In this document: in pieces, positions 1 through 38,965 of the stretch
Layout: the number at the start of each line of letters is the position of its first letter
Numbering within the stretch: the stretch's first letter is position 1
The notes under the pieces: generated by a model
What the model was told of the DNA's origin: nothing
Database searches by the model: none
The model's input: the letters and a program-made list of their open reading frames with translations, nothing else
Assembly (NCBI GenBank): GCA_946534785.1
Contig: CAMNCY010000006.1
Span: 1 to 38,965, forward strand
Direction of reading: 5' to 3'
Origin: an uncultured Lachnospiraceae bacterium
GTDB taxonomy: Bacteria > Bacillota > Clostridia > Lachnospirales > Lachnospiraceae
Length of the DNA: 38,965 nucleotides
Made by a program: the position numbers and the translations under genes

Positions 1-872
1 AGGGTCTGAAAGCCGACGCCGTCCGCATAGGCGGCGGAATCGAGCCAGGCCAGGATTCTCTGGCTGCGGAAGTTCCCTTCCCCGATACTGTTGACCGCCC
101 GGTAGACCCAAAGGGCCGCGGCACCGATAACGCCGAAGCCGAGGACGAAGAATTTCAGGTAATCCTTGCTGGCGACGAAAAGCATACCGGCCGCGATCGC
201 GGCGACAATAATCGCAGAACTCAGGTTCCTTGTGATCACATAGATCAGGACGACATGGAGCATCGCAGGCATCATGACGTAGATTGCCCCCTTGATGGTC
301 TTCAGGTTATTCTCGCTGATTCTGGTGATGATAACGGCCGTAACAATGATCACGGCGATCTTGGCGATCTCCGCCGGCTGGAGCGAGAGCGGGCCGATAT
401 AGATCCACCGTTTTGCACCGTTTCTGGTGACGCCGATGAACTGGACCAGGACGACGAGTACGACGGAGGCCAGATAGATCAGGGTGCTCATTTTCTCATA
501 TACATGGTAGTTCAACCGTGAAACAAAGACCATGAAGCCGAGTCCGATGATCGTGGAAAGCAGCTGATGCTTCAGATAATAGGCCGCATCTCCTCCGTAT
601 TCCAGGGCCGACTCGTAGGAACTGGTAGAATACAGGATGACCAGTCCGAAGATCAGAAGGAAAATAACGACAAAGATCAGGGTGTAATCCCGGAGAGTGT
701 CTTTGGAACCCGTTCCGGACAGGAGCGTAAATCTCCTCGAAGCCGTCCTCGCAGGGGCGTGTTTCACCGCGGCAGCAGGCCTTGCGGCCATTCCCTGTTT
801 TGCTGCCGGATGATTCCTGGATGCAGGACGGTTCACACTGCCCTTTCTGTTGTTATTCCTGCGGTTTGCCAT
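1..872 (-). CDS. ftsW: FtsW/SpoVE-type SEDS peptidoglycan polymerase (partial, C-terminus outside window)
   Basis: This gene is missing from the ORF track because it runs off the left edge; I translated it by hand. It starts with ATG at 872 and about 290 residues are visible. The product begins MANRRNNNRK, has a basic, Ala/Arg-rich cytoplasmic leader of about 60 residues, and then repeated hydrophobic segments, the first near residues 62-82 and ending LVILYSTSSYESA, which is typical of the first FtsW/RodA/SpoVE helix. The segment NGAKRWIYIGPLSLQPAEIAK matches the conserved SEDS loop before the PAE motif. SEDS proteins polymerise glycan strands from lipid II together with a class B PBP, and such a PBP is encoded two genes upstream. 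The start lies 18 bases after mraY, so the two are probably co-transcribed. FtsW and SpoVE cannot be told apart from this part alone. There is no murD between it and mraY. Confidence 0.93.
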   Translation of the reverse strand, partial: MANRRNNNRKGSVNRPASRNHPAAKQGMAARPAAAVKHAPARTASRRFTLLSGTGSKDTLRDYTLIFVVIFLLIFGLVILYSTSSYESALEYGGDAAYYLKHQLLSTIIGLGFMVFVSRLNYHVYEKMSTLIYLASVVLVVLVQFIGVTRNGAKRWIYIGPLSLQPAEIAKIAVIIVTAVIITRISENNLKTIKGAIYVMMPAMLHVVLIYVITRNLSSAIIVAAIAAGMLFVASKDYLKFFVLGFGVIGAAALWVYRAVNSIGEGNFRSQRILAWLDSAAYADGVGFQT

Positions 873-890
873 AGATCAATAACCCTGTTA

Positions 891-1856
891 TCACCAGAGG
901 CCCAGAAGACCGATGCAGGCGCAGACGACCGTCACGATCGTAAAGAGCGCGACGACCCTGACTTCTTCCCAGCCGCCCAGTTCAAAATGATGATGGATCG
1001 GTGCCATGCGGAAGAAGCGCTTGCCATGTGTCTTTCTGAAATACGTTACCTGAATGATCACCGATACGACTTCGATGAAATAGATAAAGCCGACGACCGG
1101 GATCAGAAGAGGGAGCTGAAGCATATAGGCAATGCCGACGACGAAACCGCCGAGGGCCAGTGACCCGGTATCTCCCATGAATACTTTTGCCGGGTGCGCA
1201 TTGTACAGAAGGAAGCCCAGAAGCGCCCCCGTCATTGCGCCGCATGCCGCGCCGGCGCCCGAACCCGCAAGCACCGCCGCGACCGTAAAGAACAGCGTGA
1301 CCGCGATCGTAACGCAGGACGCAAGTCCGTCCACACCGTCCGTGAAATTCGTTCCGTTGACCGTTGCCACGGCAATGAAGATCAGTGCCGGAAAAGCAAG
1401 AGGCCCCAGATTCAGGATCACATCCTTTGCAAAAGGTATTTTCATAGTGAGCGGGATATGATTGAAATGAACGACGATCAGCCCGAACACGATGGAGATA
1501 AGGATCTGAAAGAGCATCTTCTGCTTTACGCTGAGGCCGTCCGAACGTTTTTTGGTGACCTTGATAAAGTCATCCACAAAGCCCACTGCCCCGAATCCGA
1601 GGGTCATGAACAGGACCGGCAGGACCTCCGGACACCACGGGCTCATGATAAGACATGCGGCCGTAAAGCCCGCGAGGATCATGATCCCGCCCATATTGGG
1701 CGTTCCCGTCTTGGAAAGGTGCGTCTTGGGACCGTCGTCCCGCTCCGTCTGCTGGGCCTTGAGACGGATCAGCGCCGGGATCAGGGGTTTTCCCACTGCG
1801 GCGCTGACGGCCAGGCCGATCAGTAACGGTATGATGATATGTAAAAGCTGTTCCAT
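891..1856 (-). CDS. mraY: Phospho-N-acetylmuramoyl-pentapeptide transferase MraY
   Basis: MraY transfers phospho-MurNAc-pentapeptide from UDP to undecaprenyl phosphate, making lipid I at the inner face of the membrane. The 321-residue protein is full length for the family and almost entirely hydrophobic helices. Family signatures are visible: the early loop PKTHLSKTGTPNMGG, the FVDDFIK aspartate pair, NGTNFTDGVDGL with further conserved acidic residues, and the late APIHHHFE histidine cluster. The start is supported by an AAGGAG ribosome binding site five bases before ATG. It sits 27 bases downstream of the division PBP gene and 18 bases upstream of ftsW, as part of the mraZ division and cell wall cluster. 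Identity is certain. Confidence 0.98.
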   Translation of the reverse strand: MEQLLHIIIPLLIGLAVSAAVGKPLIPALIRLKAQQTERDDGPKTHLSKTGTPNMGGIMILAGFTAACLIMSPWCPEVLPVLFMTLGFGAVGFVDDFIKVTKKRSDGLSVKQKMLFQILISIVFGLIVVHFNHIPLTMKIPFAKDVILNLGPLAFPALIFIAVATVNGTNFTDGVDGLASCVTIAVTLFFTVAAVLAGSGAGAACGAMTGALLGFLLYNAHPAKVFMGDTGSLALGGFVVGIAYMLQLPLLIPVVGFIYFIEVVSVIIQVTYFRKTHGKRFFRMAPIHHHFELGGWEEVRVVALFTIVTVVCACIGLLGLW

Positions 1857-1883
1857 GTATTCTCCTTAAGCTGTCAGGACCTT

Positions 1884-4640
1884 TTACTGCTGTCCCTCTG
1901 CCGGCTGCGGGGTCTCTTCCGCAGGTGCGGGCTCTTCCGCAGGTGCGGGAGCCTCCTGTGCCGGTGCGGGCTCCTCTGCGGGTGCCGGCTGTTCTTCTGC
2001 AGGTGCCGGTGTCTCCTCCGCGGGTGCCGGTGCCTGTTCTTCCTGCTGCGCAGGAGCCTCGGTCTGTGTTTCCTGTCCGGGCGCCTGCGGCTCCGTTCCC
2101 GCTGCGGTCGACTCTTCCGTATCCGTGCCCATGACGGTATCGCCATAGACATAACCGGTGTCGGGATCGATGAGTTTCCCGGTATCGGGCTGGATATAGT
2201 TTCCGGTCTCAGGATCCATCGGATACTGTTTCCAGCTTCCGCCGGAGTACTGATCTATAATACCATCCCCGTCAATATCTATGCCCTTCGGAGCCACCTG
2301 CGTGATATCCGTCACGCCCTCCGGCGGCTTGTCGGAGTCGATGACGCCGTCGTTGTCCGTATCGTAGAAGTCCGCTCTTCCGTCACCGTTGGTATCCACC
2401 GCATCCGCAAAGCCGTCGCCGTTCGCATCGACCGGGATATCGGCAATGCCGTCCCCGTTTCCGTCGACGGAATCCATAATGCCGTCGCCGTTGGTATCCA
2501 GGTTCAGGACAAGCGCCTTGGGCAGCTTGGAGATCGTGCCCGCGCCATAGGCCAGCGTATTGTCCAGATTCATGTCGAGAAGCTCCTGCTCCTCTTTCTG
2601 GGAAAGCGGTTCCGTCATGTAAATATTCAGATACGGAAGGATCTCTGTCAAGACCTTGCGTACGATCCTGGTCGCATACTTGGCATCATCCTGCATGGGC
2701 GTATTGCATCTGTCCACAACGACGTAGATCGCGATCTGGGGATTCTCTGCCGGCGCATATCCCATAAAGGAAACGACATATTCCCGGTTTCCGCGGGGCA
2801 GTGTTTCCGCCGTTCCCGTTTTTCCGCCGATCATGTAGCCGGCAGGCCTTGCCGTGTGGCCGGTTCCGTTATCTCCGGCAACGACCGCGAGAGTCGCTTC
2901 CCGGACCTTGGCGCTTGTCGTCTCCGAAACGGTCCTTTTAAGGAGCCGGGGCTCGATCGTCTTGATCGTCGCACCGCCGGCGCTCGTGATCTTGCTCACG
3001 ATATGCGGCTCATAATAATAGCCGCCGTTGACAAGGGAGGAGAACGCCGTGATCATCTGGATCATCGTCACGTCGAAGTTCTGGCCGAAGGAATTGGTCG
3101 CAAGGTCCGCAACGCCCATTTTCTCCTCGGGAATAAGGAGCGTGTCCGTTCTTGCTTCATCCGCAAGGTCGATATTGGTCCGAAGTCCGAAGCCGAAGAT
3201 CCGCTGGAACTTGCAGAAATTCTCGATCCCCGTCATTTCCGCCATCTGCATCAGGGCAACGTTGCAGGAGCGCTCGATGGCCTGGTCGACCGTCAGGAGT
3301 CCGTCACCGTCCGTATTATGGCACTTGATGGGCCAGCCTCCCACATTCAGCCGTCCGCCGCACATAAAGGTCTCATCGCCCTCCATGGCGCCGGATTCCA
3401 GGCCGGCCGCCAGGGTAAAGGGCTTTGCCACCGATCCCGGCTCATAATAGTTGGAGACGCAGAAATTCGTCCACAGATAATTCAGGTACCGGGACTGCTC
3501 TTCCTGGGTATCCAGGGCATCCACATCTTCCTGCGTCATATATTCGTCCGTCGGCTCGTCCCGCTCGTTCAGGACGGGAAGGCCCACGATCCTTGACAGG
3601 TCATAGGGATCCGAAAGGTCATAATTCGGATAGCTGGCCATTCCCAGGATGTTGCCCGTATTGACCTCCTGCACGATACAGCCGACGTTGTTGGCGCCGT
3701 ACCCTTCATGCACGCTGCCTGCGTACTGATCGTTGAATTCCTTGAGATATTTTTCAATGATACTCTGGATGTTCGCATCCAGGGTAAGCTCGAGATTATT
3801 GCCGTCGACCGCTTCGATGATCGTTCTCTCAAGCGTGGATGTGTCATTAAGATATCCGTATTCTCTTCCGGGCGTGCCGTTAAGCACACTGTTATAGTAC
3901 TCCTCCAGGCCGAAGTTCCCCTGGTTGAGACTGTTGGAGAAGCCGATCACGTCGCAGGCCAGGGTCCCTCCCGGATATGAACGGATATAGGCCGGCTCAT
4001 AGACGATGCCCTGGATGTAATTGTTGGAGGTCACGACGGCAGCCGCCTCGTCGACCTGTTTCTTGAGCGCATCGTACCGGGAATCGGACTCATCGACCTC
4101 GGCGAGGGCATCCCGCAGTGAATGATAGTTTTCCCTTGCATCGATCTTCTGCTGGTCGAGTGCTGCCTTCTCGCTGTAGGGAAGATTCTTCTTGACGATG
4201 TAATACCGGTTTTCCGGATTGCTGCGGCAGTAGGCCTCCATCTCCTGGCGGTCCAGCCCGAGCCTTACCAGTTCTTCCATGGTCGGCTCCCAGTAAGAGC
4301 TGATGCCCTCATCGTTCTGGGGGCCATGGTTGATCTGGTAGGAATCGATCACCACATTGTAGACCAGGTCGCTGGTGGCCAGGATCGTCCCCTTGGCGTC
4401 TGTGATGGTGCCCCGCTTGAAGGGAAGCTCCCGGGAATCGTACAGCTGCTGGGAAAGGATCTGCCTTGTATATTCCTCTCCGTTATTGCGGTTGATCTCG
4501 ACAAGACGGAATATCAATACGGCAAAAGCCAGCAGTACCATAAAAAACAGTACTACCAGCTTCTTCTGCATTCTGTCTTCAAACAGTCTTATTCTGGACT
4601 TTTTATTCGGTTTCCTGTGATTTCTGCTGCTGTTTTCCAT
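1884..4640 (-). CDS. Class B penicillin-binding protein (FtsI/SpoVD type) with calcium-loop-like repeats and a Pro-Ala-Glu tail
   Basis: This is a division transpeptidase that cross-links peptidoglycan peptides outside the membrane. Layout of the 918 residues: basic cytoplasmic leader 1-27, one membrane anchor about 28-46, a dimerisation domain containing the conserved RGTITDAKG (76-84), and the transpeptidase domain. The catalytic motifs are all present: SVAK at 403-406, SCN at 458-460 and KTG at 607-609. PASTA domains, common in SpoVD and PBP2b, are not seen. Instead residues 715-796 carry six DxDxDG-type loops and residues 858-918 are rich in Pro, Ala, Glu and Gln; both would lie outside the cell. 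The gene follows ftsL in the mraZ cluster, which supports a septal role. No good Shine-Dalgarno is visible before the ATG at 4640, so expression may depend on translation of ftsL. FtsI and SpoVD roles cannot be separated by sequence here. Confidence 0.95.
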   Translation of the reverse strand: MENSSRNHRKPNKKSRIRLFEDRMQKKLVVLFFMVLLAFAVLIFRLVEINRNNGEEYTRQILSQQLYDSRELPFKRGTITDAKGTILATSDLVYNVVIDSYQINHGPQNDEGISSYWEPTMEELVRLGLDRQEMEAYCRSNPENRYYIVKKNLPYSEKAALDQQKIDARENYHSLRDALAEVDESDSRYDALKKQVDEAAAVVTSNNYIQGIVYEPAYIRSYPGGTLACDVIGFSNSLNQGNFGLEEYYNSVLNGTPGREYGYLNDTSTLERTIIEAVDGNNLELTLDANIQSIIEKYLKEFNDQYAGSVHEGYGANNVGCIVQEVNTGNILGMASYPNYDLSDPYDLSRIVGLPVLNERDEPTDEYMTQEDVDALDTQEEQSRYLNYLWTNFCVSNYYEPGSVAKPFTLAAGLESGAMEGDETFMCGGRLNVGGWPIKCHNTDGDGLLTVDQAIERSCNVALMQMAEMTGIENFCKFQRIFGFGLRTNIDLADEARTDTLLIPEEKMGVADLATNSFGQNFDVTMIQMITAFSSLVNGGYYYEPHIVSKITSAGGATIKTIEPRLLKRTVSETTSAKVREATLAVVAGDNGTGHTARPAGYMIGGKTGTAETLPRGNREYVVSFMGYAPAENPQIAIYVVVDRCNTPMQDDAKYATRIVRKVLTEILPYLNIYMTEPLSQKEEQELLDMNLDNTLAYGAGTISKLPKALVLNLDTNGDGIMDSVDGNGDGIADIPVDANGDGFADAVDTNGDGRADFYDTDNDGVIDSDKPPEGVTDITQVAPKGIDIDGDGIIDQYSGGSWKQYPMDPETGNYIQPDTGKLIDPDTGYVYGDTVMGTDTEESTAAGTEPQAPGQETQTEAPAQQEEQAPAPAEETPAPAEEQPAPAEEPAPAQEAPAPAEEPAPAEETPQPAEGQQ
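1887..2069 (-). repeat. Pro-Ala-Glu low-complexity tail repeat in the PBP gene
   Basis: The last roughly 60 codons encode repeated APAEE/PAPAQE units. The DNA shows degenerate tandem copies of a gcaggtgcgg-like unit on the plus strand. Such extended, acidic, proline-rich tails often act as flexible spacers through the wall. The DNA repeats could change number by slippage. The extent is approximate. Confidence 0.8.
2253..2498 (-). repeat. Six DxDxDG calcium-loop-like repeats inside the PBP gene
   Basis: The encoded segment holds DTNGDGIMD, DGNGDGIAD, DANGDGFAD, DTNGDGRAD, DTDNDGVID and, after a 17-residue break, DIDGDGIID. This spacing resembles thrombospondin type 3 and dockerin-like calcium loops. 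The DNA is imperfectly repeated as well, with several copies of a gccgtcgccgtt-like unit on the plus strand. Calcium binding is inferred from the motif and not shown. Confidence 0.85.
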
Positions 4641-4665
4641 GAACAGAATTTTAATATCTTTTCGG

Positions 4666-5217
4666 TTACTTGTCTACTTTTGAGACCTGACGGACATAAT
4701 CCCCGATCTCGTTCTCGTAGCTGATCACCTGTCCCTCGTCTGCATAGGTCATTCCCAGCTCCGTGATCGCCCGGTACTTGATATCGTCCAGACTGATCCT
4801 TCCGTTGATATCATTCAGTGTCTGGTCATTCCTGACACGGATGTTGCTGAGCTCCTTCTCCAGGCCCGCGACTTCCTGTGTGACGCTGGTCAGCTGGTAC
4901 TGGAGGCTGCAGTATTTTACAAGGAACACGGACATGACGGAAAAGATCATGACCATAAAAACAACCAGCGCCGGATTCATGCGGCGGCTCTTCTCCCGGT
5001 TATAACGAGCCGCCATCCTGGCTCTGTTCAGCTCTTCTTCGCTGCGTCTTCTCCGGACGTCCGGGAGGCGCTGCGGCTGCACCTTCTGTGCGGCAGAACC
5101 GTAATTATAGTATGCGGAAGCCTTCGCATAACGCGCCGCATTTCTTCCGCCGCCTGTGCGATTATCCTGTCTGTAGGACGAATTTCTCCCTCCTGCAGTA
5201 ATTCTTCTTCCTGCCAT
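4666..5217 (-). CDS. ftsL: FtsL-like cell division protein
   Basis: The 183-residue product is a bitopic membrane protein: a long, basic, low-complexity cytoplasmic part (1-80, with RRRR at 55-58), one hydrophobic helix at about 82-100, then an extracytoplasmic coiled-coil-like stretch (about 104-140) and a short C-terminal part with the ITELGM.YADEGQVI pattern common in FtsL/DivIC proteins. FtsL joins FtsB/DivIC and DivIB at the septum and regulates FtsW with its PBP. Sequence conservation in this family is low, so the call rests on topology plus position between rsmH and the PBP gene, which is the classic ftsL slot. It is longer than the usual 100-120 residues because of the leader. The stop lies 25 bases before the PBP start and the gap to rsmH is 35 bases. 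Confidence 0.85.
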   Translation of the reverse strand: MAGRRITAGGRNSSYRQDNRTGGGRNAARYAKASAYYNYGSAAQKVQPQRLPDVRRRRSEEELNRARMAARYNREKSRRMNPALVVFMVMIFSVMSVFLVKYCSLQYQLTSVTQEVAGLEKELSNIRVRNDQTLNDINGRISLDDIKYRAITELGMTYADEGQVISYENEIGDYVRQVSKVDK

Positions 5218-5252
5218 AACTCATATCCCCCGCCTGTAGTGTCAGCGCTTTC

Positions 5253-6188
5253 TCATGCCTTCTCAAAAACACGGAGTTTCGCGCTTGCGCTTCGTTTATT
5301 GCGCTCCAGCTCTTCCCTGCCGGGAAGGACTGCTTTTCTGGTGATCTGTTTTCCCCTCGATACCTTGCCGCATACGCAGACCGGAAATTCCGGCGGGCAT
5401 GTACACGGCGATTCGTTTCTGCGGAACGCGTTCTTGACGATCCTGTCTTCCAGAGAGTGGAAGGTGATGATCGCAAGCCGTCCTCCCGGTGCCAGGACTC
5501 CGATCAGTCTGTCTATGGAGTCCTCCAGGACATCCAGTTCCCGGTTGCAGGCGATCCGCACCGCCTGGAAGGTCCTCTTGCAGGGATTTCCTCCCTTTAC
5601 CTGCATCTTTGCGGGAATGCTCCTGCGGATGATCGCCGCAAGTTCTCCCGTTGTCTCAAGAGGTTTTTCCTCTCTTGCCTTTACGATGTTGGCCGCGATC
5701 TTTCCGGCGAATTTCTCTTCTCCGTAATCCCGGATGATCCGGAAAAGCTCTTTCTCCGGCCATTCGTTCAGGATGTTCCTTGCGCTTACGGCCCCCTCCT
5801 GGTCCATCCGCATGTCCAGCGGCTCATCCCGGTTATAGGAGAAACCTCTTTCCGGATTGTCCAGCTGGAAGGAGGAAACTCCCAGGTCCAGCAGGATCCC
5901 GTCAACGCTTTCGATTCCCATTCCGGCAAGGATCTCCGGAATGTTTTCATAATTGCTCTTTACGATCGTTACTCTGTCGTGGAACGCCGTAAGGCGCGCG
6001 GCCGCTGCCGCAATCGCGTCTTTGTCCTGATCCACACCGATCAATCGTCCGCCTTCCGTTAGCCGGGTCGCGATCTCATGGGAGTGACCGGCGCCTCCTA
6101 GCGTTCCGTCCACATAGATTCCATCTGGTCTGATATGCAGGTATTCAATGACTTCATTGAACAAGACCGGTTCATGCTGAAATTCCAT
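5253..6188 (-). CDS. rsmH: 16S rRNA (cytosine-1402-N4)-methyltransferase RsmH
   Basis: RsmH (formerly MraW) methylates N4 of C1402 in 16S rRNA with S-adenosylmethionine, fine-tuning the decoding centre. The 311-residue length is normal. The start [12 protein letters not shown], the SAM-binding [21 protein letters not shown] followed by RGFSY, and the late [15 protein letters not shown] are hallmark motifs. The end carries the expected [14 protein letters not shown]. It begins 12 bases after mraZ and precedes ftsL, the usual order of this cluster. The ribosome binding site is weak, which suggests coupling to mraZ translation. Confidence 0.98.
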
Positions 6189-6200
6189 TTTTCATACCCG

Positions 6201-6650
6201 TCAGATCTGGAACCCGTTCGCAAGCAGGTTTGCCGCGATGGAACTGATACGTTCCTTCGAGATCTTCTGCTTGTGCAGTTCATAGGTCTCTTCATCCCAG
6301 AGCTCGGCTCTGGTCCCGGTGCCGACAAAGGTGACGTTCTTCTCGAGTCCGCCCGCTGTGCGGAGCTGCTGCGGAAGGAGGATCCTTCCCTGCTTGTCGA
6401 TCTCCACCTCCAGTGTCCTGGATTCGTAATAACGGATCAGTTCACGAACTTCCGCCGTATTGGTCGGCAGGCTTTTGAGCTTTCCTTCGAATTCTCTCCA
6501 GCTGTCCATGTCGTAGATGATCAGGCATTCGTCCAGACCTTCTCCGATCATGAACCTGGTCCCCAGGATGTCCCGGAACCTGGAGGGAACGCTCAGCCTT
6601 CCCTTCGCGTCCAGCGTATGATGATATTCTCCGTTAAAGAATCCCGACAT
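6201..6650 (-). CDS. mraZ: Transcriptional regulator / nucleoid-associated protein MraZ
   Basis: MraZ is a small DNA-binding protein of the AbrB-like fold that forms rings and represses its own division cluster in species studied. Two SpoVT/AbrB-like halves are visible, with the signatures GEYHHTLDAKGRLSVPSRF near the start and EIDKQGRILLPQQLR in the second half. The ORF track starts at 6728, but the family start is the internal ATG at 6650 (MSGFFNGEY), giving 149 residues. An AAAGGA sequence lies about 13 bases before it, and the upstream extension would run through the operator-like repeats. It is the first gene of the mraZ-rsmH-ftsL-pbp-mraY-ftsW run. Confidence 0.95.
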   Translation of the reverse strand: MSGFFNGEYHHTLDAKGRLSVPSRFRDILGTRFMIGEGLDECLIIYDMDSWREFEGKLKSLPTNTAEVRELIRYYESRTLEVEIDKQGRILLPQQLRTAGGLEKNVTFVGTGTRAELWDEETYELHKQKISKERISSIAANLLANGFQI

Positions 6651-6692
6651 CGCCGACCCGCGTTCCTTTCTGCACCGGCTGCTTTCCTTCGT

Positions 6693-6743
6693 TTCATCCC
6701 ACTTTAACGAACTTTGTGGGTCAATCATGGGAATTCATCCCAC
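6693..6743 (-). promoter_or_regulatory. Candidate MraZ operator repeats
   Basis: Read on the minus strand, the segment between promoter and mraZ has GTGGGATGAA twice (plus-strand ttcatcccac at 6693-6702 and 6734-6743). It also contains AAAGTTCGTT directly followed by AAAGTGGGAT, a 10-base period. Published MraZ sites include 10-base-spaced AAAGTG[T/G] boxes in Mollicutes and TGGGN repeats in E. coli, so both patterns fit. A further CCCA pair lies between the copies in the opposite sense. Binding is inferred. Confidence 0.6.
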
Positions 6744-6751
6744 AATGTAGT

Positions 6752-6779
6752 TATATAATACTACTTTTCCCCTCTGCAA
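6752..6779 (-). promoter_or_regulatory. Likely sigma-A promoter of the mraZ division cluster
   Basis: On the minus strand TTGCAG (6774-6779) and TATATA (6752-6757) are separated by 16 bases. The elements lie directly upstream of the operator-like repeats and about 100 bases from the mraZ start. They are found by eye only. Confidence 0.5.
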
Positions 6780-6796
6780 TCAATAGAAAAGAGCAT

Positions 6797-6867
6797 AAAA
6801 AAACGGCATTTTTCCGTGAAAATTCAAGCTTTTTTAAGCCCGGATCTTCGGCGGAAAATGCCGTTTT
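6797..6867 (-). terminator. Long-stem terminator after lgt
   Basis: The arms AAAACGGCATTTTCCG (minus-strand order, 6852-6867) and CGGAAAAATGCCGTTTT (6797-6816) pair almost perfectly around a loop of roughly 35 bases that contains smaller complementary bits. The minus-strand 3' side ends in seven T. The position is right after the lgt stop and before the mraZ promoter. The stem is nearly symmetrical, with A and T runs on both sides, so it could also act on the plus strand. Confidence 0.7.
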
Positions 6868-6902
6868 GCCGTTTGGGTAAGTTATTCGGTTTTGTATCGG
6901 TT

Positions 6903-7841
6903 TTATGTGCCGGAATCGACCTTTTCTTCCGTTTTTTCCACAGGGGCCGCATCCTGCGCGGAAATGCCGGGGATCTTTCCCGCCTTCCACATCCGGAAGC
7001 AGACGATCTCCAGGATCGCCGATGCCGCCATCAGTACGATGCTCAGGACCATGGAGACCGGGATCTTCGTCCCTTCAAAATACAGCTGGTCCGTCCGGAT
7101 GAATTCGATCCAGGCGCGCCCGAGCCCGTATCCGAAGAAATACAGGAAGGTCATCTCCCCGTTGAACCGCCTGTATTTCAGAAGAAAGAGCATGATAAGA
7201 AGAAGCGCCGTATTCCAGAGGCCTTCATAGAGGAAGGTGGGATGGACCTGGATATAATTCGTCCCTTCCGCAATATGCGCCGCAATGCTCTCCGAGATGT
7301 CCCTCGCCCGGACCGCCTCGACGGGAAGCCGCATGGCCAGCAGGGAATCCGTGTATTCGCCGAAGACTTCCCTGTTGAAGAAGTTCCCCCAGCGGCCGAT
7401 GATCTGCCCGAGGACGAGTCCGAATACACAGCAGTCCAGAAGGCGCAGAGGATCGACCTTCTTCACCCTGCAGTAGATGATGATCATGGTGACGCAGGCG
7501 ATGACCCCGCCGTAAATGGCAAGTCCGCCGCCCCGGAGATTGAAGATCTGCAGCAGGTTCTGCGAATAGTAATCCCAGAAAAAGATCACATAATAGATCC
7601 TGGCGCCCACAATGGCGAACACAATGATCCAGATGGAAATATCCCAGATGATATCCGGATCCCATCCCGTTTTCTTCGCGATATGCGCTGCCATCGCAAG
7701 TCCCAGGAGCATGGCGGATGCCACCAGTATTCCGTAGAGCGCGATACTGAAATTCCCGATCATGAGAGTCTGCGGGACATTCCGCAGATAGAGCCCCAGG
7801 TGCGGGAACGCAATATCCTTTACGTCCATAATTTCCTGCAT
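6903..7841 (-). CDS. lgt: Prolipoprotein diacylglyceryl transferase Lgt
   Basis: Lgt moves a diacylglyceryl group from phosphatidylglycerol to the lipobox cysteine of prolipoproteins, the first step of lipoprotein maturation in the membrane. The 312-residue protein has about seven hydrophobic helices, the signature GRWGNFFNREVFG, the VHPTFLYEG.WN segment and GLGRAWIEFIRTDQL near the end. The family histidine of the HGG motif is a tyrosine here (LAIYGG), a variant I believe is frequent in Clostridia. The last 25 residues are a polar cytoplasmic tail. The ribosome binding site GAGG stands eight bases before ATG. It begins 12 bases after ychF and is followed by a terminator, so ychF-lgt is a two-gene unit. 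Confidence 0.96.
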   Translation of the reverse strand: MQEIMDVKDIAFPHLGLYLRNVPQTLMIGNFSIALYGILVASAMLLGLAMAAHIAKKTGWDPDIIWDISIWIIVFAIVGARIYYVIFFWDYYSQNLLQIFNLRGGGLAIYGGVIACVTMIIIYCRVKKVDPLRLLDCCVFGLVLGQIIGRWGNFFNREVFGEYTDSLLAMRLPVEAVRARDISESIAAHIAEGTNYIQVHPTFLYEGLWNTALLLIMLFLLKYRRFNGEMTFLYFFGYGLGRAWIEFIRTDQLYFEGTKIPVSMVLSIVLMAASAILEIVCFRMWKAGKIPGISAQDAAPVEKTEEKVDSGT

Positions 7842-7853
7842 GAAGGATACCTC

Positions 7854-8951
7854 TTATACGTTGAAGCGGAACAGGATCACGTCGCCGTCCTTCACGACAT
7901 AGTCCTTTCCCTGCATGCCGACAAGGCCCTTTTCACGGGCAGCGGCAAGAGATCCTTCCCGTAAGAGGACCTCGTAATTGACGACTTCCGCCTTGATGAA
8001 ACCGCGTTCGAAATCCGTATGGATCTTGCCCGCAGCCTGGGGCGCCTTCGTGCCGATCTTGATCGTCCATGCCCTGGTCTCATCTTCGCCCGCTGTCAGG
8101 AAGCTCATGAGGCCCAGCGTCGAATAGCTTGCCTTTACCAGCTTGTCAAGGCCCGACTCGGAAAGTCCCAGGTCCTCCAGGAAGACCTTCTTGTCCTCCT
8201 CGTCCAGCTCGGAGATCTCGGCTTCGATCTTGGCACAGATAACGAACACTTCACTCCCGTTCTCCGCCGCATATTCCCGGACCTTCGCAACGCCCGCATT
8301 GGAAGCGCCGTCATCCGCAAGGTCGTCCTCCGAAACATTGCAGGCATAGATCACGGGCTTTGCCGTAAGAAGGGAAAAGCCCCGGAGGAGCTTCTCTTCC
8401 TCTTCATCCTCCACTTCCAGGGCAGAGGCCGGCTTTCCGTTCTCCAGAAGGTCCTTGACCCGGTTCAGGAGGGCCAGCTCCTTCGCCGCCTCCTTGTCCA
8501 TGCGGGCCGTTCTTGCCACCTTGGAGATACGTCTCTCCAGGACCTCCAGGTCCGCAAAGATCAGTTCCATGTTGATCGTCTCGATATCCCTTAAAGGATC
8601 GACCGTGCCGTCCACATGCGTGACATTCTCATCTTCAAAGCAGCGCACGACGTGCACGATCGCGTCCGTTTCCCGGATATTGGCAAGGAACTGGTTGCCC
8701 AGGCCCTCACCCTTGGAGGCGCCCTTGACAAGCCCTGCGATATCCACGAATTCGATCACGGCAGGCGTCACCTTTTTGGAATGATACATATCGCCCAGAA
8801 GCCGGATCCTCTCATCCGGTACGGGCACGATCCCGACATTCGGATCGATGGTGCAGAAAGGATAGTTCGCGACATCCGCGCCTGCCTTTGTAAGTGAATT
8901 GAAAAGTGTACTCTTCCCGACGTTCGGGAGACCGACGATACCGAGTTTCAT
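7854..8951 (-). CDS. ychF: Ribosome-binding P-loop ATPase YchF
   Basis: YchF (OLA1 family) is a universally conserved Obg-related P-loop protein that prefers ATP to GTP and binds ribosomes. The 365 residues match the family length. The P-loop GLPNVGKST is at residues 6-14, the G3-like segment is DIAGLVKGASKGEGLGNQFL, and the G4 position reads NVSE in place of NKxD, which explains the loss of GTP specificity. The C-terminal TGS-like domain ends with GMQGKDYVVKDGDVILFRFNV. An AAAGGAG site lies 12 bases before the ATG, with a promoter about 60 bases upstream. It leads the ychF-lgt unit. Confidence 0.97.
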   Translation of the reverse strand: MKLGIVGLPNVGKSTLFNSLTKAGADVANYPFCTIDPNVGIVPVPDERIRLLGDMYHSKKVTPAVIEFVDIAGLVKGASKGEGLGNQFLANIRETDAIVHVVRCFEDENVTHVDGTVDPLRDIETINMELIFADLEVLERRISKVARTARMDKEAAKELALLNRVKDLLENGKPASALEVEDEEEEKLLRGFSLLTAKPVIYACNVSEDDLADDGASNAGVAKVREYAAENGSEVFVICAKIEAEISELDEEDKKVFLEDLGLSESGLDKLVKASYSTLGLMSFLTAGEDETRAWTIKIGTKAPQAAGKIHTDFERGFIKAEVVNYEVLLREGSLAAAREKGLVGMQGKDYVVKDGDVILFRFNV

Positions 8952-9005
8952 TCTATTGTTTATCTCCTTTACAGATGGCTCATTTTAGATAGACTGACCC
9001 TTCAA

Positions 9006-9033
9006 ATTATATTCGCAACTGGGAAAAATGCAA
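9006..9033 (-). promoter_or_regulatory. Sigma-A-type promoter of ychF-lgt
   Basis: On the minus strand TTGCAT (9028-9033) and a perfect TATAAT (9006-9011) are 16 bases apart, in the 117-base gap between the MFS gene and ychF. No clear terminator for the MFS operon is visible in that gap. Confidence 0.65.
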
Positions 9034-9068
9034 CATTTCCGCCCTCGGGGATTTTCCTTTCTCCCGGT

Positions 9069-10295
9069 TCAGCTTCCTTTTTCCAGTTCCCGTATGGCCA
9101 TACTCTTCGGAATAACGGCTGCGATCGCAAAAAGCAGAATGCCCGCGCTTACGACCAGTATCCCGCAGGCCCGGCCCGTGCCGGTTCCCAGGATCTTCGC
9201 AATGCCGTCCGCCGCTGCTCCCGCAGCTGCATAGGCGGCAGCGTATCCGATCTGCGAAATGAATCCCAGAAGCCCGAAGGCCCGGCCCTGTACCTCGTTG
9301 GGGATATTGGTCCTGGTCAGGTAATCCAGGCAGTTGTTCGAAAGAGGAAGTGTTGCAAAGAACAGGAATCCGAAGACGCACATCAAAACGGTCCCCGGGA
9401 AAAGACCGATGCCGGCCATGAAGATGCCGGACAGGGCAACGGAAAGTGCAAGGACCCGCACGTAATGCTTCCGGATCCCGCGGATGCCGAGGTACAGTCC
9501 CGAGGCAAGCATGCCGCATGCACTGACCGTTTCTATGACGCCCAGTGCTTTCGGATCCGCAAAAGACAGCGCCAGCGGCTTAATGAGGATCTGCAGGATG
9601 CCCAAAAGCAGCGTGATCCCGGAGGATATACAGGCAAGCAGCAGGACCCCCTTTCTTTCACGGATCGCCTTCCACCCCTGTGCGATTTCTCCTTTCCTGA
9701 AGGGCTCGCTGCCGGCCGCCGCTTTGGCGATGCTTTTCCGGACCGATGCGGCCGCCGCAACCGTGAGCAGGAACGTTCCGATATCCAGAAGGAGCAGGAT
9801 CTCCACGCCTTTTGCTTCCAGGAGGAACCCCGCTGCCACCGGTGCGAAGAGGTATCTTGCGCTGCCGGCCACGGAGATGAGGCCCCCCGCTCTGGAGAAC
9901 TCTTCTTCCGACAGAAGGTCTGTGACCGTTGCCTTATAGGAAGGCTCAAGAAGCGCCGAAAAGACCGCGCTGATAAAGACACCGGTGCAGATCTGCGCAA
10001 GCGTCGCACCCCCGTTTCTCATGCAGCAGAGAATATACAGGACGCCGACGGCGGAAAGACCGTCTCCCACCATCATCAGGACCCTTCTGTCATATCTGTC
10101 CGCAAGGATCCCGGCCGGGACACCCAGAAGGAGCGTCGGAAGAAACCCCAGGAGCGTCACCAGTCCCATGCCGGCAGCACTCCCCGTCTGCCGGAAGACA
10201 TATACTCCCAGCCCGAAGGCCGTCAGGCCGCTCCCTATGGACGAGATCAGTTCGCCGGTCCAGAGCAGCAGGAATTTTCTGTAGCCGGCACTCAT
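9069..10295 (-). CDS. MFS efflux transporter (macrolide/enterobactin exporter-like)
   Basis: This is a membrane transporter of about 408 residues with roughly 12 hydrophobic segments. The early stretch LLWTGELISSIGSGLTAFGLGVYV and the loop GVPAGILADRYDRRVLM, a form of the cytoplasmic motif A between helices 2 and 3, point to the MFS_3-type drug or siderophore exporters (MefA/EntS-like). The substrate cannot be read from the sequence. The ORF track starts at 10394, inside the preceding gene; ATG at 10295 (MSAGYRKFLL) has a GGGAGG site nine bases upstream and starts one base after the CPBP gene stop, so I chose it. It is the last gene of a tetR-CPBP-MFS unit, suggesting export of something sensed by the TetR protein. 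Confidence 0.88.
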   Translation of the reverse strand: MSAGYRKFLLLWTGELISSIGSGLTAFGLGVYVFRQTGSAAGMGLVTLLGFLPTLLLGVPAGILADRYDRRVLMMVGDGLSAVGVLYILCCMRNGGATLAQICTGVFISAVFSALLEPSYKATVTDLLSEEEFSRAGGLISVAGSARYLFAPVAAGFLLEAKGVEILLLLDIGTFLLTVAAAASVRKSIAKAAAGSEPFRKGEIAQGWKAIRERKGVLLLACISSGITLLLGILQILIKPLALSFADPKALGVIETVSACGMLASGLYLGIRGIRKHYVRVLALSVALSGIFMAGIGLFPGTVLMCVFGFLFFATLPLSNNCLDYLTRTNIPNEVQGRAFGLLGFISQIGYAAAYAAAGAAADGIAKILGTGTGRACGILVVSAGILLFAIAAVIPKSMAIRELEKGS

Positions 10296-10296
10296 C

Positions 10297-11145
10297 TTAC
10301 ACTTCCTCCCCGAATCTTGTCTCAAGAAGTCTTCCCACGTGATCCGTCTCGAAGAACATTCTCCGGTTGCACAGGACAATGATCCCGGCGGCAATCACGC
10401 AGACAACGGTCTCCACGCATTTGGTCTGCGGCGTCATGGCGATCTTTTCCTGCATGAAGTTCACGAAAAGGTGAAAGATCATGCATGCGAGTATGGAACG
10501 GTCACTGACAAGGTACACCCATGTGATGATGAACCCGAGCGGGATCCCGCTGATAAAGAAATTGATCACATACAGAGGATTGACCATGAGGCCTGCCTGA
10601 TACGTCCCCTCGATGAAGATCAGCGGCAGGTGCCACAAAGACCACAGGATCCCGAAAAGCATGGACTCCCAGAACCAGTTCATGTATTCCCCGATGGAAT
10701 CTTCGCAGTATCCCTTCCAGCCGACTTCCTCAATGATCGATGCCACCGTGACCGTTACGAAAGCCGTCCCGATCCCCACGCCGGTAAAAGAGAAATCGTC
10801 CGTAAAGGAAAACTGCTCTTTCGGCTGACCGAACAGGAGGGACAGCAGGATCGAAATGACTACGATCAGTGCAAAAACAGCGACCGCACCGAGGACGTTG
10901 GCCCACTTTACTTTATAGAAACCCGCGACCTTGTTCCAAAGATCCCGTTTCAGTTCATCACAGCCGGAAACAAGCACGAACACCGTGGATACAACGGCAG
11001 GCGCGAACAGGCCGATGAGCATCAGCACCGCGCCGGGCCCCTCCGGGACAAAGACCGCGGGCACCCAGAAGATCCAGGTGAACAGATATGCACATATGAA
11101 AAACAGCACCGGCCTGTATCTGTATTTAACTTTCTCTTCCGTCAT
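10297..11145 (-). CDS. CPBP-family (CAAX/ABI) intramembrane metalloprotease
   Basis: The 282-residue protein has about eight hydrophobic helices and the three motifs of CPBP glutamic/metal proteases: SIIEEVGWKGY (motif 1, EExxx followed by K where R is usual), LWSLWHLPLIF (motif 2 histidine) and HLFVNF (motif 3). Family members process CAAX proteins in eukaryotes. In bacteria they are linked to bacteriocin maturation or self-immunity and to membrane stress signalling, often with poor knowledge of the substrate. A GGGAGG site lies about eight bases before the ATG. The start overlaps the tetR stop by about 20 bases and the stop is one base from the MFS start, so the three are tightly coupled. 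Activity is likely but untested. Confidence 0.85.
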   Translation of the reverse strand: MTEEKVKYRYRPVLFFICAYLFTWIFWVPAVFVPEGPGAVLMLIGLFAPAVVSTVFVLVSGCDELKRDLWNKVAGFYKVKWANVLGAVAVFALIVVISILLSLLFGQPKEQFSFTDDFSFTGVGIGTAFVTVTVASIIEEVGWKGYCEDSIGEYMNWFWESMLFGILWSLWHLPLIFIEGTYQAGLMVNPLYVINFFISGIPLGFIITWVYLVSDRSILACMIFHLFVNFMQEKIAMTPQTKCVETVVCVIAAGIIVLCNRRMFFETDHVGRLLETRFGEEV

Positions 11146-11758
11146 CCTTCTTTCCTCCCGCGATCAGTTCCCTGATAAATGCCATCGTTCCGGGCTTTGC
11201 GCCGAATGTCTTTTCTGCAATATCGATAAATGCCGCCGCGTCATTCTCCGTAAAATCACCGTCGTCGAACAGCCCGGAGCTCAGAATGAGCATCATCTTC
11301 ACCCGTTCCTCGACCTGCTCACAGGCAAATATCCCCTGCCGGATGCCTTCCCTTACAACATCGGAAAGCAGCGGGACCGCCTCCGCGAGCAGTCTTTTAT
11401 TCAGTTTCTCGTGAAGCCGGAAATTCTCCCTGTCCTGCACCGCCATCGCAATGCTCTGCTCTTCCCGCTCCGGGCGGAAGGAACCGATCACCGCCGCCAT
11501 TTTCACGGGGACCGGTACAGGCGAAGCCGCGGCCTCCCTTGCCCGGCTGACCTCTTCCGTGATCATCATGTCGATGACCGCTTCCAGAGTCGCTTCCTTG
11601 CTGGGAAAATGATAATAAAACGTGCCTTTGGCAACACCGGCCTCTTCTATGATTTCATCCACACTGGTCTGCTCATACCCCTTCTCCAGGAATTTCCTGT
11701 AAGCGATCCTGATCAGTTCGTCTTTTCTTCGTTCTCCTTTTTTCATATCTTCCTCCAA
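11126..11758 (-). CDS. TetR-family transcriptional repressor
   Basis: The 210-residue protein has the N-terminal TetR helix-turn-helix at about residues 11-58, with the signature GYEQTSVDEIIEEAGVAKGTFYYHF, and a helical ligand-binding C-terminal part with no recognisable subfamily. TetR proteins repress neighbouring genes until a ligand releases them. A perfect 19-base palindrome lies directly upstream of the ATG, between the -10 box and the start, which fits auto-repression of the whole tetR-CPBP-MFS unit. Two starts are possible, MEEDMKKGE or the internal MKKGERRKDE four codons later; GGAGGAAGAT precedes the first closely. The ligand is unknown. Confidence 0.92.
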   Translation of the reverse strand: MEEDMKKGERRKDELIRIAYRKFLEKGYEQTSVDEIIEEAGVAKGTFYYHFPSKEATLEAVIDMMITEEVSRAREAAASPVPVPVKMAAVIGSFRPEREEQSIAMAVQDRENFRLHEKLNKRLLAEAVPLLSDVVREGIRQGIFACEQVEERVKMMLILSSGLFDDGDFTENDAAAFIDIAEKTFGAKPGTMAFIRELIAGGKKDDGRES

Positions 11759-11777
11759 AACCGACTACTGGTCGGTT
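11759..11777. promoter_or_regulatory. TetR operator palindrome
   Basis: AACCGAC-TACTG-GTCGGTT is a perfect inverted repeat with 7-base arms and a 5-base spacer, typical in size for TetR operators. It begins at the base after the tetR start codon and lies just downstream of the -10 box. A second, partial copy (GTCGGTT at 11827-11833 within accgtcagtcggtt) lies upstream of the -35 box, so the promoter is flanked by two sites. Confidence 0.8.
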
Positions 11778-11779
11778 AC

Positions 11780-11808
11780 ATCCTAACATGCCGTCATATG
11801 CATGTCAA
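11780..11808 (-). promoter_or_regulatory. Promoter of the tetR-CPBP-MFS operon
   Basis: On the minus strand a consensus TTGACA (11803-11808) is followed after exactly 17 bases by TAGGAT (11780-11785). The operator palindrome lies immediately downstream. The spacing and the perfect -35 make this one of the clearest promoters in the window. Confidence 0.8.
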
Positions 11809-11904
11809 CAGATTTTTAGACCGTCAGTCGGTTTTTGATCAGGAGGATCTGCTCCTGCCCGGGACGTGAGTCAGTGTACCTGTCCCCGTGACTCAGACGC
11901 ATAC

Positions 11905-11929
11905 AAAAAGACCGCCCTTTCGGACGGTC
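11905..11929 (-). terminator. Rho-independent terminator after rsgA
   Basis: Read on the minus strand, GACCGTCC-GAAA-GGGCGGTC forms an 8-base stem with a GAAA tetraloop and one U-G pair, followed by TTTTT. It lies about 30 bases past the rsgA stop and closes the long murE-rsgA operon. The bases between this and the tetR promoter hold other short inverted repeats (caggag/ctcctg, gggac/gtccc) of no clear role. Confidence 0.85.
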
Positions 11930-11960
11930 GCAAATGGCTTTACTGGCTTTTTGTATTATC

Positions 11961-12854
11961 TTATCTGTAGCCCTGTGTATCCTTCAGCTGCTCAAAGATC
12001 TCCCGGTAGTTTTCGTACCGGATCCTGCTGATCTTTCCTTCCCGGACGGCTCCCTTGACGCGGCAGTCGGGCTCCTTCATGTGGCAGCACCCCTGGAAGC
12101 GGCACTGCGGCTGGTATTCCTCAAATTCCGGATAATAGTCTTTGAGCTGCTCCGCCTCCATATCCAGAAGATACAAAGACGTGAATCCCGGCGTGTCCAC
12201 AAGATAGGTGTCCCTGCCGGCGGACAGAAGCTGTACGTGGCGGGTCGTGTTCTTTCCCCGGGCGATCTTTGCGGAGAGTTCTCCCGTCTGCATGTTCGCA
12301 TCCGGGCAAAGACGGTTGATCAGGGAGGACTTTCCCGCGCCGGAAGGACCGGTGATCACGGTCGTCTTTCCCTCCAGGATCTCCTTGAGCTTGGCAAGAT
12401 CTTCCCTCTTACTCCGAACGGAAAGAAAAAGGACCTGACATCCGCACCGGCTGTAGGTGTCCCCCAGCTCTTTCAAATGTTCCGCAGACGCAAGATCCGT
12501 TTTGTTAAAACACAGCACCGCGGGCAGTCCCTTGCGGTGCATGGTGATGAGGAACCGGTCCAGCATGTTGAAGCTGGGGACCGGGTCCTTTACGGCAAAC
12601 AGAAGGAGCGCCTGGTCGACGTTGGCCACATTGGGCCGCACCAGATCGTTCTTCCTGGGAAGGAGACGCGTGATGTTCCCCTCCTTCGGAAGGCTCCCCT
12701 CGTCCGTTATTTCCATTTCGACGTTGTCGCCGACAAGCGGTTTTTCATGGAGCGCACGGAACAGCCCCCGCGCGCGGCACCGGTAGATCTCCTCTCCGGT
12801 ATGCACCTCATAAAAGCCCGCAACACTCTTGATGATCTTTCCGGTAAGTGGCAT
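11961..12854 (-). CDS. rsgA: Ribosome small-subunit-dependent GTPase RsgA
   Basis: RsgA is a circularly permuted GTPase that checks late 30S ribosome assembly. The order is as expected: an N-terminal OB-fold (about 1-65), G4 FNKTDLA, then the P-loop GPSGAGKSSLINRL, G3 DTPGFTS, and a zinc-binding end with the CRFQGCCHMKEPDC cysteine/histidine cluster. The ORF track begins at a GTG (12893) that overlaps the pknB stop as GTGA. I prefer ATG at 12854 (MPLTGKIIK), which has GGGAGG four to five bases upstream and matches the family start, giving 297 residues. It follows the kinase gene, as in many Bacillota, where RsgA can be a PASTA-kinase substrate. Confidence 0.95.
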   Translation of the reverse strand: MPLTGKIIKSVAGFYEVHTGEEIYRCRARGLFRALHEKPLVGDNVEMEITDEGSLPKEGNITRLLPRKNDLVRPNVANVDQALLLFAVKDPVPSFNMLDRFLITMHRKGLPAVLCFNKTDLASAEHLKELGDTYSRCGCQVLFLSVRSKREDLAKLKEILEGKTTVITGPSGAGKSSLINRLCPDANMQTGELSAKIARGKNTTRHVQLLSAGRDTYLVDTPGFTSLYLLDMEAEQLKDYYPEFEEYQPQCRFQGCCHMKEPDCRVKGAVREGKISRIRYENYREIFEQLKDTQGYR

Positions 12855-12889
12855 GCATCCTCCCGTGTGATGCTTTCCGGCCGCGGCGG

Positions 12890-15085
12890 TCACTGCTCGG
12901 GCACGAAATTCAGCTGTCTTGTAATGACCTTCTGTCCGTTCTGCGCATCCGGCGCCGTGGAAGGATAGCTCATCGACAGCGTTCCGGTGGGAGAAATGAT
13001 ATGCGTATATCCGGTCGGGATCGGGAATGTCGTGGTCGTGGTCTCTAGAAGCTTGGTGCCGTCAGAAGCAATGATGACCGCGTATACCTGGGTCCCGGGC
13101 ACATAATCGGGCGCTTCCGCTGCCGTAGGTGCCGTGACCTCTGCGGAATAACTGTAGGTGACCGGTGTCTGGGGCTCCTCGGTTTCATTCGATTTTGCCA
13201 CCTTCAGAAGGATCTTCGTATCCGGTTCCACATAGGAGCCCGCTTCTTCGCTCTGGCTGCTGACAAGACCCGCCATGTTGGGATCCGTCGCTTCCACTTC
13301 GGCGCTTTCATAGGTAAGCCCTGCCTCGGTAAGGCGGGCCATGGCCTCCTCGATGGTCATCCCGGTGACCTTGGGCACCTGGACCCTTCCGTCCTTATCC
13401 TGGCCCGTACTGATCCGGATCGTCACGGTGGATCCGCTCGGTGCGAATTCGCCGGCTGCCGGCACCTGGGAGATGATATGGTCCATCTCCACCTCGTCCG
13501 AAGCTTCCTCCTCCTTATTGACCGTAAAACCTTTATTACGGATCGTGGAGACGGCCTCCGCAAGGCTCTTTCCCGTTACGTCCGGGACCTCGATCCCGTT
13601 CCTTCCGGCGCTGACCGTAAGGACGATGCTGGAACCCGAAGCGACCTGGGTGCCTTCCTGCACATTGGAACCCACGACCTGCCCGGCTTCGTAATCATCC
13701 GATTCCACGTAGGTGATCTCGGCAGTAAGGCCAAGATCCTGCAGGGCCTGGCGCATTTCTTCGCCGTTGTTGCCGATCACGGCCGGTACGGTCACCATGA
13801 CCGCCTGATCCTGCGGCACGGACTCTTCCGGCTCCTCGTTTCCGGAGGGAACAAGACCCAGCTTCATGGCGGCATAGGCGATAATGCCAAGACCGATCAG
13901 GATGGCGGCGATCACCGCAAGGACCGTGATGAGCCTGTCTTTTCCGGGACTGTAGTCATTCTCCTCGAAGTCGTCCGTAAAGTCATCCTCATCATACCGT
14001 TTCCGGACGGTGCGGGTCCTGCGCACGCGTTCCGGCTGTCTGGAAGGAGCGGGCTTTACCGGCTCATACGGCTCGTCCTCTCCGTAATCGTCCTCATAAT
14101 GATAATCTTCGTGATAGTCTTCGTAATCATCTTCCTCGGGATACTCCTCCTCGCGGATCGCATCATCCCGGTAAAGATGGCGCCTGATATCTTCCCGTTC
14201 CTTGCCGGTGCTGATCCTGGTCGCCGACTGTTCATCGGGATGGATCACCCTGACAAAATTGTCGTTGGGGTGGATCAGGGACTGCTTCAGGTCCGCGATC
14301 AGCTCCTGCATGTTCTGGTATCTTCTGTCCGGGCTCTTTTCACAGCATTTGAGCACGATCTGCTCCACGCTGTTGGGGATGTCCGGCACGAAATCCCTGG
14401 GAGAAGGCATCGGCGACTGGATATGCTTGATCGCGATGGCGACCGTGGTCTCCCCGTTGAAGGGCACCCGGCCTGTCAGCATTTCGAAAATACTGATGCC
14501 CAGGGAATAGATATCGCTTCGTTCATCGCTGTAGCCGCCGCGCGCCTGCTCGGGAGACGTGTAGTGGACCGATCCCATGACGTTGGACGTGATGGTATTG
14601 CTGGTCGCCGCCTTCGCGATGCCGAAATCCGTCACCTTGACCTTTCCGTCCTTGGAAATGATGATGTTCTGCGGCTTGATATCCCGGTGGATGATATGAT
14701 TGTTATGCGCCGCCTCCAGGCCCATGGAGACCTGGATCGCAATACTGATCGCTTCCTTCACCGAAAGACGGGACTTTTTCTCGATATACTGCTTGAGCGT
14801 AATGCCGTCGACCAGTTCCATGACGATATAATACATGCCCTTTTCATCGCCGACGTCATAGACGTTGACGATGTTGGGATGCATCAGTCCTGCTGCCGCC
14901 TGGGCTTCCACGCGGAATTTGGACACAAAATTGGCATTATCGGAAAATTCCTGTTTCAGTGCCTTGATGGCAACGAATCTGTTGAGTTTATGGTCTTTTG
15001 CCCTGTAGACAACCGACATGCCGCCCGTGCCGATCTTTTCCAGCACTTCATATCGATCTGCTATCAGCATTCCGATCTTAACCAT
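12890..15085 (-). CDS. pknB: PASTA-domain Ser/Thr protein kinase (PrkC/Stk1 type)
   Basis: This membrane kinase senses cell wall fragments or lipid II and phosphorylates division, wall and translation proteins. Layout of the 731 residues: kinase domain about 10-270 with a glycine loop at 19-24, VAIK lysine at 41, HRDIKPQN at 133-140 and DFG at 153-155; a cytoplasmic linker 271-383 that is strikingly acidic and tyrosine-rich at 312-345, then basic at 353-363; one membrane helix about 384-407; three extracellular PASTA domains at about 431-493, 497-560 and 568-630; and a further beta-rich segment 638-731 that I do not recognise. The ribosome binding site GAAAGGAA sits before the ATG. The PP2C phosphatase is encoded 59 bases upstream and rsgA follows, the classic arrangement. 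Confidence 0.97.
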   Translation of the reverse strand: MVKIGMLIADRYEVLEKIGTGGMSVVYRAKDHKLNRFVAIKALKQEFSDNANFVSKFRVEAQAAAGLMHPNIVNVYDVGDEKGMYYIVMELVDGITLKQYIEKKSRLSVKEAISIAIQVSMGLEAAHNNHIIHRDIKPQNIIISKDGKVKVTDFGIAKAATSNTITSNVMGSVHYTSPEQARGGYSDERSDIYSLGISIFEMLTGRVPFNGETTVAIAIKHIQSPMPSPRDFVPDIPNSVEQIVLKCCEKSPDRRYQNMQELIADLKQSLIHPNDNFVRVIHPDEQSATRISTGKEREDIRRHLYRDDAIREEEYPEEDDYEDYHEDYHYEDDYGEDEPYEPVKPAPSRQPERVRRTRTVRKRYDEDDFTDDFEENDYSPGKDRLITVLAVIAAILIGLGIIAYAAMKLGLVPSGNEEPEESVPQDQAVMVTVPAVIGNNGEEMRQALQDLGLTAEITYVESDDYEAGQVVGSNVQEGTQVASGSSIVLTVSAGRNGIEVPDVTGKSLAEAVSTIRNKGFTVNKEEEASDEVEMDHIISQVPAAGEFAPSGSTVTIRISTGQDKDGRVQVPKVTGMTIEEAMARLTEAGLTYESAEVEATDPNMAGLVSSQSEEAGSYVEPDTKILLKVAKSNETEEPQTPVTYSYSAEVTAPTAAEAPDYVPGTQVYAVIIASDGTKLLETTTTTFPIPTGYTHIISPTGTLSMSYPSTAPDAQNGQKVITRQLNFVPEQ

Positions 15086-15100
15086 ACGATTCCTTTCATA

Positions 15101-15116
15101 TCGAAATCACTTTCGA
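15101..15116. repeat. Short inverted repeat between PP2C and pknB
   Basis: TCGAAA-TCAC-TTTCGA is a perfect 6-base hairpin in the 59-base gap, about 15 bases before the pknB start. It is too short and lacks a T run for a terminator. It may influence mRNA processing or translation, but chance is possible. Confidence 0.4.
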
Positions 15117-15144
15117 CATTCTGTACCCCATATCCTGTAACGGA

Positions 15145-15873
15145 TCATGCAAAAGCGTCGACCAGAATTACGGAAATATTATCCGTTCCCCCGCTCCGGT
15201 TCGCGCTTTCCACCAGGATCCTGCCTTTTTCTTCCACCGGCAGTTCCCTTTGAAGGATCTCCAGTATCTCCTCGTCTTCCAGCATATTGGTGAGCCCGTC
15301 CGAACACATCAGGACCAGGTCTCCCCGGTGAAGATCGCTGGTGAAGAAATCGATATCCAGATAATCCTCCGCCCCGATCGCCCTGGTGATCACATTCTTT
15401 TCCGGATGCGTACGGGCCCGTTCACTGCTGAGGGTCCCGTTCATGACCATCTCCTGGACAAGGGAATGATCGACCGTGATCTGGCGGAGAGAGTTTTTTC
15501 CCGCGATATACAGCCTGCTGTCGCCCACATTCGCCACATGAAGCGTATTCTCGCTGATGCAGGCGATCACGATCGTCGTCCCGCATCCCTCGAGTTCTTC
15601 CCGGTCCAGGGAAATACGGTGGAGCCCTTCATTCACGTGATGGAGGGAAATATCGATGACGTCCCGGATATTCGTATCCTTTTCCTCTTCGATCCTCCGG
15701 ACCGTTTCCGTGACCGCATACCGTGAGGCGAAATCTCCGGCCTTGTGTCCGCCCATGCCGTCTGCCACGATGTACAGATTCGGAAGGCTGCCCTTCCTTT
15801 CATCGGAAGCGTACACAAAATCCTGATTCATTTTTCTCTTCCTACCGATATCGGTAATGGAAAAAGACTGCAT
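15145..15873 (-). CDS. prpC: PP2C-family Ser/Thr protein phosphatase (PrpC/Stp type)
   Basis: This cytoplasmic Mn/Mg-dependent phosphatase reverses phosphorylation by the PASTA kinase encoded next to it. The 242-residue protein is a minimal PP2C domain. Metal-binding and catalytic motifs are visible: DIGRKRKMNQD near the start, the VADGMGGHKAGDFAS signature at about 37-51, GTTIV, NVGDSRLYI, MCSDGLTNML and the final GGTDNISVILV. The start is supported by AAGGAG five bases before ATG. It lies between rlmN and pknB in the long operon. Confidence 0.97.
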   Translation of the reverse strand: MQSFSITDIGRKRKMNQDFVYASDERKGSLPNLYIVADGMGGHKAGDFASRYAVTETVRRIEEEKDTNIRDVIDISLHHVNEGLHRISLDREELEGCGTTIVIACISENTLHVANVGDSRLYIAGKNSLRQITVDHSLVQEMVMNGTLSSERARTHPEKNVITRAIGAEDYLDIDFFTSDLHRGDLVLMCSDGLTNMLEDEEILEILQRELPVEEKGRILVESANRSGGTDNISVILVDAFA

Positions 15874-15917
15874 TTTCGCTCCTTATGCCCTGTCCCCAAA
15901 ACGGGAAAACATGAACA

Positions 15918-16940
15918 TCACAAAAGGTGCCTGTGCCGCAACTGACCACAGGCGCCGTCAATATCTCTGCCTAATACTCTCCTAATACTAACATTTATTC
16001 CATGTTTTTCAAGTTTATTTTTGAAGGAGAGCACTGCGTCCTTCTCCGGCTGTGTGTACTCTCTTTCCTTCACGGGATTGACCGGGATCAGGTTGATGTG
16101 GGCGCCGACGCTCCGGGCAAGGGCCGCGAGCTTTTCGGCATCCTCCGCGGAATCATTGACACCCTTGATGAGGCTGTATTCAAAGGTGATCCTGCGCCCC
16201 GTCCTGTCAAAATAATAATTACAGGCATCCATCAGCTCGCTGATCGAATACTTCTGTGCGATGGGCATGATCTTCCTTCTCTGCCCGTCCGTGGGCGCAT
16301 GAAGGGACAGAGCAAGGGTAATGCCCAGGTCTTCGTCCGCCAGCTTTTTCATGGCGGGCACCAGGCCGCAGGTGGAGACGGTGATGCTCCTCCGGCTGAG
16401 CCCCATGCCTTTTTCGTGGGTGATCAGCTTCAGGAAGCGGACAAGATTGTCGTAATTGTCCAGCGGCTCTCCGGTCCCCATGACCACGATGTGGGATATT
16501 TTTTCCTGCACGGTCCTTTCGATCGCATAGATCTGGTCCAGCATTTCGGAAGCGGCAAGATTCCGTTTCAGGCCGTCCAGCGTGGAGGCGCAGAAACGGC
16601 ACCCCATGCGGCAGCCGGCCTGGGAAGAGATGCAGATGCTGTTCCCGAACCGGTACTTCATGAAGACGCTCTCCACTGTCTCCCCGTCGGCAAGGGCGAA
16701 CAGGAATTTCTGTGTCCCGTCAAGGCGGGAGATCTGCCTGTCCGCTGTCACAGGCGGAAAAAGCGGCTGCTCTTCTTCAAGCATCGCGATCAGCTTTGCC
16801 GGAAGGTTCGTCATCTGCCCATAGTCCGGCACACGCTTATTGTGCAGCCAGGAAAACACCTGGTCCGCACGGAATCTGGGATATCCTTTCTCCGTCAGAT
16901 ATGTTTCCAGTTCTTCCGGAAACATGGACTTTATATCCAT
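15918..16940 (-). CDS. rlmN: Dual-specificity 23S rRNA/tRNA adenine-C2 methyltransferase RlmN
   Basis: RlmN is a radical SAM enzyme that methylates C2 of A2503 in 23S rRNA and A37 of some tRNAs. The 340 residues match the family. The radical SAM cluster motif is in SSQAGCRMGCRFCAST, followed by VVMGTGEPLDNYDNL and, later, SLHAPTD and IEFVLGRDIDGACGQL-like end motifs (here RRVLGRDIDGACGQL) containing the catalytic cysteine. CAGGAG lies seven bases before the ATG. The gene sits between rsmB and the PP2C phosphatase, a common Bacillota order. Confidence 0.97.
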   Translation of the reverse strand: MDIKSMFPEELETYLTEKGYPRFRADQVFSWLHNKRVPDYGQMTNLPAKLIAMLEEEQPLFPPVTADRQISRLDGTQKFLFALADGETVESVFMKYRFGNSICISSQAGCRMGCRFCASTLDGLKRNLAASEMLDQIYAIERTVQEKISHIVVMGTGEPLDNYDNLVRFLKLITHEKGMGLSRRSITVSTCGLVPAMKKLADEDLGITLALSLHAPTDGQRRKIMPIAQKYSISELMDACNYYFDRTGRRITFEYSLIKGVNDSAEDAEKLAALARSVGAHINLIPVNPVKEREYTQPEKDAVLSFKNKLEKHGINVSIRRVLGRDIDGACGQLRHRHLL

Positions 16941-16991
16941 GAAAACACTCCTGTTTCAGTTTCTGTATCCGTATCGGCTTACTGTATCGGC

Positions 16992-18395
16992 TTACTGCTG
17001 CGGCCTGCGGAAAAGGGCGAAGAAGAATCCGTCCGTGCCGTGCAGGTCCGGGAACAGCTGCAGCCGGTTGAAGTTCCACCCGGGCTTTTCAAGAAGTTCC
17101 TGCGGGATCCTTCCTTCCAGGGAAACCGGGAGAAGCCCCTTCTCCCGCTCCAGGTAGTCTGCCTGCTCATCATTCTCCGTGCGGCCTATCGTGCAGGTGG
17201 AATACAGGAAGATGCCGCCGGGCTTCACATAACGGACGGCATTGTCCAGGATCCTTCTCTGAAGCTCCGAAAGGGAGCGGATCTTTTCTCCGTCAAAGCC
17301 GTATTTGATATCCCGCTTTTTCGTCATGATGCCAAGTCCCGAGCAGGGAACGTCGCAGAGCACCATGTCGGCGGCGTCAATAAGATTTTCGTTTAGGACC
17401 GCGGCATCATTGACGCCCGTCCGGCAGTTGGAAAGCCGGAGCCTTGTCAGGTTCTCCCGCATCCTTTCCACCTTTTTCTCACTCAGGTCGAAGGCCAGGA
17501 TCTTTCCTTCGGGAAGGAGCTGCGCCATATACGCCGTCTTTCCCCCGGGCGCGGCGCACAGGTCGATCACGGTCATGTTTCCGTAAAGCCCCGCCGAAAG
17601 AACGGCCAGCTGGGAGCTTTCATCCTGCACGGTCCATCTGCCTTCGGAAAAGCCGGGCAGCGTTTCCATATCCGGGACATGCTCCAGAAGAAAAGCATCT
17701 TTCGCATAGCGGGCAGGCCGGATCCTTACGCCGCTCTCTTTCAGGGCGGCAAGAAGGGCGCTCCGCTCCTCTTTACTTTCCCGGGGATCCAGGCGGATGC
17801 AGACCGGCCTTGCCTCCATAAAAGAAGGCAGAAGGTGTGCGGCCCTGTCCATGCCGTACTGTCTCTCCCACATCTTTGCGATGGGAAAAGGGATGCTGCA
17901 GCGCACAGCAAGGGTCTTCAGGCCTTCCTCGTCCAGCGTTCCTTCGAAGGCCCTCTCCGTCAGGCTCCCGATATCGCCGTATTCCCGCAGGATCTCTTCC
18001 TTTTCCCGGCAGACCCTCCGGAGGATGGCGTTCACAAAGCCGGCCTGGCGGATCTCTCCCCGCTTTTTCACCAGCCGCACGGCCTCGTCACAGGCTGCGT
18101 GATCCGGGACGCTGTCCATGTACAGGATCTCGTAGACGGCAAGGCGCAGGATACAGCGGACCGGCGGGCGGAGCCTTGTCTTCCCGTTACTTTGCCGCTC
18201 CTTTACGATCCTGTCGAGCTGCGGCTGCCGTTCCACGGTCCCCTCAAAAAGTCTTTTAATAAAGGACCGCTGTGTAAGCGGAAGGCTTGCATAACGGTCC
18301 AATGTATCATGGATCAGGACATTGCTGAAAGTGTCGTGTTTCTCCCTTTCCAGCAGGGTGTCCAGGACGATCTCTCTGGTATCCGGTCCTGTCAT
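16992..18395 (-). CDS. rsmB: 16S rRNA (cytosine-967-C5)-methyltransferase RsmB
   Basis: RsmB (Sun) methylates C5 of C967 in 16S rRNA. The 467-residue protein has an N-terminal NusB-like RNA-binding domain (about 1-140) and a C-terminal Rossmann methyltransferase with the SAM site DLCAAPGGKTAYMAQLL, the LCDVPCSGLG motif and the catalytic YSTCTIGRTEND cysteine. An AAGGAA site lies seven bases before the ATG, and the stop of the yugP gene is immediately upstream, so translation is likely coupled. The gap to rlmN is 51 bases. Confidence 0.97.
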   Translation of the reverse strand: MTGPDTREIVLDTLLEREKHDTFSNVLIHDTLDRYASLPLTQRSFIKRLFEGTVERQPQLDRIVKERQSNGKTRLRPPVRCILRLAVYEILYMDSVPDHAACDEAVRLVKKRGEIRQAGFVNAILRRVCREKEEILREYGDIGSLTERAFEGTLDEEGLKTLAVRCSIPFPIAKMWERQYGMDRAAHLLPSFMEARPVCIRLDPRESKEERSALLAALKESGVRIRPARYAKDAFLLEHVPDMETLPGFSEGRWTVQDESSQLAVLSAGLYGNMTVIDLCAAPGGKTAYMAQLLPEGKILAFDLSEKKVERMRENLTRLRLSNCRTGVNDAAVLNENLIDAADMVLCDVPCSGLGIMTKKRDIKYGFDGEKIRSLSELQRRILDNAVRYVKPGGIFLYSTCTIGRTENDEQADYLEREKGLLPVSLEGRIPQELLEKPGWNFNRLQLFPDLHGTDGFFFALFRRPQQ

Positions 18396-19097
18396 TTATC
18401 GGTTCCTTCTTCTTCCCGTAAGCATGATAAGACGCAGCAGGGAAAGGACGGATGCCGCTGCGGAGGCCACATAGGTAAGGGCTGCCGCCTTCAGGACCTC
18501 CCTGCTCTGTCCGACTTCCTGCGTGCCGAGGACCCCGTAGCTCTCCAGCATGGCGAGCGCCCTTCTGGATGCATCGAATTCGACGGGAAGGGTCACGATC
18601 TGGAACAGCACACCGAAGGAAAACAGGAGGATCCCGATATTCACCAGCGTGCCGGAAAGGCCCAGGATCAGTCCCAGCATGACGATCCAGATCCCCACGT
18701 TGGAGCCGATATTGGCGATCGGCACCAGGGACGTCCTTATCTTCAGCGGCGTATAGCCGGTCTGATGCTGCATGACGTGGCCGCATTCATGGGCGGCAAC
18801 GCCCACGGCGGCTACGGAGGTGCTCCCGTATACGGCATCCGAAAGATTCACGACACGGGATGCCGGATCATAATGGTCCGTCAGCTGTCCCTGTACATGC
18901 CGTACCTGCACGTCCGTCACGCCGTTATTGCGGAGGATGAGCTCCGCCACCTGCGCGCCCGTCATGTTGGCCGCCGTGCGGATCTTCACATAGCGTTTAT
19001 AGGTCGATGTGACATGGGAGCTTGCGAGCATGCTCAGGAGCGCGCCGGCAAGAACCAGGAAATACGTCCAGTCATATCCGTAATATCCGTATCTCAT
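18396..19097 (-). CDS. YugP-type membrane zinc metallopeptidase
   Basis: The 233-residue protein has an N-terminal helix, the zinc protease motif HECGHVMQH at about residues 87-95, and two to three further hydrophobic helices in the second half, matching the YugP/DUF family of membrane neutral zinc metallopeptidases. The substrate is unknown; a role in membrane protein quality control is a guess. The start overlaps the fmt stop as TAATG and the stop abuts the rsmB start, so it is translated as part of the def-fmt-yugP-rsmB series. Its presence in this translation operon is frequent in Clostridia, as far as I recall. Confidence 0.88.
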   Translation of the reverse strand: MRYGYYGYDWTYFLVLAGALLSMLASSHVTSTYKRYVKIRTAANMTGAQVAELILRNNGVTDVQVRHVQGQLTDHYDPASRVVNLSDAVYGSTSVAAVGVAAHECGHVMQHQTGYTPLKIRTSLVPIANIGSNVGIWIVMLGLILGLSGTLVNIGILLFSFGVLFQIVTLPVEFDASRRALAMLESYGVLGTQEVGQSREVLKAAALTYVASAAASVLSLLRLIMLTGRRRNR

Positions 19098-20035
19098 TAC
19101 GCAAATACCTCGCCCCCGGACATCTTACTGCCGAGAAGAAAATCGTGCACTTTCATCCGCTTCTTCCCTTCCATCTGGATCTCCTCCAGTGAAAGGATGC
19201 CGTCCCCGCACGCAACGTCGATCCGGTTCTTTCCGGTCTTTACGACCGTTCCGGGCAGGGCGTTGTTTTCCCCACCTTCGGCTTCCCGGGCGTCCGCCGC
19301 ATAGATCTTGAAGTTCTTTCCCCCGAGGGAAGTATAGGCGCCGGGCCAGGGATCCATGCCCCGGATCAGCCGCTCGATGGATACGGCGGAGGCATTCCAG
19401 TCGATCCTGCCGGATTCCTTCTTCAGGATCGCGGCATAGGTCGCATCCTCTTCCTTCTGGGGAACGGGATGCAGTTCTCCCTTCCCGGCCATCTCCAGCG
19501 CCTTTAAAAGGAGCGGCCCTCCCATGGCGGAGAGCTTGTCATACAGGGAGCCCGCCGTTTCCTTTTCCTCAAGAACGACCTCTTCCTGCAGCAGGATATC
19601 GCCGGTGTCCATGCCCTCATTCATCTGCATGATGGTGATGCCGCTTTTTTCTTCCCCGTTCACCACCGCCCACTGGATCGGCGCGGCGCCCCGGTAGGCG
19701 GGAAGGAGCGATCCGTGGATATTGATGCAGCCGTACTTCGGAATATCCAGGATCTTTTTCGAAAGGATCTGTCCATAGGCTGCCACCACGATCACGTCCG
19801 GCTTTTCGGCTTCTATGACTTCCACGGCCTCAGGGCGCTTGACCCTTTCCGGCTGGAAGACCGGGATCCCGTATTGTTCGGCGCAGACCTTGACGGGGGA
19901 GGAAACAAGCTTACCGCTCCTTCCCTTGGGCCTGTCCGGCTGTGTTACGACCAGTGTCACTTCGTGTCCGGATCCCGCCAGGGCCTCCAGGGCCGGGACC
20001 GCGAAATCCGGCGTTCCCATGAAAACGACTTTCAC
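19097..20035 (-). CDS. fmt: Methionyl-tRNA formyltransferase Fmt
   Basis: Fmt formylates the initiator Met-tRNA using 10-formyl-tetrahydrofolate. The 312 residues match the family: start VVFMGTPDFAVPALEAL, the catalytic segment CINIHGSLLPAYRGAAPIQWA, the following NEGMDTGDIL, and a C-terminal OB-like tRNA-binding domain. The start codon is GTG, placed directly after the TAA of def, with GAGG eight bases before it inside the def 3' end. Def and Fmt act on the same pathway, adding and later removing the formyl group. Confidence 0.97.
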   Translation of the reverse strand: MKVVFMGTPDFAVPALEALAGSGHEVTLVVTQPDRPKGRSGKLVSSPVKVCAEQYGIPVFQPERVKRPEAVEVIEAEKPDVIVVAAYGQILSKKILDIPKYGCINIHGSLLPAYRGAAPIQWAVVNGEEKSGITIMQMNEGMDTGDILLQEEVVLEEKETAGSLYDKLSAMGGPLLLKALEMAGKGELHPVPQKEEDATYAAILKKESGRIDWNASAVSIERLIRGMDPWPGAYTSLGGKNFKIYAADAREAEGGENNALPGTVVKTGKNRIDVACGDGILSLEEIQMEGKKRMKVHDFLLGSKMSGGEVFA

Positions 20036-20533
20036 TTATTCTTCCTCTTCTTCCGCCGCCATCAGCTCTTCATTGTCCACAAGTCCGCCTTCTGCGAGCC
20101 GGACATAGAGTTCTCCCTTCAGGTGATCGAACTCATGGCACATGGCCCGGGCAAAAAGCTCCGTTCCTTCGATCTCAAAGCTTTCCATGTTTTCGTCCAG
20201 GGCGGTAGCTTTGACGTACATGGGCCGCTTTACCCAGCCGGACTTTCCGGGAACGGAAAGGCAGCCTTCGTATCCCTCCTGCTCACCGGTGGTCTCCGTG
20301 ATCTTCGGGTTGATGAAAACGTGGGGATCGTCCTGCTCGGGGGATATGTCTATGACCACGATCTGCTTCAGGACACCGACCTGGGGTGCTGCAAGGCCGA
20401 CGCCCCCTGCCTCATACATGGTCTCCTTCATATCCTGTATCAGTTCCCTGATACGGTCTGTCATCTCTGTTACGGGTTTTGCCTTTTTCTCAAGGATCGG
20501 ATCCCCGATCTCTCTGATCGTACGAATTGCCAT
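20036..20533 (-). CDS. def: Peptide deformylase
   Basis: Def removes the formyl group from nascent proteins using a bound metal ion. All three family motifs are present: GGVGLAAPQVG, EGCLSVPG with the metal cysteine, and the metal histidines in HEFDHLKGELY (HExxH form). The ORF track starts at 20548, but that ATG has no good ribosome binding site. The internal ATG at 20533 (MAIRTIREIGDPIL) has GGAG nine bases upstream and matches the family, giving 165 residues. The tail is Glu-rich (AAEEEEE). It is immediately followed by fmt. Confidence 0.96.
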   Translation of the reverse strand: MAIRTIREIGDPILEKKAKPVTEMTDRIRELIQDMKETMYEAGGVGLAAPQVGVLKQIVVIDISPEQDDPHVFINPKITETTGEQEGYEGCLSVPGKSGWVKRPMYVKATALDENMESFEIEGTELFARAMCHEFDHLKGELYVRLAEGGLVDNEELMAAEEEEE

Positions 20534-20589
20534 CTGTTTCTGCTCCATATCCGGAGCCCGGCGGATACCGTGCCGGTCTCCTGTATTTT

Positions 20590-22836
20590 TCAGTAAGGAT
20601 TGACGGGGTCAAAGTCGAACTGGATCCCCGTATCGGCCATTGCGGCGCCCCCTTCGGGGTCCGCGGCAAGGCGCTGCACTTCATCTTTACATTCGATTAG
20701 TTTATCATAATCCGGGCACTTTATGTAGAGGACATAGCGGTATTCATCCCGCAGTTTCCCCAGTGCCGCAGAGGCGGGGCCTATGATGAGAAGGCTCCCG
20801 TCATTCCTCCGGTCCAGGACCTCCCGCAGCGTCCCCGCCACTGCAAGGGCATGGTCTTCCTTTACGGATGCGATCTGGACCGCCAGCATGTGACAGACCG
20901 GCGGGTATTTCAGGAGCCTCCGGTAGCCGATCTCATCCTCATAGAAGCCTTCGTAATCCTGGTGCGCCGCATGGACCAGGGCATAGTTCTCCGGCTCATA
21001 GGTCTGGATGACGACGCTCCCCGGCCGCTCGGCCCGTCCCGCCCTGCCGGCCGCCTGGGTCAGCAGCTGGAACGTCCTTTCCGCCGCCCTGTAATCATTG
21101 GCATACAGGGAAAGGTCCGCCAGCAGGATCCCCACCAGGGTCACCTTCGGAAAGTCGTGCCCCTTTACGATCATCTGCGTCCCGATCAGGATGTCGGCCT
21201 CTTCGTTGGCAAAAGAAGAAAGGATCTTCTCATAGCTGCCCTTCCGGGAGGTGGTGTCCGCATCCATGCGCAGGATCCTCGCAGAAGGATACTGCTGTGC
21301 AAGATACGCTTCGACCTGTTCGGTGCCCGCGCGGAACCCCGAAATATACCGGGAGCCGCACTCCGGGCAGATCTTCGGCGCCGGTTCCTGGTGGCCGCAG
21401 TAGTGACAGATCATCCTTCCGTTCCGGTGGAGGCTCAGGGCAACGTCGCAGTGCGGGCAGCGGACCACATACCCGCAGCTTCTGCAGGAAACAAAGCCGG
21501 AGAACCCTCTCCGGTTCAGGAAAAGCATGGTCTGCTCCCCTTTCTCCAGGCGGTCCTCCAGGAGCGCGCGCAGCTTTCCGGAGAGAATGCTGCGGTTCCC
21601 GCCGGCCAGTTCCTTCCGCATATCCGCGATAAAGACCTCCGGAAGGCTCCCGCCGGAAGCCCTTCTATGCAGCTCGAACAGGCGGTAGTTCCCGCTTTCC
21701 GCCTCAAAATACGAATTCAGGGACGGTGTCGCGGAGCCCAGCACCACAACGCCGCCGTGCATCTTCGCGATCTGTATGGCCACGTCCCGCGCATGGTATT
21801 TGGGCATGCTCTCATTCTTATAGCTGTTCTCGTGCTCCTCATCGATCACGATGACGCCGATCCTGGCAAAAGGCGTAAAAAGAGCAGACCGGGGACCGAT
21901 GATGACATCGATCTCGCCCCGTCTTGCCCTTTCATACTGATCGCTCTTCTCGCTCTCGGAAAGAGAGGAATTCATGACCGAGACCCGGTCCCCGAAATGG
22001 CGGTAGAACCGAAGAAGCGTCTGATAGGTCAGGGCGATCTCCGGGATCAGCATGATCGCGGAGGCTCCCTGTTTTACGATATTCTCGATGATGGAAATAT
22101 AGACTTCCGTCTTCCCGCTCCCCGTGATCCCGTGAATCAGGCTGACGGAGCTTATGCCGTCCGCAAAGTCCTTTGTCACGCTGTCCACGATCCTCAGCTG
22201 CTCTTCGTTCAGCGTGATATTCACCTGTCTGTCATCGGAAATGGAGACGGGATTGCGGAGGGAGGATGAGACCTCCACGTTAAGGACGCCCGCTTCCTTC
22301 AGGGCGCGGATCGTCTGGGGCGTGATATGGAGTTTTTCAATGACCAGCTGATAGGGCTGGCACGGCGCGGCAAGGAGGCTCTCCAGGACCCTCGCCCTTG
22401 CGACCTGGTGCTTTTTCTCAAAGAAGGCGAGCTTTTCTTCCGCTTCTTCCCGCGAGATTCCAAGGACGACCGTTCTGCTCTCCACGGGCTTTGCCTGCCT
22501 GCGGGCCGTGAGGACTGTCTTCAAGGCTGCGCTCATGGTGGAACCGTAACGGTTCCGGATCCATGCGGCAAGGGCAATGGCGCTTTGCCCCGACTTTCTG
22601 CCTCCCTGCCCCAGAACGCGCAGAATGGGCTTGATTCCTTCCTCCGGATAATCCGTATGGTCGGCAAAACCGATGACATATCCCTGCCGGGCGGTGTTCC
22701 CCGCACCGAAAGGGACCTCCACAAGACTCCCGGGAACGACTGTATCCGCCAGTTCTTCCGGGATCCTGTAGGTGAAGGGCCTGTCCAGTGCCTTCAGCGA
22801 TATGTTGATGATGATCTCCGCATATTTATGCTTCAT
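20590..22836 (-). CDS. priA: Primosomal protein N' (replication restart helicase PriA)
   Basis: PriA reloads the replisome at stalled forks as a 3'-5' helicase. The 748-residue protein has the N-terminal DNA-binding domain (about 1-110), the helicase core with Walker A GITGSGKTEVY and DEEH box IVIDEEHENSY, and the eight-cysteine zinc-binding region between CRSCGYVVRCPHC and CPECGSRY inserted before the second helicase lobe. An AAGGAG site lies four bases before the ATG. It lies 21 bases after murE and 56 bases before def. The priA-def-fmt order is widely conserved in Bacillota. Confidence 0.97.
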   Translation of the reverse strand: MKHKYAEIIINISLKALDRPFTYRIPEELADTVVPGSLVEVPFGAGNTARQGYVIGFADHTDYPEEGIKPILRVLGQGGRKSGQSAIALAAWIRNRYGSTMSAALKTVLTARRQAKPVESRTVVLGISREEAEEKLAFFEKKHQVARARVLESLLAAPCQPYQLVIEKLHITPQTIRALKEAGVLNVEVSSSLRNPVSISDDRQVNITLNEEQLRIVDSVTKDFADGISSVSLIHGITGSGKTEVYISIIENIVKQGASAIMLIPEIALTYQTLLRFYRHFGDRVSVMNSSLSESEKSDQYERARRGEIDVIIGPRSALFTPFARIGVIVIDEEHENSYKNESMPKYHARDVAIQIAKMHGGVVVLGSATPSLNSYFEAESGNYRLFELHRRASGGSLPEVFIADMRKELAGGNRSILSGKLRALLEDRLEKGEQTMLFLNRRGFSGFVSCRSCGYVVRCPHCDVALSLHRNGRMICHYCGHQEPAPKICPECGSRYISGFRAGTEQVEAYLAQQYPSARILRMDADTTSRKGSYEKILSSFANEEADILIGTQMIVKGHDFPKVTLVGILLADLSLYANDYRAAERTFQLLTQAAGRAGRAERPGSVVIQTYEPENYALVHAAHQDYEGFYEDEIGYRRLLKYPPVCHMLAVQIASVKEDHALAVAGTLREVLDRRNDGSLLIIGPASAALGKLRDEYRYVLYIKCPDYDKLIECKDEVQRLAADPEGGAAMADTGIQFDFDPVNPY

Positions 22837-22857
22837 GAAACTCCTTATGCGGCGCGC

Positions 22858-24378
22858 TTACCTTGCTTTGGCATCCTCTTCCAGGATCTCTCTGATCAGG
22901 ACGCGCTCGTCCATCGGGTACTTTTTCCCCTTGATCTCCTGGTAGTCCTCATGTCCTTTGCCGGCCAGCACGATGATGTCGCCCGGCTCCCCGTTATGGA
23001 TCGCGTATGCGATGGCTTCCTTACGGTCCGGGATCGTCACATATTTTCCTTCGGTGCGGCTGATCCCGGTCACGATGTCCGCGATGATGTCCATCGACTC
23101 CTCGAAACGGGGATTGTCGGAGGTGATGATCGTAAGATCGGAAAGCTTTCCGGATACCTCTCCCATCTCATACCGGCGCAGCCTGCTCCTGTTCCCGCCG
23201 CAGCCAAAGAGCGTGACCAGACGGTGGGGCTTATATTCTTTCAGTGTGGACAGAAGGCTTTCCAGCGCAACGGCATTATGCGCGTAATCGATCATGAGGG
23301 TGAAATCGTCGCTGACGCGGATCATCTCGATCCTTCCCTTGACACGGACCTCCTTCAGCGCGGCCCGGACCTGCTCAGGCGTTACGCCGAAGTGCCGGCA
23401 CACTGCCAGTGCACAGAGGGCGTTGTAAACGCTGAACCGTCCCGGCGTCGGGACCTCGGCTTCCAGGTCCAGGAGTCCTTTTGCATGGAAAAACACGCCC
23501 AGCTCGCCGGGTCTTGTCACCAGCTCCAGGTCATCCGCATAAAGGTCGTTCTTCGGATCCAGTCCGTAGCTTTCCACCTCGCAGGTGTGGCCTTCCAGGA
23601 CCTTTCCGGTATCCGGATCGTCCCCGTTGACAATGCCCACCCTGCACTGGCGGAACAGAAGTCCCTTGCAGTGCAGATATTCCTCATAGGAGGCATGCTC
23701 GTTCGGGCCGATATGATCCGGGGAGATATTGGTGAATACGCCGATATCATAATCGATCCCGTCTGTCCTTCCCATCATCAGCGCCTGGGAGGAGACTTCC
23801 ATGACGACCGCCTGCACGCCGTTCTGTGCCATGTCATACAGGATCTTCTGGAGGGCAAGGGATTCCGGCGTTGTGTTGTTGGCCGGCACATGCACGTCAT
23901 TATACGCGGACTCGATCGTACCGATCAGTCCCGTATTGATGCCCGCATGCTGCAGGATGGAACGGATGAGGTAGGTGCTCGTCGTCTTTCCCTTGGTGCC
24001 GGTGATGCCGATCATACGGAGCTTCCTGGAAGGGTGCTCATACCAGGCAGAGGAGATCAACGCCATGGCATGCCTCGTATTGTCAACTTTTATGAGAAGC
24101 GGCGCTTCTTCGCCCTCCGGGACCGTGAAGGATACGTCCTTGCGGATCACCAGGGCGGCCGCCCCCTTGTTCACAACGTCCTGCGCAAAGGTATGGCCGT
24201 CGCTGTTCGCGCCTTCAATGCAGAAGAAAAGGCTGCCCTTTCCGACCTTGCGGGAATCATTGACGACGTCCGTGATCTCCCGCGAAAGGAGTTTTTCCTT
24301 CTCCGCACCGGAGACGGTACTGCCGTCAGCGTTGACCAGTGTATATTCGATATCCTGCAGAAGCTTTGATGCTTTCAT
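22858..24378 (-). CDS. murE: UDP-MurNAc-L-Ala-D-Glu:meso-diaminopimelate ligase MurE
   Basis: MurE adds the third amino acid of the peptidoglycan stem peptide in the cytoplasm. The 506-residue protein has the three Mur ligase domains: the N-terminal UDP-binding part, the ATPase with GITGTKGKTTSTYL, and the C-terminal domain. The residues DNPRFE match the DNPR motif of meso-diaminopimelate-adding enzymes; lysine-adding enzymes differ here. The start has an AAAGG sequence about 12 bases upstream. Unlike many Bacillota, where murE sits beside mraY in the division cluster, it heads the priA-def-fmt series here. The 200-base AT-rich region upstream should hold the promoter. Confidence 0.96.
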   Translation of the reverse strand: MKASKLLQDIEYTLVNADGSTVSGAEKEKLLSREITDVVNDSRKVGKGSLFFCIEGANSDGHTFAQDVVNKGAAALVIRKDVSFTVPEGEEAPLLIKVDNTRHAMALISSAWYEHPSRKLRMIGITGTKGKTTSTYLIRSILQHAGINTGLIGTIESAYNDVHVPANNTTPESLALQKILYDMAQNGVQAVVMEVSSQALMMGRTDGIDYDIGVFTNISPDHIGPNEHASYEEYLHCKGLLFRQCRVGIVNGDDPDTGKVLEGHTCEVESYGLDPKNDLYADDLELVTRPGELGVFFHAKGLLDLEAEVPTPGRFSVYNALCALAVCRHFGVTPEQVRAALKEVRVKGRIEMIRVSDDFTLMIDYAHNAVALESLLSTLKEYKPHRLVTLFGCGGNRSRLRRYEMGEVSGKLSDLTIITSDNPRFEESMDIIADIVTGISRTEGKYVTIPDRKEAIAYAIHNGEPGDIIVLAGKGHEDYQEIKGKKYPMDERVLIREILEEDAKAR

Positions 24379-24540
24379 GTGATTGCTTGCCTTTCCCGAA
24401 AATCTTTCTGAATAGTTTATTTCGTTTTTATAGTTTTTAGTAAATAATTAGCCGTGGTACACAATTTAAACACATTTACCCTTTATATTATATATCAGGA
24501 TAGTAATAACTCACTATCTCCCCCCTCATAAGAATAGCGA
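24379..24540. other. AT-rich intergenic region upstream of murE
   Basis: This stretch is markedly richer in A and T than its surroundings and has no ORF. It contains TATAAT-like boxes on both strands (ttatattatata around 24483-24494) but no pair with a convincing -35, so I do not place the murE promoter exactly. A perfect inverted repeat GATAGT-N8-ACTATC lies at 24499-24518. Confidence 0.5.
24499..24518. repeat. Inverted repeat GATAGT-N8-ACTATC upstream of murE
   Basis: Perfect 6-base arms separated by 8 bases (taataact... in the plus sense), about 120 bases before the murE start and close to the recJ terminator. It may be an operator half-site pair for an unknown regulator, or chance in AT-rich DNA. 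Confidence 0.4.
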
Positions 24541-24542
24541 AG

Positions 24543-24563
24543 ACCGCCTGTCATGCAGGCGGT
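24543..24563. terminator. Terminator after recJ
   Basis: ACCGCCTG-tcatg-CAGGCGGT forms a perfect 8-base GC-rich stem 22 bases past the recJ stop. The plus-strand side is followed by TTTT and the minus-strand side by TCTTCGC, so the T run on the recJ strand is poor but the location and stem strength support termination of the secDF-recJ unit. Confidence 0.65.
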
Positions 24564-24584
24564 TTTGCTGTGTCCGGAAACAGG

Positions 24585-26357
24585 TCAGACCGTTTTCAGG
24601 TCCCGGATCACGAACTGGAGCGAACGGTTCCCCCTCCATTCATTGATCTCCGGATAGTAAACGACGTTGCAGCGTGCCGGGTGTCCCGGCTGCAGGTACG
24701 GATGCTTCTCGGGGGGATCGAAAAGGACCATGTCAAAGTTTCTCCCTGTCTGGTCCGCTCCCCGGATCTTCAGGACGTTCCGGTTCTTTCCCAGCACTCT
24801 TTCCACTGTAAGGAGAAGGTCCCTGGTGACGAACAGGGGCCGCTGGTTCTGGTTTCCGCAGGGCTCCAGCAGGCGGAACTCATCTGTCATTTCCATCGTG
24901 ATGAATCTCGGCGGAAGCTCCATATCGATATGCAGGACTTCCGTCATATCCTCCTTGGTGAGGGTGCAGCTCTCATTCAGGGCCTTTCGCAGTTCTTCTT
25001 CCTTTTCCCTTAGGATCGTCAGTCCCGCCGCCATCTTATGCCCGCCGAATTTCAGGAACATTTCCCGGAACCGGTTCAGCTGTTCGAACATGTCGTAGGC
25101 TTCGATCGAGCGGCCGGAACCTTTCAGGATCCCTTCATCTTCCGAGGAAGGCGTAAGAACGATGACCGGCCTTTCATATTTTTCCCGAAGGCGCCCCGCA
25201 ACGATCCCCGCCAGCGATTCATGAAGATCATCCAGCCGGACGATCAGGACGCGGTCCGCAGCGAACCGGGTCGCGGCCATCTGCATGGCATCCTCCGCCC
25301 CCTTTTCCGTCATGCTCTTGCGGCTCTCATTCAGGCTCCGAAGCTCCGATGCGGTCATCATCGCCTTTTCCGGGTCCTTTTCAAAGAACAGGTCCAGCGC
25401 CCGCCTTGCCGTATCGAGTCTTCCCGGCGCGTTCAGGCAGGGCCCGATGACAAAGCCCGCGTGGTAGCAGGTAAGGCGTACGCCGTCCAGTCCGCTTGCA
25501 AGAAGCAGGGCGCGAAGCCCCGTGTTTTCCGAAGCGGCGGCTTCCAAAAGCCCGTACCGCACAAGGATCCGGTTCTCCTTCACAAGGGGCATGACATCGC
25601 AGACCGTCGCAATACCGCAGAAGGCAAGCAGCTCCCTGAGGACCTTCTGCGTCTCTTCCCGGTCTTTGGCACGGCTCCCGGTAATATCCGGTTTTCCCAG
25701 CATGATCTGGGAAAGCTTGAATGCCACGGCGGCGCCGCAGATCTCCGGGAAATCATACAGCGGCTCTCCTGTTGCGGGATCGGGGAGCTTGGGCTCCACG
25801 ATGGCGTCCGCGGGCGGCAGAATGAAGCGGCGCTTTCCGTTTTCTTCCTCATAGGGAATCTCATGATGGTCCGTGACGATGACCGTAAGGCCGGCATCCT
25901 TTGCCTTCTGCAGCACCTCTTTCGCCGCGATCCCGTTGTCGCAGGTCAGGATGAGGTCCGCACCGTCTGCTGCCGCCTGTTCCACCAGGCGCTCGTTGAT
26001 CCCGTATCCGTCCGTGACACGGTTGGGAAGCTCGGTATCCGCCGATCCTCCCAGAAAGGTGATCATCCGCTGCAGGATGAACGAGGAACAGATGCCGTCC
26101 ACGTCATAGTCTCCGATGATGCGGATCTTCTTTTTCCTTGCGATCGCATCCGCAAGGATCCGGACCGCATCCGACATGCCGGGAAGACGCTCCGGCGGCG
26201 TAAGGTCCGCCATGGTCCCCCCGATATATAACGAGGTCTCTTCCGCACCGACGACATCCCGGTTCCGGATGAGTCTTGCCGTGACCGGAGAGATGCCGCA
26301 CAGCCTGGCTATTTCATTGAAGTCGGCTTTTTTGCCGGATACCATCCATTTTGCCAT
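24585..26357 (-). CDS. recJ: Single-stranded-DNA-specific exonuclease RecJ
   Basis: RecJ degrades single-stranded DNA 5' to 3' in recombination and repair. The DHH phosphoesterase motifs are clear: IIGDYDVDGICSSF, TCDNGIAAKE, VTDHHEIP, then the DHHA1 part containing FGGHKMAAGL, and a C-terminal OB-like domain. The ORF track begins at 26423. ATG at 26357 (MAKWMVSGKKAD) has GGAGG seven bases upstream, giving 590 residues. This is close to the Gram-negative core length and clearly shorter than the Bacillus form with its extra C-terminal domain. It lies 80 bases downstream of secDF with a hairpin between them. Confidence 0.95.
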   Translation of the reverse strand: MAKWMVSGKKADFNEIARLCGISPVTARLIRNRDVVGAEETSLYIGGTMADLTPPERLPGMSDAVRILADAIARKKKIRIIGDYDVDGICSSFILQRMITFLGGSADTELPNRVTDGYGINERLVEQAAADGADLILTCDNGIAAKEVLQKAKDAGLTVIVTDHHEIPYEEENGKRRFILPPADAIVEPKLPDPATGEPLYDFPEICGAAVAFKLSQIMLGKPDITGSRAKDREETQKVLRELLAFCGIATVCDVMPLVKENRILVRYGLLEAAASENTGLRALLLASGLDGVRLTCYHAGFVIGPCLNAPGRLDTARRALDLFFEKDPEKAMMTASELRSLNESRKSMTEKGAEDAMQMAATRFAADRVLIVRLDDLHESLAGIVAGRLREKYERPVIVLTPSSEDEGILKGSGRSIEAYDMFEQLNRFREMFLKFGGHKMAAGLTILREKEEELRKALNESCTLTKEDMTEVLHIDMELPPRFITMEMTDEFRLLEPCGNQNQRPLFVTRDLLLTVERVLGKNRNVLKIRGADQTGRNFDMVLFDPPEKHPYLQPGHPARCNVVYYPEINEWRGNRSLQFVIRDLKTV

Positions 26358-26402
26358 GCCTTTTCCTCCGCCAAGGCGTACCCGCAGTGCAAATACGGAA
26401 GC

Positions 26403-26430
26403 AAAAAGGGGATGCAGGCGCACCCCCTTT
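26403..26430 (-). terminator. Hairpin with T run between secDF and recJ
   Basis: On the minus strand AAAGGGG...CCCCTTTTT forms a stem around gtgcgcctgcat and ends in five T. It starts eight bases past the secDF stop and lies 45 bases before the recJ start. It could end part of the secDF transcripts, leaving read-through or a separate start for recJ. Confidence 0.6.
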
Positions 26431-26437
26431 CATTACA

Positions 26438-28771
26438 TCAGATCACTGTTTTCTTCTTTACGTTCGCGGCATGCTGCGCTTTACGTTCTTCTTTATCCTT
26501 GGCTGCCTTTTCTCTGTGGTAGCGGCCGGAATCGTCATGCTTGGGCTTGAACTTCTGACGAAGGACATACCAGAGCGCACCGGTGATGCACACAGAGGAA
26601 TAGGTACCGCAGATGATGCCTGCCATGATCGGCAGTGCGAACTCCCTGATGGAAGCCACGCCGAAGATGAACAGCGTAAACACCATGAAGAAGGTCGTCA
26701 GGGAAGTGAACAGGGAACGGGAAAGCGTATCCGTGATACTTCTGTTGACCAGCTCTTCCAGGTCCTGGTCCTTCTTCCGTACGGAGAGGTTCTCCCTGAT
26801 CCTGTCGAAGATAACGATCGTCGCGTTGATGGAATAACCCACGATCGTAAGCATGCAGGCGATGAAGGTGCTGCCCACGGAGATCCGCATCAGCGCATAG
26901 AAGGTCAGGACGACCAGCACGTCGTGTGCCAGGGCAATGACCGAGGAAGCGCCGAAACGCATGTCCTTGAACCGGAACCAGATGTAGATCAGCATCAGGA
27001 TCAGGGCGACGATAACGGCCTTGACCGCATCCTGCCGCATTTCGTTACTGATCGTAGAGCTGATGGTCTCTGCCGTGATACTGCTCTCGTCAACACCAAA
27101 GCCGTTTTCCAGGGCCTTGTTGAGTTCTTCTCTTTCCGATACGTTCAGTGTCCTGGTCTTGAAAATGACCTGGTTGGAACCTGCCACTTTCTGGATCTGG
27201 ACATTGGCATCGCCCGTTACCTTCTCAAATTCGGGAACGACCTGCGCTTCCAGCTCTTCCAGGGAATAATCTTCATTGAACGTAACGCTCGTGGACGTGC
27301 CGCCGACGAAATCAAGGCTGTAATTCAGGGCGCCCTTTCCGCTTCCGGCGTTTACGCCCATGATGACCCAGCCGAGGACGATGGCACAGATGGAGGCTGC
27401 AAAGAAGATCTTTTTCTTCTGCAGGAACCCGATGGTGTTCCTTGTCCTGCCGACACCGTAGAATTTCTTATCCTGTGCGCCCAGTGCATAGAAACACTTC
27501 ATGAACCACCGGGTGATCACCAGGGATGTGAACATGGAAAGCAGGATACCGATCGCCAGTGTCTGGGCGAAGCCGCGGACCGTGCCGCTTCCGAGGAAAT
27601 ACAGAACGGCTGCTGCGATCAGTGTCGTGACGTTTCCGTCGATAATAGCGGAAAGCGCCTTATGGAAACCGCCTTCAATGGCATTCTTGACGCTCTTGTT
27701 TGCTGCAAGCTCCTCACGGATCCTGGCGAAAATGATGACGTTCGCATCCACCGCCATACCGATGGAAAGCAGGATACCCGCGATACCGGGAAGCGTTAAG
27801 GTGACTTCAAAGCCGACAAGGACCATGACCATGAGCCCGATGTAGATAAGAAGGGCAAGGCTGGCCGCAAGACCGGGAAGAAGGTATACGGCAATCATGA
27901 AGAGCACGACCAGTACAAAGCCGATCACGCCGGCCTTCATGGAGGTGTTGATCGCATCCTGGCCGAGCTGTGCGCCGACAACGTTGGAACGCATCTCTTC
28001 CAGTTCGACCTTCAGTCCGCCGATACGGATCGTGGAGGCAAGGTGCTCCGCCTCTTCGATGGAACGCTCGCCGGTGATGACCGCCTGGCCGCCGGTGATC
28101 TCATCCTGTACCCTGGGAACGCTGATGAAGGCGCCGTCGTAATAGATACCGATGGTCTCGCCCTTTTCATGAGCTCTCTTGGTCGCTTCCGCGAATTTCT
28201 CGCGGCCTTCGTCCGTGAAGGTAAGCTCCACGACGATCTGCTGGTTGTTCATATTGTCGGACTGATAGCCGGCCCTTGCGCTGGCAACGTCCGTTCCGGA
28301 GAGCACTGCGTCTCCGGACATGATCAGCTCGTTGAGGTCTTTTGTCAGTTCATAGCTGAAAGTAGATGCGCTGATCTCATAGTTGGCATTTCCGTCTTCA
28401 TCTGTCTGACGGATGAAATAAAGGGAGCCGGGACGGCCCAGATCCTGGAGGATCGAATTGGCGTCGGATACGCCGGGGATCTCGATGTTGATCCTGTCGC
28501 TTCCCTCCCTGTAGACCTGTGCTTCCGTGCTGTAGCCCTCGACTCTCCGCTGAAGCTTATAGACCGTATCGTCCATATCCTCATCGGAAGGAGCCTCTTC
28601 ACCTGCCGCACGATAAGTAATGCTGACACCGCCGGCCAGATCAAGGCCGAGCTTGATATTGGACAGGGAGCCGGACCTGTCAGCGCCGATTCCGACGAAG
28701 GCCATATAGAGAAGCCCCGCGAGCACTGCCAGAAGGGCAACCAGCCCGATGACTGCATTTCTTTTCTTCAT
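26438..28771 (-). CDS. secDF: Fused preprotein translocase accessory protein SecDF
   Basis: SecDF uses the proton gradient to pull proteins out of the Sec channel. About 777 residues hold SecD first and SecF second: the SecD start with LGLDLAGGVSITY, a large extracytoplasmic domain to about 240, six helices with the conserved GIAGILLSIGMAVDANVIIFARI, then a second set starting near 460 with SLDFVGGTSTSV, a smaller periplasmic-side domain, and the SecF segment IVGYSINATIVIFDRIREN. Such fusions are usual in Bacillus and many Clostridia. The ORF track starts at 28783; ATG at 28771 (MKKRNAVIGL) has GAGG six bases upstream and is preferred. A strong promoter lies upstream, divergent from the CNNM/CorC gene. 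Confidence 0.96.
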   Translation of the reverse strand: MKKRNAVIGLVALLAVLAGLLYMAFVGIGADRSGSLSNIKLGLDLAGGVSITYRAAGEEAPSDEDMDDTVYKLQRRVEGYSTEAQVYREGSDRINIEIPGVSDANSILQDLGRPGSLYFIRQTDEDGNANYEISASTFSYELTKDLNELIMSGDAVLSGTDVASARAGYQSDNMNNQQIVVELTFTDEGREKFAEATKRAHEKGETIGIYYDGAFISVPRVQDEITGGQAVITGERSIEEAEHLASTIRIGGLKVELEEMRSNVVGAQLGQDAINTSMKAGVIGFVLVVLFMIAVYLLPGLAASLALLIYIGLMVMVLVGFEVTLTLPGIAGILLSIGMAVDANVIIFARIREELAANKSVKNAIEGGFHKALSAIIDGNVTTLIAAAVLYFLGSGTVRGFAQTLAIGILLSMFTSLVITRWFMKCFYALGAQDKKFYGVGRTRNTIGFLQKKKIFFAASICAIVLGWVIMGVNAGSGKGALNYSLDFVGGTSTSVTFNEDYSLEELEAQVVPEFEKVTGDANVQIQKVAGSNQVIFKTRTLNVSEREELNKALENGFGVDESSITAETISSTISNEMRQDAVKAVIVALILMLIYIWFRFKDMRFGASSVIALAHDVLVVLTFYALMRISVGSTFIACMLTIVGYSINATIVIFDRIRENLSVRKKDQDLEELVNRSITDTLSRSLFTSLTTFFMVFTLFIFGVASIREFALPIMAGIICGTYSSVCITGALWYVLRQKFKPKHDDSGRYHREKAAKDKEERKAQHAANVKKKTVI

Positions 28772-28829
28772 AACTATCCTCATTTCCTGAATAACGATTT
28801 ATGAGCAATACCAGGCTCACAACTTTGCA

Positions 28830-28857
28830 ATTATATCATAGTTTGTCTTCTTGTAAA
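28830..28857 (-). promoter_or_regulatory. Promoter of secDF
   Basis: On the minus strand TTTACA (28852-28857) and a perfect TATAAT (28830-28835) are 16 bases apart, about 60 bases before the chosen secDF start. Its -35 box covers the same bases as the -35 box of the divergent plus-strand promoter. Confidence 0.75.
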
Positions 28858-28878
28858 ACTACTTTGTCATGGTAAAAT
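28851..28878 (+). promoter_or_regulatory. Likely promoter of the CNNM/CorC gene
   Basis: On the plus strand TTGTAA (28851-28856) and TAAAAT (28873-28878) are 16 bases apart, about 90 bases before the start codon. An alternative TTGTCA (28864-28869) lies just downstream but has a poorer -10. The element overlaps the secDF -35. Confidence 0.55.
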
Positions 28879-28968
28879 GCTTATGATATGCATATCCGCC
28901 GGGCCTGCCCGGAGGATCCCGGGATTCCGCTCAAAACACCCCGCATCACTTTACGGAGGATCTTATAA

Positions 28969-30279
<1,311 letters not shown>

Positions 30280-30304
30280 CAACGGCCCGGACACGGCCTG
30301 AAAA

Positions 30305-30350
30305 AACGCCTTCCCGTTCCCGTTTCCGGGAGCAGGAAGGCGTTTGTTTT
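30305..30350. terminator. Bidirectional terminator between the CNNM/CorC gene and aspS
   Basis: AACGCCTTCC (30305-30314) pairs with GGAAGGCGTT (30335-30344), with an inner CCCG/CGGG pairing. The plus side ends in TTTGTTTTT and the minus side in TTTTTT, so it can end both converging transcripts. Confidence 0.88.
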
Positions 30351-30371
30351 TGCCTTTTTTTCGGTACTGTC

Positions 30372-32156
30372 TTATTCCTCTTCCTTCTTGTCCAGATCGA
30401 CGCGGATGTGGAGTTCCTCCAGCTGTTTGTCCGTGACTTCGGAAGGTGCGCCCATCAGGATATCCTGGGCGTTCTTGTTCATCGGGAACGGAATGACCTC
30501 GCGGATCGAGTCCTCTCCGGAAAGAAGCATGACCATACGGTCTACGCCGGGCGCGATGCCTGCATGGGGCGGCGCACCGTAGCAGAACGCATTGTACATG
30601 GCAGGGAACTTCGCCTTTACGTCCTCTTCCCCGAGCCTGACCATTTCGAAGGCCTTGATCATGATCTCCGGATCATGGTTTCTGACGGCGCCGGAAGAAA
30701 GCTCTACGCCGTTGCAGACAAGGTCGTACTGGTCGGCGGTGATGGACAGGGGATCGATCTCGCCCCGCTCCGCCTTCAGCAGTGTTTCCAGGCCGCCGGA
30801 AGGCATGGAGAAGGGATTGTGGCAGAATTCCATCTCTCCCGACTCTTCCCCGATCTCATACATCGGGAAATCCACGATCCAGCAGAAGGCATACTGCTCT
30901 TTGTCCATATGGCCGGGTGCTGCGGCGCCGAGAGTCTTGACAAGGACGCCGGCGGTCTTGACGGCCTGGCCCCTGCTGCCTGCGCTGAGCGCGACAAAAT
31001 CACCGTTTGAAAGCCCGAGGGCCTTTACGACCGCATCCTTGACGGGCGCGACGAACTTGGAGATGCCGCCGACGATCTCTCCGTTCTCATCCATGCGGAA
31101 CCAGTAAGGCTTGCTGCCCGCCTGGACCTCAACGTCTGCCAGGATCTTGTCGATCTGCTTTCTGGATGCCGCATAGCCGGATACCACGACGGCCTTGACG
31201 GTATTGCCTTCAAAAGGCCCGAAGCCGCAGCCGGAAAGAAGTTCCGTTACATCCTGCACGGTAAGGTCGATCCGAAGATCCGGCTTGTCCGTGCCGTATT
31301 TTTCCATGGCCTCCAGATAAGGGATCCTTACGAAGGGCGCGCTGCTGGCGCGGTCGTACTTTCCGTATTTTGCGAATACGGGCGGCAGGACATCCTCCAT
31401 GACGGCAAAGACGTCCTCCTGGGAAGCAAAAGCCATTTCCATATCCAGCTGATAGAATTCTCCCGGAGACCGGTCTCCTCTTGCGTCCTCATCACGGAAG
31501 CAGGGCGCGATCTGGAAATAGCGGTCGATGCCGGATACCATCAGGAGCTGCTTGAACTGCTGCGGCGCCTGGGGCAGCGCATAGAACTTGCCGGGATGCT
31601 TTCTTGCGGGGACCAGGTAATCCCTTGCGCCTTCCGGGGAGGAGGCGGTCAGGATGGGCGTTGTGATCTCCATGAAGCCGTGGTCTGTCATGGCCTTGCG
31701 GAGCGCAGCCACCACATTGCAGCGAAGGATGATATTGTTCTTCACTTCGGGATTGCGAAGGTCCAGGTAACGGTAGCGAAGACGCACCGCCTCATCCGCC
31801 TCGCGGCTGTGATTGATCTCAAAGGGAAGCTCGCTGTAGCGGCACTTTCCGAGGACCGTGACCGCGGAGGGAACGACTTCGATATCTCCCGTCGCCTGCT
31901 TGGGGTTCTTGGAGCTTCTCTCCCTGACAGTGCCGGTGACCTGGATCGTGGACTCCTTGGTGATCTCGCGGAACTGCTTCATCATCTCTTCGGTCTCGAC
32001 GACGATCTGCGTGGTCCCGTAAAAGTCCCTGAGGACGACAAAGCCCAGGTTCGCGGATACGACTCTCATGTTCTCGAGCCATCCGGCCAGTGTTACCTCA
32101 AGGCCGGCATGCTCCAGACGGAGCTCCCCGCATGTATGTGTTCGTGACTGCATCAT
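30372..32156 (-). CDS. aspS: Aspartyl-tRNA synthetase
   Basis: AspRS charges tRNA-Asp with aspartate. The 594-residue length and the layout are those of the bacterial type: N-terminal OB anticodon-binding domain (about 1-105), catalytic class II core with FRDEDARGDRSPGEFYQLDMEM (motif 2), a GAD insertion domain in the middle, and the late GIAPGVDRMVML (motif 3). An AAAGGAG site overlaps the hisS stop region six bases before ATG, so hisS and aspS are one unit. Whether it also charges tRNA-Asn cannot be decided by eye. Confidence 0.97.
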   Translation of the reverse strand: MMQSRTHTCGELRLEHAGLEVTLAGWLENMRVVSANLGFVVLRDFYGTTQIVVETEEMMKQFREITKESTIQVTGTVRERSSKNPKQATGDIEVVPSAVTVLGKCRYSELPFEINHSREADEAVRLRYRYLDLRNPEVKNNIILRCNVVAALRKAMTDHGFMEITTPILTASSPEGARDYLVPARKHPGKFYALPQAPQQFKQLLMVSGIDRYFQIAPCFRDEDARGDRSPGEFYQLDMEMAFASQEDVFAVMEDVLPPVFAKYGKYDRASSAPFVRIPYLEAMEKYGTDKPDLRIDLTVQDVTELLSGCGFGPFEGNTVKAVVVSGYAASRKQIDKILADVEVQAGSKPYWFRMDENGEIVGGISKFVAPVKDAVVKALGLSNGDFVALSAGSRGQAVKTAGVLVKTLGAAAPGHMDKEQYAFCWIVDFPMYEIGEESGEMEFCHNPFSMPSGGLETLLKAERGEIDPLSITADQYDLVCNGVELSSGAVRNHDPEIMIKAFEMVRLGEEDVKAKFPAMYNAFCYGAPPHAGIAPGVDRMVMLLSGEDSIREVIPFPMNKNAQDILMGAPSEVTDKQLEELHIRVDLDKKEEE

Positions 32157-32168
32157 TTTAGTCTCCTT

Positions 32169-33428
32169 TCAGCCGATCTGCCTTGCGTAGAATTCCTCGA
32201 ACTGCGTATAGCCCTGATCGGTCAGCTGCTGCTTCTGGAATTTTTTGTTCTTGTTCATGCGTACGACAAGGACGGACTTTCCTTCCAGCCTTGCCTTCTG
32301 TGCGCGCTCGATCGCTTCCCTGAGAATGTCGGAAGGAAGATTCTTCTCCAGAAGGAACGCGATCTTCTCTCCCTGCCCGGGGACCTTGAAGCCCTGCTCC
32401 AGGAGGATCAGGATGATCCTTTCAAAGCCGATGGAAAAACCGCAGGCCGGCACGTCCTTTCCGGTGAACTTTCCGACCATTCCGTCATATCTTCCGCCGC
32501 CGCCGCAGGAAATACCGAGCTCCGGCATGGCGATCTCGAAGATCGTTCCTGTATAATAGCTCATGCCGCGGACGATCGTGGGATCGAATACGACCTTGAA
32601 GTCCGCCTGCTTTGTCGCTTCCACGGTCTCGATCGTCTCCCGAAGGTCCGGAATGACCGCGCCGTCGATGACGCCTTCCAGCTTCTCTTCCAGGAAAGAA
32701 AGCTTGTCAGGTGCTGCCTCCAGGCCTTCGAAAAGCTCGCAGTAGGAGGCGGCGGACGCCTCGTCGAATCCGCTTTCCTTCAGCTCCCTGAGAACGCCGT
32801 CCAGGCCGATCTTGTCCATCTTGTCCAGGATGATGAAGACCTCATCATACCGTTCTTCCGGAAAACCGGAATATGCCGCCATCGCCTTCAGGATCCGCCT
32901 TTCATTGATGCGGATCTGGAAGCCCTTGAATCCGAGGCGTCCCAGCGTTGTCGTCGTTGCCAGGATCAGCTCGATCTCCGCCAGGTTCGTCGGCTCTCCG
33001 ATGATATCGATATCGCACTGCATGAACTGGCGGTATCTTCCCTTCTGCGGCCTGTCGGCGCGCCAGACATTCCCCATCTGCAGGGCCTTGAAGGGCATCG
33101 CAAGTTCATTCTCATGGTTGGAAAAATACCGCACCAGCGGCACTGTCAGGTCATAGCGAAGGCCTCCGTCCACAAGGTCCGCTTCTTCCCTGGCTTCCTC
33201 CAGGCGGAGCTTTTCGCCTCTCTTTAAGATCTTGAAGATCAGCTTCTCATTATCGCCGCCGGACTTGGACGTCAGGTTCTCGATGTTCTCGACGCAGGGC
33301 GTCTCGATGCCCTGGAAGCCGAATTCCGCATAGGTCTTCTTGATCACGGAAATGCAGTAGTCCCGGATCTCCATTTCAGCAGGCATTATATCTTTCATGC
33401 CGGTGACCGGCTTTTTCTTCAGTGCCAT
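32169..33428 (-). CDS. hisS: Histidyl-tRNA synthetase
   Basis: HisRS charges tRNA-His. Class II core motifs are visible: the N-terminal PVTGMKDIMPAEM, motif 2 in FRALQMGNVWRADRPQKGRYRQFMQ-like sequence (here FKALQMGNVWR then GRYRQF), the histidine-specific GGGGRYDGMV and GFSIGFERI. The C-terminal anticodon-binding domain ends FEEFYARQIG. The ORF track starts at 33443, but ATG at 33428 (MALKKKPVTG) has AAAGGAA seven bases upstream, so the protein is about 419 residues. It precedes aspS by 12 bases. A T-box, often found before such genes, is not present in the short upstream gap. Confidence 0.96.
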   Translation of the reverse strand: MALKKKPVTGMKDIMPAEMEIRDYCISVIKKTYAEFGFQGIETPCVENIENLTSKSGGDNEKLIFKILKRGEKLRLEEAREEADLVDGGLRYDLTVPLVRYFSNHENELAMPFKALQMGNVWRADRPQKGRYRQFMQCDIDIIGEPTNLAEIELILATTTTLGRLGFKGFQIRINERRILKAMAAYSGFPEERYDEVFIILDKMDKIGLDGVLRELKESGFDEASAASYCELFEGLEAAPDKLSFLEEKLEGVIDGAVIPDLRETIETVEATKQADFKVVFDPTIVRGMSYYTGTIFEIAMPELGISCGGGGRYDGMVGKFTGKDVPACGFSIGFERIILILLEQGFKVPGQGEKIAFLLEKNLPSDILREAIERAQKARLEGKSVLVVRMNKNKKFQKQQLTDQGYTQFEEFYARQIG

Positions 33429-33500
33429 ACGGTTTCCTTTCATAAAAGAAGACGGCGAAAGCGCATTGCTTTCCTGCCGACTGTTGATTTCAACCTGATA

Positions 33501-33529
33501 ATTTTACAATCGGCGGCGGTTTATTGCAA
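33501..33529 (-). promoter_or_regulatory. Promoter of hisS-aspS
   Basis: On the minus strand TTGCAA (33524-33529) and TAAAAT (33501-33506) are 17 bases apart, about 75 bases before the hisS start. A small hairpin ggacc-N6-ggtcc (about 33551-33566) lies just upstream and could be a weak end for dprA, but it has no T run. Confidence 0.65.
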
Positions 33530-33594
33530 CAATTCCGGCGAATTTAATCCGGGACCAAAGCCGGTCCTTCGGGAAAACACAAAGACAGCGTCCG

Positions 33595-34740
33595 TCACCG
33601 CAAAACAGCACTGACAAAATGTCCGATCCCCGTCTCCCGGACAAGTCCCCGGATCTCAAGGAGCGTCATCTCCTGCCGGAGCCTCGCATAGCCGCAGTCT
33701 TCCTCCACGGCTTCCAGAAGGCTGTCCAGGCTCCTCGGCGTTGCCATATCCAGATGAAGAAGGATCTTCTTCTGCAAAGGCGTAAGGCCGGCGGGAAGAG
33801 GCTGCGCACCTTCCCCGCCTGCTTCCTCCTTTCCGGACGGATCCCGTCCCAGCGCCTGCAGAACGGCGTCCGGCGATACGGCGATCCCCGCCCCCTGCCG
33901 GATCAGCTCATTGCACCCCCGGCTCGTACCGTCGCAGATCCTGCCCGGCAGGGCATAGATGTCCTTCCCCTGCTCCAGCGCCATATCGACCGTGATGAGG
34001 GTCCCGGACCGCTCCCTTGCCTCTATCACGAGCACCAGGTCCGAAAGGGCGCTGATGATCCGGTTCCTCGGCGGAAACAGCCTTGCCTGGGGCCGGGTGC
34101 CCGGAGGATATTCCGAAAAGACGCATCCGTCGCTGCACAGCTTCTCATAGAGTTCCCGGTTCTGCGGCGGATAGCAGACATCGGCGCCGCATCCAAGGAC
34201 CGCAAGGGAATACCCGCCTGCCTGCAGGGCCGTCATGCCGGCAATGCCGTCGATCCCCCTCGCCATGCCGCTGATGATCAGGACGCCGGCTTCCGCAAGC
34301 GCCCTTGCGAATACGCCTGCCATCTCCCGCCCGTAGATGGTGGATTCCCGGGCGCCGATGACCGCACAGGCAGGTGCCTCTTCCTTCGGGAGCGTCCCGA
34401 TAAAATAGATCCCGAACGGCGGATCCGGGATACAGGTAAGCTTTTCCGGATACAGGGGACTATCGAAGGAGGCAAAGCAGATTTTCGAAGGCCCGCCCCT
34501 TTCCTGCATGCCTTTGAAAGGCCCCTCTGCCTTCGGATCCTTTCTCCGTTCATTGATGAGAAGCTCTGTCCTGTCTGCGGCATCCGCCTCATGCATCAGG
34601 AGGAAGAGCTTCTCCTCCGGCATTTTCCAGATCTCCTCCGCAAAATCCTTCCCGTCCTTCAGAACGCGGCGCATCCTAAAGATCGTCCTGCTGCCGAATC
34701 CTTCGATCTCATACAGCTTTCTGGCATATCGTTCATCCAA
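33595..34740 (-). CDS. dprA: DNA-processing protein DprA
   Basis: DprA binds incoming single-stranded DNA and loads RecA during natural transformation; it is also kept in many species not known to be competent. The protein has an N-terminal SAM-like helical part (about 1-90), the Rossmann-like core with VIGARESTIYGREMAG, SGMARGIDGIAG, FSEYPPGTRP and LFPPRNRIISALSD, and a C-terminal winged-helix segment. The ORF track begins with ATG at 34749, but the only Shine-Dalgarno (GGGAGG, 34750-34755) touches that ATG with no spacer. The TTG at 34740 has a proper 9-base spacing, so I prefer it (381 residues). The gene overlaps the end of comM by a few bases. Confidence 0.93.
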   Translation of the reverse strand: MDERYARKLYEIEGFGSRTIFRMRRVLKDGKDFAEEIWKMPEEKLFLLMHEADAADRTELLINERRKDPKAEGPFKGMQERGGPSKICFASFDSPLYPEKLTCIPDPPFGIYFIGTLPKEEAPACAVIGARESTIYGREMAGVFARALAEAGVLIISGMARGIDGIAGMTALQAGGYSLAVLGCGADVCYPPQNRELYEKLCSDGCVFSEYPPGTRPQARLFPPRNRIISALSDLVLVIEARERSGTLITVDMALEQGKDIYALPGRICDGTSRGCNELIRQGAGIAVSPDAVLQALGRDPSGKEEAGGEGAQPLPAGLTPLQKKILLHLDMATPRSLDSLLEAVEEDCGYARLRQEMTLLEIRGLVRETGIGHFVSAVLR

Positions 34741-36283
34741 TCTGCGCATCCTCCCTGTCCGTGATCCTGTATCCCACGGCTTCCGCTATGTGGGCGCCGG
34801 AGATCTCCTCCTGCCCGCCGAGGTCCGCAATGGTCCTGGCGACCCTAAGCGTCCTGTGAAACGCCCGGGCGCTAAGGTGCATGCTCTCGAAGACCCGCTT
34901 TAAGAGCCGCTCCTCATCCGCCCCGATCCTGCAGTACTTCATGACCGACGCTGCATCCATATCCCCGTTAAAAATGACGGGCGTCCCCGCAAAGCGCTTT
35001 TTCTGCATCTCCCATGCCCTCAGGACCCTCTCCCGGATCCTGGCGCTCGGCTCTTCATGGGCACCGATCATCAGCGTCCGGACCGGTACCCGGGGGACGT
35101 TGACGCAAAGATCGATCCTGTCTAGGACAGGCCCCGGGATCCTGGCACGGTACCGTGCGATCTCGGATGCCGTGCAGGTACAGCGCGAGCGGTCCGGATA
35201 ATTCCCGCACCGGCACATGTTGCTGGCAGCGACCAGAAGGCATCTTGCGGGATACCGGTAGACCCCCGTGCTCCGCGCGATCTCGATCACATGATCCTCC
35301 AGGGGCTGCCGGAGGGCATTCAGGGTATCCTTGTCAAATTCCGGAAGCTCATCCAGAAACAGCACGCCCCGGTGGGCCAGGGAAAGAACGCCCGGCACCG
35401 GCACAAGCCCGCCGCCCGTCAGCGCCTGCCGCGTGATCGAATGATGGGGGGAAAGGAAGGGCCGCTGTGTGATGAGGGGAACGCCGTGGGGGAGCTGTCC
35501 GGAAATACTGTAGATATCGGAGACCTCCAGGCTCTCCTCCCTGGTAAGGGGCGGCATGATCCCCGGAAGGCACCGCGCCATCATAGACTTCCCGGTCCCG
35601 GGCGGCCCCACCATCAGGACATTGTGAAAACCCGCCGCCGCGATCTCCAGGACACGCTTTACGCCCCTCTGCCCGTGCACGTCCAGAAAATCCGCAGAAG
35701 GCAGGACCGCCTTCTGCAGGAACAGATCCTTCCCGGCAGGCAGCGGCGGACAGATGCGTTCCCTCTCCCTTTCCCCGGCGCACATATAGCGGATGAAATC
35801 CCGCAGTGTTTCCGGCCCCGCAACGCGGACGCCCTTTGTGACCGCGCCTTCCGGCACATTATCCGCCGGCACGATGCAGTGCAGGATCCCCGCCCTTGCC
35901 GCACAGCGCACCATGGGCAGGATCCCCCTTACCGGCCGGATGCTGCCGTCCAGCCCCAGTTCCCCCGAAAGAAAGGCATTTTCCAGAGAAGAAGGCGGGA
36001 TCCGGTTCAGACACGCCAGAATACCGGCTGCGATGGGAAGATCGAAGCTGCTCCCCCTTTTGGGGACCTCCGCCGGTGCAAGATTTACGGTGATCCTGGT
36101 CGGCGGCAGACGGATCCCCATGTTTTTCAGGGAAACGCGTACTCTTTCCGCCGTTTCCTTCTGGTGGATTCCCGGTGCGCCTACGATCGTAAGGCCCGGG
36201 AGACCGTCGCTGACATCGACCTCCACGCGGATCAGAAAGCAGCTGATCCCGTCAATAGCTGCGGATATTACAGAACTGAACAT
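34733..36283 (-). CDS. comM: YifB/ComM-type Mg-chelatase-like AAA+ ATPase
   Basis: ComM is a hexameric helicase-like AAA+ protein that extends heteroduplex DNA during transformation in Gram-negatives; its role in Clostridia is inferred. The order is as in the family: an N-terminal S5-like/Lon-like domain (about 1-170) starting SSVISAAIDGISCFLIRVEVD, then Walker A GPPGTGKSMMARCLPG, Walker B FLDELPEF, a cysteine pair region CRCGNYPD.SRCTC and a C-terminal helical domain. The ORF track starts at 36322; ATG at 36283 (MFSSVISAAID) has GGAGG eight bases upstream, giving 516 residues. It is followed by dprA with a short overlap. Confidence 0.95.
   Translation of the reverse strand: MFSSVISAAIDGISCFLIRVEVDVSDGLPGLTIVGAPGIHQKETAERVRVSLKNMGIRLPPTRITVNLAPAEVPKRGSSFDLPIAAGILACLNRIPPSSLENAFLSGELGLDGSIRPVRGILPMVRCAARAGILHCIVPADNVPEGAVTKGVRVAGPETLRDFIRYMCAGERERERICPPLPAGKDLFLQKAVLPSADFLDVHGQRGVKRVLEIAAAGFHNVLMVGPPGTGKSMMARCLPGIMPPLTREESLEVSDIYSISGQLPHGVPLITQRPFLSPHHSITRQALTGGGLVPVPGVLSLAHRGVLFLDELPEFDKDTLNALRQPLEDHVIEIARSTGVYRYPARCLLVAASNMCRCGNYPDRSRCTCTASEIARYRARIPGPVLDRIDLCVNVPRVPVRTLMIGAHEEPSARIRERVLRAWEMQKKRFAGTPVIFNGDMDAASVMKYCRIGADEERLLKRVFESMHLSARAFHRTLRVARTIADLGGQEEISGAHIAEAVGYRITDREDAQIG
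34750..34755 (-). promoter_or_regulatory. Ribosome binding site that decides the dprA start
   Basis: GGGAGG on the minus strand lies inside the comM 3' end. It is directly adjacent to an ATG (34747-34749) and nine bases from an in-frame TTG (34738-34740). The spacing favours the TTG. Confidence 0.6.
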
Positions 36284-36340
36284 ACAGATGTCCTCCGGGA
36301 CAAAGAAATGAAAATGCGACAAGACAAAGCTCCGGATACA

Positions 36341-36361
36341 GGAACGTACAGAAGACGTTCC
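36341..36361. repeat. Inverted repeat GGAACGT-N7-ACGTTCC upstream of comM
   Basis: Perfect 7-base arms with a 7-base spacer lie about 60 bases before the comM start, adjacent to the GH25 terminator. It is not a standard Gram-positive LexA box, in which the GAAC and GTTC halves are four bases apart. It may be an operator or a hairpin in the leader. Confidence 0.5.
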
Positions 36362-36367
36362 GGATAA

Positions 36368-36402
36368 GAAAAAAGCAGGAAACGGCGGACACCGTTTCCT
36401 GC
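36368..36402 (-). terminator. Rho-independent terminator after the GH25 lysozyme gene
   Basis: On the minus strand GCAGGAAACGG-tgtccg-CCGTTTCCTGC is a perfect 11-base stem followed by TTTTTT. It lies about 100 bases past the lysozyme stop. The intervening bases (36403-36502) are AT-rich and hold no gene. Confidence 0.92.
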
Positions 36403-36502
36403 TACATTATAGACCCTTCCGGGCGGATGTTCAATCTGCTGTCTGATTATATGAATATCTAAATGGATATTTCAGATATTTTTTTCCGGATGCCGGTCCT
36501 CT

Positions 36503-37780
36503 TTAATCCGGGATCACGATCGCCGCTGCCGCCGCCTGGGCCGTCAGCAGTGCCTGCTGGGCTTCCGCAGCCTTCTGCTGGGCAATGGCCTGGGCGCCTG
36601 CTGCCGTCTGCTGGGCATTTGCCGTCTGGGCCTCAAATTCGACCATGGCCGCTGCGAACTGGGTATACTGGGCCTCGGCCGCTGCCTGGGCCTGCAGGTT
36701 CTCGGGTGTGGGAAGCGCCTGGGCCTGGGCTGTCGCAGCCGCAAACAGCTGCTCCAGTTCCGCCTTCTGCTGCTGCAGTACGGCGAGCCTTGCCGTAAAT
36801 TCCGCCGCTCCCTGGGCCGCTGCCGCCGCCTGGACGTCTGCCTGGGCCTGGGCCGCCGCCGCAAGATCCGCCGCCGCCTTTGCCTGGGCGGCAAGGGCCT
36901 GGGCCTGTGCGGAGATCACGACCACACGGCCGTCCTTGCAGATCCTCGTGATGTTGCCTGCGGCATCCACCGTGGTCTGGTCTTTCACCATCGCACCGTC
37001 CGGCGCGAAGAAATACATGACGCCGTTCACGTTCTGGAAGCCCGTCATACGCCTGTAATTGACAAAATAATAGGTCCTGCCGTTCTGTGTGGAAAGTCCC
37101 TGGGGAATGATCGTGGAGAAATAATCCTTATAGAGATAGTCTATGTCCACATATCCCCCGATGCCGCTTACCGATCCCTTATCGGTGGCCTGCCAGATGG
37201 CATACGGCCCGGGATAGAGGCATGTGTCCGCATAATCCGCGATCCACTGGTCCCAGATGGTAACGCCGATCCTGTCCACGAACCAGCTGCGGTAGCTGTA
37301 TACCATCGGCGTGTAGCCGGCGGCATAGATCATGGTGCAGAAGGTATTGATGATGGCCTGCTGCTCGGCACCGGAAAGGCTCCGGAGCGAAGGATCCTCC
37401 AAGTCGATCGCCACGGGGAAGGAGATCGGAAGATTGGCCATGGCGTTGATGGCAAGCTGTGCATCTGCCGCTGCCTGCATGACGTTCTTCGCATAGGTGT
37501 AAACATAAGCGCCGACCCGGATCCCGGCTGCATTGGCGCCGATGACATTCTGGACGAATTTGGAATCCATGCCGTAGGCCGTGTTCCCGATACGGACCAT
37601 GGCGTAGTTCACGCCGCTTGCCGCGACCGCGTTCCAGTTGATATCGCCCTGCCACTGGGATACGTCAATCCCCCTTACCGCCGCCTGCGCCTTTACACCG
37701 GATGTCGGGACAAAGGACACGATCATGAGAACCATCATTACTGCGGCAAACAGTTTTACTGCTAATAATCCCTTTTTCAA
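36503..37780 (-). CDS. Secreted GH25 lysozyme with a cell-wall-binding-like repeat and an Ala/Gln-rich C-terminal region
   Basis: This is an exported muramidase that would cut the MurNAc-GlcNAc bond of peptidoglycan. Layout of the 425 residues: signal peptide about 1-33 (basic start, hydrophobic core, cut near AQAA), GH25 domain about 35-220 with the start RGIDVSQWQGDINW (D39) and the catalytic-type AIDLEDP (D126, E128), a short aromatic repeat about 232-266 resembling choline-binding/wall-binding repeats (GRTYYFVNY..MTGF..VNGVMYFF), and a helical, Ala/Gln-rich region 290-420. The start codon is TTG with GGGAGG eight bases upstream. A promoter lies just before it and a strong terminator after it, so it is a single-gene unit. 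Roles in wall turnover, spore germination or competition are all possible. Confidence 0.92.
   Translation of the reverse strand: MKKGLLAVKLFAAVMMVLMIVSFVPTSGVKAQAAVRGIDVSQWQGDINWNAVAASGVNYAMVRIGNTAYGMDSKFVQNVIGANAAGIRVGAYVYTYAKNVMQAAADAQLAINAMANLPISFPVAIDLEDPSLRSLSGAEQQAIINTFCTMIYAAGYTPMVYSYRSWFVDRIGVTIWDQWIADYADTCLYPGPYAIWQATDKGSVSGIGGYVDIDYLYKDYFSTIIPQGLSTQNGRTYYFVNYRRMTGFQNVNGVMYFFAPDGAMVKDQTTVDAAGNITRICKDGRVVVISAQAQALAAQAKAAADLAAAAQAQADVQAAAAAQGAAEFTARLAVLQQQKAELEQLFAAATAQAQALPTPENLQAQAAAEAQYTQFAAAMVEFEAQTANAQQTAAGAQAIAQQKAAEAQQALLTAQAAAAAIVIPD
36521..36910 (-). repeat. Ala/Gln-rich low-complexity repeat region of the lysozyme gene
   Basis: The encoded stretch is dominated by Ala and Gln with spaced Glu and Lys (for example QAQADVQAAAAAQ), predicted to be a long helix or coiled coil. 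At DNA level many copies of a gcctgggc-like unit are seen on the plus strand. The extent is approximate. Confidence 0.75.
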
Positions 37781-37788
37781 GTCCTGTT

Positions 37789-37794
37789 CCTCCC
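37789..37794 (-). promoter_or_regulatory. Ribosome binding site supporting the TTG start of the lysozyme
   Basis: GGGAGG on the minus strand stands eight bases before the TTG at 37778-37780. No ATG near the signal peptide start offers a better choice. Confidence 0.75.
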
Positions 37795-37830
37795 AATATT
37801 CAGTGATTATTCAGATATAATTGTGCTTAC

Positions 37831-37859
37831 ATCTTATATAATGATCCCGTCCGTGTCAA
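37831..37859 (-). promoter_or_regulatory. Promoter of the GH25 lysozyme gene
   Basis: On the minus strand a consensus TTGACA (37854-37859), overlapping the hemW stop codon, and TAAGAT (37831-37836) are 17 bases apart. A TATAAG two bases closer is an alternative -10. Confidence 0.6.
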
Positions 37860-38965
37860 TCATCAAACAGAAAATCCGACATCACATAATTGCTGATATC
37901 GATCCCGTATTCTGTAAGGAATACTCTTCCCTCCTTCCTGACAAGCAGGCCGTTTTTCTCATGCTTCCGTATTATGTCCCCGTAGACCCGCATGAGTTCT
38001 TCCCCGGGAAACCGTTCCGAGAAGTCCTTTTCGGATACGCCGCGCATCATGCGAAGCCCGAGGAACATGAACTCTTCCATCTCCGCTTTCCGGGAAAGCC
38101 TCTCGATTCCGCACCTTGTCCCGGCAGGCGCCTCCATATAGGCCCGCACACCGGAAGGCGCACGGAATCTTTCATGGCCCAGATACGAAGAAGCGCCCGC
38201 TCCGATCCCGATATAGGCATGGCCCGTCCAGTAGCCGGTGTTGTGGCGGCTCTCGTACCCCGGCCTTGCATAGTTGGAGATCTCATAGCGCCCATACCCT
38301 TTTTCCGCAAGGAAAGCCGCCGTCTCATGATACATCCTGCGGTCTTCCTCATCCTCCGGAAGAGGCGGGAGTTCTCCCGCCTCCCGCTTTTCGAAGAAGG
38401 GCGTTCCTTCCTCGACGATCAGGCTGTAGACCGAAAGATGCTCCGGCGAAAGGTCTGCCGCCTTTTTAAGGGAAAACATGAATTCCTCATAGCTCTGTCC
38501 CGGCAGCGCGGACATCAGGTCCATGCTCAGGTTCCCGAAGCCGGCATTTCTTGCGGAAAGGAAGCATTCCTCCGCTTCCTTCGCCGTATGGATCCGTCCA
38601 AGGAGCGAGAGTTCCTCATCCCGGAAGGACTGCACGCCGATGGAAAGGCGGCTCACCCCCGCCCTGCGAAAGCGGCGGAGCTTCTCCTCGTCCACAGTCC
38701 CGGGATTGCATTCCATGGTGATCTCCGCATCCTCCTGAATGGCAAAAGACCCGGAGAGCTTTTCCATAAGGCCTTCCAGATCCTCCGCCTCCATCAGGGA
38801 GGGGGTTCCGCCGCCCAGGAATACGGAATCCGCTGCCGCCTTTGTGCCGTCCTCATGCCGGAGCGCATTCCCCCAAAAAACAATATCCCGTTCCAGTGCC
38901 GCCATATACGCCTTTCTTTCGGGGGCCGGTGCCGGCCCCGAGAGAAAATCGCAGTACTGACATTT
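37856..38965 (-). CDS. hemW: HemW-like radical SAM heme chaperone (partial, N-terminus outside window)
   Basis: HemW, often annotated as oxygen-independent coproporphyrinogen III oxidase, is a radical SAM protein that carries heme to respiratory proteins. The ORF track starts at an internal ATG (38905), but the reading frame stays open to the right edge and encodes KCQYCDFLSG, the second half of the CxxxCxYC iron-sulfur motif, so the gene continues beyond the window. About 370 residues are visible. Further motifs: SVFLGGGTPSLM, ITMECNPGTVDEEKL, RLSIGVQSF, NLSMDLMSALPGQSYEEF and, late, a winged-helix-like HemN C-terminal part. True HemN has a different N-terminal tail, which cannot be seen here. 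It is close to the downstream lysozyme promoter. Confidence 0.93.
   Translation of the reverse strand, partial: KCQYCDFLSGPAPAPERKAYMAALERDIVFWGNALRHEDGTKAAADSVFLGGGTPSLMEAEDLEGLMEKLSGSFAIQEDAEITMECNPGTVDEEKLRRFRRAGVSRLSIGVQSFRDEELSLLGRIHTAKEAEECFLSARNAGFGNLSMDLMSALPGQSYEEFMFSLKKAADLSPEHLSVYSLIVEEGTPFFEKREAGELPPLPEDEEDRRMYHETAAFLAEKGYGRYEISNYARPGYESRHNTGYWTGHAYIGIGAGASSYLGHERFRAPSGVRAYMEAPAGTRCGIERLSRKAEMEEFMFLGLRMMRGVSEKDFSERFPGEELMRVYGDIIRKHEKNGLLVRKEGRVFLTEYGIDISNYVMSDFLFDD

Follow-up and report, generated by a model that had tools for sequence, protein, structure and literature searches.

The window analysed here is the whole 38,965-nucleotide stretch (positions 1 to 38,965) of contig CAMNCY010000006.1 from an uncultured Lachnospiraceae bacterium (NCBI GenBank assembly GCA_946534785.1). 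The host genome (G000) comprises 2.17 Mb in 230 contigs and is 88% complete. The window contains a dcw cluster in the order mraZ, mraW/rsmH, FtsL-like protein, PBP1, mraY and SEDS gene, where PBP1 denotes the dcw-encoded penicillin-binding protein (PBP) P0001 and its orthologues. The genes are as follows.

6201..6728, minus strand: mraZ (dcw context; PF02381)
5253..6188, minus strand: mraW/rsmH (dcw context; PF01795, E = 2.5e-122)
4666..5217, minus strand: FtsL-like small membrane protein, assigned by position and a transmembrane segment, with no Pfam match
1884..4640, minus strand: whole gene of the class B PBP P0001 (FtsI/SpoVD-like), 918 residues, assigned from the open reading frame and Pfam
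891..1856, minus strand: mraY (dcw context), downstream of the PBP1 gene (PF00953 and position)
3..872, minus strand: SEDS protein of the dcw cluster (FtsW/SpoVE family), truncated at the contig end and presumed to be the partner of PBP1

Class B PBPs belong to the core machinery of cell division and serve as drug targets. P0001 had been described in the first-pass annotation as a complete class B PBP, and this was borne out. Pfam matches were obtained to PF00905 (E = 1.6e-58) and PF03717 (E = 4.7e-11), the transpeptidase domain is complete and its SxxK, SxN and KTG motifs are invariant in an alignment with 16 relatives; together with an N-terminal dimerisation domain, PF00905 and these motifs make up the defining features of the class. 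The closest solved structure is that of SpoVD (PDB entry 7rcz, E = 2.5e-60). Assignment to the SpoVD equivalog TIGR02214 was rejected at 362 bits against a cut-off of 688 bits, and the sporulating host expected for this equivalog was not recognized either (no SpoIVA in 23 genomes of the genus). The following parts were distinguished within the protein.

4494..4571, minus strand: N-terminal membrane-spanning segment, approximately residues 24–49, MQKKLVVLFFMVLLAFAVLIFRLVEI; a helix covers residues 15–60 in the structure model
2649..3680, minus strand: transpeptidase domain PF00905, residues 321–664 (S403xxK, S458CN, K607TG), from Pfam and alignment
2505..2612, minus strand: helix EPLSxxExxEL and short linker, residues 677–712, common to tailed and tail-less relatives
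2337..2498, minus strand: five DxNxDGxxD loops, residues 715–768, spaced 11/12/11/11, from pattern and alignment
2253..2279, minus strand: sixth, separate loop DIDGDGIID, present in four of 11 aligned loop-bearing PBPs
2130..2237, minus strand: octamer-repeat module WKQYPMDPETGNYIQPDTGKLIDPDTGYVY, residues 802–837 (36 residues), OCRE-like and found on this PBP across the family
1887..2129, minus strand: Pro-Ala-Glu-rich low-complexity end, residues 838–918 (81 residues), fast evolving, pLDDT < 50

The last 204 residues of P0001 hold six DxNxDG loops, the number given in the first-pass annotation. The pattern D-x-[DN]-x-D-G-x-x-D matches six times, from residues 715, 726, 738, 749, 760 and 788 onwards, between window positions 2498 and 2253. 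Spacings among the first five are 11, 12, 11 and 11 residues, so that the 12th residue of a loop usually doubles as the opening Asp of its successor; the sixth follows 28 residues beyond the fifth, just ahead of the module WxxYxxDPxTG-x8-G-x4-DPxTG. When the tail was shuffled 20,000 times a mean of 0.007 loops was obtained, with a maximum of two. The acidic proline-rich end that had also been noted is present at residues 838–918, although the earlier description, which placed it after the loops, overlooked the conserved 36-residue module that separates the two (2130–2237).

Eleven loop-bearing PBP1 sequences, which share only ∼50–60% identity, were aligned over the five loops. Asp occupies positions 1 and 5 without exception and position 9 in all but one case, which is Asn; only Asp or Asn occurs at position 3, and the intervening positions are variable. 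Nei–Gojobori dN/dS values for close pairs were 0.02–0.07 in the loops and 0.03–0.08 in the enzyme core; for more distant pairs, in which synonymous sites are near saturation, they were 0.14–0.17 and 0.08–0.11, respectively. The PBP1 array is under purifying selection equal or nearly equal to that on the enzyme core, while the sequence behind it usually gave 0.2 or more. At the DNA level the array still shows tandem repeats of 33–36 bases. The conserved positions match those required of a calcium site, which makes the loops putative calcium-binding sites, and Dx[DN]xDG is well known as a calcium motif across many folds (PMC3123361).

In an AlphaFold model of the tail alone, built on a shallow alignment, pLDDT was 74–83 over most of the array and low elsewhere; short strands lie between the loops and no helices occur in the array. 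In the full-length model the array had a lower pLDDT, of 45–73. A Foldseek search with the tail model gave nothing under E = 1 (best match OCRE at E = 2), and phmmer of the tail against the PDB gave only weak EF-hand-type or compositional matches (best E = 0.015). As to the comparison with domain and structure libraries that had been proposed as a check, no known calcium domain exceeded threshold in Pfam or NCBIfam for the whole of P0001 or for the tails, and the Pfam TSP_3, dockerin and EF-hand models gave no at-threshold match to the tail.

The thrombospondin type 3 (TSP3) repeat (TSP_3, PF02412) is the closest known arrangement. It too consists of extracellular tandem DxDxDGxxDxxD motifs with no helices between them, ∼11–13 residues apart, the last Asp of one motif being used by the next, and the N-type tandem is reproduced by the five loops at 11/12/11/11. 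The array differs from TSP3 in having no cysteines and no C-type motifs and in sitting on a transpeptidase. The TSP_3 model scored 7.0 bits of the 25 needed on the tail of a relative and found no match on that of the window. Dockerin type I and EF-hand domains share the DxNxDG loop chemistry. Both were rejected, dockerin for the 11-residue spacing and, in the model, the lack of 22-residue duplicated loop–helix units and flanking helices, and the EF-hand for the lack of a helix–loop–helix in the model; Dockerin_1 gave E = 3 on the tail of a second, PbpA-like PBP described below. Of the two spacings suggested earlier, TSP3-like or dockerin-like, the former was retained and the latter given up (11 residues, no intervening helix).

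The module has the consensus W-x2-[FY]-x2-DPxTG-x2-[IV]-DP-x2-G-x2-[IV]-DPxTG over 36–37 residues and no Pfam entry of its own. Of the 397 family genomes, 57 contain it, each in a single copy, and all 17 module-bearing reading frames that were checked are PBP1 orthologues (55–77% identity). A profile of the module matched the OCRE structures of RBM10 and RBM5 (E = 5e-5). The OCRE model PF17780 (cut-off 24.7 bits) gave 14.3 and 15.6 bits on the window module and exceeded the cut-off on the PBPs of two relatives (G015, 26.4 bits; G149, 27.7 bits). The two share an eight-residue DPxTG–aromatic period; unlike OCRE, the module is bacterial and has only three octamers. Because PF17780 also matches unrelated YD-repeat proteins, the resemblance is likely to be convergent. 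The OCRE domain of RBM5 binds proline-rich peptides (PMC5127646).

The module is older than the array. The distance between it and the EPLSxxExxEL helix is 52–88 residues of low-complexity sequence in species without loops and 82–118 residues in species with them, so that the array occupies the site of a linker between these two elements. The loops had been presented as standing in place of PASTA domains. SpoVD and PBP2B belong to the same enzyme family as PBP1 and occupy the same dcw position, and those of Bacillus carry C-terminal PASTA; PBP1 lacks it and has the calcium-type array and DPxTG module instead. The tail-less members of the genus are without PASTA as well (no match on PBP1 in 16 genus members at E 0.1), which indicates that PASTA was already absent when the loops arrived, and the loops appear to have replaced a linker rather than PASTA directly. 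In this genome PASTA repeats remain on the Stk kinase at 12890–15085, a Stk1-family Ser/Thr kinase that continues for ∼100 residues beyond them.

The genus set comprised 62 genomes, in 59 of which PBP1 was read. The array was found in 14 of ∼60 species, 12 with the long form and two (G012 and G016) with three loops; this count answers the question of how many relatives share the fusion, which is not family-wide. In the remaining members PBP1 either has the module but no loops or stops shortly beyond the transpeptidase domain. Low-complexity sequence is readily acquired and lost by tails in the genus. When 397 family genomes were searched with a tail profile and the matches inspected, no array was seen on any PBP outside the genus. 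The same search of 391 class genomes, in which matches were listed but not read locus by locus, gave no PBP array outside the genus; the other listed matches come from within the family, and most of them span no more than the module. A scan of a contig collection with the tail returned arrays from Bacteroidota, Bacilli metagenome-assembled genomes and others, and the PBPs among them came only from Lachnospiraceae. The same PBP tail is present in records from uncultured Lachnospiraceae of rumen and gut (RUG304, RUG227, RUG057, UW_TS_LCO4_1 and Firmicutes bacterium CAG:791). A tblastn search for plasmid spread of the array gave no match. In five loci (L081, L085, L087, L088 and L091) from species of the genus without PBP loops, a small protein with a single hydrophobic segment at its N-terminus carries four DxDxDG loops with a 13-residue period; it is unrelated to the PBPs.

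The loops had been described as a feature of PBP1, but a second PBP of the same genome bears three. This PbpA-like class B PBP (PF00905, PF21922) is encoded on contig C48 of G000 adjoining its own FtsW/RodA gene, and its three loops, which repeat every 11 residues exactly, are kept in all 12 long-array genomes. A third class B PBP, MrdA-like and adjoining RodA, has no loop tail in G000 or G004. When 22 genomes were searched for a DNA pattern of two tandem loops at 11 residues, all matches fell in PBP1 or the PbpA-like PBP, and a reversed-pattern control gave none. As far as these searches reach (the exact 11-residue DNA pattern and the profile search, other spacings lying outside them), the arrays appear to mark two of the three SEDS-paired synthases and not the elongation type. 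PBP1 loops accompany PbpA loops in each of the 12 species that have the latter, and G012 and G016 have three PBP1 loops and a PbpA without a tail. In a quick tree of the PBP core, the loop state changes once on PBP1 and once on the PbpA-like PBP; with one gain each a pairs test of the correlation is powerless, and the association has no independent replication. In G000 the two arrays share a 29-base identical stretch (window 2472–2498; C48 6722–6748, L254), the longest among the pairs compared, and a short gene conversion is possible. When gene conversion between the PBP1 and PbpA-like arrays was tested, G000 alone stood out, and the overall permutation value of 0.02 is carried mainly by this genome. 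In G025 (L129) the PbpA-like tail has no loops and a DPxTG stretch resembling the module of its own PBP1.

In Clostridia that sporulate, SEDS/bPBP pairs encoded in the dcw cluster can serve in sporulation (PMC10693644). SpoIVA was not found in 23 genomes of the genus, of which 18 are of good quality, with a positive Bacillus subtilis control. A vegetative division role for PBP1 is consequently more likely, and a septal enzyme is plausible. In these genomes the dcw cluster retains SEDS and bPBP genes although SpoIVA was not found, unlike the correlation with sporulation reported in PMC10693644.

We propose that the C-terminus of PBP1 forms a stalk, placed on the extracytoplasmic side by the usual topology of class B PBPs, in which the five overlapping tandem loops would bind calcium in the manner of N-type TSP3 motifs. 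Where sister species have a low-complexity linker, PBP1 would have a compact rod stiffened by calcium. This rod would fix the distance and orientation, relative to the transpeptidase, at which the older DPxTG module and the disordered acidic end are presented to the wall or a partner. The addition of a similar array to the second SEDS-paired PBP in the same lineage would point to a need common to both division-type synthases and not felt by the elongation synthase. We regard a calcium-rigidified, TSP3-like stalk as about evenly balanced between right and wrong. Holding the module at a distance cannot be the whole function of the array, since loops occur without it both in G036, in which PBP1 has kept the loops and lost the module, and on the PbpA-like tails.

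This persistence of loops without the module would suit an array that serves for calcium-dependent docking, through which the two loop-bearing PBPs would bridge each other or a shared wall polymer or protein and so couple the synthases at the septum. The confinement of arrays to two SEDS-paired, division-type PBPs and the presence of PBP1 loops in every species with PbpA loops are in its favour; G012 and G016, with PBP1 loops and no PbpA tail, argue against a heterotypic contact as the original role, and we consider docking unlikely. Slippage of repeats could instead have produced a mere acidic, hydrophilic spacer that needs no calcium, and both the readiness with which tails of the genus gain and lose low-complexity sequence and the 33–36-base repeats would fit such an origin. 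The strict conservation of ligand positions and spacing, under selection near that of the core and next to a low-complexity end that is not conserved, makes a simple spacer quite improbable.

TSP3-like loops alter their shape with calcium in other proteins. The array might in a similar way sense extracellular calcium and gate transpeptidase or SEDS activity through the EPLSxxExxEL helix, which connects the enzyme to the array in every loop-bearing copy. The same helix is present in species without loops, however, the calcium of rumen and gut would probably keep the sites occupied and no signalling partner was seen, so that sensing is very improbable. Whether as stalk, bridge or switch, an action of extracellular calcium on septal wall synthesis through matching TSP3-like arrays on both division-type SEDS-paired transpeptidases is put forward tentatively, as a rather doubtful proposition; if true, it would amount to a calcium-dependent divisome of a previously undescribed kind.

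To our knowledge, few C-terminal additions of class B PBPs are known, PASTA above all. Among open-licence papers, none was found that joins a penicillin-binding protein with thrombospondin type 3 or a class B PBP with a C-terminal extension and calcium. The array on two SEDS-paired PBPs of one lineage suggests a connection of extracellular calcium with wall synthesis that can be tested directly, and the DPxTG module, carried by PBP1 in many Lachnospiraceae genera, is a second uncharacterised part of the enzyme. In another genus (G326, L221) a secreted-looking protein starts with FDLNGDGILDSCDNDGDGKAELLDSNGDG right after its signal sequence.
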